Below are positions 1 through 64,000 of a stretch of DNA of 64,000 bases, piece by piece. The translations under genes and the position numbers were made by a program. The notes under the pieces were generated by a model. It did no database searches, was not told the origin of the DNA, and saw only the letters and a list, made by a program, of their open reading frames with translations. Location: positions 124,001 to 188,000 of the forward strand of contig JACRMS010000026.1 of NCBI GenBank assembly GCA_016214845.1. The letters are read 5' to 3'. The first letter of the stretch is position 1. Every line of letters starts with the position of its first letter. Origin of the DNA: Nitrospirota bacterium. GTDB taxonomy: Bacteria > Nitrospirota > Thermodesulfovibrionia > UBA6902.

Positions 1-588
1 GACATCTTATTGCGCGCGATAGAAAGATTCGCGGAAGATGAGATAAAGGTTGTCCTTACCCCTATGGCCACCCGCCGCGCGGACCTTGATTGCTTTTACG
101 AGGCAGCGTGTAAATGCAAAGGGAACCTGACCGTGTTCGCCGGGAGGATGGAAAAAGGGTTCAGCGAGCTGCAGGCTGGAGCAACATTCGGATTGATGCC
201 CTCAATATATGAACCGTTCGGCGCGGCAGTGGAATACATGGCAAACGGGACGGTGAACATCGGCAGGTCCACCGGCGGACTGGTAGACCAGATCGATCTG
301 AAATGCGGATACCTCTATAAAGAAGACGCCGTCTTTTACACCCTTGATAATATCAGGGACTTTGTTGAAACAGCGGACATTGTGCAGGCGAGAAAGGCAA
401 ACCCGTGGGCGCTCCGCATGGCCGATAGTTTATATGAGGTCCTGAAGAAGGCTGTTAACGTATATCGGAACAGCCCGGACCAGTATTACAAATTGGTCCT
501 TAACGGCCTCAGGAAAGTAAACAACTTCAATTGGGAGACAAATGCCCGAAAATATTTCCAGGTCTATGAAAAGACCCGTGGCGTTTGA
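1..588 (+). CDS. Glycogen/starch synthase-like glycosyltransferase, C-terminal part
   Basis: The reading frame is open from base 1, so the start lies outside the window; about 195 residues are visible. The end of a GT-B fold is recognisable: a donor-site stretch FGLMPSIYEPFG followed by EYMANGTVNIGRSTGGLVD, as in GT5 glycogen synthases, where E and the TGGL loop contact the nucleotide sugar. The expected role is transfer of glucose from ADP- or UDP-glucose to an alpha-glucan in the cytoplasm. The acceptor cannot be judged without the N-terminal half. It is convergent with the next gene with a 14-bp gap and no obvious terminator. Confidence 0.7.
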   Translation, partial: DILLRAIERFAEDEIKVVLTPMATRRADLDCFYEAACKCKGNLTVFAGRMEKGFSELQAGATFGLMPSIYEPFGAAVEYMANGTVNIGRSTGGLVDQIDLKCGYLYKEDAVFYTLDNIRDFVETADIVQARKANPWALRMADSLYEVLKKAVNVYRNSPDQYYKLVLNGLRKVNNFNWETNARKYFQVYEKTRGV

Positions 589-602
589 GGGTCCACCACT
601 GC

Positions 603-1334
603 TTATTTCCTTTTCCCCGCTTCGCCTGTCATAGGCACAAATGCAACTCCGCCCATCTGCTCTACTTCGAGCTCGCCTTTGATCTTTGATACAAGCGTAA
701 GCGTCTGGTAATAAAGAGTGCTGCCGAGAGGGATGATCAGCCTGCCGCCATCTTTCAACTGCTCAATAAGCAGCGGAGGTATATGGTTGGCGGATGCTGT
801 AATGATAATGGCGTCAAAAGGCGCGTACTCTTCCCAGCCGAAATAACCGTCCGCATGTTTTGTCCTGATGTGCTTATAGCCGAGGTCAGTGAGTAGTTTC
901 GAGGCCTTTTTTTGCAGCAGTTCTATGATCTCAATGGTATAAACTTCCTTTACCATCTCCGCGAGGACCGCCGCCTGATACCCGGAGCCTGTGCCGATCT
1001 CAAGTACCCGGTCTGAAGATTTAAGCTTCAACGCCTCAGTCATGAGCGCCACAACATACGGCTGAGAGATAGTCTGTCCCTCACCGATCGGGAGAGGGTG
1101 GTCATCGTACGCGCTGTTTCTAAAAGGGGAGGCAACAAAGTGATGTCTCGGTATCTTCGACATCGCGTCGAGGACCCTCTTGTCCTTTATGCCCCTTCCC
1201 GCAAGCTGGGCCTCTACCATTTCCCGTCTTGAAATTGAATATTCGTCAGCAGCGGAGTTAGAGACGAGAAAAAAGAGCGGCAAAACAACAATGGGAATGA
1301 TCCTCAACCTGTCCATACAACAATTATCTTCCAT
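603..1334 (-). CDS. pcm: Protein-L-isoaspartate O-methyltransferase, apparently exported
   Basis: Methylates L-isoaspartyl residues in aged proteins to start their repair, using S-adenosylmethionine. Family motifs are clear: [13 protein letters not shown] near the N-terminus, [12 protein letters not shown], the SAM loop [16 protein letters not shown], and [10 protein letters not shown]. Unlike the usual cytoplasmic enzyme, the N-terminus holds a signal peptide ([19 protein letters not shown], then SAADEY), suggesting a periplasmic protein. The open frame extends to a GTG at 1343; I chose ATG 1334, but ATG 1307-1316, directly before the hydrophobic stretch, is also possible because no strong ribosome site separates them. 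Confidence 0.85.
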
Positions 1335-1367
1335 AATCCTCACATCGTCAATAAGAAAGAGGGAAAA

Positions 1368-1396
1368 TAAAAATCCCCCTTTGGAAAAGGGGGGGC
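1368..1396 (-). terminator. Probable terminator after the livK-like gene
   Basis: On the minus strand a C-rich arm (CCCCCTTTT) pairs with AAAGGGGG over a two-base loop and is followed by an AT-rich, T-rich tract. It sits between the stop of the substrate-binding protein gene and the start of pcm. This C5T4/A3G5 palindrome is also common as a dispersed repeat in bacterial genomes, so the terminator role is an inference. Confidence 0.4.
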
Positions 1397-1490
1397 GGGC
1401 ATCCAGTCTTTTTAATAAGTCCTGGATGCCCGATTACTAACTTCGGGCATGACGAAAAGAAAAAAAGACAGACATTATTAAAGCAAAATT

Positions 1491-2600
1491 CTACGGCTTC
1501 CAGTGTTCTGTAAACTTACCGCCTTTTGTGATCCACACAACGTAAGGCGCAACCGTGACATCGCCTTTGGAATCAAACTTTATATTGCCAAGCGCGCCGT
1601 TAAATTCCATGGAATGGAGTATATCCATAATGGCTCTGCCCTCAGTTGTCTTAGCGGCGTCTATGGCCTTCAGCATAATGTTTCCTGCGTCATAAGCGTA
1701 GATCGAATAGGGCCCGATCTCACCGAATTTTTTATTGTACTGCTCAATGAATCCCTTTGCGCTTGGGATGTTGACGGGATCAGGGCTGAATGTTATATAA
1801 GTCCCTTCTGCGGACTCTGCTCCCGCGATCTCGATAAACTTGGGGTCAATGATGCCGTCGCCGCCCATAAAAGGGACTGTCATGCCGAGCTCGCGGGACT
1901 GCTTCACTAAAAGCCCACCCTCCGGATAAATTCCCCCGAAAAATATCAGCTCAGGTTTCTTCTCTTTGATGGAGATCAGAACGGTCTTGAAGTCCTTGTC
2001 TCCCTGGACAATGCCGCCGTAATAAACGACTTCCGCTTTATCGCCAAGGAACTTTTTGAATTCATCGGCAAGCCCCTGCCCATAGGTGGTCTTATCATGA
2101 ATGACGGCAACTTTTTTTACTTTAAGCTGGGAGACCGCAAAATCGGCAGCGACCTTTCCCTGCTGGTCGTCCCTGCCGCACACCCTGAATACACCGTGAT
2201 AGCCTTTTTCCGTAAGCTGGGGATTTGTAGAGCCCGGGGATATCATCGGGACGCCCGCGCGGTTGTATACATCAGAGGCGGGAATAGAGCAGCTTGAGTT
2301 GAAATGCCCGATCACTCCGGCCGCGCCTTGCGTTACAAGTTTATTGGCAACCGAAACCGCCTGCTTGGGGTCCCTCTGGTCATCCCCGATTATAAGCTCG
2401 ATCTTTTTGCCGAGGACACCGCCTTTGGCGTTCCACTCCTCCACTGCAAGGGTCACTCCGTTCTTGAAATCCATTCCCATCTTTGCCTGGTCGCCTGTCA
2501 TCGGACCGGCAATGCCTATCTTGATCACATCTTCACCTTTCTTGACACAACCAAGCATGACCAGGATTACAAGTGAAAGCAGTAATAATCTTCTTACCAT
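1491..2600 (-). CDS. livK: Branched-chain amino acid ABC transporter substrate-binding lipoprotein
   Basis: Periplasmic binding protein of the LivK/LIVBP type I family (369 residues, normal length). It begins with a lipoprotein signal peptide ending in VMLGC, so Cys18 would be lipidated and the protein tethered to a membrane. Family hallmarks follow: IKIGIAGPMTGDQAKMG, GVIGHFNSSCSIPASDVYN (ligand-binding serines), and MISPGSTNP. A GGAGGGAAAA ribosome site precedes ATG 2600. The matching ATPase LivF lies about 1.2 kb away on the same strand with AlkD between; LivH, LivM and LivG are absent from the window. Exact ligand is unknown. Confidence 0.85.
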   Translation of the reverse strand: MVRRLLLLSLVILVMLGCVKKGEDVIKIGIAGPMTGDQAKMGMDFKNGVTLAVEEWNAKGGVLGKKIELIIGDDQRDPKQAVSVANKLVTQGAAGVIGHFNSSCSIPASDVYNRAGVPMISPGSTNPQLTEKGYHGVFRVCGRDDQQGKVAADFAVSQLKVKKVAVIHDKTTYGQGLADEFKKFLGDKAEVVYYGGIVQGDKDFKTVLISIKEKKPELIFFGGIYPEGGLLVKQSRELGMTVPFMGGDGIIDPKFIEIAGAESAEGTYITFSPDPVNIPSAKGFIEQYNKKFGEIGPYSIYAYDAGNIMLKAIDAAKTTEGRAIMDILHSMEFNGALGNIKFDSKGDVTVAPYVVWITKGGKFTEHWKP

Positions 2601-2709
2601 TTTTCCCTCCGTGTTTTTTTAAATTTAAAACAGTCTACTTCGTACAGGCATGGCGAAACAACATGTTGAGCAATACCTTATTAAAGCCGTCATGAGTTAT
2701 TTTTTTAAC

Positions 2710-2738
2710 CCGTTACGCATTACGCATCACGCATTACG
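2710..2738. repeat. Heptamer tandem repeat, ACGCATT family
   Basis: About four degenerate 7-bp units (ACGCATT, ACGCATC, ACGCATT) lie in the gap between the livK-like and alkD-like genes. A related array is found at 42456-42522. Confidence 0.7.
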
Positions 2739-2787
2739 TCTGGGCCAACAGATTCTAACAAAAATCAATTTTGCTTACAAGAAGTTT

Positions 2788-3486
2788 TCAGCCCTGCTTA
2801 AGATACGCCCTCCTCTTTCCCTCTTCAAATCTCTCTATCGCGTATCTCAGCATCGTCCTCGGCATTGCCTTGTAATGTTTTTTTAAAAATGCCTCTTCTT
2901 TGGCCTGATCTCTTTTACCGACTTCTCTGAGCATCCAGCCCACAGCCTTTTGAATGAGGTCGTGCCTGTCGCGCAAAAGTATTTCCGCGATACGCAGCGT
3001 GTCTTCAAAGTCATTCTTCCTGATAAAAGCAAAGGTCGACATGACGGCGATCCTTCTCTCCCAGAGACTTTCCGAGTTTGCGAGTTTGTAGAGGACACCC
3101 CTGTCTTTATCAATAAGATAGTCTCCTGAAATATTCGGCGCTGAGAGGTCTACGAGGTCCCAGTTGTTTATCCGCTTTGTGTTGTTAAGATAAAAATCAT
3201 TGATGGCCTTTTTCCCTTCATCACCTGCTTTTCCGTATTTAATGATCAGGATGAGAAGGGCAACAAGCCTCTCCTCGTGAATCTTGCTATGAAGCAGTTT
3301 TTTTATTTCACTTAATGGCAGGTCAGGATATTGCTTTGCGACCCTGCGCTGTTCAGGCACTTTAATTCCGAGGAAGACATCTCCTTCGCCGTACTGTCCC
3401 TTCCCGGTCTTAAAAAACCGTGAAAGTATGTCAGCCTTCTCCGGGCTTGCGAGTTTCCTCAAATCTGTTCTTAACTTTTTAAGCAT
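2788..3486 (-). CDS. AlkD-type DNA alkylation repair protein
   Basis: HEAT-like-repeat DNA glycosylase family (AlkD/AlkC) that removes bulky or cationic alkylated bases. Visible features: KADILSRFFKTGKGQYGEGDVFLGIKVPEQR near the N-terminus (the GDxFxG-x-VPxxR pattern typical of AlkD), NNWDLVDLSAP in the middle, and WERRIAVMSTFAFIRKN, HDLIQKAVGWMLREVGK in the C-terminal helices. Length of about 232 residues is normal. The frame opens at TTG 3501; ATG 3486 (MLKKLRTDLRKL) matches the usual AlkD beginning better. Neither start has a strong ribosome site. Confidence 0.85.
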   Translation of the reverse strand: MLKKLRTDLRKLASPEKADILSRFFKTGKGQYGEGDVFLGIKVPEQRRVAKQYPDLPLSEIKKLLHSKIHEERLVALLILIIKYGKAGDEGKKAINDFYLNNTKRINNWDLVDLSAPNISGDYLIDKDRGVLYKLANSESLWERRIAVMSTFAFIRKNDFEDTLRIAEILLRDRHDLIQKAVGWMLREVGKRDQAKEEAFLKKHYKAMPRTMLRYAIERFEEGKRRAYLKQG

Positions 3487-3603
3487 AGGCTTTGTGTTCA
3501 AAGCAGGTATGATTATACCATTTCCGTTCTCAGCGCTTTATATTTTCAAACCTATAACGTTTTGGTATACTCAGAAATAAGATGTATAAAGAGGAGCAAT
3601 AAC

Positions 3604-3792
3604 ATGGGGAAGATATTTTTTTGCAGAGACCTCGGAGTGTCCTGTAAGTGGGGTTGTTCCGGTGAAACAGATGAAGACGTCTTAAGGCAGATCATGGCCC
3701 ATGCCCTGGAAAAACACGGTTGTAAAGAGATGACGGAAATGATGCTTGAAAAAATAAAGGCCAAGATCCGCGAGCAGGAACCAACCGACTAA
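3604..3792 (+). CDS. DUF1059 small protein
   Basis: A 62-residue protein beginning MGKIFFCRDLGVSCKWGCSG and containing EDVLRQIMAHALEKHGCKEM, the pattern of the DUF1059 family (short, Cys/His-containing, function unknown). GAGGAG at 3591-3596 lies seven bases before ATG 3604, which decides this start over an upstream in-frame codon at 3562. It is convergent with the livF-like gene and divergent from alkD. Confidence 0.75.
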   Translation: MGKIFFCRDLGVSCKWGCSGETDEDVLRQIMAHALEKHGCKEMTEMMLEKIKAKIREQEPTD

Positions 3793-3808
3793 GGCAGGTG
3801 GTCGCAGA

Positions 3809-4564
3809 TCATTCTCCAAGATACGCCTTCTTTATATCCGGGTCATCGAGAAGCTCTTTCCCCTTCCCTTCTTTTACGACCCTGCCTGATTCAATGACAT
3901 ATCCCCTGTGCGCCAATCTTAAGGCCGCCTTTGCATTCTGCTCGACAAGCAGTATTGTCAGCCCTTCGGCATTTAGTTCTTTTATAGTCTTGAATATCTT
4001 GCTTACTATGATCGGGGCCAATCCGAGAGAAGGTTCGTCAAGCAGAAGGAGCTTGGGTCTTGACATGAGCGCCCTTCCGATCGCGAGCATCTGCTGTTCC
4101 CCCCCGCTCAATGTGCCGCCGAATTGTTTCTGCCTCTCTTTAAGAACCGGGAATAGCGAGAAAATATATTCCAATTGATTTTTGATTCCTGTCCCCGTAG
4201 GGGCGATTCGCGAATCGCCCCTACTTCTGACTTCTGACTTCTGTCTTCTGTCTTCTAAAAACGCCCCCATTTCAAGATTTTCCCTTACCGTCAATTTAGG
4301 GAATATCCTTCTGCCTTCCGGTACCTGCGATATACCTCTTGAGACGATCTCATGCGGGGGCAGGTTGTGGATCTCATTACCCTCAAAAAATATCTTCCCC
4401 TTTGAAGGACTGAGTATCCTTGATATCGTCATCAGGGTAGTGCTCTTGCCTGCCCCGTTACTTCCTATGAGACTGACGATCTCTCCCCTGCTGATCTCAA
4501 GGTTTATCCCCTTGATCGCCTCGATGCGTCCATAAGATGTGTGCACACTTTCAAGTTTAAGCAT
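3809..4564 (-). CDS. livF: Branched-chain amino acid ABC transporter ATP-binding protein LivF, with repeat insertion
   Basis: Second ATPase of a Liv-type importer. Walker A GSNGAGKST (about 34-42), signature LSGGEQQ (152-158) and Walker B LLLLDEPSLG (172-181) are intact. Residues about 104-130 (beginning EDRRQKSEVRSRGDSRI) are not part of the family: LivF proteins normally pass from GAFL to LEYIFxLFP within a few residues. The extra stretch is encoded by a perfect 28-bp palindrome plus CAGAAGW heptamers (4197-4256) and keeps the frame. It lies in a surface segment before the signature motif, so the protein may still work. No permease genes are nearby. Confidence 0.9.
   Translation of the reverse strand: MLKLESVHTSYGRIEAIKGINLEISRGEIVSLIGSNGAGKSTTLMTISRILSPSKGKIFFEGNEIHNLPPHEIVSRGISQVPEGRRIFPKLTVRENLEMGAFLEDRRQKSEVRSRGDSRIAPTGTGIKNQLEYIFSLFPVLKERQKQFGGTLSGGEQQMLAIGRALMSRPKLLLLDEPSLGLAPIIVSKIFKTIKELNAEGLTILLVEQNAKAALRLAHRGYVIESGRVVKEGKGKELLDDPDIKKAYLGE
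4197..4256. repeat. 28-bp perfect palindrome plus CAGAAGW heptamer array inside livF
   Basis: 4197-4224 is a perfect palindrome whose left arm is GTAGGGGCGATTCG; it is followed without gap by about five 7-bp units (CTTCTGA/CTTCTGT on the plus strand) to 4256. The whole block is in frame within livF. A sister palindrome with arm GTAGGGGCGGGTTT is at 54086-54114. Confidence 0.9.
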
Positions 4565-4664
4565 AATTAATGTTTCGGACAGACTCTAATTATATTAATG
4601 CCGCGTTAGATTGTAAACACGTTCATAATTGCATGTTCGAACCATCTCATAGTAAAATCCATCT

Positions 4665-5699
4665 ATGCCTAAAGCAGTAGCGCTATATTCAGGAGGCCTT
4701 GACAGCACCCTCGCCATACTCGTAATGATGAAGCAGGGCATTGATGTCACGGCCATAACATTCCTAAATCACTTCGGCTGCGACATCAGCGACAAATCAT
4801 CCTGTTCAAAAGACCCTTTTGCCGCGTCAGTGAAATTCGGTTTCAAGGTAAAGCTTTCACATCTCTCGGATAAGTTCCTCGACATAGTGAAAAAACCACA
4901 GCACGGACATGGCAAGAATATGAACCCGTGCATTGACTGCCGGATACTGATGCTGAAAGAGGCAAAGCAGATGATGGACCTCATCGGCGCTGATTTCCTT
5001 GTAACAGGTGAAGTGCTCGGACAGAGGCCGATGAGCCAGAGGAAAGATTGCTTCCCGATGATCGACAAGGCAGCCGGCGTGAAAGGACTGGTGGTGAGAC
5101 CGCTAAGCGCGAAGTATCTTCCGGTCACAATCCCTGAAGAGACAGGCCTGGTCAATCGTGACATGCTCCTTAATTTCACCGGCCGTTCGAGAAAGCCGCA
5201 GATGGCGCTCGCCACTGAATTCGGTTTAACGGAATATCCCATGCCCGCAGGCGGATGCCTCCTCACAGAGCCGATCTACTCTTTCAAATTGAAAGACCTT
5301 CTAACCTTCAACGTCAACCCTGAATACAAAGACATAAACCTTCTGCGTGTCGGCAGGCATTTCAGGTTCTCTCCTGAATGCAAAATTATTGTGGGAAGAC
5401 ATGACCAGGAAAATGAGATCATCAACTCAGTCGCCGGCCCGGATGATTATCTGCTGAGAGTCGACGGCGTCGGCAGCCCCCTCGTTATCCTCCGGGGCAA
5501 AGTAACAGATGAAGCGCTTACAGCGGCAGCCTCATTGTGCGCGAGATATTCCGATGCAAAGAAACTTGATGAAGTTGATGTGACGGTTTTACTCGGAGAC
5601 AAAACCTCCCACCTGAATGTTCAGCCTGCGGATAATGAGTTGATTGAGTTGTACAGGATTGAGAAGAAACCGCCGTTGAGTTTGTCATCGAGGACTTGA
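4665..5699 (+). CDS. PP-loop ATPase, probable tRNA thiolation-type enzyme
   Basis: 344 residues. The N-terminal PP-loop SGGLDST (9-15) marks an ATP-pyrophosphatase of the MnmA/ThiI/QueC superfamily that adenylates its substrate. Conserved-looking cysteines occur in NPCIDCRILMLKEAK, the arrangement seen in tRNA-thiolation relatives, and MPAGGCLLTEP in the middle. This combination resembles ThiI/MnmA-related proteins of anaerobes often annotated as thiouridylases; the specific tRNA position is unknown. Monocistronic, divergent from livF. An inverted repeat (GGGGAAGC at 5701 and GCTTCCCC at 5744) follows the stop but has a long loop. Confidence 0.65.
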   Translation: MPKAVALYSGGLDSTLAILVMMKQGIDVTAITFLNHFGCDISDKSSCSKDPFAASVKFGFKVKLSHLSDKFLDIVKKPQHGHGKNMNPCIDCRILMLKEAKQMMDLIGADFLVTGEVLGQRPMSQRKDCFPMIDKAAGVKGLVVRPLSAKYLPVTIPEETGLVNRDMLLNFTGRSRKPQMALATEFGLTEYPMPAGGCLLTEPIYSFKLKDLLTFNVNPEYKDINLLRVGRHFRFSPECKIIVGRHDQENEIINSVAGPDDYLLRVDGVGSPLVILRGKVTDEALTAAASLCARYSDAKKLDEVDVTVLLGDKTSHLNVQPADNELIELYRIEKKPPLSLSSRT

Positions 5700-5772
5700 A
5701 GGGGAAGCCAGTTCCTTATTTTTTGCTCTTAACTCTCGAAGGTGCTTCCCCGGATGTCATCATAGGGATTGC

Positions 5773-7137
5773 TTAAATGTTTAATGAAGGTTTGACCCCG
5801 GTTGTCTCGTTTATTATTGAAATTATCTTCTTACCACAACTTAATAAATAATCATAAGATATTATTTGAATATGGTTTAAGTTAGAGTTCAACATTCGCA
5901 GTGCTTGGAATTGGGCATCTTTAAAATTATTTGTTCTACCTGCAATAATTTTTATTCGCGGTCTTAATATTTTCACTTTGTGTTCTTTTTCTAAATTAAG
6001 TTTATAGTCATCCATTTTTTCTAGATAGAACAAACATTGTCCGATAGCTTTTGATAAATCTGGTGATGGGTAGTAACTGTTATGACTTAAGTCATGCTTA
6101 AAAATCTCATAATCTAATCTTGGTCTTTTTAGTTCTATTAAATCTAAAAAGCCATCAATTGATTCCATTAATAAATCTCCTTCACTAAACAGTGCTATTT
6201 TTCTTGCATCATGTTTTTTTATATATTCAACACCGAATACCCATAAATTTTGTTCAATCCAATTCTGAAAAATCTTTTCAGGCTGATTCGCCATATAAGA
6301 TTTCAGGCTATCATAATTCTTTATTTCCTCAACAATATTGCCTGTTTCTTCTATAGAGAGTAGCTTTTCTAAATTATCTAATTCTGTTTGGTAAATATTG
6401 TGCCTATGTGTTGCAAATAAGTTTGTTAATTCTATTTCTGTTAAAGAAGAAAGAAGATTTGTAATCTTGTCATCTTTATTGAGTTTATCCAATAATATTT
6501 TTAACACTTTTGGATCAATCTCTTTTAGGCCATTAAATATAGATAGAATTTCATCTGTTGTTTCGATAATCTTAATTTGTTCAATTCCCCTTTTTTCCGT
6601 AGACGTATTAGTTGCTTTTTGAGAATTAAGCAAATCTAAAATTTTATTTTGAGCATCAGGAGTAAAACCTCTAACAACTTCAACTATATTTTTCTCAGAA
6701 GCATAGGTCCTAATAAATTCATCCTTGTCTGTTTCTGTAAGGTTAATATCCTTGATGCTAAGATTTTGACCAAGAAACGCTTTTAATCTACCACCTGTTT
6801 TAGTTCCTATAGTTTTACAAAAATCACAATAGGAAACCATGTTTATTAAAAATCCTTGATCAATCTTTTTAATTGGTTTTACGTTCTCATCCAAAGTAAT
6901 GAAAATGTTCACTTGGGAATTTTCTGTTAGAAACTGCAACATATTTTTATGGAATGGAAATTTTGTTGTTTTTCTTTTATGTCCAAAGTGGTTATGAAAA
7001 GAATACTTTTCATCAAAGAAAAGACTTTTCCCATCTTCGTATATAACTTCTTTAAAATCAGCGTAATTGACTGTTATGGAATCCAAGATATTTTCACTCT
7101 CTTCACGCAAATTCTCTTTAAATTTAGAGGGACACAT
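5773..7137 (-). CDS. Shedu-type (SduA/DUF4263) putative anti-phage nuclease
   Basis: 454 residues. The C-terminal part (about 285-450) carries the DUF4263 pattern of the single-gene defence system Shedu: EKIFQNWIEQNLWVFGVEY, then DGFLDLIELKRP and a following SPDLSKAIGQCLFYL. D332, E335 and K337 fit the PD-(D/E)XK nuclease core. The N-terminal 280 residues are lineage-specific, as in other Shedu proteins, where this part varies and is thought to sense infection. Codon use is strongly AT-rich compared with flanking genes, a sign of recent transfer. ATG 7137 has only a weak ribosome site; a 25-residue ORF ends 21 bp upstream and may be cotranscribed. Function as defence is inferred from the family. 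Confidence 0.75.
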   Translation of the reverse strand: MCPSKFKENLREESENILDSITVNYADFKEVIYEDGKSLFFDEKYSFHNHFGHKRKTTKFPFHKNMLQFLTENSQVNIFITLDENVKPIKKIDQGFLINMVSYCDFCKTIGTKTGGRLKAFLGQNLSIKDINLTETDKDEFIRTYASEKNIVEVVRGFTPDAQNKILDLLNSQKATNTSTEKRGIEQIKIIETTDEILSIFNGLKEIDPKVLKILLDKLNKDDKITNLLSSLTEIELTNLFATHRHNIYQTELDNLEKLLSIEETGNIVEEIKNYDSLKSYMANQPEKIFQNWIEQNLWVFGVEYIKKHDARKIALFSEGDLLMESIDGFLDLIELKRPRLDYEIFKHDLSHNSYYPSPDLSKAIGQCLFYLEKMDDYKLNLEKEHKVKILRPRIKIIAGRTNNFKDAQFQALRMLNSNLNHIQIISYDYLLSCGKKIISIINETTGVKPSLNI

Positions 7138-7158
7138 TCCATATCATTTGTCCACTAA

Positions 7159-7236
7159 CTATGCCGCCAACTTTTCTCTTACTTCTTCCCAGTTACGCCA
7201 AAGATCCCGAACGCACATAATCAATTCACCCTCCAT
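7159..7236 (-). CDS. Small ORF upstream of the Shedu-type gene
   Basis: A 25-codon frame (starts MEGELIMCVRDLW, ends EEVREKLAA) lies between the duplicated promoter at 7250-7292 and the Shedu-type gene. The predicted transcription start would be about 11 bases before its ATG. GGAGGGTGA inside the frame could alternatively serve a TTG start five bases on. It is either a short leader or partner peptide, or the tail of a lost gene; nothing in it identifies a family. Confidence 0.35.
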   Translation of the reverse strand: MEGELIMCVRDLWRNWEEVREKLAA

Positions 7237-7249
7237 CACTCAACTTCAA

Positions 7250-7292
7250 AAATATCATACGTAAATACATCAATAAAGCGCAACAGATTTTT
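7250..7292 (-). promoter_or_regulatory. Duplicated promoter copy 1 (Shedu side)
   Basis: A 43-bp segment matching 8931-8973 at 38 of 43 positions. Reading the minus strand it contains TTGCGC (7283-7278), an 18-bp spacer and TATGAT (7259-7254), a plausible sigma70-type promoter pointing toward the small ORF and the Shedu-type gene. Both boxes are identical in the two copies, while the five differences fall in the spacer. Confidence 0.6.
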
Positions 7293-7642
7293 CAGCTTTC
7301 AGCCTCTCTCTTAAACCCAATCTTCTTCCTCTCCGGCGGAGACATCAATTGCCTTATCGCATCAAAGACAACCTTGAATTGTTCATCATATTTCTTTTCC
7401 AGCGATTTCATTTTTCTTGCAAGTGCGGCATTGGAAGCAAGTATGCTTCGGATTTTTGTAAACGTTCTCATGATTTGTTTGTTTACCTGAATTGCTCTTT
7501 TGCTGTTTAATACGCTGGATAGCATTGCAACCCCATTCTCGGTAAAGGCATACGGGGAATATTTTATATTCTGTCCACGCTTCAAGGTGCCAAATAGGTA
7601 CCTTGAAAGTTTAGTGTATTCATCCCTCGTCAACTGAAACAT
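7292..7642 (-). pseudogene. ORF6N/KilA-type DNA-binding protein, N-terminally truncated
   Basis: 116 residues starting FQLTRDEY and continuing SPYAFTENGVAMLSSVLNSKRAIQVNKQIMRTF, the second half of an ORF6N domain followed by a coiled region. Complete members begin about 55-60 residues earlier (helix-turn segment ending in FPxDFMFQLT). Here that part is missing and its place is taken by a GTCATTCC-type palindromic repeat (7643-7686) directly abutting the break. A methionine at the break gives an open start, but the DNA-binding half is lost, so I call it a remnant. Confidence 0.7.
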
Positions 7643-7686
7643 AAACTGGATTCCCGCTTACGACATGCGGGAATGACGGCATTCAG
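7643..7686. repeat. GTCATTCC-type hairpin element, copy beside ORF6N remnant
   Basis: A 44-bp unit containing the inverted pair ATTCCCGC and GCGGGAAT. An almost identical copy is at 8996-9035, differing by a four-base deletion. It sits exactly at the truncation point of the ORF6N gene. Confidence 0.8.
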
Positions 7687-7698
7687 GGGCTTGGATAT

Positions 7699-8463
7699 TC
7701 AAGCAGCCAATTCTTCCCTCAACTCTTCTCTCTTACTCCAAAGAACCGGACTCACATCATAATTCTTAAGAGCGTCCAGCACGGACGCTGTCGGTGCATG
7801 TTCCGAATCATTTAAAAAAGCATATGCCCGTGAGTTGGCCGGGCGTACTTCTTTTGTATCGATCCAGGAAAAGGCCACTGCCTGGGCCGTATCACGGCTT
7901 GGCCTGTTTATTGTCTGAAGAATACGCTCCGGCTGTTTTTTAGATGCGGGGATAACGAAATCGAAGAGATGGTCATAGCCGCTCTTACCAGTGAATTTAA
8001 CTTTTGGAGTATAGCGTATCTCGCTTAAATCCAGCCATGCAGAAACATCTTCAAGAAAAAGACTTGCGACCATAGGGACAGCTAAATAGAAAAGATCATT
8101 TACTGCCAGCATGGCCTGTACCAGATTATGTTTCCTCAAGGCAAAAGTGTCCGGTGAAGCATGCACAATTAGCTCATCATTAATTATTTTAACGCCGAAG
8201 CCGTTCAGCGTCAGATTCAGGAGATCTTTACGTTTTTTAGTTTCCAATTCGCAGCCGGAAAGGCGAAGGTCTTCAATCGTGTATCCGTCATCCGTGATAA
8301 CGAAGTTCCCATTTTCACGTTTGACATATATCTGCATGTAATCATTGTGCCTGTCTAAATAAGGAGTGGTTATTTCAATCCAGTCCTTAACCTGGCGAAG
8401 CGATGTCTTGTCCTTCAGCCATAACAGATACTGGTCTAATAATTTCTGAACGTCATCAATCAT
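7699..8463 (-). CDS. DUF1828/DUF1829 protein
   Basis: 254 residues. The N-terminal half ([20 protein letters not shown], then [17 protein letters not shown]) matches the DUF1828 pattern and the C-terminal half ([17 protein letters not shown] and the end [17 protein letters not shown]) the DUF1829 pattern. The function of both is unknown. Its ATG overlaps the stop of the DUF6978-like gene by four bases (ATGA), so the two are translationally coupled and probably act together. Location next to a Shedu-type nuclease and an ORF6N remnant suggests a defence or toxin-antitoxin-like role, which is inference only. Confidence 0.7.
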
Positions 8464-8909
8464 GTAAACAATCCTCTTTCGATAACTGGCGGCTCTTTAA
8501 TATTACAAAATTGCATGAAATCATTCAAAGTTTGCCATAAGTCAGATATATTGGGAAACTTATCAGATGGTACCGGAATAGCCCATTTGTCACCAAATGC
8601 TTCTCTGTAGATGTGCAGATGAGGTGATGGAATTTCTTCACCATCAGGATTGCGGTGCGGTTGCCCTCCGAAATCTATACGCACAAGCACAATTATCTGG
8701 CGTGCCCTGTTCTGATATTTCCCTCTAAGAAGATCGATCCTGCCCTTGCTTATATCAAGGAAGAAGTTCTCTCTCTTGTCAGCAGAAGTCAATGGAATTG
8801 ATATTGTCCCTCCAAGAGAAGGATAATTCCAATTGTCATCATTTAATCTGTGCTTATCAATTGCAATCAATGCGTCAGCTTCCGATTGTGTAAGATTTAT
8901 TTCAGCCAT
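8460..8909 (-). CDS. DUF6978-like protein, partner of DUF1828/1829
   Basis: 149 residues, no signal peptide or membrane segment. Recognisable stretches are [16 protein letters not shown] at the start, [20 protein letters not shown] in the middle and [16 protein letters not shown], which fit the DUF6978 family as I know it; that assignment is from memory. Function unknown. GGGGG lies a few bases before ATG 8909, and the promoter at 8931-8973 drives the pair. Confidence 0.6.
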
Positions 8910-8930
8910 TGTTCCCCCATTTCAAAACTG

Positions 8931-8973
8931 AAATATCATACGCAAACACCGCGATAAAGCGCAACAGATTTTT
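8931..8973 (-). promoter_or_regulatory. Duplicated promoter copy 2 (DUF6978-DUF1828 operon)
   Basis: On the minus strand TTGCGC (8964-8959), 18-bp spacer, TATGAT (8940-8935), with a transcription start expected near 8928 and the ATG at 8909. The segment is 38/43 identical to 7250-7292. Confidence 0.6.
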
Positions 8974-8995
8974 TGTTCATGAGGTGAATTCAAAG

Positions 8996-9035
8996 AAACT
9001 GGATTCCCGCTTACGACATGCGGGACGGCATTCAG
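8996..9035. repeat. GTCATTCC-type hairpin element, second copy
   Basis: A 40-bp copy of 7643-7686 lacking four bases. It lies 22 bp beyond promoter copy 2, so the order promoter copy then hairpin element occurs twice in the island, once with the ORF6N remnant in between. Confidence 0.8.
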
Positions 9036-9459
9036 CATCCTGTATATTTAGAACCTGTAAACATCTTTACGGTGTCGGGTTTCAAACCCGCCCTGAACAA
9101 AAGTGCATTAAAATGGACTCAACCGTAGCAAAATTAATACACAATTCATTATTTGGAAGCAGGTGTCATCTTTTTTTGTAAATAAATTTAGCTTGTAAAT
9201 TTAGATGGTTATCATTGCATGAAGTTCATGGAATATAAATTGCTTTAATAAACCTATTTGGCAAGAGCAGGAATGATACCTGCTGGGGTGAATAATATCT
9301 TAATCCATTAACAAAATATACTGCTTGAGCAGGACGTGGAAGATACAAAAAGGCAGCGGGGAATGAAAGGAGGTCTCAAAATGTAAAAGCCCGCGACTAT
9401 GTGATTTGCTGTTAAACAAGATCTCTAACAATGAAGAAAAAACCATTTGGAGGGAGAGA
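9036..9459. other. Long AT-rich gap without a convincing gene
   Basis: This 424-bp stretch holds no family-like reading frame. It contains a degraded GGGTTTCAAACCC palindrome at about 9077-9089, a strong ribosome-binding-like AAAGGAGGT whose next ATG is directly followed by TAA (near 9380), and a tiny 10-codon frame 9431-9463 (MKKKPFGGRE) that overlaps the next gene's start by ATGA. Confidence 0.5.
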
Positions 9460-9900
9460 ATGAACATCATAGCAAAGAACATAATGTTAATGGGATGTAC
9501 ACGTTTTGCGTCAAAGAACAACTGGGTGGAACGAAGCACAAATGGAAGGGATATCGCTAATAAATTATTGAGGAGTCGATTAACGGGCATTCCCGTTGTC
9601 GATGATAAAGAACGCAGGAGAGTTATTGGTATCATAACTGAGATAAACCTCATAGGGATATTCAGAGAGGGGATGGACCCCATCAACTTTACTGCGGACA
9701 GAATAATGTCGGGGGTCCCAAAGACTGCTGACATTGATACGCCGGTTGAAGAGCTGATAGATATAATGGTCGAAAACAATTTCACGGTAATCCCCATTAC
9801 AAAAAACGATAGACTTGTCGGAGTAGTGGACAGATGTTCGCTGATGGATTTTTTCGTCAGCCCTTGCACAGAGAGATATGCTACGGCGATAGGGAGTTAG
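9460..9900 (+). CDS. CBS-domain pair protein
   Basis: 146 residues with two CBS motifs: IANKLLRSRLTGIPVVDDKERRRVIGIITE-type first repeat and LIDIMVENNFTVIPITKN followed by LVGVVDR in the second. Such stand-alone pairs bind adenine nucleotides and act as sensors; the partner is unknown. GGAGGGAG at 9449-9456 fixes ATG 9460. A 10-codon upstream frame (9431-9463) ends in an ATGA overlap with this start and contains the ribosome site, suggesting coupled translation. Confidence 0.8.
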   Translation: MNIIAKNIMLMGCTRFASKNNWVERSTNGRDIANKLLRSRLTGIPVVDDKERRRVIGIITEINLIGIFREGMDPINFTADRIMSGVPKTADIDTPVEELIDIMVENNFTVIPITKNDRLVGVVDRCSLMDFFVSPCTERYATAIGS

Positions 9901-9929
9901 TATTATTTTTTTTAGTTGCGGTAGTATCG

Positions 9930-9966
9930 AAAAGGGGCGCCTGAATATTCAGTCGCCCCTTTTTTA
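9930..9966. terminator. Bidirectional rho-independent terminator
   Basis: Stem AAAAGGGGCG (9930-9939) with CGCCCCTTTT (9954-9963), an inner palindrome CTGAATATTCAG, and T-runs on the plus strand (A-run on the other side). It separates the convergent CBS gene and hisF and can serve both. Confidence 0.85.
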
Positions 9967-9978
9967 ACAAATGAAACT

Positions 9979-10845
9979 CTACAACCTTACCGGAACACCT
10001 TTGGACTTCAGATATTCTTTTGTCTCTTTGATCGTGTATTCCCTGTAGTGGAAAATCGATGCGGCGAGGGCGGCGTCTGCTTTGCCCTCAACAAGCCCTT
10101 CGCGCAGGTGTTCAAGCGTCCCTACCCCGCCGGATGCGACAACTGGAATTGAAACCGCCTCTGCAATCGCGCGTGTCAGTTCAATATCATAACCGTCCTT
10201 TGTTCCGTCCCTGTCCATGCTGGTGAGCAATATTTCACCGGAGCCGAGATCTTCCATCTTCTTCGCCCATTTCACGGCGTCAATGAGTCTCATCTTCCTG
10301 CCTCCGTGTGTGGAGATCGCCCAGGTCAAGGACAAGTGAGAAGTGGGAAGTGAGAAGTGGGAAGCAGGCAATTCAAGCCTTACATCATTTAGAAACGGAT
10401 CGTTGAACCAGGGTTCTTCGGGTTCGAATGTCATGTCCGCCCTGAGCCTTTTTGCGTCAACGGCAACAACAATACACTGGCTGCCGAACCTCTCAGCAGC
10501 TTCTCTTATAAAGTATGGATTGACAACGGCTGTGGTGTTGATTGAAACCTTGTCGCAGCCAGAATTAAGAAGGTTACGGATGTCATCAAGTGTCCTGATA
10601 CCGCCGCCGACAGTCAGCGGCATGAAGACGTCGTTTGCGGTCCTTGCGACAACATCGAGAATGGTTTTCCTTTTTTCATGAGAGGCCGTGATGTCAAGGA
10701 ACACGAGCTCGTCAGCGCCCTGCTCATCATAATACTTCGCGTTCTCGACAGGGTCGCCAGCGTCGACAAGATTCTTAAAGCTGACGCCCTTTACAACCCT
10801 GCCGTCCTTAACGTCAAGACATGGTATGATTCGTTTGGCCAACAT
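9979..10845 (-). CDS. hisF: Imidazole glycerol phosphate synthase subunit HisF, with repeat insertion
   Basis: Cyclase subunit that turns PRFAR plus ammonia into imidazole glycerol phosphate and AICAR in histidine synthesis. Catalytic D11 ([15 protein letters not shown]) and D130 (VVAVDAKR) are present, as are GGGIRT and [16 protein letters not shown]. It has 288 residues against the usual 250-255: about 40 extra residues at 134-175 precede the conserved THGGRK. Part of this ([15 protein letters not shown]) is read from CTTCYCA heptamers at 10334-10364. The insertion is between the strand with D130 and the THGGRK loop. hisA lies one base upstream in the same operon; hisH is not in the window. 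Confidence 0.93.
10334..10364. repeat. AAGTGRG heptamer array inside hisF
   Basis: Four 7-bp units alternating AAGTGAG and AAGTGGG plus a partial unit, in frame within the hisF coding sequence. Confidence 0.9.
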
Positions 10846-10846
10846 T

Positions 10847-11569
10847 CTAATTGCCTTTAGTAAGCCCTATTGCTTCCTTCAAATCCACTGTCCCGGCGTA
10901 CAATGCTTTTCCTGTGATCACGCCCCAAAGGTTTTTTATCTGCATGAGATTTTTTATGTCTTTAATTTTAGCTACGCCTCCTGAGGCAATGACCGGTATG
11001 CTGACAGCGCTGACCATCTTTGCCATTGCTTCAAGGTTGGGCCCCGTAAGCATCCCGTCTCTTTCAATGTCAGTGTAAATAATTCCCGCAGCGCCGTCAT
11101 CCTGCATCTTCTTTGCAAATTCAATCGCGTGAAATTCGGTGACCTCTTCCCATCCCCTGATAGCTACCTTGCCGTCTTTCGCGTCGATGCCTACGAGCAC
11201 TTTGCCGGGGAATTTCTCACAGGCCTTCTTTATCATGTCGGGGTTTTTCGCAGCGGAAGTCCCGATGATCACCCTGTCAACGCCGAGGCTGATAAGTGTT
11301 TCCATTCTTTCGAGGTTCCTGATGCCGCCTCCGACCTCGATCGGGATGTCGATTGCTTTTCTTATTACCTTGATCTCTTCGAGGTTCTTTTGCTCGCCGG
11401 TGAATGCGCCGTCAAGGTCAACGATGTGAAGCAGCTCGGCCCCAAGCCCGACCCACTGCTTTGCCATTGCCGCAGGGTCGTCTGAATAAACAGTGACTTC
11501 TTCCTTCTTCCCCTGGAGAAGCCGGACGCACTTGCTGTCTTTAAGATCTATCGCAGGTATAATAATCAT
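10847..11569 (-). CDS. hisA: HisA, ProFAR isomerase
   Basis: Phosphoribosylformimino-AICAR-phosphate isomerase of histidine synthesis (240 residues, normal). [18 protein letters not shown] gives catalytic D8; [20 protein letters not shown] and the second acidic residue in [14 protein letters not shown] are intact. No repeat insertion is visible, in contrast to HisF. Directly upstream of hisF. Confidence 0.95.
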
Positions 11570-11581
11570 CGTATGAGTATA

Positions 11582-12328
11582 TCAGATAGGTTTTTTATCA
11601 ATCAACAACGGGTCCTCTGCTCCAGCCTCTTTAAACCCCTTCGCCCGGAGCAAACAACTGTCGCAACTCCTGCAAGGGGTTAGGGATTGGGGATTAGGGA
11701 TTGGGTCATAACAGCTCCAGGTCAGGGCATAGTCAACGCCCAGCTCAATTCCCTTTTTAATAATCTCGCCCTTGGTGAGTTTTATCAGAGGGGCTTGAAT
11801 TTTGAATCTGCTTTTCCCTTCAACAGACGCCTTTGTTGCGAGGTTTGCCATGTCTTCAAATGCCTTTATGAACTCCGGCCTGCAGTCAGGGTATCCGCTG
11901 TAGTCAATCGCATTAGCCCCTATAAAAATATCCTCTGCTTCCAAAACCTCCGCCCACCCAAGAGCAAAGGAAAGGAAAATCGTATTGCGCGCCGGAACGT
12001 AAGTTATGGGGATTGGGGATTGGGGATTGGAGATTGGATATGAATTGTCTTTACTAATCCCTAACCCCTGATCCCTAACCCCTGTTTTAGGCACCTCAGT
12101 ATCACTCGTCAGCGCGGAGCCGCCGATGTCCCTGAGATTAATATTTATGATGAGGTGTTTTTTGGCACCGAATTTTTCCGCATTCAGGCGGGCCATTTCC
12201 AGCTCTATCTTATGCCTCTGTCCGTAATCAAAACTCAGGGCGTAGACCTCAAACCTCTGGGCCTTTGCTATTGCCATTACGGTTGTCGAATCAACCCCGC
12301 CGCTTAAAAGAACGACTGCTTTTTTCAT
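11582..12328 (-). CDS. queC: 7-cyano-7-deazaguanine synthase QueC, with two repeat insertions
   Basis: Converts 7-carboxy-7-deazaguanine to preQ0 with ATP and ammonia, in queuosine synthesis. PP-loop LSGGVDSTT (8-16), [10 protein letters not shown] (111-120) and zinc ligands C206, C219, C222, C225 are present. Two non-family stretches are encoded by GGGATTR heptamers: residues about 82-105 (ending [13 protein letters not shown]) just before VPARNT, and residues 210-217 ([10 protein letters not shown]) between the first zinc cysteine and the others. Both keep the frame. QueE is 24 kb away at 35779. The hisA start lies 12 bp from this gene's stop. Confidence 0.93.
11676..11705. repeat. GGGATTR heptamer array inside queC (3' part)
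   Basis: Four units of GGGATTA/GGGATTG type in frame within queC, between zinc-ligand codons. Confidence 0.9.
12008..12084. repeat. Paired GGGGATT / CCCTAAC heptamer arrays inside queC
   Basis: 12008-12038 holds four GGGGATT-type units and 12055-12084 holds four units of the complementary strand (CCCTAAC, CCCTGAT), separated by 16 bp, so the block as a whole is an imperfect inverted repeat. It is entirely coding and in frame. Confidence 0.9.
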
Positions 12329-12338
12329 AGTTTCATTT

Positions 12339-12428
12339 ATCCGCAGATTACACAGATGACACAGATTAATAAAAATAAATTTAAAGTTGATACATAATCA
12401 TCATTATTGATCTGCGAAATCTGTGGAT
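12339..12428. repeat. Inverted pair of CAGATTACA nonamer arrays
   Basis: Three 9-bp units (CAGATTACA, CAGATGACA, CAGATTAAT) followed 45 bp later by their complement (ATCTGCGAA, ATCTGTGGA). It fills the queC-plsY gap. Relatives: 41225-41256, 46321-46386, 62117-62196. Confidence 0.85.
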
Positions 12429-13082
12429 TTATTTCTTCTTCCCTATCTTTGATTCTGTTCCCTCAAGGAGTCGCTTCATGTTCTCCTTGTGTCTGAAGAC
12501 TATCAATATGGCAAGCAAAATTCCAAATACAATTTTAGCTTTTGAGTAATCCAGCAGTGCGAAAGTGACCGGCAGTGCGCTTACCGCGGCAACTGCCGCA
12601 AGAGATGAATATTTTGTAATGAAAGCAGTGGCGATCCAGAGCAGCAGTGTCACAGCCGCTGATGCAGGACTGTACGCGGCCAAAACTCCGAATCCGGTTG
12701 CAACACCTTTGCCGCCTTTAAAGGAAAGAAATATCGAAAATATGTGCCCGGCTACAGCCGACACTCCCACAAGCCCTCCCCAGAAATCCAGGGCATTCTG
12801 AAGCATCTCCGGGTCGTCGGTAATTTTAGCGGCAATAATATAATTGCAGATCAAAACAGGCCCCGCGCCTTTAAGCGCGTCACCCAATAATGTTAACAGC
12901 GCGGGCCATTTGCCTGCTGTCCTTAGTACATTGGTTGCGCCGATATTTTTACTCCCCGTGGTCCTGAGGTCTATCCCTTTTTTCCTTGTCACAAGGAGGC
13001 CGAAAGGAATAGAGCCTATTAAAAAAGCAGCGGGTATTAACAAATATAAGGCAGGGTAAATCAAAAGAGGCGGGGCCGTCAT
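12429..13082 (-). CDS. plsY: Glycerol-3-phosphate acyltransferase PlsY
   Basis: Inner-membrane enzyme that acylates glycerol-3-phosphate from acyl-phosphate in phospholipid synthesis. Signature loops are present: AFLIGSIPFGLL, GSKNIGATNVLRTAGK, and FLSFKGGKGVATGFG, with about five membrane helices. 217 residues is normal. Its start overlaps the pgsA stop by four bases. Confidence 0.95.
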   Translation of the reverse strand: MTAPPLLIYPALYLLIPAAFLIGSIPFGLLVTRKKGIDLRTTGSKNIGATNVLRTAGKWPALLTLLGDALKGAGPVLICNYIIAAKITDDPEMLQNALDFWGGLVGVSAVAGHIFSIFLSFKGGKGVATGFGVLAAYSPASAAVTLLLWIATAFITKYSSLAAVAAVSALPVTFALLDYSKAKIVFGILLAILIVFRHKENMKRLLEGTESKIGKKK

Positions 13083-13600
13083 AGCCGTTTCCAGAAAGTT
13101 ATGAAATACTGAATGCCGGATATAACGCCTAAGACCATTGCTATCCAGAGCAATGAAATCCCGACAGCGTATAGATCAAAAGGTATTAATGTATTGTCTA
13201 TAAACAAAACAAGAATCGATGATATCTGAGCGACCACTTTTATCTTGCCGCCCATCTCGGCCGGTATCACGATGTCCTTTGAAAGCGCGGCGAACCTCAA
13301 CCCGGTAACTACGAATTCCCTGATGATAATCACTATGGCTATCCAGGCGGGGATGATGCCTTTATCAACGAATATTATCAGCGCTGATATGACTAAGAGT
13401 TTGTCCGCTATCGGATCGAGGAGAATGCCTAGCTTTGTTACCTGCTGCGATCTCCTCGCGAGATAACCGTCAAGGAAGTCGGTCATTGCCGCGACTGCAA
13501 AAATTATCGCGCCGAACAAGGGGTCCTCTGAGGCGATAAAAACGAACGGGATGATTATTACTATCCGGCTGAATGTGATAATGGTAGGAACGTTAACCAA
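13079..13600 (-). CDS. pgsA: CDP-diacylglycerol-glycerol-3-phosphate phosphatidyltransferase
   Basis: Makes phosphatidylglycerolphosphate at the inner membrane. The CDP-alcohol phosphotransferase motif is complete: TDFLDGYLARRSQQVTKLG followed by LLDPIADK (D-x2-DG-x2-AR-x8-G-x3-D-x3-D). 173 residues, four to five membrane helices. It overlaps kdsC by eight bases and plsY by four, so the lipid and Kdo genes form one transcript. Confidence 0.93.
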   Translation of the reverse strand: MVNVPTIITFSRIVIIIPFVFIASEDPLFGAIIFAVAAMTDFLDGYLARRSQQVTKLGILLDPIADKLLVISALIIFVDKGIIPAWIAIVIIIREFVVTGLRFAALSKDIVIPAEMGGKIKVVAQISSILVLFIDNTLIPFDLYAVGISLLWIAMVLGVISGIQYFITFWKRL

Positions 13601-14195
13601 GAAACTCTCCTGCTACCCTTTCCCATAGACCTGATTCTTTCAGGATCAGGTCAGTAAATTCTCTCACGGCCCCTCTGCCGCCGTTCTTTTTCATTATGAG
13701 GTCCGCGTATTTTTTGGTCCCTTCGTCCGCGTCGGCAGGCACGGCTGAAAGCCCCGTCCTTTTAAGAAGCTCGACATCAACGATATCATCGCCCATGAAA
13801 GCTACGTCCTCGTCCCTGTAATTGTATTTATCAAGCAATTGTCCATACACGACTGATTTTCTGAAGACCTTCTGATGCACCTCGGCAATGCCAAGCTCAG
13901 CGGCCCTCAGGTCAACCACTTTGGATTTTCTTCCTGTAATAATTGCGACCTTTATCCCGGACCTTTGCAGCATCTTAATGCCGTGACCGTCCCTGACGTT
14001 AAATCTTTTAAATTCGTTGCCCTCGTTATCAAGTATAATACTCCCGTCCGTCATGACCCCATCAACATCGAGTATCAGAAGTTTGATGTCCTTAGCCTTT
14101 TCTTCGATTGTCTTCTGTATTCTGGCCTCTGTCTTCTGTTTTCTGTTTCCTGTCTTCTGACTTCCGACTTCTGTTTTCTGTCTTCTGCTCTTCAT
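13593..14195 (-). CDS. kdsC: KDO-8-phosphate phosphatase KdsC, repeat-derived N-terminus
   Basis: HAD-family phosphatase releasing Kdo for lipopolysaccharide. Motifs: LLILDVDGVMTDG (catalytic aspartates), AIITGRKS, and VAFMGDDIVDVELL. The usual protein begins a few residues before ILDVDG; here about 33 residues precede it, reading RRQKTEVGSQKT, GNRKQKTEARIQKT, a 7-residue period produced by eleven 7-bp CAGAAGA-type units (14116-14190). The ATG overlaps the kdsD stop as ATGA, which supports this start; there is no other methionine before the HAD core. KdsC forms tetramers with short N-termini, so the basic tail is unusual. Confidence 0.92.
   Translation of the reverse strand: MKSRRQKTEVGSQKTGNRKQKTEARIQKTIEEKAKDIKLLILDVDGVMTDGSIILDNEGNEFKRFNVRDGHGIKMLQRSGIKVAIITGRKSKVVDLRAAELGIAEVHQKVFRKSVVYGQLLDKYNYRDEDVAFMGDDIVDVELLKRTGLSAVPADADEGTKKYADLIMKKNGGRGAVREFTDLILKESGLWERVAGEFLG
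14116..14190. repeat. CAGAAGA heptamer array forming the kdsC N-terminus
   Basis: Eleven consecutive 7-bp units (CAGAAGA, CAGAAAA, CAGAAGT, CGGAAGT and variants, minus strand) lie a few bases after the kdsC start codon. This is the longest array in the window. Confidence 0.92.
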
Positions 14196-15160
14196 ACAAT
14201 CCCCGCCTTCAGTAAATCGTGCAGATGGATAACGCCCTTTATATTGTTTTCTTCGTCAGCAACTATGAGCACGGTGATGGAATACTTCTCCATTACCGAT
14301 ACCGCCTTTGCCGCAAGCACATTGCTTGTTATAGTTTTGGCCTTGTAGGTCATCACATCTCCGGCTTTCAGCGAAAAGAAATTTTCGCCCCACTTTTCAA
14401 GCCCCCTGCGCAGGTCTCCGTCGGTTATAACGCCCAACAGCTTTGAATTGCTGTCCATAACTGCGGTGATGCCCATCCTCTTGGAAGAGATCTCTATGAT
14501 GGCGTCCTTCATAAGTTTATCAGAATGTACAACCGGTACTGCGTCGCCGGTGTGCATGAGGTCTTCCACCGTCAAAAGAAGCCTGCGTCCGAGGTTGCCC
14601 CCGGGATGGAAGAACGCAAAATCCTCCTCTGTAAATCCCTTCTTGCTGAGCAGTGTGATGGCCAGCGCATCTCCCATCGCAAGCGCAGCGGTAGTGGAAG
14701 CGGTCGGCGCGAGACCCATAGGACACGCCTCCTCTTTTACGGAAACATCGAGAGATACATCGGAAGTCCTTGCGAGGGTTGACTGCGGGTTTCCTGTCAT
14801 GGCGATTATTTTTATATCCAGCCTTTTAAGAGTGGGGAGTATCCTGATGACCTCCTCTGTCTCTCCGCTGTTCGAGATCGCGATCACGACATCCCCTTTT
14901 GAAACAACCCCGACATCGCCATGACTGCCTTCCGCGGGGTTGAGATAAAATGCAGGAGTTCCCGTGGAGGCAAGTGTTGCGGCAATCTTCTTACCTATAA
15001 TCCCTGACTTGCCCATCCCTGTGACCACAACCTTACCGTGGCATAAATACATGAGCTCTATCGCCTGGATAAAGTTTTCATTAATGCGGTCAATGAGCGC
15101 ATGAACCGCCCCGGATTCAATTGCAAGAATGTGCTTTGCCTGTTTGATGATATTGTCCAT
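14192..15160 (-). CDS. kdsD: D-arabinose 5-phosphate isomerase
   Basis: KdsD/KpsF family: isomerises ribulose 5-phosphate to arabinose 5-phosphate, the first Kdo precursor. N-terminal SIS domain (VVVTGMGKSGIIGKKIA, SHGDVGVVSKGDVVIAISNSG, HPGGNLGRRLL) followed by two CBS repeats (DAIIEISSKRMGITAVMD; AVSVMEKYSITVLIVAD). 322 residues, normal. Translationally coupled to kdsC by ATGA. Confidence 0.95.
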   Translation of the reverse strand: MDNIIKQAKHILAIESGAVHALIDRINENFIQAIELMYLCHGKVVVTGMGKSGIIGKKIAATLASTGTPAFYLNPAEGSHGDVGVVSKGDVVIAISNSGETEEVIRILPTLKRLDIKIIAMTGNPQSTLARTSDVSLDVSVKEEACPMGLAPTASTTAALAMGDALAITLLSKKGFTEEDFAFFHPGGNLGRRLLLTVEDLMHTGDAVPVVHSDKLMKDAIIEISSKRMGITAVMDSNSKLLGVITDGDLRRGLEKWGENFFSLKAGDVMTYKAKTITSNVLAAKAVSVMEKYSITVLIVADEENNIKGVIHLHDLLKAGIV

Positions 15161-15172
15161 TATCCCATTATC

Positions 15173-15264
15173 GTCATTCTCCGACTTGATCGGGGAATCC
15201 AGTACCTTGTGTAATTTCGCTATCGCAGGAAAAGTATCTGGATTCCCGTTTTCACGGGAATGAC
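15173..15264. repeat. GTCATTCC-type compound palindromic element
   Basis: A 92-bp block opening GTCATTC and closing GGAATGAC, made of two hairpin half-units (one with CTTGATCGGGGAATCCAG, one with GGATTCCCG and CACGGGAATGAC). The element at 44991-45059 has the same two halves in the same order. Confidence 0.85.
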
Positions 15265-15274
15265 AAAAACAACT

Positions 15275-16105
15275 TTACTCCCATTTCCTTACCAATTGAT
15301 TCAATTCCACCAGCCTTTTAGCCAATTCAAAAAAACTATCGAGGCCCAGCATATTCGGCCCGTCGCAAAGCGCTTTATCCGGGTCTTCATGCACTTCCAT
15401 GAAAACCGCATCACAGCCCGTTGCAACAGCCGCCCTTGCAAGCGGTCCGATGAATTCCCTTTGCCCGCCAGAACAACTGCCGAGTCCGCCGGGTAACTGC
15501 ACGCTGTGTGTCGCGTCATAAACAACGGGGAATCCGAATCCCTGCATGATCGGGATCGAACGCATATCCACAATAAGGTTATTATATCCGAACGATATGC
15601 CTCTTTCAGTAATTATTATATTTTCATTTCCTGTGGAACGGGCTTTATCAATTGTGTTTTTCACATCATACGGTGAGAGGAACTGCCCCTTCTTTATGTT
15701 TACGGGACTGCCGGTCTTTGCCGCAGCAACAATGATGTCAGTCTGCCTGCAGAGAAACGCCGGTATCTGCAAGACGTCAACCACGTCAGCAGCCTTTGCT
15801 GCTTCTTCCGGTGAATGAATATCGGAAAGAATGGGGAGTTCAAGTTCTTCTTTAACTCTCCGGAGGATCCTCAGCCCTTCATCAATGCCGGGGCCTCTGT
15901 AGGAATTTACGGAAGTCCTGTTGGCCTTGTCATAAGAGCTTTTGAAGATGAGGGGTATGTTTTGCTTTTCTGAATATTCTCTTAGTTTTCCGGCAATCCT
16001 TAAAGTTATCTCTTCGCTTTCAATTACACAAGGGCCTGCAATGAACGCGAGAGACTGCTGCCCTCCAATTATCACATTGCCTATCTTTATTTCTTTGGTT
16101 GGCAT
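15275..16105 (-). CDS. kdsA: KDO-8-phosphate synthase KdsA
   Basis: Condenses arabinose 5-phosphate with phosphoenolpyruvate to Kdo-8-phosphate. Visible motifs: FIAGPCVIESEE, FKSSYDKANRTS, QIPAFLCRQTDII, NIKKGQFLSPYD, DATHSVQLPGG. The Cys in AGPC matches metal-dependent (class II) enzymes, where Cys binds the divalent metal. 276 residues, normal. Separated from kdsD by a palindromic repeat. Confidence 0.95.
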   Translation of the reverse strand: MPTKEIKIGNVIIGGQQSLAFIAGPCVIESEEITLRIAGKLREYSEKQNIPLIFKSSYDKANRTSVNSYRGPGIDEGLRILRRVKEELELPILSDIHSPEEAAKAADVVDVLQIPAFLCRQTDIIVAAAKTGSPVNIKKGQFLSPYDVKNTIDKARSTGNENIIITERGISFGYNNLIVDMRSIPIMQGFGFPVVYDATHSVQLPGGLGSCSGGQREFIGPLARAAVATGCDAVFMEVHEDPDKALCDGPNMLGLDSFFELAKRLVELNQLVRKWE

Positions 16106-16119
16106 ATTAAAAAATAAAC

Positions 16120-16143
16120 GACAGGCGAGACGCCTGTCTTTTT
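16120..16143. terminator. Rho-independent terminator between lpdA and kdsA
   Basis: Stem GACAGGCG (16120-16127), loop AGA, CGCCTGTC (16131-16138). T-rich tracts lie on both outer sides, so on the minus strand it can end the gcvH-lpdA transcript before kdsA. Confidence 0.75.
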
Positions 16144-16170
16144 AGTTCAAGAAATACTTTAACCTCACTT

Positions 16171-17556
16171 TTACTTTTTCGGCACATGGACTGCCATGTT
16201 ATGAACATCTTCCGCAGCTTCCATAACGCCTTCAGCAAGTGTCGGGTGTGCGTGAATGGTGTGTGCGATGTCTTTTACAGTAAGTCCGCTTTCCATGGCA
16301 ACGGCAACTTCATGTATCAGGTCTGAGGCGTGGGGGCCTATGATATGCGCGCCAAGAATTTTGTCCGTCCCGTCCTCCGCAATTATTTTAAAAAGTCCGG
16401 ATATCTCTCCCATCGCGTGGGCCTTTCCGAGCGCACGGAACTGGAACCTGCCGACTTTATATTTAATATTCTTTTCCTTGACCTGGTGTTCTCTCAGTCC
16501 GACCGACGCTATTTCGGGACTTGTAAAGATTGCCGCAGGAATAACATCGTATCTTATCTTCGCGCTGCCGCCGGTGGCGTTCTCCGCCGCAATAAGGCCC
16601 TGCTTTGATGCAAGGTGCGCAAGCATAATTCCGCCGACAACATCGCCTATGGCGTAAATCCCTTCAATGTTCGTCTGAAGTTTTTCATCAACGATAATCT
16701 CCCCTCTCTTGCCCGTATTGACGCCTATGTCTTCAAGTCCGAGATTCCTGCTGTTGACCGCCCTGCCGATAGAGACAAGGACTTTTTCAGCGTCAATTGT
16801 CTTGCCGTCTGAAAGCGTAGCAGTGATCCCGTCTTCTTTGACATCAACCTTCTGGACGCCTGTATTGGTTATCAGCTTTATCTTGTTTTTCTTAAGCTCT
16901 CTTTCGAGAAGAGCTGAGATTTCCTCGTCCTCGGTTGAAACAGCGCGAGGCATCATCTCGACCATTGTGACTTCTGAACCGAATTCTCTATAGATAAATG
17001 CGAATTCACAGCCGATCACCCCGGCGCCGACAACGAGAAGGCTTTTGGGAATGACGTCGAGGTTTATTGCGTGATCACTGGACAATATTTTTTGCCCGTC
17101 AAAAGGGAATACCGGTATCTGTGCGGGCCTCGATCCGGTAGCGATGATAATTTTGTCCGTATCAACTTCCGATGTGGAACCGTCCCTGAGGGTGACTTTT
17201 ATTTTCCCGGGGCTTGCGATGACCCCCCTGCCCTCAATAAGCTTGACGCCCCATGATTTGAAAAGTCCGCGGATGCCTTTGACCTGTGTGTCCACGACCT
17301 TTTTCTTCCTGTCCATTATCTTCTGGATATTTGGAGAAACGGTCCCGTTTAGCTCAAGCCCGAAATCCTCAGCGTTTTTGGTTTTGTGGAGGACTTCGGC
17401 TGAGGCAATTAATGTTTTAGTCGGGATGCATCCCCAGTTAAGGCATGTGCCGCCCACTTCACTTTCTTCTATAACTGTAACTTCAGCGCCGAGCTGCGCA
17501 GCCCTGAGCGCCGCAACATAACCTCCGGGGCCTGCCCCTATGATTGTAACTTTCAT
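16171..17556 (-). CDS. lpdA: Dihydrolipoyl dehydrogenase
   Basis: FAD-containing E3 enzyme that reoxidises dihydrolipoyl groups with NAD+. N-terminal FAD fingerprint GAGPGGYVAALRAAQLG, redox disulfide GGTCLNWGCIPTK, NAD site VVGAGVIGCEFAFIYREFG, and the C-terminal active-site HAHPTLAEG. 461 residues, normal. Its ATG overlaps the gcvH stop by one base (TAATG), so it probably serves the glycine cleavage complex; lipA, at 40378, would supply the lipoyl group. Confidence 0.95.
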   Translation of the reverse strand: MKVTIIGAGPGGYVAALRAAQLGAEVTVIEESEVGGTCLNWGCIPTKTLIASAEVLHKTKNAEDFGLELNGTVSPNIQKIMDRKKKVVDTQVKGIRGLFKSWGVKLIEGRGVIASPGKIKVTLRDGSTSEVDTDKIIIATGSRPAQIPVFPFDGQKILSSDHAINLDVIPKSLLVVGAGVIGCEFAFIYREFGSEVTMVEMMPRAVSTEDEEISALLERELKKNKIKLITNTGVQKVDVKEDGITATLSDGKTIDAEKVLVSIGRAVNSRNLGLEDIGVNTGKRGEIIVDEKLQTNIEGIYAIGDVVGGIMLAHLASKQGLIAAENATGGSAKIRYDVIPAAIFTSPEIASVGLREHQVKEKNIKYKVGRFQFRALGKAHAMGEISGLFKIIAEDGTDKILGAHIIGPHASDLIHEVAVAMESGLTVKDIAHTIHAHPTLAEGVMEAAEDVHNMAVHVPKK

Positions 17557-17948
17557 TATTTCAGTTTTACCTCTTCTTCAAGATATTTTTCATATTCGCC
17601 AGCGTCCATTAATTCATCCAGCTCTGAGTCGTCCTCCATTTCAAGGACGGCTATCCAGCCCTTATGGTAAGGGTCTTCATTGATTATCTCCGGAGAATCC
17701 GTCAGGTCCTCGTTAAATTCAATGACAGTTCCGCTGACAGGGCTGATTACCGATGAAGTTGCCTTGGTGGATTCAATCTGTGTCAGCTCAGTGCCTGCTT
17801 CGACCGTGGAATCAATTTCGGGCGAATCAATATAAACAATGTCCCCGAGTGACTCCTGGGCGTAGAAAGTAATACCAACAGTCGCTTTCTTTCCTGATAC
17901 TTTTACCCATGTATGCTCTTTGTGATATTTAAGACCGTCAGGATACAT
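17556..17948 (-). CDS. gcvH: Glycine cleavage system H protein
   Basis: Lipoyl carrier that shuttles the aminomethyl group between P, T and L proteins. Lipoylated K62 lies in IESTKATSSVISPVSG; the flanking YTxEHxW-type start appears as YHKEHTWVKV. 130 residues. GcvP and GcvT are not in the window. AAGGAGGGAA lies just before ATG 17948. Confidence 0.93.
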   Translation of the reverse strand: MYPDGLKYHKEHTWVKVSGKKATVGITFYAQESLGDIVYIDSPEIDSTVEAGTELTQIESTKATSSVISPVSGTVIEFNEDLTDSPEIINEDPYHKGWIAVLEMEDDSELDELMDAGEYEKYLEEEVKLK

Positions 17949-17992
17949 CTTTTCCCTCCTTGAAATATAATATGGTTTCTAAGGTGTGTGAA

Positions 17993-18022
17993 ATTCTAAA
18001 CAATAGAAAAAATCTTTGTCAA
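17993..18022 (-). promoter_or_regulatory. Predicted sigma70 promoter of gcvH-lpdA
   Basis: TTGACA (18022-18017), 18-bp spacer, TAGAAT (17998-17993) on the minus strand, about 35 bases upstream of the ribosome site of gcvH. No glycine-riboswitch-like structure was recognised in the short leader. Confidence 0.55.
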
Positions 18023-18113
18023 GAAAATTTACCCGGTCCAGAAAAAAACTTTTCAGGCCCCAATCTCAAAAACAGAAGTATCTGGAGTTTTCACCCGGCT
18101 TTTGACGGGTTTA

Positions 18114-18650
18114 CTATTGATTAAGTAATTTATCAATCAGTCCCTTTGCGTCCCTGTCTTCCCATTCTACCATACCCATAAACTTGCGGCTGATCTTGCC
18201 CTCGCGGTCAATAAGAAACGTTGTAGGCAGGCTCATGACATTATAAGGCACGGCGGCAAAGCCTTCAGTGTCTGATAATACTATATATGGGGCAGGATTA
18301 TATTCCATGAATTTTTTGAGAGGCTTCTCCGACCTGTCGGTTGAAACAGCGATGATCACCAGATCTTTCCCCTTGTATGTCTCATAGAGGGATTTGAGGT
18401 GGGGCCTTTCCTGCCTGCAGTAAGGACACCATGTGGCCCAGAAATTCAGGACTACAAGCTTCCCTTTAAATGAAGAAAGGGTCACGCTTTTACCGGACAT
18501 ATCCTTTAAAGTAAAGTCCGGGGCCTTTTCGCCTATGATTTTTTCAAGCTCAAACGGCAGGAAGTTCTGAGCGTAAATATAAGGCGTAATAACAAAGGGG
18601 AGAGAGAGCACGGCGGCTGCCATCAGAGCAATTAATTTTCGTTTGATCAT
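18114..18650 (-). CDS. TlpA/ResA-family thiol-disulfide oxidoreductase
   Basis: Exported thioredoxin-like protein: N-terminal signal peptide (MIKRKLIALMAAAVLSLPFV), then KAPDFTLKDMSGKSVTLSSFKG-type AhpC/TSA core with redox pair WCPYC (C75, C78) and the cis-Pro loop SLPTTFLIDREG. Reduces disulfides on the outer side of the inner membrane, commonly for cytochrome c maturation; the partner is not visible here. 178 residues. Confidence 0.88.
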   Translation of the reverse strand: MIKRKLIALMAAAVLSLPFVITPYIYAQNFLPFELEKIIGEKAPDFTLKDMSGKSVTLSSFKGKLVVLNFWATWCPYCRQERPHLKSLYETYKGKDLVIIAVSTDRSEKPLKKFMEYNPAPYIVLSDTEGFAAVPYNVMSLPTTFLIDREGKISRKFMGMVEWEDRDAKGLIDKLLNQ

Positions 18651-18775
18651 GTTGCTTCCTTTTTCTGTTTTCCTGGATTTAAATCACCTTGTTGATATTA
18701 GCTAATAATGCAGAAGTATATCAAGGTTTTGATTAAGACTGATGTGATTTAATAAAGCAGAAAATTAAAAATCGT

Positions 18776-19765
18776 CTACTTATCTGAAGAAGTGATTTTT
18801 GCAGAGAATGGAACAAGCACTTCACCGCCCTTACCGTCGCTTATCAATACTTTTACATCATGAGGTTCCCTGTCGCCCTGCGGTACTTTCCAGGTGATAA
18901 GTCCGCTTGACGTGTTAATAGTCATTCCATCAGGTCCCTCTTTAAGCTCGTAAGTCAGCGTGTCACCGTCAGGGTCGGTTGCTTTTACCTGATACGTAAA
19001 AATATTGCCGTTAACTGATGGCTTGCCTTCCGTATAAACAGGAATGATATTGTAAACAGTATTTTTCAATCTGACGGGACTGCCTGTATCTTCACCATCA
19101 AAGGGTGTGACCTCAACCATGATCCTGTCGCCGCCCTTAAGCTCAGTATAGAGAGATTTGTCTTCTCCTATAAAGTTATCGTTTAGATACCACTTATATT
19201 TATACGAAATCCTGTCTTTGTCAAAGTCCTCCGCATTTACATCAACTGTTAATGTGGAAGAAGCCATCGGAGTTTGCGGCAAAAGCTTTGAGTTAATTAT
19301 CACGGGTGGGGTGTTCCTGATTACTATCCCGTTTGAACGGAATTCCTTGTCGCCTTTAACCACCCTGGCGTAAACGTTATCTCCCTTTCTGATCCCGGCA
19401 GAAGTAAAACGCGCACCTTTTGAAGCTTCATCCCTTACGTCATTAACAAACCATTGAATCTCTCCCTTATTCAGAATGCCGCTGTCTGCCTTTAAGGTTA
19501 TGACAGTTTGCGCTGTGGCGTTCTCAGGGCTGATAACCACAGAAGATACTTGAGACGGTTGAACGGTTTCCGGCACCGCAATTTGAGGCTCCTCAGATTT
19601 CCTGCTGCAACCGGACAATAAAAGCAAGAAAACACAGAAGACACAGAGGGTATAAATAGAAGATATGAAGTTAAGAAGTTGGGAAGATGCCTCAGTAAGA
19701 TTTTTCTGTTTTTTCTCATCTTCAAAACTTCTCAACTTCTCTTCACTTCTGACTTCTGCGTTCAT
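18776..19765 (-). CDS. Ig/cadherin-like repeat lipoprotein at end of the pilus operon
   Basis: 329 residues. A hydrophobic stretch (CVFCVFLLLLSGC) ends in a lipobox with C53, preceded by an unusually long charged leader of about 30 residues. The rest consists of Ig-like or cadherin-like beta modules (DKDRISYKYKWYLND; YQVKATDPDGDTLTYELKEG, ending LISDGKGGEV). Its start overlaps the pilY1 stop by ATGA. Both the charged leader and part of the hydrophobic segment are read from CAGAAGT- and CACAGAG-type repeats (19628-19762). The true start might lie internally. It probably works with PilY1 at the surface or outer membrane. Confidence 0.7.
   Translation of the reverse strand: MNAEVRSEEKLRSFEDEKKQKNLTEASSQLLNFISSIYTLCVFCVFLLLLSGCSRKSEEPQIAVPETVQPSQVSSVVISPENATAQTVITLKADSGILNKGEIQWFVNDVRDEASKGARFTSAGIRKGDNVYARVVKGDKEFRSNGIVIRNTPPVIINSKLLPQTPMASSTLTVDVNAEDFDKDRISYKYKWYLNDNFIGEDKSLYTELKGGDRIMVEVTPFDGEDTGSPVRLKNTVYNIIPVYTEGKPSVNGNIFTYQVKATDPDGDTLTYELKEGPDGMTINTSSGLITWKVPQGDREPHDVKVLISDGKGGEVLVPFSAKITSSDK
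19628..19762. repeat. Degenerate repeat tract forming the lipoprotein N-terminus
   Basis: CAGAAGT-like heptamers next to the start codon and a CACAGAAGACACAGAGG tract (19632-19649) over the signal-peptide codons. The middle is more degenerate. Confidence 0.6.
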
Positions 19766-22700
19766 TTTATCTCTTCACTCTTCCAGCCGACCAGGCCGCT
19801 TTTTAAAGAAACAGGGGTGATGCTCTCAAGCTGCTGGATAACGCCGGTCGACTGCTGCGCGAACCCTTTTATTGAGCTCGAACCTGAACTGTCAATACTG
19901 CCGTTGCATTCACCGCCGGAGCCGGGGTTTTGCGAGCCGGGCTGCGATATTATTTGCGCGCTGAGAGATGAAGGCATGCCCACTCCAAGCTTCATGACCC
20001 TGTCAATGACAGCCGGGGGCGCTGGATTCGGATTCGGATGAAGGTCATTCTGTGTGCTGAATACGAAGTCCTTGTAAGCGGTGCCGGTTTTGTAATAGAC
20101 CGCATATACATTACTGTCTCCTTCATATGAACAGGCGCTGATCCCGGGAATATAACTGGCCCATATTACAAGCCCTCCCAGCACAAGCGGTTTTGCATTC
20201 ACTCTTTCTCCATTATGCTTAAGCGCCGTTCCGTTGAAATCCACAGTTTCGCTGAGGTTTTTAAAGTACATGGCCCAGCCGTCACACGTGCTGGATGCGG
20301 TAAGGAGATCAGACCAGGTGTTCACTGCGCCGCAGTTTCCGCTGACGCCCGAAACGCTGTCGTCTGTCATTACGGTTGCGGCTGAAACATCCAGCAGATT
20401 TGAAAATGAAAGACTGCATGTCCCGTCCCAGCAGCCGTCCTTGATCCCGTAGAAAGCCCCTGTGTCTGTCTGGTTCTTGTCATCCGATCCAAGGTACTGT
20501 CCTGTGCCGAAGTACACGTAGAGATTGGCCTTGTCATCCATGGCGGCAGACGGGGCCGCAGTAATTCTCTTGACAACATCTTTAGTCCCTGCAATAGTAC
20601 TGATGTCTGCAAATGTGGACATAGACCAGAGGGCCGGGCTTCCCTCTGTGCCCTTGTTTGTGGTTATCCTTTTTAAACGTGTATTCCAGTTGTTTCCCTG
20701 CTTGTTGTTTTCTCCGATATACATTACATCCACATCATTGTCCATATCGACATCAACGGAAATCGGGTCGGCCATGAACGTGGTTGCATTGCCGGTTGAT
20801 ATCTTCCAGTAGTTTGTGTTTTCGGTCCACGCGCTTATGACCCCGTGAGCGCCTCCTGACATCTTCAGCACAAATACATTGCCGTTCTGAAAGGCCGTCA
20901 GGTTTGAATTTACATCATAACCATTAACATTATTTCCGTCATATGATGGCACTGATGAGCTCGCTCCCGACCCGAAGATTGCAAACCACTCGCCTCCAAC
21001 CTTTGCCACGGCCGGATAGGACATACTCAATCCAAGAACAGGACTTGTAAAGGTCCACAGAAGTCTCGGATTGAGAGGGTCCGTTATGTCAAGGGCGAAA
21101 TATTCAGGATACCTGTCGATGTTGTTTCCGTCCTTGATGTGTTTTCCTCCGTAACGGAAGCCGCCGATCAGTATGGTCCCCCATCCATCGGGATGGGTAT
21201 CGTCGGCATTAAACATCTTCACATCCGTCACCTTCGGTTTTAAATCCACGTAATACACATGGGTATATGTCGGCAGGGTGTCCCATTTCAGATGAGGCAA
21301 TAATCCGCGTGGTATGAAAGACCAGAGTTCGTCACCGAGGACGTATGTCCCGACTGTGCAGTTTCCGTTGTTATCAACAGCCCCGGTGCAGAACTTGTGC
21401 TGACCGGAGTTGTAAAAACCTCCGTTAAACGCATGGAGCATCCCGTCATTCGACCCGACAAAGACCACATTTCTTCTCTTCAGGTAAGTAGTCCGGAAGT
21501 TTGTATAAGTGCTGTCACCGTAGAGAAGATCATAGTTTTCCATCGGACGTCCGACAACTGTTGGAGTGGAATAGATGACGTCGCCAAGCTTCCAGACATT
21601 GACCACATTATTTATGGTAATGCTTCTCTTTCTGTATCCGCTGGCATGACCGGCATCAATTATTCCGGTAAGATCATCGCCTCGAATCCAGTTAATAATA
21701 TTGGCCGACTCGGTATCATCTGCCGCGCGGACATAAGGTTTTAACGTAGTCTTGTTTGTATCATTAAAAGTAATCGTATTAAAGCCGTCTGTCGTAGTAA
21801 AGATAGTCCTGTTTGCGGCAGGGGTCTGCCACAGTCTGTCGCCACCTTTCCATATCGCCTTCAAGTCTTCAAGCGCAACTATTGCGGCAGGATTATCCGG
21901 AGAGTCTTTTTCCCCGTCACCGTCTGCGTCGGTGTATCTCTTGATCGTAGTGCCGACTTCAGCGCTGTATTCCATCTCCACAATGTAGTCTGAGGTCATA
22001 TCAAGTGTTGCATTAGCATTAAAGTCTTCTCTCAGGTTTCCATATTTGTCCACAAAGAGCGCCTGAAGATAACCAAGCCATTTCCTGGAATCGGTTTTTT
22101 CTAATTTCTCAGGATAGAAATACGCCTGATAAACCGCTCCTTCTCCTTCACCCGTGGTGGCAAGCACGCTGACAGCGGTCCCTGACGATGCGCGGCGAAG
22201 GATATCCGTGAGCGCGTCCAGAAGGGACGACTCAAGCAGGGCGCCTTCCTGCGCTTCAAAATACGTGTCCGGAACACCGTTGCCGTCTTCGTCCCACTCA
22301 TTTTGCAGGTCGGGCTTATTGTTTGCGTTATAATCTCTGAATCCGCCGTATTTTGCCGTCTTCTTTAAAAGGTCGCGTCCCACCGGCGAATCATCAAATG
22401 CAAATACTGCGTATGTGGTAATATTCTGAGTGCCCGCCCAGTCGGTAGGCCTGAGGTCAGTAATATGCGCCCAGTACGCAACTCCTTCGAGATAGTAGGT
22501 CCCCATTGAAGTATTGGCGTCCACGGCCTTCTGGCTGGCAGTGCCTTCATTAGCTGCGATCAAGTCCATATATGCTCCCACATCAAAGCCCATAGGGTCT
22601 GCTACTTTTGCTACGCCCGCCGTTGAGTTCCAGTTGCCACCGGGGAGGTTTCTGTCCATGGTTGATTCACCATCAGTCAGTATAAGCACAAAATTCTTCT

Positions 22701-23643
22701 GACAGTCATACTGCTGAGGGTCCACGCCTGCGGCGGAATAATTGGCGTTACGATATGCGCCGGTGGTGGCCCTGAAAAAACGGGTCGCCTCATAGAGCGT
22801 CTCTCCCAGAGGCGTCCATGTTAAAGGGTCGGTATTTTCTATACTCGTTATAAGATTTACGTTTGTCCCCGGGCCGCTGATGTTGTCCTGAACATAGCCG
22901 CCGTCATAATTGCCGCCGCCGCCGGACTCAAATTTGCTGCCGCTATTGTTGTAATACATTAATCCGAATCTTATCCTGTCCCGTGTCTTCTGCACAACGC
23001 CCAGAGGTTCTTCAGTATCGCTGAATTTCACCTTGATGTTATAAGTACCCGCTGTAAAATTTGAACAGGTCCCGTCTGTTTTGGTTGATACGGCTATGTT
23101 GCCATTGCTGTTTCTAAAACATCTCGTATTTGTAAAGGGGGCGTAGGTGCTGGCGACTGCGTACTTTTTGTAATAATCCCTGTCCGGGATATTGACCAGC
23201 AGATAGTTTGGGGAACCAGAAATTCTCGGAATTGCCTTTCCTCCTATAAGCACCTTTCGTACAACATCCATCCTCCTCATAGTCAGCCAGTTCATGAAAT
23301 TGCCATTCCATGTGCCCGCCGCGTCCTGGTAGAAATGCCCGCCTGCTAATGCTGAATAGCTGTATTTTTTTGTGGAATCAAAGTAGCCGTAATAAGTGGT
23401 GGCAGGATTAAAACTTGCGTCAGGTGAAATTGTTGCGCTATGATCACCGGGTGTCTTGTAAGCAAACTCATTCATCGAGCCTGACTCGTCAAGCATGATC
23501 ATCACGTTAGGCGGCGTCTGCTGGGACACAAAAGGAGGATATGCGGTATAATCATTAATGTCCTGAGAGCGTGAGAACTCCGCTTTAACCATCAATGCTA
23601 TAAACATTATTGACGTTAAAATTACTTTTGATTTTCTATTCAT
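19762..23643 (-). CDS. pilY1: PilY1-type pilus adhesin/assembly factor
   Basis: 1293 residues with a signal peptide (to about residue 25). Near the N-terminus NVMIMLDESGSM holds a von Willebrand-type metal site (D52, S54, S56), continued by FVLILTDGES. The C-terminal half is the PilY1 beta-propeller: RRNVVFVGSNDGMLHAFNGG, then YVDLKPKVTDV, GGFRYGGKHI and IFGSGAS. Calcium-loop-like DxDxDxD stretches (RYTDADGDGEKDSPDNPA; NEWDEDGNGVPD) are present. PilY1 proteins sit at the tip of type IV pili, prime assembly and sense surfaces. The gene lies downstream of four minor-pilin genes on the same strand. Confidence 0.92.
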   Translation of the reverse strand: MNRKSKVILTSIMFIALMVKAEFSRSQDINDYTAYPPFVSQQTPPNVMIMLDESGSMNEFAYKTPGDHSATISPDASFNPATTYYGYFDSTKKYSYSALAGGHFYQDAAGTWNGNFMNWLTMRRMDVVRKVLIGGKAIPRISGSPNYLLVNIPDRDYYKKYAVASTYAPFTNTRCFRNSNGNIAVSTKTDGTCSNFTAGTYNIKVKFSDTEEPLGVVQKTRDRIRFGLMYYNNSGSKFESGGGGNYDGGYVQDNISGPGTNVNLITSIENTDPLTWTPLGETLYEATRFFRATTGAYRNANYSAAGVDPQQYDCQKNFVLILTDGESTMDRNLPGGNWNSTAGVAKVADPMGFDVGAYMDLIAANEGTASQKAVDANTSMGTYYLEGVAYWAHITDLRPTDWAGTQNITTYAVFAFDDSPVGRDLLKKTAKYGGFRDYNANNKPDLQNEWDEDGNGVPDTYFEAQEGALLESSLLDALTDILRRASSGTAVSVLATTGEGEGAVYQAYFYPEKLEKTDSRKWLGYLQALFVDKYGNLREDFNANATLDMTSDYIVEMEYSAEVGTTIKRYTDADGDGEKDSPDNPAAIVALEDLKAIWKGGDRLWQTPAANRTIFTTTDGFNTITFNDTNKTTLKPYVRAADDTESANIINWIRGDDLTGIIDAGHASGYRKRSITINNVVNVWKLGDVIYSTPTVVGRPMENYDLLYGDSTYTNFRTTYLKRRNVVFVGSNDGMLHAFNGGFYNSGQHKFCTGAVDNNGNCTVGTYVLGDELWSFIPRGLLPHLKWDTLPTYTHVYYVDLKPKVTDVKMFNADDTHPDGWGTILIGGFRYGGKHIKDGNNIDRYPEYFALDITDPLNPRLLWTFTSPVLGLSMSYPAVAKVGGEWFAIFGSGASSSVPSYDGNNVNGYDVNSNLTAFQNGNVFVLKMSGGAHGVISAWTENTNYWKISTGNATTFMADPISVDVDMDNDVDVMYIGENNKQGNNWNTRLKRITTNKGTEGSPALWSMSTFADISTIAGTKDVVKRITAAPSAAMDDKANLYVYFGTGQYLGSDDKNQTDTGAFYGIKDGCWDGTCSLSFSNLLDVSAATVMTDDSVSGVSGNCGAVNTWSDLLTASSTCDGWAMYFKNLSETVDFNGTALKHNGERVNAKPLVLGGLVIWASYIPGISACSYEGDSNVYAVYYKTGTAYKDFVFSTQNDLHPNPNPAPPAVIDRVMKLGVGMPSSLSAQIISQPGSQNPGSGGECNGSIDSSGSSSIKGFAQQSTGVIQQLESITPVSLKSGLVGWKSEEIK

Positions 23644-23654
23644 AAAGTTGCCTC

Positions 23655-24011
23655 CTAATTCCTCAATCTGACTTCTTCAATAACCAGCGTCTTAACAACG
23701 CTTCTTTCAACCAGCGCGTTGACCTTTGCCGATTCAGTGGCCCTAAAAACTCTGATATCCTGAATAATTTCTCCGTCTTCATATTTTATGACCGTCTCCG
23801 GTGTCAGACTGTATTCCCTGCCTTCGATTACTGCTGACACTTTTGTTATTTTCGTCATGGTCCCTTTGATCCATACAGTCCTTTCATCTGTAGCATTTTG
23901 TATATCCTGAGAATTATTTTTTTGGACCGGCCTTATTTGCTTGCCCCATGCATTTAAAGTGGATATCAATAATAATACCGTCAAAATCAAAACTGATAAT
24001 TTCATATTCAT
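23655..24011 (-). CDS. Small exported protein of the minor-pilin operon
   Basis: 118 residues with a clear signal peptide (MKLSVLILTVLLLISTLNAWG). The mature part is a small beta-rich domain (VWIKGTMTKITKVSAVIEGR, then YSLTPETVIKYEDG). Placement directly before pilY1 and size recall PilY2 of Pseudomonas, a small periplasmic protein in the same position, but I see no decisive sequence match. Confidence 0.55.
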   Translation of the reverse strand: MNMKLSVLILTVLLLISTLNAWGKQIRPVQKNNSQDIQNATDERTVWIKGTMTKITKVSAVIEGREYSLTPETVIKYEDGEIIQDIRVFRATESAKVNALVERSVVKTLVIEEVRLRN

Positions 24012-24031
24012 AATAACTCCTTATGTATGCG

Positions 24032-24592
24032 TTATCTGCTAACGTATCTGTATATGGCCCCGACAGTTGTATTTGAAGCACATTCTGTGCTGTTTGAATT
24101 TATCCTGTAAAATGCATAAATCCCGCTGCTGCCGCTTTTGCCCACGCCCTCGTATCCGGCAGCATATTCTATTGCGGTGCCGTTTATCCATTTTGAGTAC
24201 ATTTTGTCTATATCAATATTTAGATTTCCGCCATCGACCTGCAAGGTTGCATCAGGATTTGTATCCGGCTCATCAGTGGCAAAAGACGTGTTCAATAATT
24301 CAAACGGCAGATTCGGGTCCATGATTACGCCTGAAAAACACTTGGTGTCCCCGTCCGGCCCTAACGCCCTTTGGATGATCCCCGTGCTTATACCTATGCC
24401 TCCGGCAGACTTGGAAATATTTCTCTCCCTGCATTTGATATTCCCCGACATCATGTTCTCAATTGTGCTTGTACCTATCGCCGTCATACCAACGACTGTA
24501 AGCACAAGCAGGAGAAGGAGCACCGTGATGAGGATGTAGCCGTTGTCATCCCTATCAGAACAACTTATAATGATCTTTTTTCTCTTCAGCAT
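24032..24592 (-). CDS. pilX: PilX-type minor pilin
   Basis: 186 residues. The N-terminal helix GYILITVLLLLLVLTVVGM followed by GTSTIENMMSGN matches the PilX family, including the E that follows the helix. The leader before the helix (to N17-G18) is short and basic. It would enter the priming minor-pilin complex at the pilus tip. Ordered fimT, pilV, pilW, pilX, small protein, pilY1. Confidence 0.8.
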   Translation of the reverse strand: MLKRKKIIISCSDRDDNGYILITVLLLLLVLTVVGMTAIGTSTIENMMSGNIKCRERNISKSAGGIGISTGIIQRALGPDGDTKCFSGVIMDPNLPFELLNTSFATDEPDTNPDATLQVDGGNLNIDIDKMYSKWINGTAIEYAAGYEGVGKSGSSGIYAFYRINSNSTECASNTTVGAIYRYVSR

Positions 24593-24605
24593 ATCTCTCT
24601 CTCCC

Positions 24606-25688
24606 TCACTTATTCTTCATAGTTACTATGGTCTGCCACCATCTGCGCCTGAGATTATCGGTACCCTGCGGGTGGTTTCGGTTTTCAATCGCTGCCGGAC
24701 GGATACCCTGGTCCTGGTAGTTCATGTCCGCTCTGTCGGACTTTGCAAGAATATTTACCCTGACAGCCCTTATGGTGGAAGGGGTTCCTATTACTCCGGC
24801 ATTTACTCCATCATATAAATAATCATTCGTGTCGAAATCAAGGTCACCGTCCTGATCATCCATCAGCCCGTCGCTACCGGCGGCCAAAGTAATATTGTCG
24901 ATTGCATCAACAGTGTATGCAAACTGAAGGTCTTCTATATTTTCAGCTATAACTTCATCGTCAGATGTGGCTATTCCTGTGCAGGTAGTCGGATCGCCGC
25001 CCCCGCGTATTCTTCGCAGAAGAGGCTTATTGATGTTAGTATTGTCAATGCAATATGTAGCGTCTTCAACAAGATACACAGGCCTGCCTGTATCACATAA
25101 ACCGTCGCCGTCTGTGTCGACTAACGGGACCGATGTCTGGGTAATTGTGATAGGAGAAGAAAGACAGATACCATTTGCATCGAGGGCACAGTTCTGGACC
25201 TGAACAAAATTCATTCCGTCAATGCTCAGATATCTTTTATTGCTAACATTGGGGCCGTCCTGACCGGTATAAATTATGCTGATTTGCGTAGTCGTAAAGA
25301 ATGACATACGGGATGGCGCCGGACAAGAGGTGGCGGGACCCGTTCCAACAGGCCAGGCTGTTCCAATCATTCTGAAACCGCCCACAATAGTGATCGCGTC
25401 GGAGGCATTATTACCGCCATCAACAGGGGTGATGACAGCAGTGAATCCGTTTATCGTGTTTTCATTCATATCATCCGGCGTTCCGAACCCCGCGCTCCTG
25501 ATATCATTTATTAGCATGTCGTGAGCTATTTTTGATTGAGTATTTACCTCGGACACGTTTTCCTGCACGACAAACGAGCGGTTCTGCGCAATGTATGTCG
25601 CTGAAGCCGCAGCCATCAGTATGAGACTGATTGTAATGGCTATGATCAGTTCCGTAAGCGTGTAACCTTTATCATTAAGGTATGGCAT
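24606..25688 (-). CDS. pilW: PilW-type minor pilin
   Basis: About 360 residues. Prepilin cleavage site KGYTLTELIIAITISLILM (cleavage after G, E at position 5), then a large beta domain with Asp-rich loops (DTDGDGLCD; DDQDGDLDFDTNDY). GGAGAG lies five bases before ATG 25688 (MPYLNDKGYTL), which I prefer to the upstream ATG 25712. The start overlaps the pilV stop by 14 bases. Confidence 0.85.
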   Translation of the reverse strand: MPYLNDKGYTLTELIIAITISLILMAAASATYIAQNRSFVVQENVSEVNTQSKIAHDMLINDIRSAGFGTPDDMNENTINGFTAVITPVDGGNNASDAITIVGGFRMIGTAWPVGTGPATSCPAPSRMSFFTTTQISIIYTGQDGPNVSNKRYLSIDGMNFVQVQNCALDANGICLSSPITITQTSVPLVDTDGDGLCDTGRPVYLVEDATYCIDNTNINKPLLRRIRGGGDPTTCTGIATSDDEVIAENIEDLQFAYTVDAIDNITLAAGSDGLMDDQDGDLDFDTNDYLYDGVNAGVIGTPSTIRAVRVNILAKSDRADMNYQDQGIRPAAIENRNHPQGTDNLRRRWWQTIVTMKNK

Positions 25689-26256
25689 TTTCTCTCCATC
25701 TAAGTGTGTCAAGAGTTACGGAATGTATTGTCCCGCTCTTTTGGTCTGTCCAGCAGGTCCTTGCGCGGATTGCGCAAACCGGGACATTTCTAACCGGATC
25801 GGGATCGCCTGTTGCGCTGCATGCCGCCGCTATGGCGGGATTGCACGGATTGGCAGGGTCATCATTTGTTAAATCCAGGCTTACGCAATCCGGCACAACC
25901 CACCATGTCCTTGTAAACAGCTCCGCATTTACGGATGATTTCTTTCCTAATAATGCGATTCTGCCGGCTTCATCAGTGGGGTCAGGCGGTTTAGGTGTAT
26001 CCGTCCCGCTTATTAAATTCAAAGTACCATCAGGTTTTAAGTACGGCATTGCATCCATTTGCTCAACCAGGTCCTCTCCCAGACTTGTAGCTATTCTCAT
26101 CTCCCTGCTGAATGTATTTCCCGTTACTGCGTAATACTGCATCCCAATGACCCCAAGCATCCCGACAAGCAGCACCACCAGCGCGACCATTACCTCAACG
26201 AGAGTGAAGCCTTTTTCTGTTTTCTGTCTTCTGACTTCTGACTTCTGTCTTCTCAT
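25675..26256 (-). CDS. pilV: PilV-type minor pilin with repeat-encoded leader
   Basis: About 193 residues. The prepilin site is EKGFTLVEVMVALVVLLVG. The leader MRRQKSEVRRQKTEKG is read entirely from five CAGAAGT/CAGAAGA/CAGAAAA heptamers (26217-26253); by chance or selection it gives the basic charge a prepilin leader needs. ATG 26256 overlaps the fimT stop as ATGA, which supports it over an upstream in-frame codon at 26307. Cysteine pairs appear in the C-terminal half (VPDCVSLDL; NPCNPAIAAACS). Confidence 0.85.
   Translation of the reverse strand: MRRQKSEVRRQKTEKGFTLVEVMVALVVLLVGMLGVIGMQYYAVTGNTFSREMRIATSLGEDLVEQMDAMPYLKPDGTLNLISGTDTPKPPDPTDEAGRIALLGKKSSVNAELFTRTWWVVPDCVSLDLTNDDPANPCNPAIAAACSATGDPDPVRNVPVCAIRARTCWTDQKSGTIHSVTLDTLRWRENAIP
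26217..26253. repeat. CAGAAGT heptamer array encoding the pilV leader peptide
   Basis: Five to six 7-bp units directly after the ATGA stop/start overlap of fimT and pilV. Same family as in livF and kdsC. Confidence 0.9.
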
Positions 26257-26894
26257 CTCAGCTCCGGCCATCCGGTTTCTCCTGTATGGGCTGCATCTCC
26301 ATCCCACATAAAAAGATTGATCGTGCCCGCTGAATTGGCAAGCTCAACGCAAAATGTGTAACCCCTGTCCTGACCGCTGTGCTGAAAATATACTTGCGCC
26401 GGTAAGGCTTGCCCGTTTGCATTCATTGAGCCGTCAGGCAACATCTGAAAAGATAGCGTATTGTTAATGGCAACACCGTTAGGGTCATTAGGCGGATTGG
26501 TTGTGAAGTTGGCGCTGCCGACTACAATTTCATTTCCATATTCAGTTCGTAAATTAAAAACCTTAACTGGAAGAACAGGATTGCCATTTATATCTCGTTC
26601 GTAACCGTCTACGTTATCAAGCAGATCGCCGTCTCCGTTGCCGTCGAAGCCTATCCTGTAATTATTAGCAGCTGCGTCAAAGGTAATTAAATAGGCCCCG
26701 TTTTCTTTAATTGCCATTGTCCTTGTAAGCCTCATGTTCTGAAGCAATTCGTCAGCAGCCCTTCTCGCCTTGCTTTTAGCGATAAATTGTCCGTACTGCG
26801 GAATACCGATGATAGCAAGAATACCTATTATGGTGACTACTATGACCAGTTCAATAAGGCTGAAGCCTGAATCTTTTTTGATAATATTCATCAT
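26253..26894 (-). CDS. fimT: FimT/GspH-type minor pilin
   Basis: About 213 residues. DSGFSLIELVIVVTIIGILAI gives the prepilin cleavage site after G and the essential E; the pseudopilin GspH/FimT pattern IPQYGQFIAKSKARRAADEL follows. AGGA precedes a row ATG-GTG-ATG-ATG; spacing favours the third codon (26894), but ATG 26900 or 26891 could be used. First gene of the pilus operon. Confidence 0.83.
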   Translation of the reverse strand: MMNIIKKDSGFSLIELVIVVTIIGILAIIGIPQYGQFIAKSKARRAADELLQNMRLTRTMAIKENGAYLITFDAAANNYRIGFDGNGDGDLLDNVDGYERDINGNPVLPVKVFNLRTEYGNEIVVGSANFTTNPPNDPNGVAINNTLSFQMLPDGSMNANGQALPAQVYFQHSGQDRGYTFCVELANSAGTINLFMWDGDAAHTGETGWPELR

Positions 26895-27109
26895 CACCAT
26901 TCCTGAATAAAGCTTATAGCAATTGTGATGCTAAAAACAGAAGCCATCTCTTTCAAAGAGTTAACCACCATGCTCAGCCAATCCATGTAATTAGTTTCAT
27001 AAGTTTGTGTAATCTGCTACATGTTGATTTGCAACGCTCTCACACGTTATATTTATCGGCGAATGTTGTTGTATACTTAATAAAACTCGTTAGATGGTAA
27101 GCATAAAAC
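26895..27109. other. Intergenic region between divergent fimT and pmbA genes
   Basis: Contains a perfect 13-bp palindrome CTCTTT-C-AAAGAG (26948-26960) about 53 bases upstream of fimT, which could be an operator, but no convincing promoter boxes. The rest before 27110 shows no gene. Confidence 0.4.
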
Positions 27110-27221
27110 GTCATTCAAGCTTGTCGGGAATCAGCCGGTTCGTCATTCCGACTTGTTCGGAATCCTTCTTTTAGAATGATTCCAGACAAGCTGGAATGAC
27201 AGACGGGCAAGCCGGAATGAC
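27110..27221. repeat. GTCATTCC-type compound palindromic element
   Basis: A 112-bp block starting GTCATTC and ending GGAATGAC, composed of several hairpin half-units (CGACTTGTTCGGAATCC; CCAGACAAGCTGGAATGAC). Confidence 0.85.
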
Positions 27222-27238
27222 AGTTGGAGGAGTTCGCT

Positions 27239-28594
27239 ATGAACAGTAATTTTGCTGAAGATATAGTAAAGAGGGCTTTGAAAAACGGCTGCGATGCTGC
27301 TGAGGTTTTCATTAAAAACGTAAAAGGCATTTCCGCAGAGGCAAAAGACGGAAAGGTCGAGGCCTTGAAATCGTCGCATGATTATGGCCTGGCCTTGAAG
27401 GTCATCAAAGATCAGAGACTCGGTTTCGCTTTTACAACGACCACTGACGACATTGACAAGGTATTAAATGAAGCAGTTGAAGCCGCCCGGTGGACAGCGG
27501 TTGATGCGTATGCCGGGATCCCTGATTGCATGCCTTCAGGAGATGTTTTGATCTTTGATGAAAAAATAAAAAGTCTGACCGAAGATGACGTCATTAAAGA
27601 GGCCATGCGTCTTGAAGAGAGCGCACTCGCCTTTGATAAGAGGATCAAAAAGGTGAGAAAGGCCGAGGCGGGAGCGCGGATAGGAAGCACGGTCATTGTA
27701 AATTCAAAAGGGGTCAACGTCAGTTATGAGAGCACCTATTATTCAGCGCATTTAACAACTCTTGCACAGGATGATAAAGACAGTCAGATGGGATGGGATT
27801 TCGCGGGCAGCAGGAGAATGAGCGATATAGATCTACATTCAGTCGGACGCAACGCCTCTAAAAGGGCCATAGAGCTTCTCGGTTCAAGAAAGATCTCTAC
27901 AGTGAAAGCCCCGGTAATATTTGATCCGTCCGTTGCAGTTGATTTCCTTGATATCCTAAGCGCGTCCATGTCCGCTGAGGCGGTACAGAAAAACAGATCT
28001 TTCCTTTCCGGTAAAACAGGCCAATGTGTTATAAGCGAACTCGTCGACATCATTGACGATGGGACCATGCCGTGGGGCTCAGGCACTAATCCCGTTGATG
28101 ACGAAGGCGTCCCATCTGAAAACAAGACGATTATTTCAAAGGGCGTTTTAAACGGTTATTTCTATAACACGTATTCAGCCAAAAAGGCCGGGACAAAATC
28201 TACCGGCAATGCAGTGAGAGGCAGCTTCAAAAGCCTGCCCGGTATCGGGATAACAAATTTGTACCTAAGACCGGCAGAAAGGCAAAGGGCAGAGGGCAAA
28301 GGGCAGAGGGCTGAAGAAAATAATAAATTGGTAAAATCGTTATCAAAGGGTATCCTGATTCTCGGCGCGATGGGGGTGCACACTGCAAACCCGATATCAG
28401 GTGATTTTTCAATAGGCATCTCCGGGCTCTGGATCGAAAACGGTGAAGCGCTTTATCCGGTCAAGGAAGCCGTGATCTCAGGCAATATCCTTGAACTGTT
28501 CAGAAAGATAGAAGGCGTCGGTGATGATCTTACATTTTTCGGCAACATCGGCTCGCCGAGCCTTCTGATCGGTGAGATGGATATAAGCGCATGA
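27239..28594 (+). CDS. PmbA/TldE-type metalloprotease subunit, with repeat insertion
   Basis: TldD/TldE family, half of a heterodimeric protease that degrades unfolded peptides and matures modified peptides such as microcins. The frame lacks the HExxxH zinc motif of TldD and shows PmbA/TldE features (KDGKVEALKSSHDYGLALKV; RNASKRAIELLGSRK; PVDDEGVPSENK; FSIGISGLWIENGE). GGAGGAG at 27226-27232 fixes ATG 27239. Residues about 345-359 (RPAERQRAEGKGQRAEE) come from GGGCARA heptamers (28273-28314) and interrupt the region between the LPGIGITNLYL strand and GILILGAMGVHTANP. No TldD partner is nearby. Confidence 0.88.
   Translation: MNSNFAEDIVKRALKNGCDAAEVFIKNVKGISAEAKDGKVEALKSSHDYGLALKVIKDQRLGFAFTTTTDDIDKVLNEAVEAARWTAVDAYAGIPDCMPSGDVLIFDEKIKSLTEDDVIKEAMRLEESALAFDKRIKKVRKAEAGARIGSTVIVNSKGVNVSYESTYYSAHLTTLAQDDKDSQMGWDFAGSRRMSDIDLHSVGRNASKRAIELLGSRKISTVKAPVIFDPSVAVDFLDILSASMSAEAVQKNRSFLSGKTGQCVISELVDIIDDGTMPWGSGTNPVDDEGVPSENKTIISKGVLNGYFYNTYSAKKAGTKSTGNAVRGSFKSLPGIGITNLYLRPAERQRAEGKGQRAEENNKLVKSLSKGILILGAMGVHTANPISGDFSIGISGLWIENGEALYPVKEAVISGNILELFRKIEGVGDDLTFFGNIGSPSLLIGEMDISA
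28273..28314. repeat. GGGCARA heptamer array inside pmbA/tldE
   Basis: Six 7-bp units (GGCAGAA, AGGCAAA, GGGCAGA, GGGCAAA, GGGCAGA, GGGCTGA), in frame. An intergenic relative is at 56370-56398. Confidence 0.9.
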
Positions 28595-28597
28595 AAT

Positions 28598-28627
28598 AGC
28601 TGACAGCTTTCAGTTATCAGCTTTCGG
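28598..28627. repeat. AGCTTTC heptamer array
   Basis: Four units (AGCTGAC, AGCTTTC, AGTTATC, AGCTTTC) between the convergent pmbA and PGPGW genes. The last codons and stop of the PGPGW gene lie inside it. Confidence 0.8.
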
Positions 28628-28915
28628 TTTGTTATTCAAAACAGCATCCTTGATACTATTTGCGCCGTCCTTAAAACGTTTCAGCAGGTGTCTTGCCCAT
28701 ACAAATTCCGTTGCGAGGATCCCCAGCCCGACGGGAATAACAACAATAGCCGGCCCGGGCAATGCAATCATGATTATTCCTATAGCCAGCACTGTAAATC
28801 CCACTACAATTCTAATAAGACGTTTCGTCTGCTGAAGTGTAGCAATTAAAGGATGTACTTTCTTGCCCGGTTTCATTTTGCTGATAAGTTCATGGTAGAG
28901 ACACTTGCTTGTCAT
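28610..28915 (-). CDS. PGPGW-type small membrane protein
   Basis: Two membrane helices flanking LPGPAIVVIPVGLGILATEF, continuing VWARHLLKR, the pattern of the PGPGW transmembrane family (function unknown). The frame is open to ATG 28957, but 28911 onward is a palindromic repeat, so the first 14 residues of that longer version would be repeat-derived. I chose ATG 28915; ATG 28876 (MKPGKKVHPL) is also possible. The last residues (KPKADN) and stop codon fall in a heptamer array. Confidence 0.65.
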   Translation of the reverse strand: MTSKCLYHELISKMKPGKKVHPLIATLQQTKRLIRIVVGFTVLAIGIIMIALPGPAIVVIPVGLGILATEFVWARHLLKRFKDGANSIKDAVLNNKPKADN

Positions 28916-29030
28916 TCCGACTTGTTCGGAATCTTTTTTGAAGAAGATTCCGGACATTCATCCTTCGCAGTTCAGCCTTCGTAGCACTTCGGCGAAGTAG
29001 GCTGCTACGGAGAACGGAAGCCAGAATGAC
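28911..29030. repeat. Compound palindromic element with nested hairpin
   Basis: Starts GTCATTCC and ends AGAATGAC, with a different palindrome nested in the middle (CGTAGCACTTCGGCGAAG and GGCTGCTACG, about 28978-29010). It overlaps the possible N-terminus of the PGPGW gene. Confidence 0.75.
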
Positions 29031-29041
29031 AGATTTTAATT

Positions 29042-29812
29042 TTACACAGCTTCCTTTTTCATTTTCTTCAGGAACGGCTCAATGAGATCTATCGGCACCG
29101 GGAAAATGATCGTTGAATTTTTCTCGGCAGAGATCTCTGTCAAGGTCTGAAGGAATCTCAACTGGATGGCTGAAGGCTGGGTGCCGATGATTGCCGCCGC
29201 ATCAGCCAGCTTTTGCGATGCCTGAAACTCACCCTCGGCATGAATGACCTTGGCCCTTCTTTCGCGTTCAGCCTCGGCCTGTTTTGCGATCGCCCGCTGC
29301 ATCTCAACAGGCAGGTCCACATTTTTGACCTCAACTGTGGTGACTTTTATGCCCCAGGGTTCTGTCTGCTCGTCAATAATTTTCTGGAGCTGAGCGTTCA
29401 ATTCATCTCTTTTAGAAAGGAGGTCATCAAGCTGGCTTTGTCCCAGAACGCTCCTTAGTGTAGTTTGTGATATCAGAGAGGTCGCGTATTCAAAGTCTGT
29501 TACCTCGGTGATCGCCTTTATCGGTTCAACGACCCTGAAATAAACAACCGCGTTCACTTTTACCGTCACATTGTCTCTTGTGATGATGTCCTGTGAAGGC
29601 ACATCCATCGTGACCGTCCGCAGGCTGACTTTTACCAGCTTGTCGATTATGGGCCAGATGATCACAAGTCCCGGGCCTCTGACCGGTATTATTCTGCCGA
29701 GCCTGAATACAACGCCCCTTTCGTATTCACGGAGTATCTTGATCGCGCTTGAAAGGAAATACACTATGAGAACGACAGCTAAGATCAATCCTGAAAAACC
29801 TACCTGAAACAT
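29042..29812 (-). CDS. SPFH/stomatin-like protein (slipin)
   Basis: 256 residues. One N-terminal membrane helix, then the SPFH domain: [61 protein letters not shown] and the C-terminal coiled region [22 protein letters not shown]. Slipins organise membrane microdomains and usually pair with an NfeD protease. An NfeD-type gene is present at 34423 but is separated by the exporter operon. Confidence 0.9.
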
Positions 29813-29970
29813 TTTACCCCTCCTTATTCACGCCCCGACTGAGCGGTTACATTGTTATTGTCCCTTGTCACACGGCTTCAAAAAAGATAGTTATTATGTT
29901 AAATAGATTATAACACTGGTATAATAATCGAGTTTGTACGCTAAAGCAATTTAAACAAAAAACTTGACCC

Positions 29971-31179
29971 ATGTCAAACGAAGATCTCTCAAAGTTAAAG
30001 ATAGATAAATCCACATCTGTCTCTGCCCCTTCAAGGCGCAGAAAGGCATTCTACCCGGTAATTGCGATCATAGTTATCGCGCTTGCTGCTGTATTCTATT
30101 TTAAAGGGACTGCCGTGGAAGTGGAGGTTGCGGGTGTTTCGCAGATATACCCTTCACAGTCTTTTACGCTGCTGAACGCCAGCGGATATGTCGTGGCCCA
30201 GCGGAAGGCCGCTGTTGCGTCAAAGGTCACTGGACGGCTTGTATCAATAAATGTCGAAGAAGGCAATCACGTTAAAAAGGGGGACATCATCGCCCGGCTT
30301 GAAAATGAAGATGTGACCGCAATTTATGAACAGGCAAAAGCAAACCTCGCTTCCGCGCGCGCCAATCTCGAACAGGCGAAGGCAGAGCTGCATGACGCGG
30401 ATGTAACTTTCAACCGTTATAAAGAACTGATGAAAAGCGAACTGGTGTCAAAAAACGATTATGATTCTGCAGAGGCCCGTTATAAAAAAGCGGTCGCTGC
30501 CGCTGCCGGGGCTGAAGCTGCGATCAATGCCGGCAAAGCCGCGTTGAGCGGCGCGGAAGTTTCCCTTGAATATACACTGATACGCGCCCCGTTTGACGCG
30601 GTAGTGCTGACCAAGAACGCTGACATCGGCGACATCGTTACACCGCTCGGCGCCGCGGAAAACGCAAAGGCCGCTGTCGTTACCATCGCTGATATGAGCT
30701 CCCTGCAGGTGGAAGCAGACGTCTCTGAATCAAACCTGCAATATGTGAAATTGGAACAGCCGTGCGAGATACAGCTTGACGCATTCCCGGATTCAAGGTT
30801 CCGCGGAGCAGTCCATATGATCGTCCCGACCGCTGACAGGAGCAAGGCTTCTGTGATGATAAAGGTCAAGTTCCTGGACTATGACAGCAGGATACTTCCT
30901 GAAATGAGCGCCAAGGTCGCTTTCCTACAGCGTCCTGTGAAACCGGAAGAACAAAAACCCCGCACAGTTATCAATCCCGCCGCTGTCATAAACAAGGGCA
31001 ATAATAAATTCGTATTCGTAGTGAATGGAGAGCGGGTAGTTGATACCCAAATAAAAACAGGCGAACAGTTCGGCGACGTGATCGAGGTTTTAAGCGGCGC
31101 AAAGGCAGGAGACAAAGTTGCCCTGAAGCCGCTGGAGAAATTGCGAGACGGCGTAAAGGTCAAGGTAGCAGAGAAGTAG
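29971..31179 (+). CDS. Membrane fusion (adaptor) protein of a MacA-like exporter
   Basis: 402 residues: one N-terminal membrane helix (FYPVIAIIVIALAAVFYF), biotinyl-lipoyl half (LLNASGYVVAQRKAAVASKV, LVSINVEEGNHVKKGDIIARLE), coiled-coil hairpin (about residues 110-190, KANLASARANLEQAKAEL), second lipoyl half (LEYTLIRAPFDAVV) and beta barrel. Bridges an inner-membrane transporter to an outer-membrane channel. Followed by an ATPase and two permeases on the same strand. Confidence 0.88.
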   Translation: MSNEDLSKLKIDKSTSVSAPSRRRKAFYPVIAIIVIALAAVFYFKGTAVEVEVAGVSQIYPSQSFTLLNASGYVVAQRKAAVASKVTGRLVSINVEEGNHVKKGDIIARLENEDVTAIYEQAKANLASARANLEQAKAELHDADVTFNRYKELMKSELVSKNDYDSAEARYKKAVAAAAGAEAAINAGKAALSGAEVSLEYTLIRAPFDAVVLTKNADIGDIVTPLGAAENAKAAVVTIADMSSLQVEADVSESNLQYVKLEQPCEIQLDAFPDSRFRGAVHMIVPTADRSKASVMIKVKFLDYDSRILPEMSAKVAFLQRPVKPEEQKPRTVINPAAVINKGNNKFVFVVNGERVVDTQIKTGEQFGDVIEVLSGAKAGDKVALKPLEKLRDGVKVKVAEK

Positions 31180-31190
31180 AATTGTGAAAA

Positions 31191-31274
31191 ACACAGAACC
31201 ACAGAGTCACGGAGAAAAGCATTCCTCATATATATTTTTCTGTTACCTCTCTGTGTCTCCGTGCCTCTGTGGTT
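31191..31274. repeat. Inverted pair of CACRGAG octamer arrays
   Basis: CACAGAG/CACGGAG units are followed 35-40 bp later by their complement (CTCTGTGTCTCCGTGCCTCTG). Fills the gap between adaptor and ATPase genes. Same layout at 37643-37720 and 59897-59972. Confidence 0.85.
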
Positions 31275-31293
31275 AAATCTTTTAGTTGAACAA

Positions 31294-32004
31294 ATGGAAA
31301 ACAAATCTCCAATCGTTGAAATAAAAAACCTGTACAAGTCCTACCGGCGCGGCGCCCAGGTGATCCCTGTCTTACAGGACATTAATCTTGATATCGGGGA
31401 AAGTGAATTTCTGGCATTGATGGGGCCATCAGGCTCCGGGAAAAGCACCCTGCTGAATCTGATAGCGGGAATAGACAAAGCGGACAGCGGCTTGATAAAG
31501 GTCGTCGGGACGGACATCACTTCTCTTTCTGAAACAGAGCTTGCATTGTGGCGCGCTACCAACGTCGGTTTCATCTTTCAGTTTTACAACCTGATCCCGG
31601 TGCTTACGGCCTATGAAAATGTCGAGCTCCCCCTGCTCCTGACAGGGCTTTCAAGGAAAGAAAAGAGAGAACATGTGGAAACCGCCCTGCGGGTCGTAAA
31701 CCTTTCCGACAGGATGGACCATTATCCCGGCCAGTTGTCAGGCGGCCAGCAGCAGCGCGTTGCAATCGCCCGCGCCATTGTAACCGACCCGACCATAATC
31801 GTAGCTGATGAGCCGACAGGAGACCTCGACAGGGTCTCGGCTGAGGAGATATTGGCGCTTATGGAACGGCTCGTCCATGAACTCGGCAAGACCATTATAA
31901 TGGTGACCCATGACCCCCGCGCCGCCAGGATGGCGCACATAATCATGCATCTTGATAAAGGTGTTTTGAATCAAAACAATGCAACTTCTCAAGCTCATAT
32001 ATAA
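31294..32004 (+). CDS. ABC transporter ATP-binding protein (MacB/LolD type)
   Basis: Walker A GPSGSGKST (44-52), Q-loop QFYNLIPVLTAYENVELPL, signature LSGGQQQR, Walker B IIVADEPTGDLD, H-loop VTHDPRAA. These match the LolD/MacB exporter ATPase family. ATG 31294 gives the expected start; an in-frame GTG at 31261 falls inside a repeat and is unlikely. Overlaps the first permease gene by 26 bases. Confidence 0.92.
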   Translation: MENKSPIVEIKNLYKSYRRGAQVIPVLQDINLDIGESEFLALMGPSGSGKSTLLNLIAGIDKADSGLIKVVGTDITSLSETELALWRATNVGFIFQFYNLIPVLTAYENVELPLLLTGLSRKEKREHVETALRVVNLSDRMDHYPGQLSGGQQQRVAIARAIVTDPTIIVADEPTGDLDRVSAEEILALMERLVHELGKTIIMVTHDPRAARMAHIIMHLDKGVLNQNNATSQAHI

Positions 32005-33136
32005 AAATGCCTTCCGTCACAAGCTGCGCACCTTCCTGACCATTGCCGGCATCAGCATTGCCATTCTTTCATTCGGCCTTCTCCGCACTGTAATAAGCGC
32101 CTGGTATGTGGGCGTCGAAGCCTCTTCCGCAAACCGCCTTGTAACAAGGAATTCAATATCTCTGATCTTTCCTCTCCCAATTTCCTATAAAGATAAGATC
32201 CGTCAGATAGACGGGGTGACAAACGTCTCTTACGGGAACTGGTTCGGCGGAATTTACATTGACGAAAAAAACTTCTTTGCCAATTTTGCAGTGGAGCCTG
32301 AGAGTTATTTGAAGCTGTATCCCGAATACGTCCTCCCGCCGGACCAAAAGGCCGCATTCTTACGGGACAGAAAGGGGTTCTTCGCAGGAAGAAAGCTCGC
32401 TGAGAAATACAACTGGAAACTCGGCGACACCGTTGTCCTCAAAGGCACCATTTTCCCCGGGGAATGGGATTTTGTACTACGCGCAATTTACAAAGGCCGG
32501 GACAAAAACATAGATGAAACGCAGTTCATCTTCCACTGGGATTATCTCAACGAGACCATGAAAAAGATCGCGCCGCTCCGCGCTGACCAGGTGGGTTTTT
32601 ACATGATCAGCATAAAGAACCCGGCCCTTGCAGCGGACGTATCGGTGGCTGTAGACAAAACTTTCAAGAACTCTCTTGCCGAAACACTAACCGAGACTGA
32701 GAAGGCCTTTCAGTTGAGTTTTATCTCGATGAGCGAGGCGATAGTGATCGCCATACAGATGGTTTCTTTTGTCGTGATAATCATAATCATGGCTGTAATG
32801 GCAAACACCATGGCAATGTCCGCCAGGGAGCGCTTCGGTGAATACGCGGTATTTAAGACCCTCGGTTTCGGAGGCGCTTACATTGCCGGTCTTATATTTG
32901 GCGAATCGCTCTTCATCACCTCGATCGGATGCATCCTTGGAATTATACTGACCTTCCCTGCCGCTCAGGCCTTCGGCAGCGCCATGAGCCAGTTCTTCCC
33001 GGTGTTTAACGTTTCGGTTAAAACCATTTACCTGGATATTGCTTCATCTTTAGTGGTCGGAATTACAGCGGCGATCATCCCTTCATACCGCGCCGTCAGC
33101 ATCCGCATAGCGGACGGTCTGAGGAGGATAGGATGA
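31979..33136 (+). CDS. ABC exporter permease 1 (FtsX/MacB type)
   Basis: 385 residues: N-terminal helix after NAFRHKLRTFLTIAGISIAI, large periplasmic MacB-like domain (DGVTNVSYGNWFGGIY; PEYVLPPDQKAAFLRDRKG), then three C-terminal helices with the FtsX pattern ANTMAMSARERFGEYAVFKTLGF. Unlike MacB, the ATPase is a separate polypeptide. Confidence 0.88.
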   Translation: MQLLKLIYKNAFRHKLRTFLTIAGISIAILSFGLLRTVISAWYVGVEASSANRLVTRNSISLIFPLPISYKDKIRQIDGVTNVSYGNWFGGIYIDEKNFFANFAVEPESYLKLYPEYVLPPDQKAAFLRDRKGFFAGRKLAEKYNWKLGDTVVLKGTIFPGEWDFVLRAIYKGRDKNIDETQFIFHWDYLNETMKKIAPLRADQVGFYMISIKNPALAADVSVAVDKTFKNSLAETLTETEKAFQLSFISMSEAIVIAIQMVSFVVIIIIMAVMANTMAMSARERFGEYAVFKTLGFGGAYIAGLIFGESLFITSIGCILGIILTFPAAQAFGSAMSQFFPVFNVSVKTIYLDIASSLVVGITAAIIPSYRAVSIRIADGLRRIG

Positions 33137-33228
33137 GACCAGAAAACAGAAGACAGAATAAAGAGTACAGACAAAGAAATAGCATTCTTAAGTCTGTTAT
33201 CTGTGCTCTGTGTTCTGACTGTCTGAAT
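33137..33228. repeat. CAGAAGA / TCTGTGCTCTGTG repeat pair between permease genes
   Basis: Degenerate AGAAAACAGAAGACAGAAT units followed by TCTGTTATCTGTGCTCTGTG, an imperfect inverted arrangement. Confidence 0.65.
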
Positions 33229-33233
33229 ATTTT

Positions 33234-34400
33234 ATGAAGATTCCTCTTTCATACAGCTTTCGTAACCTCTGGACGCGGAGACTTACGACAATACTCACTG
33301 CATCGGGCATAGCGCTTGTCGTGTTTGTATTTGCCTCGATCCTGATGCTGTCTGAAGGCCTGAGAAAGGCGCTTGTTGATACAGGCTCGTATGACAACGT
33401 TGTTATAATCCGGAAAGGCTCTGACTCCGAGGTGCAAAGCGGCGTTGAACGCATCCAGGCCTCAATAGTGGAAACCCAGCCTGAAGTGGCCATCGGCGCG
33501 GACGGCAAACGTCTTCTGGCAAAAGAGCTTGTCGTCCTTATCAGCCTGCCGAAACGAGGGACGGACAAGCCTTCAAATGTGGTGATCAGGGGGACTTCTG
33601 AAAGCTCTCTGCCTCTGAGGCCGCAGGTGAAACTTGTTGAGGGGCGTTTGCCGCGCGCGGGTTCATCGGAGATATTAGCGGGCCGGAGTATCGCAAAGAG
33701 ATTTAAAGGCGGCGGGCTTGGCGAGACCATCCGCTTCGGCATGAGGGACTGGACCGTGGTGGGGATATTTGATGCGGGCAACACCGGTTTCAGCTCTGAG
33801 ATATGGGGAGATGTTGATCAGCTCATGAGCGTGTTCCGGCGTCCTGCTTACTCGTCCGTCATATTCAAACTCCGGGACCCGTCAGGGTTTGAAAAATTCA
33901 AGGCGCGCGTTGAGAGCGACCCCAGGCTGACTGTTGAGGCGGACAGGGAAACGGTATATTATGCCAAGCAGTCCGAGATGATGGCGAAATTCATCAGGAT
34001 ACTCGGCCTGTCTCTAACGATGATATTTTCCCTCGGCGCGATCATCGGCGCGATGATCACGATGTACTCGGCAGTCGCCAACCGCACAGCGGAGATCGGA
34101 ACAATGCGCGCACTCGGGTTTCGGAGGAGAGATATTCTTTTCGCGTTCATGGTGGAATCCCTGCTGCTGAGTTTTACCGGCGGCTGCGCTGGATTGTTCT
34201 TTTCATCATTCATGCAGCTTCTGACCATTTCGACCATGAACTTCCAGACCTTTTCGGAACTGGCCTTTACCTTCGCGCTGACCTTCGAGATATTTTACAA
34301 GGCCCTCTTGTTCTCACTGATAATGGGATTTATCGGCGGCGTGCTCCCCGCCGCAAGGGCGTCAAGGATGAATATAGTTGAGGCGCTAAGAGAGGGGTGA
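33234..34400 (+). CDS. ABC exporter permease 2 (FtsX/MacB type)
   Basis: 388 residues with the same layout as permease 1: RNLWTRRLTTILTASGIALVV, periplasmic domain (GDVDQLMSVFRRPAY), then VANRTAEIGTMRALGFRRRDI and AFMVESLLLSFTGGCAG in the C-terminal helices. The two permeases probably form a heterodimer with one ATPase pair, as in other MacB-like heteromeric exporters. The substrate is unknown. Confidence 0.88.
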   Translation: MKIPLSYSFRNLWTRRLTTILTASGIALVVFVFASILMLSEGLRKALVDTGSYDNVVIIRKGSDSEVQSGVERIQASIVETQPEVAIGADGKRLLAKELVVLISLPKRGTDKPSNVVIRGTSESSLPLRPQVKLVEGRLPRAGSSEILAGRSIAKRFKGGGLGETIRFGMRDWTVVGIFDAGNTGFSSEIWGDVDQLMSVFRRPAYSSVIFKLRDPSGFEKFKARVESDPRLTVEADRETVYYAKQSEMMAKFIRILGLSLTMIFSLGAIIGAMITMYSAVANRTAEIGTMRALGFRRRDILFAFMVESLLLSFTGGCAGLFFSSFMQLLTISTMNFQTFSELAFTFALTFEIFYKALLFSLIMGFIGGVLPAARASRMNIVEALREG

Positions 34401-34422
34401 TTGTTGCGGCAGGGATTCCTAG

Positions 34423-35736
34423 TTAAGAACGCCTGACCTTGACTCTCAGGTGCTCGACCTTCTCAACGATAACATTTTCACCGGCCTTGATCGGTCCATC
34501 GCTCCAGGCCTTCCATATCTCGCCGTGGACAAAGACCATGCCTTCGTTATGAATGTCGGTCCTGGCTTTGCCCTCAAGTCCGACAAGCCCTTCGGCCCCG
34601 GTGACAGGCTTCTGTTTCTGAGCCTTCACAGCAAGCCTGATCGTCAGGAAGAAAAACAGTGTGGTAAGAAGGACCCCGGGAAGGACCACTTTAAGAGAGA
34701 GCTGGAAAAAAGGCAGAGGTGATTCAAAGAGCATCAGGGAGCCAATGGTCATCGAGATTATCCCGCCGATCGTAAGCACGCCATGAGAGATAATTTTGAT
34801 TTCAAGAATGAAAAGGATCAGGGCGAGAATGATCAGGAGCAGTCCGGCATAATTTACTGGCAGGGTCTGAAATGAATAGAAAGCGAGTATCAACGAGATC
34901 GCGCCGAACACCCCTGGGAATATCGCGCCGGGATTTGTCATCTCAAAAAATATGCCGTAAAAGCCTAACAGCATCAGCAAATACGCGACATTCGGATCGC
35001 TGATGAGATCCAGGATCTTGCTCCTGATGCCCATCTCCTTCATTACGATCTTTACGTCTTTGGTTTTTAAAACACGCTTCCCTGCCGCGGTTTCAACCTC
35101 TTTATTATCTATGGAGTCGAGAAGTGTTTTCAGGTCCGCCGCGACAAGATCGATCACCTTCAGTTTCAAGGCTTCGGTCTCTGTGATCGACACGCTCTCC
35201 CGCACAGCCTTCTCCGCCCATTCGGCATTCCTTCCCCTTTTCCCGGCTGTGGACTTAATGTAAGCGGCGGCGTCATTGACGGCCTTTTCCGCCATTGTCT
35301 TGTCCATTTTTTCTCCAACGCCTACGGGATGCGCAGCCCCGATATTAGTGCCCGGTGCCATCGCTGCAATATGCGCGGCAATGGTAATGAATACCCCCGC
35401 TGACGCGGCCCGCGCCCCTCCCGGAGCTACATAGACAGCTACGGGGACCTCGCTCGCAGTCATCCTTTTTACGATAGACCTCATTGAGGTATCCAGCCCG
35501 CCCGGGGTGTCGAGTTCGATGACAAGCAACTCCGCTTTTTCCTTCTCCGCTTCATCTATGCTTTTTGTAATGTATTCGGACATGACGGGATTCACTACGC
35601 CATCCGCTTTTATGACGATTATGTCAGCGACCGATTGTGAGACGAAAAGAAGTGACGCGAGAAGGGAAAAAAATATAAACGATATTTTACCGGACATACC
35701 GGACATAATTGAATTGCAGTTGAAAAGGTTTTTCAT
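34423..35736 (-). CDS. NfeD-family membrane serine protease (ClpP-like)
   Basis: 437 residues: signal or anchor helix, ClpP-like protease domain (LLVIELDTPGGLDTSMRSIV; APGGARAASAGVFI with the catalytic serine; AAHPVG), four to five membrane helices, then a C-terminal OB-fold NfeD domain (VGLEGKARTDIHNEGMVFVHG). Partner proteins are slipins; one is encoded at 29042. A TATTAT box lies only six bases before ATG 35736, so the RNA may be leaderless or ATG 35706 may be used. Confidence 0.9.
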   Translation of the reverse strand: MKNLFNCNSIMSGMSGKISFIFFSLLASLLFVSQSVADIIVIKADGVVNPVMSEYITKSIDEAEKEKAELLVIELDTPGGLDTSMRSIVKRMTASEVPVAVYVAPGGARAASAGVFITIAAHIAAMAPGTNIGAAHPVGVGEKMDKTMAEKAVNDAAAYIKSTAGKRGRNAEWAEKAVRESVSITETEALKLKVIDLVAADLKTLLDSIDNKEVETAAGKRVLKTKDVKIVMKEMGIRSKILDLISDPNVAYLLMLLGFYGIFFEMTNPGAIFPGVFGAISLILAFYSFQTLPVNYAGLLLIILALILFILEIKIISHGVLTIGGIISMTIGSLMLFESPLPFFQLSLKVVLPGVLLTTLFFFLTIRLAVKAQKQKPVTGAEGLVGLEGKARTDIHNEGMVFVHGEIWKAWSDGPIKAGENVIVEKVEHLRVKVRRS

Positions 35737-35778
35737 GGTATAATACTTTTACTAAATTTTAACATAAGAATTCAGGAT

Positions 35779-36426
35779 ATGCTGAAAATCAACGAAATCT
35801 TCAAAAGCATTCAGGGGGAATCAACTTTCGCGGGGCTCCCCTGCACTTTCATAAGACTCGCCGGCTGCAATCTCAGATGCACTTACTGCGATACCAGTTA
35901 TGCTTACTACAACGGCAAGGAGATCGCTGATGATGAGATCATTTCAAAGATAGATGAATACGGCGTCAAGTACGTGGAGTTCACCGGCGGCGAACCTTTG
36001 CTCCAGGAAGAAACTCCGCCTTTGCTTAAGACCCTCCTTGATAAGGGCTACACCGTATTGATCGAAACAAACGGCTCCATATGCATCGGCTGCCTCGACA
36101 AAAGACTGAATATCATCATGGATTACAAATCTCCGAAAAGCGGGATGAGCGAAAGGATGCGTCCAAAGAACTTTGATTTTTTAAAAAAGACCGACCAGAT
36201 AAAATTTGTCCTCATGGACGAGTCCGATTACACCTGGGCAAAGGGTGTGATCTCGGAGAATAAACTCGCCGAGAGGTTCGATAACATCCTGATGTCCCCT
36301 GCCTACGGCATCCTGCCTGCCAAAGACCTCGTGATGTGGGTATTGCGCGACAACCTTCCCGTCAGGGTGCAATTGCAGATCCATAAATACATCTGGGCTC
36401 CCGACGAGCACGAAGGGGTCTTTTAA
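35779..36426 (+). CDS. queE: 7-carboxy-7-deazaguanine synthase QueE
   Basis: Radical SAM enzyme that contracts 6-carboxytetrahydropterin to CDG in queuosine synthesis. FKSIQGESTFAGLPCTFIRL, iron-sulfur ligands C30, C34, C37 (CNLRCTYC), and FTGGEPLLQ are typical. 215 residues. QueC is at 11582; QueD is not in the window. No preQ1 riboswitch fits in the 42-bp gap to the divergent NfeD gene. Confidence 0.93.
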   Translation: MLKINEIFKSIQGESTFAGLPCTFIRLAGCNLRCTYCDTSYAYYNGKEIADDEIISKIDEYGVKYVEFTGGEPLLQEETPPLLKTLLDKGYTVLIETNGSICIGCLDKRLNIIMDYKSPKSGMSERMRPKNFDFLKKTDQIKFVLMDESDYTWAKGVISENKLAERFDNILMSPAYGILPAKDLVMWVLRDNLPVRVQLQIHKYIWAPDEHEGVF

Positions 36427-36431
36427 GATGG

Positions 36432-36470
36432 GAATTCAGAAGGCAGAATTCAGAAGACAGAAGACAGATT
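36432..36470. repeat. CAGAAGA heptamer array between queE and bioF
   Basis: Five units (CAGAAGG, CAGAATT, CAGAAGA, CAGAAGA, CAGATTA). Same family as the coding copies in kdsC, pilV and livF, here non-coding. Confidence 0.85.
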
Positions 36471-36477
36471 AAAGAAA

Positions 36478-37644
36478 GTGAAATGGTTTGGCGTAGAACT
36501 TCAGGCGCTCAAAAAAGAAAACCTCCTCAGAAAACTTACCTGCATTGGCCCATCTCACGGCCCAAAGATCTTAATTAACGGTCAAACCTTTATCAATTTT
36601 TCCTCAAATGATTATCTCGGCTTGTCAGGCCATCCTGAAATTGTGAGGGCCGCCGCAGGGGCGTTAAAGGAATACGGACTCGGCTCCGGCTCATCAAGAC
36701 TTCTGAGCGGCACATATACTCCGCATGAAAAACTTGAGGCGCGGATAGCCAAATTCAAAAGGACGGAAGCCGCCCTTGTATTCAACACAGGGTATGCTGC
36801 CAATACCGGGACCATTCCGGCGATAGCAGGAGATGATGCATTGATCTTCAGTGATGAGCTCAATCATGCGAGCATTGTTGACGGCGTGAGACTTTCAAAG
36901 GCCGATGTGAAAATTTATAAACATCGAGACGTAAATAATCTTGAATCTCTTTTAAAGAAAAATTGCAAAAGCAGATCGATCAAAAGACGCCTGATAATCA
37001 CCGACACGATCTTCAGCATGGACGGAGACATTGCGCCGCTGAAGGACATTCTTTCTTTTTGTGAAAAATATGACGCACTGCTGATGATCGATGACGCTCA
37101 TGGTACAGGTGTGATCGGGAAAACCGGCAGGGGCGCTCTTGAGCATTTCAACATTAGATCAAACCGCGTAATACAGATGGGCACGTTGAGTAAGGCGGCC
37201 GGATGTTTCGGCGCATTTGTCGCGGGTCCAACCGATTTAATAAACCTGCTGATCAGCAAGGCAAGGAGCTTCATCTATTCGACCTCCCTCCCTCCAGCAA
37301 TTACTGAGGCAAGCACGAAAGCAATAGATATTGTTGAGAATGAGTCGGGACAGAGAAGGAATAAATTATGGAAAAACAGGTTGCGATTATCTGAAGGTCT
37401 CAAGGGCCTCGGTTTTGATACGCTTAACTCGGAGACGCCGATAATCCCGGTGCTGATCGGCGATACAAAAAAAACGTTGAAGGCGGGGGGTTATCTTTTC
37501 AAAGAAAAAATATTCGCCCCTGCAATACGCCCACCCAGTGTGCCGGAGGGAAAATGCAGATTAAGGTTTTCAGTAACCTCCGCACATACGGATAAAGATA
37601 TTGATCGGGTGTTGGAGAGTTTAAGAAAGGTTAAAAACAAATAA
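36478..37644 (+). CDS. bioF: 8-amino-7-oxononanoate synthase
   Basis: PLP enzyme joining pimeloyl-ACP (or CoA) and alanine in biotin synthesis. FSSNDYLGLSGHPE, GLGSGSSRLLSGTY, FNTGYAANTGTIPAI, DDAHGTGVIGKTGRG and the PLP lysine K239 in GTLSKAAGCFGAF are all present. Starts at GTG 36478. First gene of bioF, SDR, bioD. 388 residues. Confidence 0.93.
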   Translation: MKWFGVELQALKKENLLRKLTCIGPSHGPKILINGQTFINFSSNDYLGLSGHPEIVRAAAGALKEYGLGSGSSRLLSGTYTPHEKLEARIAKFKRTEAALVFNTGYAANTGTIPAIAGDDALIFSDELNHASIVDGVRLSKADVKIYKHRDVNNLESLLKKNCKSRSIKRRLIITDTIFSMDGDIAPLKDILSFCEKYDALLMIDDAHGTGVIGKTGRGALEHFNIRSNRVIQMGTLSKAAGCFGAFVAGPTDLINLLISKARSFIYSTSLPPAITEASTKAIDIVENESGQRRNKLWKNRLRLSEGLKGLGFDTLNSETPIIPVLIGDTKKTLKAGGYLFKEKIFAPAIRPPSVPEGKCRLRFSVTSAHTDKDIDRVLESLRKVKNK

Positions 37645-37720
37645 CCACAGAGACTCAGAGGCACGGAGATGTTTTTATAAAGACATTTTAATTCCTCCGT
37701 GTCTCAGTGCCTCAGTGGTT
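37643..37720. repeat. Inverted pair of CACRGAG octamer arrays
   Basis: CACAGAGA, CTCAGAGG, CACGGAGA followed about 28 bp later by CCTCCGTGTCTCAGTGCCTC. Covers the bioF-SDR gap and begins within the bioF stop codon region. Confidence 0.88.
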
Positions 37721-37737
37721 TTTAAATTATTACTAAA

Positions 37738-38445
37738 ATGGTCTGTCTAATCACCGGTTCATCAAGAGGTCTCGGAAAATCTGTTGCTCTCGCTTTTGGA
37801 AAGCGGGGGCATCGGGTGGTTGTTCATTTCAAAGATAAAAAGAGTGAGGCTGATGCAGTTGCTTCCGGGATAAAAGAATCGCTGGCGCTCAAAGCTGATG
37901 TCAGAGATTTCAATGAGGTGAAATCTCTGGTTGAAAAAGTCGTGCGGAAATGGGGCCGCATTGATGTGCTTGTGAATAACGCAGGAATTACAAAAGAGGC
38001 CCTGCTGTTAAAGACATCCGAAAAAGATTTTGACGAAGTAGTTGACACCAACCTCAAGGGGCCGTTCAATTTCATCCGCGCCGTTGCTCCATACATGACA
38101 AAGCAGAAAACCAAACACATCATAAACATCTCCTCCATCGCCGGGATAAAAGGCAAGGCAGGTTTGTCAGCTTACTCAGCGTCAAAGGCTGGTCTCATCG
38201 GTTTAACTATAAGTGCGGCACGAGAACTTAGTAAACACAACATCATGGTCAACGCCGTTCTTCCCGGATACATGCTCACTGAAATGGGAATGGCATCGAA
38301 TGAGAAAGCAAAAGAACTCGCGCTTCAGGACAGTCTTGTAAAAGAATTCTCTAACCCCGATAATGTCGCCGACTTTATCTGCTACCTTTCAGAGACAAAA
38401 GGAATAACAGAACAGGTTTTCAATCTGGATTCAAGGATATTGTAG
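37738..38445 (+). CDS. Short-chain dehydrogenase (FabG-like) of the biotin operon
   Basis: 235 residues. NAD(P) loop TGSSRGLGKS (6-15), NNAGIT, catalytic Ser in ISSIAG, and YSASK. Closely FabG-like; its position between bioF and bioD suggests a role in making or adapting the pimeloyl moiety, but a general 3-oxoacyl-ACP reductase cannot be excluded. Confidence 0.82.
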   Translation: MVCLITGSSRGLGKSVALAFGKRGHRVVVHFKDKKSEADAVASGIKESLALKADVRDFNEVKSLVEKVVRKWGRIDVLVNNAGITKEALLLKTSEKDFDEVVDTNLKGPFNFIRAVAPYMTKQKTKHIINISSIAGIKGKAGLSAYSASKAGLIGLTISAARELSKHNIMVNAVLPGYMLTEMGMASNEKAKELALQDSLVKEFSNPDNVADFICYLSETKGITEQVFNLDSRIL

Positions 38446-38475
38446 GGGCGGGAGTTTAGAGACCGGCAATGGGAA

Positions 38476-38504
38476 TTGACAAGCGCTTGGCATCATGCCA
38501 TTAT
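38476..38504 (+). promoter_or_regulatory. Toxin-antitoxin promoter with palindromic operator
   Basis: TTGACA (38476-38481), then a perfect palindrome TGGCAT-C-ATGCCA (38488-38500) overlapping a weak -10 (CATTAT 38499-38504). The position between the boxes is typical for autorepression by an antitoxin. Confidence 0.6.
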
Positions 38505-38542
38505 AGTCTTAATTCTGGTCAACCTTAATGGAGGTCATCGAA

Positions 38543-38803
38543 ATGAAAACTTTATCGCTTTCCGAGGCAAAAATGAAATTAAGCGGGCTTGTCGAATCAG
38601 TTTCCAGGACCGACGAAGAGATAGTCATTACGAAAAACGGCTCACCCGCAGCTGTGTTGATAAGTCCTGACGAATTTGAGAGCCTTAAAGAGACCATTGC
38701 CGTCCGTTCTGATGTGTCTCTCATGAATGAAATTAAAAAGGGACTGAAAGCCCTGAAAGCAAAAAAGGCAAAACTATATACCCTTGATGAATTGTTCGGG
38801 TAA
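38543..38803 (+). CDS. Phd/YefM-family antitoxin
   Basis: 86 residues beginning MKTLSLSEAKMKLSGLVESV and continuing DEEIVITKNGSPAAVLISPDE, the Phd/YefM N-terminal DNA-binding fold; the C-terminal tail (KALKAKKAKLYTLDELFG) would wrap the toxin. GGAGG at 38530-38534 fixes ATG 38543. Eleven bases separate it from the toxin. Confidence 0.9.
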   Translation: MKTLSLSEAKMKLSGLVESVSRTDEEIVITKNGSPAAVLISPDEFESLKETIAVRSDVSLMNEIKKGLKALKAKKAKLYTLDELFG

Positions 38804-38814
38804 CCTTCCCTGTC

Positions 38815-39108
38815 ATGGCACATTCAACATACAAGCTGAAAATTCCCGATGATATTGCACATCTAATCCGCACACTGCACCCCGAACTTAAAAAAAAGAG
38901 CAGGGCCGGCCTCAAGGCCATTCTGTCAAATCCAGCCGACGGCAAAGCGCTTAAAGACGAACTCGCAGGACTGCGAAGCTTCCGTATCAGCAAATTCAGG
39001 ATCATCTACAGAGAAGGCCGAAATGTAATCGAACTTGTCGCCATTGGTCCGCGTGAACGGATATATGAAGATACCTACCGGCTGTTGAAAAAAGAGGGTC
39101 TGGACTGA
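38815..39108 (+). CDS. RelE/ParE-family toxin
   Basis: 97 residues: YKLKIPDDIAHLIRTLHPELKKK, DGKALKDELAGLRSFRISKFRIIY, VIELVAIGPRERIYEDTYRLL. The RSFRxxxFRIIY core is the RelE fold; RelE toxins cut mRNA on ribosomes. The pair sits inside the biotin operon, 15 bp before bioD. Confidence 0.88.
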   Translation: MAHSTYKLKIPDDIAHLIRTLHPELKKKSRAGLKAILSNPADGKALKDELAGLRSFRISKFRIIYREGRNVIELVAIGPRERIYEDTYRLLKKEGLD

Positions 39109-39122
39109 CCGAGGAATTAACT

Positions 39123-39797
39123 ATGCACAAAGGCATTTTCATAACAGGCACTGACACTGGCGTCGGCAAGTCATTTGTAGCAATCGGCCTGATGAGGGCT
39201 TTTAAGGAAATGGGATTGCAGGTCTGTCCCATGAAGCCGGTGGAGACAGGCTGCAAAGTTCAGAAGGGAAAGCTCGTTCCGGCGGATACAATGGAACTTA
39301 TCAACGCTGCTGATGTGAATGAGCCGCTTGACCTCATCAACCCTTACCGTTTCAGACAACCGCTTGCCCCGGCAGTAGCGGCTGAGGTGGAGGGAGTTGT
39401 AATCAAAAAAGAAAAGATATTGTCCGCACACAAACAACTTTCAAAGAGATACGACATTACAATTGTCGAAGGCGCAGGCGGGATAATGGTGCCTGTGTAT
39501 AAAAAATATCTCTTCCTTGACCTTATTAAAGATATGAGACTGCCGGTCATAATCGTCTCAAGGCCCGGCCTCGGAACGATCAACCATACCCTGCTGACGA
39601 TAAACGCCGCGAGGAGCAGAGGGATAGAAGTTGCCGGTGTGATAATAAATTATTCGGGAAAGATAAAAAAAGATATTTCCGTGAGGACTAACCCTGAAGT
39701 GATAGAGGGGCTTGGCAGGGTCCCGGTCTTGGGTATTTTGCATTCCGGAAAAGTATTTGCACAAATTGCGAAAAATATTTTGTCCTGTCTTCAGTAA
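39123..39797 (+). CDS. bioD: Dethiobiotin synthetase
   Basis: ATP-dependent carboxylase forming the ureido ring of dethiobiotin. P-loop GTDTGVGKS (8-16), PMKPVETGC, LINPYRFRQPLAPAVAAEVEG, VEGAGGIMVPVY. 224 residues. Separated from bioF and the SDR by the toxin-antitoxin pair; bioA and bioB are elsewhere. Confidence 0.93.
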   Translation: MHKGIFITGTDTGVGKSFVAIGLMRAFKEMGLQVCPMKPVETGCKVQKGKLVPADTMELINAADVNEPLDLINPYRFRQPLAPAVAAEVEGVVIKKEKILSAHKQLSKRYDITIVEGAGGIMVPVYKKYLFLDLIKDMRLPVIIVSRPGLGTINHTLLTINAARSRGIEVAGVIINYSGKIKKDISVRTNPEVIEGLGRVPVLGILHSGKVFAQIAKNILSCLQ

Positions 39798-39835
39798 TTC
39801 AGAGGCATTAAATTAACCGGGACCCTGTCCCCGCG

Positions 39836-40213
39836 TTATTCCACAACCAGCTTGCCTATCATACCACCCCATGAATAATGGAATCCCTTTTCAATGTAAC
39901 AGCCAAATTCAAACTCGCCTGATTTGGATGCGTAAAATTCCCCGGCAACCTTCTTGCCTTTGGGAACTTCAAAGCGCAGGCCGTAACCGTTGAGCCTGAA
40001 ATTATAATCCCAGTCAACGCTCTCCACTTCCAATATCACGTGGGAATCCTTCTTCACCTTGATGACATTCGGCTCCCAGTTGCAGTTTTCACCTTTCAAT
40101 TGGACTTTCATGACAGGCGCGCTGGCAGGCATTCCCTCCAGGGCTGTCATTTTCTGCTTGGCGGCGCATCCGACAATAAAGATCATAAAAACAAGAAGAC
40201 ATAACTTTCTCAC
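39836..40213 (-). CDS. Cupredoxin-like lipoprotein
   Basis: 125 residues. Signal peptide with lipobox IVGC (C16). The rest is a beta-sandwich like cupredoxin or nitrous-oxide-reductase-type domains (NWEPNVIKVKKDSHVILEV; WDYNFRLNGYGLRFEVPKGK; GEFEFGCYIEKGFHYSWGGM). The C, H and M in the last stretch could bind copper, though spacing (C-x6-H-x5-M) differs from classic blue copper proteins. Function unknown. Confidence 0.65.
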   Translation of the reverse strand: MRKLCLLVFMIFIVGCAAKQKMTALEGMPASAPVMKVQLKGENCNWEPNVIKVKKDSHVILEVESVDWDYNFRLNGYGLRFEVPKGKKVAGEFYASKSGEFEFGCYIEKGFHYSWGGMIGKLVVE

Positions 40214-40377
40214 TTTGCTCCTCCTTTCATTAAAATAATTTTGTGCGTATTTCTTATCTTCTGATTATCATATAAGGCAATGCGTGTCCACTTTAAAAAT
40301 TTTATAAAACTATAAAACACAAGGCTTGAAATTCCCTTCTTTGACTTACACTTTTCAAATCAGTTAACTTTATATTC

Positions 40378-41220
40378 ATGCGCCACCCGGAATGGATAAA
40401 GGTAAAATTAACAGAGACACACGGTACAAAAAAGATACTCAGAGATCATAAGGTCTCTACCGTCTGTGAAGAAGCCCGGTGCCCCAACCAGGGAAAGTGT
40501 TTTTCTAAGAACACCGCGACCTTTATGGTCTTAGGCGACAGGTGCACGAGGAACTGCTCCTTCTGCGCTGTTGAATCCTCAAGCCCTTTGCCGCTTGACC
40601 CCGGTGAGCCTGAAAGGGTCGCGGATGCCGCGTCAGCGCTGGGCCTGAAATTCGTCGTCATCACCTCTGTGACGAGAGACGATCTGCCGGACGGCGGGGC
40701 CGGGCAGTTTGCAAGAACGATACAGGCGATACGGAAGAAAAACCCGGCAATTAAAATAGAAGTGCTGACTCCTGATTTCAGGGGAAATGTTGAGGCGTTA
40801 AAAACAGTCCTTGACGCACAGCCCGATGTATTCAATCATAATGTCGAAACAGTTCCGCGCTTGTATTCAACGGTCAGGCCTCAGGCCGGTTATCTTCTTT
40901 CGATAAACGTACTGAAAACTGCAAAGCAATTGTGTCCCGGTATGAAAACCAAATCAGGACTTATGCTCGGCCTTGGAGAGAATGAATCAGAGGTGCTGTC
41001 TGTCATGAGAGATTTGAGGGACGCAGGCTGTGACTTTCTGACAATCGGCCAATACCTGAGGCCGGGGAGAAACAATATCCCCGTTGTTGAATACATAAGA
41101 CCTGAGATGTTTGAACAATACAGGATAAAGGGACTTGAAATGGGTTTTACCGCCGTCGCTTCATCGCCGCTGACGAGAAGCTCAATGGACGCGCATAAAA
41201 TATATTATAATAATCCTTAG
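40378..41220 (+). CDS. lipA: Lipoyl synthase
   Basis: Radical SAM enzyme inserting two sulfurs into octanoyl-protein. Auxiliary cluster ligands in CEEARCPNQGKCF, radical SAM cluster CTRNCSFC, and FLTIGQYLRPG, terminal SSPLTRSS. 280 residues. Would serve GcvH at 17556. LipB or LplA is not seen nearby. Confidence 0.95.
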   Translation: MRHPEWIKVKLTETHGTKKILRDHKVSTVCEEARCPNQGKCFSKNTATFMVLGDRCTRNCSFCAVESSSPLPLDPGEPERVADAASALGLKFVVITSVTRDDLPDGGAGQFARTIQAIRKKNPAIKIEVLTPDFRGNVEALKTVLDAQPDVFNHNVETVPRLYSTVRPQAGYLLSINVLKTAKQLCPGMKTKSGLMLGLGENESEVLSVMRDLRDAGCDFLTIGQYLRPGRNNIPVVEYIRPEMFEQYRIKGLEMGFTAVASSPLTRSSMDAHKIYYNNP

Positions 41221-41224
41221 ATTT

Positions 41225-41256
41225 CGCATCTGTGTCATCTGCGTAATCTGCGGATA
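41225..41256. repeat. ATCTGYGTA nonamer array
   Basis: Three 9-bp units (ATCTGTGTC, ATCTGCGTA, ATCTGCGGA) between lipA and the aminotransferase gene. Confidence 0.85.
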
Positions 41257-41274
41257 TTTTTTTAAGGAGATCGT

Positions 41275-42450
41275 ATGCTTGAGTTTAAGAGAATAAAACG
41301 CCTTCCGCCTTATGTCTTTGCGATTGTAAACCAGCTAAAGATGGAGGCGCGGAGGAAGGGTGAGGACATCATCGACCTCGGCATGGGAAATCCCGATATG
41401 CCGACACCTCAGCACATTGTAGAAAAACTTGTAGAGGCGGCCCAGAACCCGAAGAACCACAGGTACTCCGCATCAAAAGGTATCACCCAGTTGAGGCTTG
41501 CAATATGCGAGTGGTACAAGAGGCGATTTGACGTTGATCTCGACCACGAGACCGAGGCGGTAGTGACAATCGGCTCAAAGGAAGGGTTGTCTCATCTCGC
41601 ATACGCGATGATCGAGCCCGGCGACCTTATATTGACTCCGGCCCCAGCGTACCCAATTCATCCCTACAGTTTCATCCTTGCCGGAGGCGACGTCAGGAGC
41701 ATCCCGATCGGAAAAGACACGGATTTTTTTAAAAGCATGGAAGACGCCTTCAGGACAGCATGGCCGAGGCCGAAGGCGCTGCTGATAAACTTTCCCCATA
41801 ATCCGACAACCGCCTGCACTGATATTGAATTCTTTCAGAGGGTGGTTGATTTTGCGAAGGAGAACAACATTATCGTTATCCATGATTTTGCTTATGCCGA
41901 TCTTGCTTTCGATGGTTACAAACCGCCGAGCTTTCTCCAGGCAAAAGGCGCGAAAGATGTGGGTGTGGAATTCTTCTCGCTCACGAAAAGTTATTCAATG
42001 GCGGGCTGGAGGGTCGGCTTTTGCGTGGGCAATAAGGAAATAGTCGGCGCGCTTACAAAGATAAAAAGCTATCTCGACTACGGCATGTTCCAGCCGATAC
42101 AGATCGCGAGCATCATTGCATTGAGAGGGCCGCAGGACTGCGTTGGGCAGATCGCAAAGACATACGAAAGCAGAAGGAACGTTTTGATACAGGGACTGAA
42201 TAGCGCGGGATGGATAGTGGAGCCTCCAAAAGCAACCATGTTCGTATGGGCTGATATCCCTGAACCGTTCAGGAAAATGGATTCGCTCGAATTTTCAAAG
42301 CACCTGATAAAAGAAGCCGGTGTTGCTGTTTCACCCGGTATCGGCTTCGGCCCGGCAGGTGAGGGATTTGTCCGGTTTGCACTGGTGGAAAACGAGCACA
42401 GGATAAAACAGGCGGCACGGGGAATCAAGAAAGCGCTGAATAAACTGTAA
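41275..42450 (+). CDS. Class I/II aminotransferase (AlaC / LL-DAP aminotransferase-like)
   Basis: 391 residues. [31 protein letters not shown] start, [28 protein letters not shown], and PLP lysine in [16 protein letters not shown]. This is the AlaC/DapL-related subgroup; its neighbours in aspartate-family synthesis favour alanine or a similar small amino acid, or LL-diaminopimelate, as product. AAGGAG precedes ATG 41275. Confidence 0.82.
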
Positions 42451-42455
42451 ATTGA

Positions 42456-42522
42456 ATCGTGATGCGTAAAGCGTAATGGGCAAAAAAACAATTCATAACG
42501 CATTACGGATTTCTCATAACGG
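42456..42522. repeat. GTGATGC/GTAATGG heptamers with facing ACGCATT copy
   Basis: GTGATGC, GTAAAGC, GTAATGG then, 20 bp on, ATAACGCATTACGGAT: an imperfect inverted array related to 2710-2738. Confidence 0.7.
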
Positions 42523-42617
42523 TTTTAATATTATCTTGTCCTTACCTTGAATAAATCCAAGTATTTGGAGCATAATATTTTTCCAGATAAAATTTATTGA
42601 CTGCTTGCGGGGTAACA

Positions 42618-43928
42618 TTGAAAAACAACTCTGTAAATATCGGCATTATCGGTTTTGGAACTGTAGGGGCCGGGACCGCAAAAATTCTTTTGAGGAAACG
42701 CGCGGAACTTGAGGGTAAGCTCGGTTTCCCGCTTGTTCTCAAAAACATTGCCGACCTCGATACAAAACGCGACAGGGGCATTAAACTTCCAGCCGGGGTC
42801 CTGATAAATGACGCGAAGGCAATGTTGAATGATCCCTCCATTGATATCGTGGTAGAGCTTATGGGCGGGATACATCCGGCAAAGGAGTTTATCCTTCAGG
42901 CAATTAAAAACGGCAAGCACGTTGTGACTGCCAACAAGGCGCTTCTTGCTACTGAAGGCCACGAGATATTCAAGGCGGCGAGAAAGAGCAAGGTGGATAT
43001 CGGCTTTGAGGCGTCGGTTGCCGGCAGCATCCCTATTATAAAGGTGGTGAGGGAGTCGCTCATCGGCAACAACATCCAGAGTATCTACGGCATCATCAAC
43101 GGGACGTCGAATTATATTCTTACCAAAATGACCGATGAGGGAATTGACTTCGGGACAGCCCTCAAAGAGGCCCAGGCGCTTGGCTACGCGGAGGCAGACC
43201 CTACTTTTGATATTGAAGGCATTGATTCAGCGCACAAGCTGACGATCCTTTCATCGCTTTCTTTCGGCGTCCCGCTTTCCTTTAAAAAGATCTACACTGA
43301 AGGCATAACGAAGATCACACCGCTGGATATCCAGTTTGCATCTGAGTTTGGATATAAGATAAAATTACTGGCGATCGCGAAACAGGCTGACAGGCATGTC
43401 GAGGTCAGGGTGCATCCGACAATGCTCCCGAAGGACCACCTCATTGCAAATGTGAACGGCGTGTTTAATGCGATTTACATTGAGGGCGACGCGATAGGCT
43501 CCCAGCTTTATTATGGAAAGGGAGCCGGTGAAATGCCCACGGGCAGCGCCGTTGTCAGCGACATCGCGGATATCGCAAGAGGTATCAAAACAGGTCTGTC
43601 ATGCAGAACACATGGAATTACCATGACTGAGAACCCTGAATTGAAGATCAAAAAAATTGAGGACATCAGGACCTGTTATTACCTGCGCTTCTCAGCGCTT
43701 GACAAACCGGGGGTGCTGTCCAAAATATCGGGCATCCTCGGAAGCCACGATATAAGCATAAAGTCGATGATACAGAAGGGCAGAAAGGTAGAGAAGGCGG
43801 TGCCTGTTGTTATGATGACGCATGAAGCAAGGGAAAATGATATGGCGCAGGCGCTGAAAGAGATCAACCGCCTCTCGCTTGTGTCGGAGAAAACCATTTA
43901 TCTGAGGGTCGAGGGAGGAGAAGGTTAA
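42618..43928 (+). CDS. hom: Homoserine dehydrogenase
   Basis: Reduces aspartate semialdehyde to homoserine. NAD(P) fold NIGIIGFGTVGAGTAKIL, VTANKALLA, GIINGTSNYILTKM, catalytic region ALGYAEADPTFDIEG, and a C-terminal ACT domain (RFSALDKPGVLSKISGILG) for threonine feedback. I start at TTG 42618, where the usual sequence begins just after a GGGG ribosome-like run; TTG 42597 is an in-frame alternative. Heads the sulfur/threonine operon. Confidence 0.92.
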   Translation: MKNNSVNIGIIGFGTVGAGTAKILLRKRAELEGKLGFPLVLKNIADLDTKRDRGIKLPAGVLINDAKAMLNDPSIDIVVELMGGIHPAKEFILQAIKNGKHVVTANKALLATEGHEIFKAARKSKVDIGFEASVAGSIPIIKVVRESLIGNNIQSIYGIINGTSNYILTKMTDEGIDFGTALKEAQALGYAEADPTFDIEGIDSAHKLTILSSLSFGVPLSFKKIYTEGITKITPLDIQFASEFGYKIKLLAIAKQADRHVEVRVHPTMLPKDHLIANVNGVFNAIYIEGDAIGSQLYYGKGAGEMPTGSAVVSDIADIARGIKTGLSCRTHGITMTENPELKIKKIEDIRTCYYLRFSALDKPGVLSKISGILGSHDISIKSMIQKGRKVEKAVPVVMMTHEARENDMAQALKEINRLSLVSEKTIYLRVEGGEG

Positions 43929-43931
43929 TTC

Positions 43932-44180
43932 ATGGAAGGGACAAAACCAGACAAATTTTTAGATATAAGAGGCGTTGTTTGCCCTTATACTTTAGTAAAG
44001 TCCAAGCTTGCAATTGAAAATATTAAGGTCGGCCAGATTCTTGAAATTATACTGGATTATCCTGAGGCGTCAGACAGCATCCCGAAGGCAATGTTGAATT
44101 ATGGCCATTCTGTTTTGAAGGTAGAAAAAATAAATCCGAAGGAATGGATTGTTCAGGTTAGAAAAGAGGTAGAGGACTGA
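43932..44180 (+). CDS. TusA-family sulfurtransferase
   Basis: 82 residues: FLDIRGVVCPYTLVKSKLAIE contains the CPxxxxK motif of TusA/SirA, whose cysteine carries persulfide sulfur. Three bases after hom and overlapping the next gene by TGATG, so it is part of the same transcript. It probably delivers sulfur to the E1/ThiS-like carrier system encoded next to it. Confidence 0.85.
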   Translation: MEGTKPDKFLDIRGVVCPYTLVKSKLAIENIKVGQILEIILDYPEASDSIPKAMLNYGHSVLKVEKINPKEWIVQVRKEVED

Positions 44181-44980
44181 TGGAATTCACCGAGGAGCAA
44201 TTAAAAAGGTACAGCAGGCATATAATCCTTCCTGAGGTCGGCGGCAAGGGACAGCAGAAGATCTCAAATTCAAAGGTCCTCATTGTCGGCGCAGGCGGCC
44301 TTGGCTGTCCTGTCGGATATTACCTTGCAGCGGCAGGCGTCGGCACTCTCGCCCTTGTGGATAATGACGTTGTTGAACTGAGCAATTTGCAAAGACAGAT
44401 CGCGCACAGCGTAAAAACACTTGGCATGAATAAGGCTGATTCAGCGAAGCAGACCTTTGAGAACCTGAACCCTGATGTAAATGTAGTTGCAGTAAAAGAG
44501 AGGATCAACAGCAAGAACATCCTTGGCCTGTTCAAAGATTATGACATCATCGTGGACGGGACGGACAATTTCCCTACACGTTATCTGATCAATGACGCAT
44601 GTGTGATGCTGAAAAAACCCCTTGTCAGCGGGGCTATTCTCAGGTTTGAAGGACAGGTCACAACAATATTGCCGGGCGAAGGCCCGTGTTACCGGTGCCT
44701 GTTTGAAGAGCCGCCACCTGCAGGGCTTGTGCCCTCATGCCAGGAGGCAGGCGTGCTCGGCGTTCTTCCCGGGATCATCGGCGCGCTTCAGGCTACCGAG
44801 GTTTTGAAATTGATCATCGGCAAGGGAAAACCTTTAAAGGGTGAATTGCTGATCTATGATGCCCTTGGCGTGAATTTCAGAAAAGTGAGGGTCCCAAAAA
44901 ACAGCGACTGTCCTATTTGCGGCAAGAACCCTACGATCAAGGAACTGTCGGATATACCGGAACAGTATTGTTCGATATAA
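44180..44980 (+). CDS. ThiF/MoeB/HesA-family E1-like adenylyltransferase
   Basis: 266 residues. RYSRHIILPEVGGKGQQKI, nucleotide loop VLIVGAGGLGCPVGYYLAAAGVG, DGTDNFPTRYLINDAC, zinc pairs CYRC and CPIC, and a cysteine loop PSCQEAGVLG. Adenylates the C-terminal glycine of a ubiquitin-like sulfur carrier so it can become a thiocarboxylate. Likely substrate: the ThiS/MoaD-like protein at 46411. Confidence 0.9.
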   Translation: MEFTEEQLKRYSRHIILPEVGGKGQQKISNSKVLIVGAGGLGCPVGYYLAAAGVGTLALVDNDVVELSNLQRQIAHSVKTLGMNKADSAKQTFENLNPDVNVVAVKERINSKNILGLFKDYDIIVDGTDNFPTRYLINDACVMLKKPLVSGAILRFEGQVTTILPGEGPCYRCLFEEPPPAGLVPSCQEAGVLGVLPGIIGALQATEVLKLIIGKGKPLKGELLIYDALGVNFRKVRVPKNSDCPICGKNPTIKELSDIPEQYCSI

Positions 44981-44990
44981 TCAGATAAAT

Positions 44991-45059
44991 GTCATTGCCC
45001 GCTTGATCGGGCAATCCAGTACCTTATTAAAACTGGATTCCCGTTTTCACGGGAATGAC
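44991..45059. repeat. GTCATTCC-type compound palindromic element
   Basis: 69 bp, opens GTCATTGCCCGCTTGATCGG, closes CACGGGAATGAC. Same two half-units as 15173-15264 but with a shorter middle. Confidence 0.85.
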
Positions 45060-45083
45060 GGAAACAACATGGAGGCAAGGTAA

Positions 45084-46316
45084 ATGGGTTTTGTACATGG
45101 ACTGAAATGCAGGGAGTGCGGAAGAGAGTACCCTGTTGATCCTATATATGTTTGTGAATTCTGCTTCGGCCCTCTTGAGGTCGTTTACGACTATAAAGAG
45201 ATAAAGAAGGTTTTGACTAAGGAGAAGATCCTCTCAAGGCCGCAGAACCTGTGGCGGTACAAAGAATTGCTGCCGATTGACGGAGAACCCACAAGCGGGC
45301 TCCAGTCAGGGTTCACCCCTCTTGTTAAGGCGGACAAGCTTGCAAAAATTATCGGGGTGAAGGAACTCTATATCAAGGACGACACCGTTACTCACCCTAC
45401 CCTCTCTTTTAAAGACAGGGTGGTCGCGGTTGCGCTTTCCAAGGCAAGGGAGTTCGGGTTTGATACAGTGGCCTGCGCGTCAACAGGCAATCTCGCGCAT
45501 TCCGTATCAGCCCACGGCGCGGCAGGAGGTTTCAAGAGATTCATCTTCATCCCCGCGACCCTTGAGCGCAGCAAGATAGTGGCCTCGCTTGTGTATGAGC
45601 CTAATCTCATCGCTGTGGACGGGAATTACGACGACGTAAACAGGCTGTGCAGTGAAGTCGCGAATAAATACCGCTGGGCATTCGTGAATATCAATATCCG
45701 TCCGTTTTACGCGGAAGGCTCGAAGACCCAGGGATACGAAATTCTCGAACAGCTTGGATGGAAAGCCCCGGACGCGGTTGTGGTCCCATCCGCGAGCGGT
45801 TCTTTGCTTACGAAGATATGGAAGAGTTTTAAAGAGTTCAAGGAACTCGGTTTGATCGATGGATTACATTCAAAGGTGTATTCAGCCCAGGCAACAGGAT
45901 GTTCGCCGATAGTTACCGCCATAAAGGCAGGCGTTGATGTTATCAAGCCGGTAAAACCTGACACGATCGCAAAGTCCCTCGCCATCGGAAATCCCGCGGA
46001 CGGTTATTACGCCACTCATGTGGTAAAGGAAAGCGGCGGATTCGGGGAAGACGTCCCGGACCAGGAGATAATAGACGCGATAAAACTCCTTGCGAGGACA
46101 GAGGGGATATTTGCGGAGACAGCGGGCGGGGTCACTTTGGCCTCTGCGATCAAGCTGATAAGAGAAGGCCATATAAAAGAAGACGACCTGACCGTGCTTT
46201 GCATAACAGGCAACGGTCTCAAAACAAAGGAAGCTATTATGGGACAAACCGGCGAACCTTATCAAATTCAACCGAACCTGAAATCCTTTGAAGAAGTTTT
46301 AAAGAAAATAAAGTAA
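45084..46316 (+). CDS. ThrC-family PLP enzyme with N-terminal zinc ribbon
   Basis: 410 residues. N-terminal CRECGREYPVDPIYVCEFCFGP is a four-cysteine ribbon. PLP lysine in PTLSFKDRVVAVALSKA, phosphate loop CASTGNLAHSVSAHGAAGG, C-terminal CITGNGLKTKEA. This is the ribbon-containing threonine synthase-like subgroup. Because a second, standard-size ThrC is encoded three genes on, this one may have another reaction on O-phosphohomoserine, for example sulfur transfer from the adjacent carrier. That is inference; it may also simply be threonine synthase. Confidence 0.8.
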   Translation: MGFVHGLKCRECGREYPVDPIYVCEFCFGPLEVVYDYKEIKKVLTKEKILSRPQNLWRYKELLPIDGEPTSGLQSGFTPLVKADKLAKIIGVKELYIKDDTVTHPTLSFKDRVVAVALSKAREFGFDTVACASTGNLAHSVSAHGAAGGFKRFIFIPATLERSKIVASLVYEPNLIAVDGNYDDVNRLCSEVANKYRWAFVNINIRPFYAEGSKTQGYEILEQLGWKAPDAVVVPSASGSLLTKIWKSFKEFKELGLIDGLHSKVYSAQATGCSPIVTAIKAGVDVIKPVKPDTIAKSLAIGNPADGYYATHVVKESGGFGEDVPDQEIIDAIKLLARTEGIFAETAGGVTLASAIKLIREGHIKEDDLTVLCITGNGLKTKEAIMGQTGEPYQIQPNLKSFEEVLKKIK

Positions 46317-46320
46317 TAAT

Positions 46321-46386
46321 ATATCCGCAGATAACTCAGATTACGCAGAGAGAATAAAAAAACAAATCTGCGCAATCTGCGGATGT
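46321..46386. repeat. Inverted pair of CAGATTACG nonamer arrays
   Basis: CCGCAGATAACTCAGATTACG facing ATCTGCGCAATCTGCGG over about 20 bp, in the gap before the ThiS/MoaD gene. Confidence 0.85.
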
Positions 46387-46410
46387 ATCAATATAAAGGA
46401 GGAGCATTAA

Positions 46411-46698
46411 ATGGCAGTAACAGTAAAAATACCCGTACCGCTTCAGAGACTAACACAGGGAAAGGCAGAAGTTGAAGGGGAACCCGGCACAATCATATCA
46501 CTTATTACCAACCTTGATCAGAAGTATCCGGGACTCGGCGAAAGAATATCCGATGGCGGCAAACTGAGGAGATTTGTAAACGTTTATGTAAATGAGGAAG
46601 ACGTGAGATTTCTCAAAAACGAAGCCACCGAGGTCAAAGACGGAGATGAAATTTCCATAGTCCCCGCAATTGCAGGAGGGACAAAAAACAGCTATTAG
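46411..46698 (+). CDS. ThiS/MoaD-like sulfur carrier with extension after Gly-Gly
   Basis: 95 residues, beta-grasp type: VTVKIPVPLQRLTQGKAEVE, VNVYVNEEDVRFL, and the terminal DGDEISIVPAIAGG. Active ThiS/MoaD proteins end at the GG; here TKNSY follows, so an E1 could not use it unless a protease trims it, as described for HcyS (Wolinella) and CysO-type systems. The last two codons run into a heptamer-like repeat (46690-46750), so the tail may be repeat-derived. GGAGGAG precedes ATG 46411. Confidence 0.88.
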   Translation: MAVTVKIPVPLQRLTQGKAEVEGEPGTIISLITNLDQKYPGLGERISDGGKLRRFVNVYVNEEDVRFLKNEATEVKDGDEISIVPAIAGGTKNSY

Positions 46699-46750
46699 CA
46701 TTTGTTAGCTGTGAGCAACTGACTGCTGATCGCTAAGAGCTTATTGCTGA
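46690..46750. repeat. TTAGCTG-type degenerate repeat
   Basis: AGCTATTAGC, TTAGCTGTGAGC, CTGCTGATCGCTAAGAGC and ATTGCTGATT units; begins inside the last codons of the sulfur carrier gene. Related to 28598-28627. Confidence 0.55.
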
Positions 46751-46768
46751 TTTAAAAAGGGAGTTAAG

Positions 46769-47005
46769 ATGAAAACGAGAATAAAATTAACATTTCCGCA
46801 GCAGCTCATCAGGGAGCCTGTGATATTCGCTATGGCAAAGAAATTCGATATAATGCCGAATATCAGGAGGGCGCGCGTAACTGAAAGCGTCGGAGAGATG
46901 ATACTCGAACTTGAAGGTCTGAATGAAAATATCGAGAAAGGCATCGAATCTCTCAGACAGCAGGGAGTTAATGTGGAGCTTGTGGAAGGCGACATCATCG
47001 AATAA
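46769..47005 (+). CDS. Stand-alone NIL-domain protein
   Basis: 78 residues: [54 protein letters not shown]. This is the NIL domain otherwise found at the C-terminus of MetN and fused to ferredoxin in a homocysteine-forming system of archaea and anaerobes. No cysteines, so no iron-sulfur cluster here. Its stop overlaps the next start by TAATG. Probably a small-molecule (amino acid) sensor or partner of the adjacent enzymes. Confidence 0.85.
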
Positions 47006-48075
47006 TGACGCAGCCCTGGCATGGCCTTATCAATCAATACAGAAGTTTCCTGCCCGTAACAGACAAAACACCTGTTGTCACCCTCAATGAAGGCAATACT
47101 CCTTTAATAACGGCCTCCCATATTAATGAAGTAATCAAAGAAGAGATCAGTTTGTATTTTAAATTCGAGGGCGCAAACCCCACCGGCTCATTCAAAGACC
47201 GGGGCATGACCCTTGCCATTTCAAAGGCAGCTGAGGAAAATGCGAAGGCAGTTATCTGTGCGTCAACAGGCAATACATCCGCGTCAGCGTCGGCATATTC
47301 CGCAAGGGCCAACATGTCCTGCATTGTGCTCATTCCCGAAGGCAAGATCGCGATGGGCAAACTCGCCCAGGCAATGATACACGGCGCGATGGTGCTGCAG
47401 GTCGACGGCAATTTTGACGACGCGTTGAGAATGGTCAAAGAGGTCGTGGCAAAACATCCCATTGTGCTTGTCAACTCCATAAATCCCTTCCGTATCGAGG
47501 GACAGAAGACTGCGGCCTTTGAGGTCTGCGACCAGCTCGGTAAAGCGCCTGTTTATCATGCGCTCCCTGTCGGCAATGCCGGGAACATCACTGCTTACTG
47601 GAAAGGCTATAAAGAATATCATGCGTCCGGGAAGATCACGTCCCTGCCCAAAATGATAGGATTTCAGGCGGCAGGCGCGGCGCCTATTGTGCTGGGTCAC
47701 CCTGTTGAAAAGCCTGAAACGATTGCCACGGCGATCAGGATCGGCAACCCCGCAAGCTGGAAGGGCGCAGAGACCGCAAGAGACGAATCCGGTGGGAAGA
47801 TAGATTCCGTGACCGACGATGAGATCCTGGAGGCGTATAAATTCATTGCGTCACGCGAGGGGATTTTCTGTGAACCGGCTTCAGCCGCTTCCCTCGCAGG
47901 TGTGATCAAATTCTCAAAGCGGAACTACTTCAAACAAGGCGACACCATCGTCTGCACCCTCACCGGCCACGGGTTAAAAGATCCCGATAACGCGCTGAAG
48001 GTTTCAAAAGAGCCGGTAAAGATAAAATCGTCACTTTCCGCATTGGAAAACATCCTCAGAGGCTGCTGCATATAG
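47005..48075 (+). CDS. thrC: Threonine synthase
   Basis: Converts O-phosphohomoserine to threonine with PLP. 356 residues, the compact Bacillus-like form. [14 protein letters not shown] lysine in [53 protein letters not shown], and [14 protein letters not shown]. Translationally coupled to the NIL protein. I assign the standard threonine synthase role here rather than to the ribbon-containing paralogue at 45084. Confidence 0.9.
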
Positions 48076-48092
48076 CCGGCACATCATGGCTG

Positions 48093-48698
48093 TTATTTTT
48101 CTTTCTTTTCTTTTTCGTGATCGTTGAATCCGGGATAGAGTTCCTTAAAACACTCGGGACACAGTCCATGTGAAAAATCCACCCCGATATAATCATTGAA
48201 GTAAGATTCAACATTGTGCCAATACTCCTGGTCATCCCGGATCTTTTTGCATTTGGCGCAGATAGGGATGATATCGCGTAAAGTGGATATCTCGCTGATA
48301 TCTTCGAGGATCAGCAGGGCAAGCGGCTCTTTTCTGCCCGGTACCGGGCTTGCCGTTATCAGCACTTCGAGTTCTTTTCTTGTCCCTTGAAGCAGGATAT
48401 CGATCTTGGTCCGTCTCCTTATTACGGCCTGACCCTGCAGACAGCCAGTTACGGAATTCCTTATCACACAGTTACGGCAAAACGGCGCCCTCCCGCATCC
48501 TTCCGCAACATCATGAGAGTGCAGGCAATGAAGCGCCTCGCCGCCCCGCCGCTTCAGCACGGTTGCCTTGTTCAGTCCAAACACTTTCTCAGCGGCAATG
48601 TTCAGATCATGGATCCTCACGTCATCATCGACCACAAAGATCATCAGAGGGATCGCATCCAGTATTTCCCTGTAGTATGAATTTCCAATATTCTCCAT
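48093..48698 (-). CDS. Cysteine-rich PAS-domain protein
   Basis: 201 residues. PAS fold (REILDAIPLMIFVVDDDVRI; LNIAAEKVFGL) with an inserted cysteine cluster C-x9-C-x5-C-x2-C (LHCLHSHDVAEGCGRAPFC, then RNC), ending in LALLILEDISEI. The C-terminal module ICAKCKKIRDDQEYWHNVES, ending CPECFKELYPGF, has two CxxC pairs that may bind metal and is often attached to signalling proteins. No kinase or output domain, so it is likely a sensor partner. AGGAGA precedes ATG 48698. Confidence 0.8.
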   Translation of the reverse strand: MENIGNSYYREILDAIPLMIFVVDDDVRIHDLNIAAEKVFGLNKATVLKRRGGEALHCLHSHDVAEGCGRAPFCRNCVIRNSVTGCLQGQAVIRRRTKIDILLQGTRKELEVLITASPVPGRKEPLALLILEDISEISTLRDIIPICAKCKKIRDDQEYWHNVESYFNDYIGVDFSHGLCPECFKELYPGFNDHEKEKKEK

Positions 48699-48847
48699 CT
48701 CTTCTCCTTAGGTATATGAAACCGAAAAATGTCTGATTAAAATTCTACAGCGGAATCAGGCGCAGCGCAAGTTTTTTCAGGCAAATTTTCAGTTCGGCTT
48801 AAAAAAAGCCGATAAAAAACTAAAATCCTTTGAGGAAGGATAAGTGA

Positions 48848-48976
48848 ATGGAAAAAGACAGTGACTGGTTTAAAGAAGAAATAAAAGAGATCCAGACACG
48901 GCTTGAGAAATTAATTAAGGCAGTTGAAGAGCTGACTGAAGAAAAAGATGACAAAGAAAGAGATTATGGAATATAA
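48848..48976 (+). CDS. Small acidic coiled-coil-like protein
   Basis: 42 residues, MEKDSDWFKEEIKEIQTRLE, then KLIKAVEELTEEKDD. Heptad spacing of I/L residues predicts one helix. AAGGA at 48836-48840 lies seven bases before ATG 48848. It overlaps the next small frame, suggesting a coupled pair. No family recognised. Confidence 0.55.
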   Translation: MEKDSDWFKEEIKEIQTRLEKLIKAVEELTEEKDDKERDYGI

Positions 48977-49124
48977 AGTGGTCATACAGGAAAACCTGGA
49001 CGACGGCAATTTGTTTTTTCACAACTACCCCCTTGAACCCTTTTCCTTTAAGGAAGCACTGAAGTTCAGGGCGATGAGTTATCATTCCGATTGTTTTTTC
49101 ATTGTAGAGTATTCTTTAAATTGA
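48948..49124 (+). CDS. Small hypothetical protein overlapping the previous ORF
   Basis: 58 residues, MTKKEIMEYKVVIQENLDDG, then FFHNYPLEPFSFKEALKFRA, ending FIVEYSLN; no signal peptide. Its start lies inside the preceding 42-codon gene (+1 frame), and ATG 48966 is an alternative start. It ends one base before the stop of the convergent methyltransferase gene. Function unknown. Confidence 0.5.
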   Translation: MTKKEIMEYKVVIQENLDDGNLFFHNYPLEPFSFKEALKFRAMSYHSDCFFIVEYSLN

Positions 49125-49964
49125 TCATTCAGGTTTAATTATAACTCCTGCCGAATATAACACATTCATCTCAAGCCGTATTCCTTCAGTGCCTGAGAGA
49201 CATTCAATCTCTCTCAGATGTTCTCTTCTGAATCTTTCCAGATCTTTCGGAGTGAGGCTGCTTACAAACCGGCGAAGACCGGCATTCCATACTATGTCCC
49301 ACCACTGACCGGCATCTGTAAGATAATAGCTTATATCTTTTGTGTTGACGCGAACTTCGGATAAACCGGCCTTTTCAAAAAGAGCAGCACACTCTTCCTG
49401 TGTTGAAAGACGCCGCCACGTGGGAGGCGTCTCCACTCCGAATTTTTCTATTCGTTCAAAAAACATATCTACCTGGGGAGAAAACGTCCCGCCTTGAAAA
49501 CTCGTCGCAAGGACCCTGCCGCCGGGTTTCACTTTTTCCATGACTCGGCGAAGCATACCTTCCATGTCCTCAACAAAAAAGATGCTGAAGGAAAACACGG
49601 CAGCGTCAAAATTGTTTTCCGGAAAATCAAGTGCCTGCATGTCCATAGAAAGCAGATCAATATTGCGGATGTCTCTTTCCTCGATCTTTGCCTTTGCTCG
49701 CGCAAGCATTCCCTCTGAAAAGTCGATCCCCGTGACCCTCCCCTGCGGCAAGACAGCGGCAAGCGCCATCGCGGCATGGCCCGTGCCGGTTGCGACATCG
49801 AGCACATGTTCATCGCCTTTCAGATTTAGATACTCTGAAAGATGTTTGGCGCTTTCAGGGAAGAAACGCAACGCGGGATTGTCATAGCCCACAGCCACGC
49901 TATTAAAAGCCTCCCTGAGCTTCTTTTTCATTTCCTGTTCCTGAGATTCATTATTATCAGACAT
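49125..49964 (-). CDS. Class I SAM-dependent methyltransferase
   Basis: 279 residues. FNSVAVGYDNPALRFFPESA, SAM loop HVLDVATGTGHAAMALA, GIDFSEGMLARAKAK, FDAAVFSFSIFFVEDMEGML. UbiE/BioC-like small-molecule methyltransferase; substrate unknown. GGAGG precedes ATG 49964. Last gene of a same-strand series including cupin, CGGC, CMD and sigma-factor genes. Confidence 0.8.
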   Translation of the reverse strand: MSDNNESQEQEMKKKLREAFNSVAVGYDNPALRFFPESAKHLSEYLNLKGDEHVLDVATGTGHAAMALAAVLPQGRVTGIDFSEGMLARAKAKIEERDIRNIDLLSMDMQALDFPENNFDAAVFSFSIFFVEDMEGMLRRVMEKVKPGGRVLATSFQGGTFSPQVDMFFERIEKFGVETPPTWRRLSTQEECAALFEKAGLSEVRVNTKDISYYLTDAGQWWDIVWNAGLRRFVSSLTPKDLERFRREHLREIECLSGTEGIRLEMNVLYSAGVIIKPE

Positions 49965-49986
49965 CTACTCAGTCCTCCACTTACAT

Positions 49987-50319
49987 TTATAAGAACTCTT
50001 TCCTCACCGGCGACCATGCGTCCACGGCTCTGCAGGGCTTGCTGCCTGTGGAGGCAGAATGAATAATGTTTGATGGAATGGCTATTACTTCACCGGATTT
50101 CAAAGCAACGGTCTTTCCTTCATAGGCAAAAGTCAGCTCCCCCTCCAGTATGAGAGTGATCTGCTCCGCCTCATGCGAATGCTCCGGGAATTTGGTGTCC
50201 GGCTCCATTTCGAAATAAGTTAGCATCGCCTTTTCCAGACCGACAGCCCACATCTTCGCACCGGGGACGTTAGGTTTTAATGATAACGCATTGGCGTTGT
50301 ATACTTTGATTTTCTTCAT
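49987..50319 (-). CDS. Cupin-domain protein
   Basis: 110 residues. PEHSHEAEQITLILEGEL and VIAIPSNIIHSA give the two cupin motifs with likely metal ligands H47, H49, E53 and the later His. Small single-domain cupins act as sensors or small enzymes; the substrate is unknown. Same strand and close to CGGC and methyltransferase genes. Confidence 0.8.
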   Translation of the reverse strand: MKKIKVYNANALSLKPNVPGAKMWAVGLEKAMLTYFEMEPDTKFPEHSHEAEQITLILEGELTFAYEGKTVALKSGEVIAIPSNIIHSASTGSKPCRAVDAWSPVRKEFL

Positions 50320-50325
50320 ATGTCT

Positions 50326-50760
50326 TTAATCCTTTTTTAAAATGACATCCACCATTGTTTTCGTGTCCTGGCAAAACAGTTTTTTGATCTTGTCCCTGTA
50401 TTCCTGAGGGGTGATCTTCTCCTGGTGCGTCCCGATTATAATCTTGATATCCGGGAATGCCTCCTCTATCGTCTTTTTGTATTTCTCCTGAAACGGGCAA
50501 AGCGCCTTCATGCAGAAAGTGAAATGGATCGCATCCACCTTGAATTCGGTCAGTCCCCGGATACGCTTCAATAATTTATCCGGCCCTGTGAGGGTCGGGC
50601 ATCCGGGACAGTTGATTATGCCGATGAGGTCCAGCGGCTCATCTTTGGGATAAGCCTCAAAGGCCCCGGCCCTCTTTCGTAAATCCGCCAGACAACTGAC
50701 TGACGAACACCCAAGTTCCTGCGTTGCGTTAGAGCATGTTAAAATTCCAATCCTTGCCAT
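50326..50760 (-). CDS. CGGC-domain protein
   Basis: 144 residues: IGILTCSNATQELGCSSVSC, IGIINCPGCPTL, FTFCMKALCPF. The regularly spaced cysteines and IxxxxCPGC motif match the CGGC domain, a presumed metal- or cluster-binding redox module. GGAGGAAATAAA precedes ATG 50760. Confidence 0.82.
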   Translation of the reverse strand: MARIGILTCSNATQELGCSSVSCLADLRKRAGAFEAYPKDEPLDLIGIINCPGCPTLTGPDKLLKRIRGLTEFKVDAIHFTFCMKALCPFQEKYKKTIEEAFPDIKIIIGTHQEKITPQEYRDKIKKLFCQDTKTMVDVILKKD

Positions 50761-50797
50761 TTTATTTCCTCCTTTGATATTTCCAGAACTTTTTCCG

Positions 50798-51082
50798 TCA
50801 TTTCCGTAAATTTTGAATCTCCCGCGCCATTGAGTCTATATCATAATCGGCAGTATCGCTGTCCGTTAAATATTTGTTCTCCCTGCAATATGATGTCAGT
50901 TCGTATAATGCGCACCGGAATTCTTCCTTAACGGTTTCCATTTCACCCATACCATCGCAGCCTTTCTGCCTTTTTTGAGCAAGCAGATATATATCAGCGT
51001 ATTCCCGCGCATTGCAAAAAAGTTTTGAGAGATTGACGTCTGTTTGCGTAATCTCCTTTATTAAATAAAGCAAGGTCGACAT
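50798..51082 (-). CDS. Hypothetical 94-residue protein of the sigma-factor cluster
   Basis: Helical, soluble-looking protein (LLYLIKEITQTDVNLSKLFC; VKEEFRCALYELTSYCRENK) with four cysteines. AAGGAGG precedes ATG 51082. No family recognised. It sits between the CMD and CGGC genes on the same strand. Confidence 0.65.
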   Translation of the reverse strand: MSTLLYLIKEITQTDVNLSKLFCNAREYADIYLLAQKRQKGCDGMGEMETVKEEFRCALYELTSYCRENKYLTDSDTADYDIDSMAREIQNLRK

Positions 51083-51117
51083 ACCGCCTCCTTCTCATTT
51101 TATAACAGGCCTCAGTA

Positions 51118-51164
51118 AACCCGGGAGGACGGTCTTAACAAAAGCTAAGAATGTCCCCCGGGTT
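51118..51164. other. Long stem-loop between CMD and hypothetical genes
   Basis: AACCCGGGAGGAC (51118-51130) pairs with GTCCCCCGGGTT (51153-51164) with one bulged A, and the loop holds a further TCTTA/TAAGA pair. There is no T-tract after it on the minus strand, so it looks more like an mRNA-stability or attenuation structure than a terminator. Confidence 0.5.
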
Positions 51165-51186
51165 GAGCTTTAATAAATTCCTGATG

Positions 51187-51444
51187 TTAAGAACATCCAC
51201 AACCCCCGCCTGATGAGACTGGAGCGGCGTTGTCACCTTTTGCCAGGCCCAGCGCGAGTTTGTCAATTCCGGATGCCGCTCCTTTTCTTACAGCGGTCCC
51301 GACCTTGACTGCTTCCGCGATCTCCTGCTCATCCGCCCCGCTTTCTTTGGCCTTGCCGACATGATACTGTAGACAGGGCTGACAGTTTGCGGTTACAGAA
51401 GCGCCGACGGCAATCAGCTCTTTGATACGGATATCGAGTTTCAT
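51187..51444 (-). CDS. Carboxymuconolactone decarboxylase (AhpD-like) family protein
   Basis: 85 residues: KELIAVGASVTANCQPCLQYHVGKA carries the redox-active CxxC and following His of AhpD-like proteins; then EIAEAVKVGTAVRKGA. An extra C-terminal tail GGGCGCS adds two cysteines. GGAGGTGATACA before ATG 51444 is a very strong ribosome site. Directly downstream of the ECF sigma gene. Confidence 0.87.
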   Translation of the reverse strand: MKLDIRIKELIAVGASVTANCQPCLQYHVGKAKESGADEQEIAEAVKVGTAVRKGAASGIDKLALGLAKGDNAAPVSSGGGCGCS

Positions 51445-51499
51445 TGTATCACCTCCTTTTCCATTTAGACGAAAAACAGAAAAGAAAGGATACAGAATA

Positions 51500-52102
51500 T
51501 TATTTGCTCCGGAATTTCAAAAAAGTATTCTTCCTGTCACAGGCAAATTCATTACGTTCATCCCTGTAAAAATCGCAATGAGACTCAAGAGCTTTTTTCA
51601 GCATGGCGCGGGCACGGTGCAGCCTTATCTTGACCGTATCAAGGCCCAGGCCGAGGACATCGGCGATCTCTTTATTCTTTAATTCTTCCAATTCCCCAAG
51701 CACGATAACAGTCCTGTAGTCCAGCGGCAGGTTATTGACGATGTCCCGGATACACTCATTCATTTCCTTACGGATAAACTGCCGGTCAGGCTGCAGGACC
51801 TTTTCGCCTGCAAGAATATCGTCCTCAAGGACTGGGCCATCATCTCCGGTTGATCGAGTGTTCTGATCATTTTGGAACCGGGTACTGCGCAGCTTATCCA
51901 GGGCAGTATTTGTAGCGATACGATATATCCACGTGGAAATTTGAGATTTCCCCTTGAAATCCTTCAATGAATTACTGACCTTGAGAAAAACATCCTGTGA
52001 CAATTCTTCAGCCACACTCCTGTCAAAAAAGCGCATGAGATACCTGAGTATTTTATGCTTATGCTTCTCATAGATCTGATGGAATTCGAGTTCATTCGTC
52101 AT
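51500..52102 (-). CDS. ECF-type RNA polymerase sigma factor
   Basis: 200 residues. Region 2 (RYLMRFFDRSVAEELSQDVF, FKGKSQISTWIYRIATNTAL) and region 4 (LPLDYRTVIVLGELEELKNK, then EIADVLGLGLDTVKIRLHRA). No anti-sigma gene is adjacent. It ends with FYRDERNEFACDRKNTF, a short cysteine/His-containing tail that might sense redox or metal. Lies between the MBL hydrolase and CMD genes. Confidence 0.92.
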   Translation of the reverse strand: MTNELEFHQIYEKHKHKILRYLMRFFDRSVAEELSQDVFLKVSNSLKDFKGKSQISTWIYRIATNTALDKLRSTRFQNDQNTRSTGDDGPVLEDDILAGEKVLQPDRQFIRKEMNECIRDIVNNLPLDYRTVIVLGELEELKNKEIADVLGLGLDTVKIRLHRARAMLKKALESHCDFYRDERNEFACDRKNTFLKFRSK

Positions 52103-52131
52103 ATGAGTAATCTTGCTTGTATCTCCTGGTC

Positions 52132-53064
52132 CTATTTCTTCAAATATTTCATCTGTATATTGGCAGGGATCATTGACTCGCCTTCGGGCCTCGAAGGCAG
52201 GGATTTCTTGATCTCTGACGCGATCTGCGCGGCATCGCCGGAGTTTGCGGCTAATTCCTTTGCCTTTTTATCAAAGGAGATCAGATAATTCTTCATGTCT
52301 TCTATATCTTTTTTGCCCGATACCGGCCCGTGTCCGGGGATTATCGTTACATCGCCCATTGATGAGATATGGTCAAGGACCTTGACCCAGCCGTCAATAT
52401 CTCCGTCGGCCATAAAGGGATGATACCCTGTAAACAGGATGTCGCCGGCAAACACTATCTTTTTGTCCGGCAGACAAACCATTATGCTGTCATTTGTATG
52501 TGAAGCGCCATGAAAAATTAGCTCCACTTTCTGGTTACCGAGATCGATTTCCATCCTGTCGCTGAAGGTCAGCGCTGGATACGCGATCATGGTCCCTTCC
52601 ATGTCTTTATCTGTAAGGCCGTATACCTTTGCATTCTTTAACGCGGCCTCGCCCTGCTTCTCCATATTCAGTTTGCAATTTTCATGAGAAATAATGACCG
52701 CCCCGAATTTTTCAAACTCTGAATTGCCGAATGTATGGTCCAGGTGAGAATGGGTATTGACAACATATTTCATGGGCTTGTCCGAGACCGCGCGAATGTC
52801 CCTGATGAAGCTCTGCGCCTCTTTTGCGGATATAAGCGTGTCAATTACGAGAATGCCCTTCTCTCCGATAACGATCCCGGAGTTTGCGCCGAAACTGTTT
52901 GCGGGAGAACCCTGTTTTACGTCAGCATACGAATAAACATTGCCGGCGATCTTTGTTAATCCGCCCTGCGCTGTTGCTGCCGGTACGAATGTCAGTGAGT
53001 AAATAAGTGCAAATACAATTACGCTCAGAACAGTAAACCTTCCTCTTGAAAATTCTTTCTTCAT
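52132..53064 (-). CDS. Exported MBL-fold metallo-hydrolase
   Basis: 310 residues with a signal peptide (VLSVIVFALIYSLTFVPAATA). Metal motif NTHSHLDHTFGN, then FHGASHTNDSIMV and IIPGHGPVSG, as in SoxH/quinoprotein-relay and beta-lactamase-like proteins. Periplasmic; substrate unknown. GGAGGAAAG precedes ATG 53064. Confidence 0.88.
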   Translation of the reverse strand: MKKEFSRGRFTVLSVIVFALIYSLTFVPAATAQGGLTKIAGNVYSYADVKQGSPANSFGANSGIVIGEKGILVIDTLISAKEAQSFIRDIRAVSDKPMKYVVNTHSHLDHTFGNSEFEKFGAVIISHENCKLNMEKQGEAALKNAKVYGLTDKDMEGTMIAYPALTFSDRMEIDLGNQKVELIFHGASHTNDSIMVCLPDKKIVFAGDILFTGYHPFMADGDIDGWVKVLDHISSMGDVTIIPGHGPVSGKKDIEDMKNYLISFDKKAKELAANSGDAAQIASEIKKSLPSRPEGESMIPANIQMKYLKK

Positions 53065-53167
53065 CTTTCCTCCTTATTTAAGATTGCTTCATCATATGAT
53101 GTTTGGATTTAAAACCCGGCCCTCTATTTTATCACCTCCCTTTAGAATTCAACATTCCCGTTACCAG

Positions 53168-54061
53168 TCACCCGTCACTTTTATTCTTTGCCCCCAGTAT
53201 CACCATTACAACCCCGGCAAGGATTATAAGCATTGCTGAAATACCGGTTGCCGTGATCTGCTCACCTGCAAGCCAAACTCCCAATATGACTGCGATAACG
53301 GGATTGACGTATGCATAGCTCGTTGCAAGCGAGGGACGCACTTTATCGAGCAGATACATGTATGCAATGAATCCCACCAGCGATCCGAAGACCGCAAGAT
53401 ATATAACTGCCGCTACCGAATGCCACGTTGGGACCCCGCTCACTCTCTCGCCTGCAAGCAGACTTACGGCAAGCACAAGCACCCCGCCGGTTATCATCTC
53501 AGCCGCGCTTGCCATCATCCCCGAAGGAAGGGATATGCGTCTGCTCCACACGGAACCGAATGACCAGGAGACGGCCGAGATCATCAATGCGATCGCCCCG
53601 ATCGGGTTGGCCTTAAGGTCAGCTTCAAAATTCAGGACCGCCACTCCGGCAAGTCCCAGGATAAGCCCGGCCCATTCAAGACGCGATGGTCTGTGCCCCC
53701 AGATCGCTGAAAATATAACTGTCCACAGAGGCACAGTCGCGATCAAAAGCGCCGCAAGTCCGGACCCAATCCATTGTTCGGCAAACGCAACTCCGCCGCC
53801 ACCGCCTAACAGTAAAAGTCCTCCGATCAATGTCGCATTTAACCACTGGGAACGGTCAGGCGTACAGACACCTTTCATCCTCAGGAATACATAAAGTCCT
53901 GCCCCCGCCGCAAGAAACCGCACCCCCATCATGAAAAAGGGAGGGAAGTCCTTCAGCGCCACCCGTATCGCCAGGTATGTCGAGCTCCAGAATATATAAA
54001 CCGCAAGCAGCGCAATTATTACCCTGGCCTTTACATCTCCTCTGATCGCTTTTAAAACCAT
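53168..54061 (-). CDS. EamA/DMT-family transporter
   Basis: 297 residues, about ten membrane helices in two EamA repeats (STYLAIRVALKDFPPFFMMG; WSFGSVWSRRISLPSGMMAS). The end AMLIILAGVVMVILG is typical of YedA-like metabolite exporters. Substrate unknown. Confidence 0.88.
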   Translation of the reverse strand: MVLKAIRGDVKARVIIALLAVYIFWSSTYLAIRVALKDFPPFFMMGVRFLAAGAGLYVFLRMKGVCTPDRSQWLNATLIGGLLLLGGGGGVAFAEQWIGSGLAALLIATVPLWTVIFSAIWGHRPSRLEWAGLILGLAGVAVLNFEADLKANPIGAIALMISAVSWSFGSVWSRRISLPSGMMASAAEMITGGVLVLAVSLLAGERVSGVPTWHSVAAVIYLAVFGSLVGFIAYMYLLDKVRPSLATSYAYVNPVIAVILGVWLAGEQITATGISAMLIILAGVVMVILGAKNKSDG

Positions 54062-54085
54062 ATTGAATCTCTCAGTGTGTCAATG

Positions 54086-54114
54086 GTAGGGGCGGGTTTG
54101 AAACCCGCCCCTAC
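54086..54114. repeat. 29-bp palindrome GTAGGGGCGGGTTT with one-base loop
   Basis: Perfect inverted repeat with arm GTAGGGGCGGGTTT and single G centre, sister of the palindrome inside livF. It contains the stop codon of the adjacent methyltransferase gene. Confidence 0.9.
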
Positions 54115-54881
54115 TTATCCGCAAAGGCAAAGAGCCTTCTGAAATTAAACTCTATCCCGCGTTTCGTTCTATAGTTCTCAAATCCCATCGCGAATGCATA
54201 TTTAAAACGCTCCTGCTTCTTCTCCGACAAAGGGGCAAGATACGGTCTCAGCGCTGCTGAAACTCCCCATTTAAGCACATCATTGATGCTGTCAAACAGG
54301 AGAACATAATCTTTGTAAGAGACATTGATATTACCAAAGCCCGCGTCTTTGAGAAAACCATACAGCTCTTCCTTCAACGGAAAACGCCACGGCGATTCCA
54401 TCCTGTTGAATTTCTCATCAAGACCGAGAGCTGCGATAGCGCTTTGTATATTTTCCGACAACGTCCAGCAAAAGTCCTTTGCGGGCATTTGGACCGCAAG
54501 CCTACCGTAAGGTTTTAACGCCCTGTGTGCGCGGGCAACCACATCCTCCTGCTCTTTTATCCACTGCAGCGCGGAATTGGAAAATACAAGATCAAACTCT
54601 TTTTCGAAATCCATGGACTGTGCCGGAATTTTCAGCAGATGCATATTGCCGAGATCAGCAGACACTTCCCTCGCTTTTGAAAGCATCTCATCCGACGGGT
54701 CAATGCCGATGACATTTCCCCTTGCGGCAAGACGCGCAAGTTCAACCGTAAGCTTTCCGGTGCCGCAGCCGAGGTCGAGTACGCAATCATCTTCTCTCAC
54801 CTTTGCCCTATCAATCAGTTCCATGCCTGCGTCGATCTGCGGGGCATGTGTCAGGTCATACTGCTCTGCGTCCCATTTCAT
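54111..54881 (-). CDS. SAM-dependent methyltransferase (Tam-like)
   Basis: About 256 residues: MKWDAEQYDLTHAPQIDAGM, SAM loop CVLDLGCGTGKLTVELA, GIDPSDEMLSKAREV, FDLVFSNSALQWIKEQ, and GRLAVQMPAKDF. This resembles trans-aconitate 2-methyltransferase. GGAGGTG six bases before ATG 54881 decides the start over 54908. A promoter, a small ORF and a terminator hairpin precede the gene (54901-55084), indicating attenuation. The stop codon lies within the 54086-54114 palindrome. Confidence 0.83.
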   Translation of the reverse strand: MKWDAEQYDLTHAPQIDAGMELIDRAKVREDDCVLDLGCGTGKLTVELARLAARGNVIGIDPSDEMLSKAREVSADLGNMHLLKIPAQSMDFEKEFDLVFSNSALQWIKEQEDVVARAHRALKPYGRLAVQMPAKDFCWTLSENIQSAIAALGLDEKFNRMESPWRFPLKEELYGFLKDAGFGNINVSYKDYVLLFDSINDVLKWGVSAALRPYLAPLSEKKQERFKYAFAMGFENYRTKRGIEFNFRRLFAFADK

Positions 54882-54897
54882 GGCACACCTCCAAAAT

Positions 54898-54930
54898 AAA
54901 AAAGCCACGGAAATTGTTCCGTGGCTTTTG
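54898..54930 (-). terminator. Terminator/attenuator in the methyltransferase leader
   Basis: Perfect 12-bp stem AAAGCCACGGAA / TTCCGTGGCTTT with 4-base loop, followed on the minus strand by a T-run (TTTTTTATTTT) and then directly by the GGAGG of the methyltransferase gene. The sequence CCGTGGCT of its 3' arm is repeated upstream at 54982-54975, where it can pair instead with the 5' arm. Confidence 0.8.
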
Positions 54931-54956
54931 AAGTTTTCTTATTATCCGGCTAACAG

Positions 54957-55049
54957 TTAATAGAACTCCTCCTCAGCCACGGCATTAATATGCCATGCGG
55001 CTTTAAGATTAAGGACTATCCTGACTGTCATCGGATTAGTGAAAAACAT
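54957..55049 (-). CDS. Leaderless 30-residue ORF in the attenuator region
   Basis: Thirty codons (begins MFFTNPMTVRIVLNLKAA, ends AVAEEEFY). The ATG coincides with the transcription start expected from the promoter at 55056-55084, so it would be leaderless. The stretch LNLKAAWHINA faintly recalls DsbD N-domain-like sequences, so a gene remnant is an alternative. It could be a leader peptide whose translation controls the downstream hairpin. Confidence 0.35.
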   Translation of the reverse strand: MFFTNPMTVRIVLNLKAAWHINAVAEEEFY

Positions 55050-55055
55050 GTTTTA

Positions 55056-55084
55056 AGTATAGGCCAACTTATTTCCCATGTCAA
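55056..55084 (-). promoter_or_regulatory. Near-consensus sigma70 promoter
   Basis: TTGACA (55084-55079), 17-bp spacer, TATACT (55061-55056) on the minus strand. It lies between the protoporphyrinogen-oxidase-like gene and the small ORF/attenuator. Confidence 0.75.
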
Positions 55085-55107
55085 GAATTTTTTTCAAAAT
55101 GAATTTT

Positions 55108-56301
55108 TTATAACGTCTTCAACCTTGAAAATTCTTTAAGCGACCTCGAAACACAGTCCTCTATCGCCATGCCGTCAAAATAATTCCCGGTCAGCAAAAG
55201 CCTTTTCCCAGCGATCACGCTGTCGATCATGCCGGTCAGCTTCTCATGACCAGCCCTGAGTGAAGGCACTACACTCTCTCTTGATGCGACATGCATAATG
55301 TCTTCGCGCTTTATTCCAAGCACCTCGCTGATGCGCTTCAGCTTGGCGTCATGGTCCATGATGCCCGGTTTGAAATGAAAGGTGAAACCGCGGTACATGT
55401 CATGGTGAACAATGTCCCTGGAGACTACGGAGAAAAAATTATCTCCAAGCGGGATGAGCCCGGCGCAGGGGGCCATGCGGACCGTTTCCCTTTTCACTGC
55501 CACACCAACGGATTCAACCCGCGCCTCCCTGATCTGTGACAGGTATACAGAGACATCAGGGAATGACGCGGACAGGAGCCGCGCAGCAGCAGAAGGCGGT
55601 ATTGCCAATGCGAGATTCCGTGACTCATATGTGCTGCCGTCTGTAGTCATGATTGCAAAGACGTCTTTATCAAAACTGATGTCACGGGTTTCCTTTCCGG
55701 TCATGACAGTTATATCTTTCTGCGAGACAATCGAATCCGTGATGGTCTGGATGCCGTTGTCCAGAGAAAATTTACGCATGATATCCTTTCTGCGGGGACG
55801 CTTTTTAAAAAGCATATCGGACGGGAAATCATCAGCGGCCTGACAGATCACGGCGCTGAGCGAAGGCGAAAGGACTTTTTCATAGTTATTGCTCCCGACG
55901 ATCTTTGAATAATAGGACCTGATGCTCTGCCCTTCTTTTTTGAGAGTAAAAAGTTTCGGCACTGACAATAACAGCTCCACAAAATCAAGCTGAGAAGGAA
56001 TGGATGTTATCCTGTTATCGGCAAGCATCCTGAAAGACACCTTTTCACGCTGGATAATCCGGCTGATAGCGCCGCTCTCTTCCAGAACACGAATGAGGTT
56101 GCAGTAGGAATTGTAACAGGTGTGGGCCCCGAGTTCTATCCAGAACCCATCAGTACCTTCAAAGCGCTGCGAATGAAACGTGCCCCCTGCCCTGTCACTT
56201 TTTTCCAGCACGAGGGTTTTAAATCCCGCCCTGGCGCAATAATGCGCAAGGCTCAACCCGCTGATACCGGCGCCTACGATTACAATGTCAAAGTTATTCA
56301 T
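55108..56301 (-). CDS. Protoporphyrinogen-oxidase-like FAD protein
   Basis: 397 residues. FAD loop IVIVGAGISGLSLAHYCARAG, LEKSDRAGGTFHSQRFEG, DGFWIELGAHTCYNSY, and the C-terminal GKRLLLTGNYFDGMAIEDCV, the layout of HemG/PPOX-type flavoproteins. It is somewhat shorter than HemG of about 450 residues, so a related oxidoreductase cannot be excluded. No heme genes are nearby. Confidence 0.7.
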   Translation of the reverse strand: MNNFDIVIVGAGISGLSLAHYCARAGFKTLVLEKSDRAGGTFHSQRFEGTDGFWIELGAHTCYNSYCNLIRVLEESGAISRIIQREKVSFRMLADNRITSIPSQLDFVELLLSVPKLFTLKKEGQSIRSYYSKIVGSNNYEKVLSPSLSAVICQAADDFPSDMLFKKRPRRKDIMRKFSLDNGIQTITDSIVSQKDITVMTGKETRDISFDKDVFAIMTTDGSTYESRNLALAIPPSAAARLLSASFPDVSVYLSQIREARVESVGVAVKRETVRMAPCAGLIPLGDNFFSVVSRDIVHHDMYRGFTFHFKPGIMDHDAKLKRISEVLGIKREDIMHVASRESVVPSLRAGHEKLTGMIDSVIAGKRLLLTGNYFDGMAIEDCVSRSLKEFSRLKTL

Positions 56302-56369
56302 AGAGAACTCCGTTCCAATGGTTGCTGAAATGGAAGGCTGCGGAAGAATTTCTATACGACACCTTTAAA

Positions 56370-56398
56370 AGCAGAGGGCAAAGAGCAGAGTGCATAGA
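56370..56398. repeat. AGAGCAG/GGGCAAA heptamer array
   Basis: Four units (GCAGAGG, GCAAAGA, GCAGAGT, GCATAGA) in the gap before the arsM-like gene; same family as the array inside pmbA/tldE. Confidence 0.8.
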
Positions 56399-56540
56399 GT
56401 AAAAGGCATGAATACTATTGCCCTGAAGCAAAAATGTAATAAGTCGTTTGTCGATTATAGAAATTCTGTAGCAGGTTTTCATTTCAGCCCCATATATACT
56501 AAATATGTTTGTTGACTTATAACCTCTCAGACATTTTACA

Positions 56541-57341
56541 TCATTTGCGTGCTTCAACATAGACGCTGACCACATAATCATCGAGGGATTCACCTTTACC
56601 CAAGCTGTTTAAGATCGCCCTGCCGATGGGGTCTTTTGTGTCCGGGTCGATGCAGGCCGAAGAACCTTTGACGGTCACTTTAACATTTTTAAATCCAGCG
56701 TCCTTAACTAATTTTTTATAGTCTTCGACAAGTATTGCTCCGCCTACACAGCCGACATATGCCCCCATGCTTTTTTTGATCTTCGATGAGAGACTTTTCT
56801 TCAGGGCGATATCCGAAATTGCAATTCTGCCGCCGCGCCTTAAGACCCTCTTCACCTCATGGAGGACCTTTTCTTTATCAGAAGAGAGATTGATGACGCA
56901 ATTGGAAATAACAACGTCCACGGTATTATCTCCGGCAGGAAGGTTCTCAATCTCCCCAAGCCTGAATTCCACATTTTTGAATTTATTTTTCCGGGCATTC
57001 TCCCTTGCCTTCTCGATCATCTCAGGCGTCATGTCCACGCCAATGACCTTTCCGCTCCGGCCCGCATTCTTTGCCGCGAGGAAACAGTCAAATCCCGCGC
57101 CTGCCCCGAGATCAAGGACTGTTTCGCCTTTTTTGATACTTGCGAGCGCCGTCGGGTTCCCGCAGCTAAGCCCCAGGTTGGCATCTTCCGGAATAACGTT
57201 CAATTCCTTTTCCGAATAGCCGATGCCTTTGGCAAATTCCCTTGCGTCCGGCCCGCAGGCGCCGCAGCCGCAGCCCTTTTGCTCCTTGGCGATCCTGCCA
57301 TAGGATTCTCTAACGACTTTCTTGATTTCAATTGATTTCAT
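56541..57341 (-). CDS. arsM: Arsenite methyltransferase ArsM
   Basis: About 266 residues. VRESYGRIAKEQKGCGCGACG opens with C24, C26 and C29; GLSCGNPTALASIKKGETVL and the SAM loop LDLGAGAGFDCFLA follow; then VISNCVINLSSDKEKVLHEV and MGAYVGCVGGAI. The three As-binding cysteines typical of ArsM are in C60, NCVINL and VGCVGG. Methylates As(III) to volatile or less toxic forms. AGGAGG lies upstream of ATG 57341. No arsR or other ars gene is adjacent. Confidence 0.88.
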   Translation of the reverse strand: MKSIEIKKVVRESYGRIAKEQKGCGCGACGPDAREFAKGIGYSEKELNVIPEDANLGLSCGNPTALASIKKGETVLDLGAGAGFDCFLAAKNAGRSGKVIGVDMTPEMIEKARENARKNKFKNVEFRLGEIENLPAGDNTVDVVISNCVINLSSDKEKVLHEVKRVLRRGGRIAISDIALKKSLSSKIKKSMGAYVGCVGGAILVEDYKKLVKDAGFKNVKVTVKGSSACIDPDTKDPIGRAILNSLGKGESLDDYVVSVYVEARK

Positions 57342-57448
57342 TTCGTAGCTTCCTCCTCGCTTGTTCCTGCACCTCGCCGTCTTCACTTTTGTAAAGCGGA
57401 AAGGTTAATATAAACTCTATTTTACAGGGGAGTTTAAAAAAAACAACT

Positions 57449-58660
57449 ATGAAATACATCGTACTAATCGGCGATGGAATGACCGGCAGGCCGCTGAAGG
57501 AGCTCGGCGACAAGACCTGCCTTCAAAAAGCACGCACTCCTAATATGGACAGGCTTGCCGCGGAAGGCGTTATCGGCACGGCCCGCACCATTCCGCACGG
57601 ATTTCATCCCGGCTCTGATGTTGCCAACCTCAGCATACTTGGTTACAACCCTGCTCAGTACTATACAGGCAGGGCCCCGCTTGAGGCCGCAAGCATCGGC
57701 ATAAAACTCGACAGGGACGATGTCGCCTACAGGTGCAATCTCGTTACATTGAAGGCCGATGGTGATAAAACATTTATGGATGACTACAGCAGCGGTCATA
57801 TAACCACTGAAGAAGCAAGCGAGATTATTAAATCTATTGGTAACGAACTCGGCAATGAGGAAATAAAATTCTATCCCGGAGTGAGCTACCGTCATCTGAT
57901 GGTCTGGAAGAACGGACATGCTGATATTCAGTGTACGCCGCCTCACGACATACTCGGAAAAGAGATCAGCGGGTATATGCCGTCTGGTGAAGGTGAAAAG
58001 ATTTTAAGGGATTTAATGAAGCGTTCCGTGAAAGTCCTTGAGACTCATCCCGTAAATCAGAAGAGATTGCGAGACGGAAAGAAACCCGCCAGCAGTATCT
58101 GGCTGTGGGGACAAGGCAGGAAACCGCAGTTGCCAACGTACCATGAAAAGTACGGATTGAAGGGCGCGCTCATCTCGGCAGTTGACCTGACAAAAGGGCT
58201 TGGCATATACGCGGGATTTGAGATTCTTAAAGTGCCGGGTGTGACGGGCTGGCTTGATACGAATTATAAAGGCAAGGCTGATTACGCCTTGAATGCGCTG
58301 AATGACGCGGACTTTGTTTATATACATGTCGAGTCTCCTGATGAGGCGGGACATTCGGGAAGTTATGAAGATAAGCTGAAGGCCATAGAGGATTTTGATG
58401 CGCTGGTTGTCGGGCCCGTGATGAAAGGATTGGCGGAAAGGTTTGACAATTACCGCGTCCTGCTGATGCCTGACCATGCGACCCCGGTTGCAGCAAGGAC
58501 CCACACGCCCGATCCTGTGCCGTTCGTGGTATTTGACAGCCGTCACAAAATGAAAAACGAGGGCGCGGCATTTGACGAATCCATTGCTGAGAGGAAGAAC
58601 ATTATGGTCTTTGAAGAGGGATACAGGTTGATGGATTATTTTATCAAGGAGGTTTTTTAA
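57449..58660 (+). CDS. apgM: Cofactor-independent phosphoglycerate mutase, archaeal type
   Basis: 403 residues of the ApgM/aPGAM family: [35 protein letters not shown] (catalytic serine), [43 protein letters not shown]. Interconverts 3- and 2-phosphoglycerate. Also used as phosphonopyruvate-decarboxylase-related, but the glycolytic role is most likely. Two bases before lysC. Confidence 0.92.
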
Positions 58661-58662
58661 TA

Positions 58663-59877
58663 ATGTTAATCGTTCAGAAATACGGAGGCACCTCTGTAGC
58701 GAACGTCGCGAGGATAAAAGCAGTCGCGGAGCGTGTTTCAAAAGCGGCGAAAGAGGGGCACAAAGTTGTTGTAGTCGTGTCAGCCATGTCGGGCGAGACC
58801 GACAAACTGATAGGGCTTGCCAACCAGATATCACAAAATCCCGGGGAGAGGGAAATGGACCTGCTGCTTTCATCCGGTGAACGCGTGACCAGCGCTCTTA
58901 CCGCAATGGCTGTTGAAGCGCTGGGGCATAAGGCAATGGCGTTTACAGGAAGGCAGATGGGCATTATTACAGACGCGGTCCACACTAAGGCAAGGATAGA
59001 GAAGATCACTGGCGAAAGGGCCCAAAAGGCATTGAGTGAAAACTACGTCATCGTGGTCGCGGGATTTCAGGGTGTAACCGAGACAGATGATGTAACGACC
59101 CTCGGCAGGGGCGGCTCCGACCTTTCCGCGGTTGCGATAGCCTCTGCCCTGAATGCCGACCTGTGCGAGATTTACACTGACGTTGACGGGGTCTACACCA
59201 CAGACCCCAATATCGTGCCGGAGGCGAAGAAGCTTGAAAAAATATCCTATGAAGAAATGCTTGAGCTTGCAAGCCTCGGGGCAAAGGTGCTTCAGACACG
59301 TTCTGTAGAATTTGCAATGAAATACGGAGTGCCTGTGGTGGTGAGATCGAGTTTCAATGATAACCCGGGAACGCTTGTTACCAAGGAGGACAAAGATATG
59401 GAGAAGGTTGTAGTATCCGGCGTCGCTTATGATAAAAACCAGGCCAAGATAACTGTGATGGCAGTGCCCGACACACCCGGAATAGCGGCAAGGCTTTTTA
59501 GAGGAATTGCGGATGCAAACATTGTCGTCGACATGATCGTCCAGAATATCAGCAGTGACGGAAACGCGGCTGATATTTCATTCACCGTTCCCAAGACTGA
59601 CAGCAAAAAAACGCTGAAGCTGGCTGAAGAAATTGCAAAGGCGCTCAATGCAAAAAGCGTTAACCTCAGGGAGGACATTGCCAAGATATCCGTTGTGGGC
59701 GTCGGCATGAGGACGCATTCCGGGGTCGCCTCGCAGATGTTCGACACCCTCGCGAAACACGGAATAAATATCATGATGATCGGCACATCGGAAATAAAGG
59801 TGTCCTGCGTCATAGAGCTGAAATATACCGAGCTTGCAGTGAGGGTGCTGCATGAGGCATTCGGTCTGGCGCAATAG
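58663..59877 (+). CDS. lysC: Aspartate kinase
   Basis: 404 residues. [57 protein letters not shown], then two ACT domains ([40 protein letters not shown]) for lysine/threonine control. First step of the aspartate family used by hom and thrC. Confidence 0.95.
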
Positions 59878-59896
59878 GAGTTGTATGAAAATAAAT

Positions 59897-59972
59897 AAAC
59901 ACAGAGACACGGAGGCACTGAGAAACTTCTTATCTTCAAGTTATTCTCTGTGTCTCAGTGACTCAGTGGTTT
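59897..59972. repeat. Inverted pair of CACRGAG octamer arrays
   Basis: CACAGAGA, CACGGAGG, CACTGAGA facing CTCTGTGTCTCAGTGACTC across about 20 bp, between lysC and cimA. Confidence 0.88.
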
Positions 59973-59995
59973 CAGAGATATGGTAAAATAACGCC

Positions 59996-61558
59996 ATGCG
60001 CAAAATTGAACTGTACGACACGACATTAAGAGACGGCGCCCAGTCAGAGGACGTCTCCTTCTCTGTAGAAGACAAGTTAAGGATAATGTGGAAGCTCGAT
60101 GATCTGGGCATCCATTATATCGAAGGCGGATGGCCCGGATCAAATCCGCGGGACGCCGAGTTTTTTAACAAGGCAAAAAAGTTTAAATTTAAAAACGCGC
60201 AGCTCGCGGCCTTCGGTTCCACGTACCACGCATCCAACAAAGTAAACGACGACCCCAATATCAAGGCGCTCCTTGCGGCCAAAACCCCTGTAATAACCAT
60301 TGTGGGAAAGACGTGGGACTTTCACGTGAAAGAAGCTTTGAGGGTTTCACAACAGACAAATCTTGAACTGATCTTCAACTCGATAGAGTATCTCAAAAAG
60401 AGGGTATCAAAAGTATTCTTTGATGCCGAGCATTTCTTTGACGGTTATAAGGCAAACCCGGAATATGCGCTGAAAGCCCTGGAGGCCGCTGTCACAGGCG
60501 GCGCTGACTGTCTCGTGCTCTGTGATTCAAACGGAGGGACTTTGCCTCCCGATATAGCGAAGATCGTGAAAATCGTATCGGAGAAATTTAAGTTTCCACT
60601 CGGCATACATGCTCACAACGATTCCGAATGCGCGGTGGCAAACTCTATTGTTGCCATTGAAAACGGCGTGATGCAGGTGCAGGGAACGATAAACGGCTTG
60701 GGTGAAAGATGCGGCAACGCCAACCTGATCTCCGTCATTCCTAATTTGAAATTAAAGTTGAAGTTTGACTGCATAAGCGACACTGACTTAAAGAAATTAA
60801 AGGGTGTCTCCAGGTTCGTGACCGAGATCTCGAACATGAGGCATTTCAAAAGACAGCCTTATGTCGGAGACAGCGCCTTTGCGCATAAAGGCGGCATCCA
60901 TGTCAGCGCAATTCAAAGGCATCCCCAGACATATGAACATATCCGCCCTGACACAGTAGGAAATTATCAGAGAGTACTGGTGTCCGACCTCGGCGGCAGG
61001 AGCAATATCATCAGGAAGATAAAAGATTTTAAATTGAAGGTCGACCCTGATTCACCGAAGGTCACGCAGATTGTAAAGGAACTGAAAGAGCTTGAGAACC
61101 AGGGGTTCCAGTTTGAAGGTGCTGAGGCGTCGTTTGAACTTTTGATAAAGAAGACCTTCGGGCTTCACAGGAAATTTTTCGACCTTATGGGTTTCAGGCT
61201 GATCGTTGAAAAAAGAGAAGAAGGCGGCGCCCCTCTCAGCGAGGCGACTATTATGGTCAAAGTTGGAAAAACACTGGAGCACACAGCAGCGACAGGCCAC
61301 GGCCCCGTTAACGCGCTCGATAACGCTCTCAGAAAAGCGCTTGAGAAATTCTATCCGCAGCTTAAGCATGTGAAGCTTCTGGATTATAAAGTTCGGGTGT
61401 TGACCGCAGGCGTCGGCACCTCAGCAAAGGTCAGGGTCCTGATCGAATCAGGAGATGAAACTCACAAATGGGGGACCGTTGGCGTATCGGAAAATATAAT
61501 TGAAGCGTCATACCAGGCGCTGGTGGATAGTATCGAGTATAAATTATTGAGAGGGTAA
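59996..61558 (+). CDS. cimA: (R)-citramalate synthase
   Basis: 520 residues. [74 protein letters not shown] and a C-terminal LeuA dimer domain (TTILV-type, [20 protein letters not shown]). Joins pyruvate and acetyl-CoA for threonine-independent isoleucine synthesis. Confidence 0.93.
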
Positions 61559-61561
61559 GAC

Positions 61562-61631
61562 AGTAACGAGTGATAAGTAACGGGTAACGAGTAAAAACTG
61601 CTCGTAACTCGTCACGCGTAACTCGTCACTT
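61562..61631. repeat. GTAACGA / CTCGTAA heptamer inverted arrays
   Basis: Five GTAACGR units face five CTCGTAA/CTCGTCA units in the gap between cimA and rseC. Confidence 0.88.
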
Positions 61632-61636
61632 AAAGA

Positions 61637-62068
61637 ATGATTGAAGAGACCGGCATAGTTTTAAAAACAGAAGGCAACATTGCAAAAGTTCTCGTTCACA
61701 GGAAAAGCGGCTGTGAAGGCTGCGCCGCGCAAGGGGCTTGCGAACCTTCCGACGCCGGGATGGAAATCGAAGCGCTGAATCCGGTAAATGCAAAGGCCGG
61801 ACAAACCGTAAAGGTATTGATGAACCCTAAACTGTTTTTAAAGGGGTCTCTCCTCGTTTACGGAATTCCTTTGGCCGCATTGATCGCAGGCGCAATAATC
61901 GGGAAAAACCTGGGCGAAAGATTTTTCGGAAGCTCAAACTCCGATATTGTTGCCGCTGTCGTCGGCTTCAGCTCTCTTATATTATCGTTTATTGCTATAA
62001 AGCTGTGGACGCGCAACGCTGAAACAAAAGCCGAATACAAGCCGGTCATTGAAGAGATAATCAGTTAA
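61637..62068 (+). CDS. rseC: RseC/MucC-family membrane protein
   Basis: 143 residues. Cysteine motif CEGCAAQGACEP (about 24-35) followed by two membrane helices (SLLVYGIPLAALIAGAIIG; IVAAVVGFSSLILSFIAI). Family member of the SoxR-reducing/RseC-MucC group, where the cysteines may carry an iron-sulfur cluster. ATG 61637 directly follows a repeat. Confidence 0.85.
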   Translation: MIEETGIVLKTEGNIAKVLVHRKSGCEGCAAQGACEPSDAGMEIEALNPVNAKAGQTVKVLMNPKLFLKGSLLVYGIPLAALIAGAIIGKNLGERFFGSSNSDIVAAVVGFSSLILSFIAIKLWTRNAETKAEYKPVIEEIIS

Positions 62069-62116
62069 TTAACCACAGAGGACACAGAGATAATTTTTTG
62101 GAATAACAAAAAAGAC

Positions 62117-62196
62117 TCAATCCACAGATTACTCAGATTAGCGCAGATTCCAATGAAGTTTTTAATAATCTGTGGAATCTGCGAAATCTGTGGATA
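62117..62196. repeat. Inverted pair of CAGATTACT nonamer arrays
   Basis: CCACAGATTACTCAGATTAG faces AATCTGTGGAATCTGCG in the gap before the EF-G-like gene; a short CACAGAGGACACAGAG tract lies at 62074-62089. Confidence 0.85.
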
Positions 62197-62239
62197 AAAT
62201 TTATCATGTTCTAAAATCTTTAAATGGGGAGGGTGACTT

Positions 62240-64000
62240 ATGAACTTCGATGTTGAAAAAATCAGGAACATTGCAGTAATCGCTCACGGCGGGGCCGGTA
62301 AAACATCACTTGTTGAGGCAATACTTTTTGACTCTAAAATGACTGACAGGCTCGGGACCATTCAGGATGGGACTACAGTGACCGACTTTGAAACAGAGGA
62401 GATCGAGCGCAAGATCTCGATATCTTCTTCAAGCGCCTTCTGTAACTGGAACTCGCACAGAATTAACCTTATAGACACTCCCGGATACATAAATTTTATT
62501 GAAGACACAAAATGCTGTCTCAGCGCCATTGACGGCGCAATCGTTATCGTAAGCGCCCTGTCAGGGGTAAAAGCTGAAACGGAAAAGATATGGCAGTTTG
62601 CCTGCCGATATGAGATACCCCGGCTTGTTTTTATAAATAAGATGGACCGGGAAAACGCCAACTTCAAAATGGCCCTGAGCGACCTTGAAAAATCTTACGG
62701 CTCTACCGCAATCCCATTGAATATCCCCATCGGCACTGAAAATGACTTCGAAGGGGTCATCGACCTTGTCAACTTAAAAGCAGTAACGTATAAGAACGGG
62801 GCCCCGTCGGAAGGCCCGATACCTGATGCATATAAAACCGAGGTTGAAGAATACCGCAAGATGCTTATTGAAAAAATCGCGGAACTAAATGACGCGCTCC
62901 TTGAAAAGTATCTCGAAGGGGGAGAGCTCACGAATGATGAAATAAAAAAGGGCATCAGGGAAGGCTCCATCACGAGGAGATTTATCCCGGTCGTTTGCGG
63001 CTCGGCAACGAGGAACATCGGCATTCATCAACTGCTTGATACGGTCATACTCTGCCTGCCTTCGCCTGAGGAAAAGGCAAACATAACACCGATAAACGGA
63101 AAAGATCCAAAGACAGGAAATGAGATCAAAAGGAAGGCCGCAGCAAGCGAGCCGCTTTCCGCCCGGGTTTTCAAGACCATAGCGGACCCCTTTGCAGGCA
63201 AGCTGACGCTGTTCAGAGTCTACTCCGGGGTCTTAAAGGCGGATTCCACAGTTTATAATTCCACCCGCGACAACAAGGAAAAGATGGGCAACATTTTCTA
63301 CCTGCTCGGTAAAAAGCAGGTTCCCGTAAAAGAAGTCGGCCCGGGGGAAATAGCGGCTGTCGCAAAACTCAAAGACTTTCAAACAGGCGACACCATCTCG
63401 GATGTCGCCAATCCCATACTTTTTGAGCCTGTCCAGTTTTCCGACCCGATGATCTCATATGCGATAGAGCCCAAGACAAGAGGCGACGAGGAAAAAGTCA
63501 GCACCGCGCTTCACAGGATGCTTGAAGAAGACCCGACCCTGAAATTCCACAGGGACGCGGACACAAAGGAGATGATCCTTGCCGGAATGGGGCAGGTGCA
63601 TCTTGAAGTCACTCTCGAAAAACTGAAAAGGAAATTCGGCGTAGACGTATTGATGAAAACCCCGAAAATCCCGTACAGGGAAACGATCAAAGCCGCATCA
63701 AGCGCGCAGGGCAGATACAAAAAACAGTCCGGAGGCAGGGGACAATACGGCGACTGCTGGATAAAAATCGAGCCGCTTCCCAGAGGCGCCGGCTTTGAGT
63801 TTGTTGATAATATTGTCGGCGGCGTGATCCCGCGGCAATATATTCCTGCCGTTGAAAAAGGAATTATAGAGTCCATGAAAGACGGCTTAATCGCCGGTTA
63901 CCCGGTCATTGATATCCGGGCGACTTTATACGACGGTTCTTATCACACAGTGGATTCTTCGGAAATGGCGTTTAAAATAGCAGGTTCCATGGCGTTAAAA
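62240..64000 (+). CDS. Elongation factor G-like GTPase, truncated by the window edge
   Basis: 587 codons visible, no stop before the end. MNFDVEKIRNIAVIAHGGAGKTSL gives the P-loop AHGGAGKT; DTPGY and NKMD are the other GTPase motifs. Domain II (RVFKTIADPFAGKLTLFRVY) and domain IV (SGGRGQYGDCWIKIEPLPRG) are EF-G-like. Sequence deviates from standard EF-G (switch I ISSSSAFCNW instead of RGITIxxxx-type), matching the EF-G2/FusA2 paralogues. GGGGAGGGTGA precedes ATG 62240. Role (translocation, recycling or stress) is not clear. Confidence 0.88.
   Translation, partial: MNFDVEKIRNIAVIAHGGAGKTSLVEAILFDSKMTDRLGTIQDGTTVTDFETEEIERKISISSSSAFCNWNSHRINLIDTPGYINFIEDTKCCLSAIDGAIVIVSALSGVKAETEKIWQFACRYEIPRLVFINKMDRENANFKMALSDLEKSYGSTAIPLNIPIGTENDFEGVIDLVNLKAVTYKNGAPSEGPIPDAYKTEVEEYRKMLIEKIAELNDALLEKYLEGGELTNDEIKKGIREGSITRRFIPVVCGSATRNIGIHQLLDTVILCLPSPEEKANITPINGKDPKTGNEIKRKAAASEPLSARVFKTIADPFAGKLTLFRVYSGVLKADSTVYNSTRDNKEKMGNIFYLLGKKQVPVKEVGPGEIAAVAKLKDFQTGDTISDVANPILFEPVQFSDPMISYAIEPKTRGDEEKVSTALHRMLEEDPTLKFHRDADTKEMILAGMGQVHLEVTLEKLKRKFGVDVLMKTPKIPYRETIKAASSAQGRYKKQSGGRGQYGDCWIKIEPLPRGAGFEFVDNIVGGVIPRQYIPAVEKGIIESMKDGLIAGYPVIDIRATLYDGSYHTVDSSEMAFKIAGSMALK

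Follow-up and report, generated by a model that had tools for sequence, protein, structure and literature searches.

A putative leaderless, tryptophan-keyed transcription attenuator family in Nitrospirota, found mostly before methyltransferase genes

The question raised by this locus is what a compact arrangement of promoter, small open reading frame (ORF) and terminator does for the methyltransferase gene that directly follows it. The locus lies on the minus strand of the window, a stretch of 64,000 nucleotides from a Nitrospirota bacterium (assembly GCA_016214845.1, contig JACRMS010000026.1, positions 124,001 to 188,000), and window coordinates are used below. A preliminary description made from the letters alone had proposed transcription attenuation, perhaps controlled by translation of the small ORF or by a ligand. 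On comparative analysis and computational folding, the element is best explained, with a probability that we put at about 0.8, as a transcription attenuator that is operated by ribosomes on a leaderless leader ORF and responds to Trp-tRNA.

It can be seen from Table 1 that the parts are closely packed. The promoter agrees with the consensus at 11 of 12 hexamer positions, and the ATG of the leader ORF (55049) lies 6 bases 3' of the -10 hexamer, hence at or adjacent to the expected start of transcription. The terminator 3' arm is identical to the CCGTGGCT core inside the ORF, and AGCCACGG is able to pair with either CCGTGGCT copy. The hairpin GGCAT-ATTA-ATGCC is also present within the ORF, and one long rod can form from codon 4 to the region past the stop. 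In most respects the preliminary description had therefore read the locus correctly, including the near-consensus promoter, the 30-codon frame, the small hairpin, the double complementarity of the terminator arm and the GGAGG ahead of the methyltransferase. The terminator that it placed directly before this gene is present with a stem of 13 bp, not 12, and the long rod and the key feature, an in-frame Trp codon, had been overlooked.

Table 1 Features of the putative attenuator and the operon behind it, in window coordinates
Feature	Position	Strand	Basis or remark
-35 hexamer TTGACA	55079..55084	-	TTGACA also in 80/84 family members
-10 hexamer TATACT	55056..55061	-	17-nt spacer after -35 here
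Putatively leaderless 30-codon leader ORF, MFFTNPMTVRIVLNLKAAWHINAVAEEEFY*	54957..55049	-	Sequence; stop-free frame in 84/84 copies
Lower rod stem, 5' strand, within ORF	55024..55036	-	MFE folds; swap test 0/2000
Candidate control Trp codon TGG, codon 19, 13 nt 5' of region 2	54993..54995	-	Comparison and mask folding
Region 1, GGCAT, partner of region 2 start	54990..54994	-	Folding, swap test
Region 2, ATGCCGTGGCT; core CCGTGGCT at 54982-54975	54975..54985	-	98.1% of cells pair with region 3, 84 sequences
Lower rod stem, 3' strand, at and past the stop codon	54944..54957	-	MFE folds; swap test
Region 3, AGCCACGG, terminator 5' arm and antiterminator partner	54919..54926	-	Pairing and covariation
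Region 4, CCGTGGCT, terminator 3' arm	54903..54910	-	Pairing and covariation
Intrinsic terminator: 13-bp stem (54929-54900), 4-nt loop, T tract	54895..54929	-	Sequence
GGAGG ribosome-binding site of methyltransferase	54888..54892	-	Sequence
Class I SAM methyltransferase, ATG 54881	54111..54881	-	Nearest trans-aconitate 2-methyltransferase (Tam)
EamA-family exporter (predicted)	53168..54061	-	NCBIfam YedA equivalog 366 bits, cut-off 270

The element is a member of a family. By DNA similarity a 226-nt stretch was recognisable in 44 of 200 relatives; a covariance model built from 33 copies found matches in 80 of 230 genomes of the class, and a second model, built from 84 copies, in 87 of 229 together with 9 of 14 genomes of another Nitrospirota class. 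In its own genome the search gave only this one element, the weak matches being terminator-like at best. A search that did not depend on the element was made with the methyltransferase, of which 46 orthologues were found in the class, two of them at contig starts, leaving 44 that could be tested. The element lies upstream of 42, once with a CBS-domain-like gene between, and two orthologues (in G167 and G207) are without it. Given this recurrence, in class genomes and before testable orthologues, the observed module is far above chance. For the statistics, 92 matches were examined and eight left out, giving 84 curated copies: L002 has lost its terminator, and in L114, L116, L122, L123, L127, L129 and L141 the ORF was shifted, missing or short at the model start, or the sequence was truncated. 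In L127 a 28-codon ORF from a nearby ATG was found after its exclusion.

Promoter and reading frame are conserved together. The spacer between the promoter hexamers is 17 or 18 nt in 82 of the 84 copies, and the gap from -10 to ATG is 5-7 nt, usually 6, in 79, which puts the ATG at the +1 predicted from sequence. The model start is ATG, and the first 78 nt are without an in-frame stop, in all 84 copies, an upper figure given that eight copies were excluded and the model was built on ATG-starting sequences; the two other frames contain stops in 74 and 73 copies (about 88% each). ORF length is 26-30 codons in 83/84 copies, with about 28 typical of the family. Gaps inside the ORF are all multiples of three in the alignment of close relatives, and those 3' of it are not. 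When indel lengths were counted for every pair of copies, no clear periodicity of three emerged, since the frame is not the same in distant members; the pattern is visible solely in the close-relative alignment. These observations are indicative of a leader translated as a short ORF at the transcript start, with transcription probably beginning on or next to the AUG.

The alternative helices are conserved as well. Across the 84 sequences, region 3:4 is paired in 98.8% of cells, close to the value for region 2:3 given in Table 1, and pairing drops to 21-50% when the columns are slid by one to three; covariation scores of both helices beat all 500 shuffles, with few columns varying. The family form of region 2 is a CCGUGGCY segment in the ORF, and in seven copies that carry an A.C mismatch in the terminator, region 2 nevertheless fully matches region 3. 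The lower rod was missed by RNAalifold on the plain alignment because of misalignment, and swap tests were therefore used, in which the duplex energy of native partners is set against that of swapped partners. Native pairs were better for the lower rod (-12.2 vs -9.2), region 1:2 (-14.4 vs -12.7) and the antiterminator extension (-5.3 vs -4.8), with 0-1 of 2000 swaps as good, and two control pairings had no native advantage. The results persist in a less redundant set of 37 members; because the species share ancestry, neither the Fisher nor the swap tests rest on independent samples. Regions 1:2, 2:3 and 3:4 are thus predicted to form mutually exclusive helices with an intrinsic terminator. 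The covariation check proposed in the preliminary description corroborates its suggestion of attenuation controlled by small-ORF translation, since the promoter, the ATG position and both pairings are conserved and the helices coevolve. Sequence and comparison establish the parts and their reading frame, the alternative helices, where the Trp codon lies and how the family is distributed.

The position of the Trp codon was interrogated by mask folding, in which each leader was cut before the terminator 3' arm and ribosome-sized stretches were masked. The antiterminator had a mean probability of 0.96-0.98 when the Trp codon occupied the A site, of 0.15 when the ribosome stood at the stop codon and of 0.39 without a ribosome, the last value implying that termination is not invariably the default state in silico. 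When the ribosome was moved codon by codon, release of the antiterminator stayed high as far as 13 nt from region 2 (0.96), fell to 0.43 at 10 nt and was 0.01 at 7 nt. In 53 copies the Trp codon is exactly 13 nt from region 2, the shortest distance at which the model still gives full release. Over the family the distance from TGG to region 2 varies (13, 15, 11 and others) with the phase of region 2 while TGG stays in frame with the ATG; TGG is therefore not kept merely for pairing, which would predict a fixed distance and a free frame. Nearly every TGG in the control zone is in frame. The only out-of-frame TGG at 13 nt belongs to L093, a leuA leader in which the hairpin is retained and read as Met-Ala, and one more occurs 9 nt from region 2 in another copy. 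Most copies have a single Trp as control codon, which is weaker than the classic tandem codons. In the folding model this codon is placed where a stalled ribosome would mask region 1 and free region 2.

From these features we infer the start site, stalling, antitermination and physiological signal as follows. RNA polymerase would start on or beside the AUG, and a ribosome would initiate at the RNA 5' end. With no translation, or with the ribosome at the stop codon, region 2 would be either sequestered by region 1 and the rod or covered, and its unavailability would let region 3:4 pair and terminate transcription. A ribosome that stalls while the conserved Trp codon occupies the A site would cover region 1, its front edge just before region 2; the free region 2 would then pair with region 3, block the terminator and allow transcription of the methyltransferase-exporter operon. 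The signal is likely to be scarce Trp-tRNA. It counts against this explanation that it offers no reason for placing a methyltransferase and an exporter under Trp control.

The genes behind the element differ between copies, and the codons of the leader differ with them. In most copies the first gene is a Tam-like methyltransferase; at this locus the Tam identity is below the NCBIfam equivalog cut-off (103.8 bits vs 297). The EamA/YedA exporter is the first gene in some other genomes, and further first genes are two other methyltransferase types, a flavin protein near NimABCDEF, an MBL-fold protein and the biosynthetic ilvE, leuA and trpE, the module being on the same strand and directly 5' of members of this recurring set. 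Trp occurs in the control window of 71 of 78 non-leuA copies (missing from about 9%) vs 2 of the 10 leuA leaders that were scored (p=3.8e-6, with no correction for phylogeny), or 2 of 11 if L127, a leuA leader also without Trp, is added. In leuA leaders Leu codons are concentrated inside the effective window (17 of 70) relative to the stretches outside it (4 of 88). All five trpE leaders come from one family; they hold 4, 2, 3, 2 and 1 Trp, in accord with the pathway behind them. A regular expression for promoter and ATG before 30 trpE genes had detected only two leaders, and three more came through the second model. The trpE genes of family f15 (G093, G139, G160, G183, G193) have divergent members of the leader family, and the leader family may therefore have arisen as a trp attenuator or have been co-opted for that role.

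Shared operons are found for methyltransferase and leuA (L130, L132) and for leuA and EamA (L105, L106), and such company of leuA and exporters only suggests a link to branched-chain intermediates. A speculative extension, which we regard as unlikely and which is drawn by analogy with the Tmt1 response of yeast, is that a shortage of amino acids, registered by the Trp or Leu codons of a single attenuator family, would switch on a Tam-like methyltransferase and an EamA exporter, which would methylate and export a biosynthetic intermediate; 2-isopropylmalate synthase joins in some operons. Yeast Tmt1 methylates 3-isopropylmalate, and the ester is reported to be a secreted starvation signal (PMC3197675 and its reference 21).

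The main rival retains the same ribosome switch and alters the signal to translation stress or a ribosome-targeting drug, the downstream genes then serving detoxification or resistance. The gene set does resemble one for detoxification (YedA-type exporter, several SAM methyltransferases, MBL-fold hydrolase, Nim-like flavin protein), and in the folding model stalls at many upstream codons would also free the antiterminator. Antibiotic-induced leaders are on record for Escherichia coli toiL and Bacillus subtilis yxjB, where the stalling of a ribosome in the leader governs genes that include an rRNA methyltransferase. They differ from the element here: toiL acts by translation repression and Rho; yxjB responds to tylosin, whereas the codon evidence here points to Trp; and the methyltransferase here is, by family match, of small-molecule type. 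Against a drug or stress signal, an in-frame Trp codon is retained at a fixed ribosome distance across frame changes, and drug sensing predicts neither the tendency to more Trp in trpE leaders nor its absence from most leuA leaders. A drug or stress signal is accordingly considered unlikely.

A more distant possibility is that the ORF and the terminated RNA are themselves the product, a small protein or a trans-acting sRNA whose gene has a separate terminator and came to lie beside the methyltransferase through chance or co-transfer. Such a product would suit the peptide C-terminus AWHxxAVAxxxFY conserved among close relatives, the retention of the ORF in L002 with a decayed terminator and without an orthologous gene 3', and the action in trans of Sinorhizobium meliloti rnTrpL and peTrpL. 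Yet in distant copies the C-terminal stretch lies in other frames with the RNA motif retained, the region 2:3 pairing survives terminator mismatch, and the module keeps its place before the recurring genes, which makes this account very improbable. A function at the level of the peptide was rejected, as the RNA motif outlives the reading frame. Least probable is a ligand riboswitch (SAM or SAH, for example) controlling the methyltransferase with an incidental ORF, the ligand alternative of the preliminary description: the downstream enzyme uses SAM and the RNA is bistable with a terminator, but no Rfam family reached its gathering threshold and a permissive threshold gave nothing of use, in line with the earlier remark that no known riboswitch was recognised, its best sub-threshold matches being non-riboswitch; the conserved frame, ATG at +1, in-frame Trp codon and ribosome geometry would be unexpected, and some copies precede leuA, trpE and ilvE.

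The mechanism of the preferred reading, a leaderless attenuator keyed to Trp-tRNA, is itself already known, with leaderless amino-acid attenuators and single-Trp leaders described elsewhere. One close likeness is S. meliloti trpL (rnTrpL/peTrpL, PMC7298713), which has a leaderless ORF at the RNA 5' end, Trp codons and an exclusive antiterminator and terminator; it belongs to another phylum and has a 14-codon ORF before trpE(G), whereas the present element has no Rfam match, usually one Trp and mostly non-biosynthetic targets (methyltransferase, exporter). The leaderless trpL1, trpL2, ilvL and leuL of Streptomyces lividans (PMC8079986) encode peptides in which the controlled amino acid is abundant, upstream of trpE, trpS, ilv and leuA, and trpL2 has a single Trp like most copies here. 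For S. lividans a separate leader is reported for each gene, in contrast to the present module, which can be aligned across trpE, leuA, ilvE and methyltransferase operons and whose codon content changes with the gene class. Campylobacter jejuni TrpL, with one Trp codon, and LeuL, of 28 aa, are proposed attenuators before biosynthetic operons (PMC3847290), but they were found via ORFs with a ribosome-binding site and are hence not leaderless. A literature search for Nitrospirae leader peptides found none, and no leader-peptide attenuator described for the phylum; as far as Rfam and this literature were searched, the family is new, and so are its use before several gene classes and the target that it mostly serves. 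A leaderless attenuator family would thus apparently be widespread in the phylum. One alignable module before several gene classes, with matching codon changes, offers a natural experiment on attenuator re-targeting, and a link of the methyltransferase-exporter operon to amino-acid supply makes the role of the operon testable.

Some observations stand beside the main argument. A second class I methyltransferase (Methyltransf_31), arsenite methyltransferase-like by eye, is encoded at 56541-57386 on the minus strand, and CMD-family, CGGC-domain and sigma-70-like genes lie 3' of the operon. On the plus strand, genes that by eye resemble phosphoglycerate mutase, aspartokinase and citramalate synthase (57449-61558) adjoin it, a branched-chain and aspartate-family setting. 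In L002 (G006, element 1475-1619, minus strand), from the same genus, promoter and ORF are kept (92% identity), the terminator is decayed and no methyltransferase gene lies behind it, which looks like a recent loss. The contig of L037 (SCSY01000049.1) opens with an Illumina adapter-like GCTCTTCCGATCT just 5' of a methyltransferase orthologue, a probable assembly artefact. L148 (G107:C78) has tandem elements on one contig, at 294-438 and 1156-1301; the second lies directly before an MBL-fold gene and is the only one of the two with Trp at the control position.
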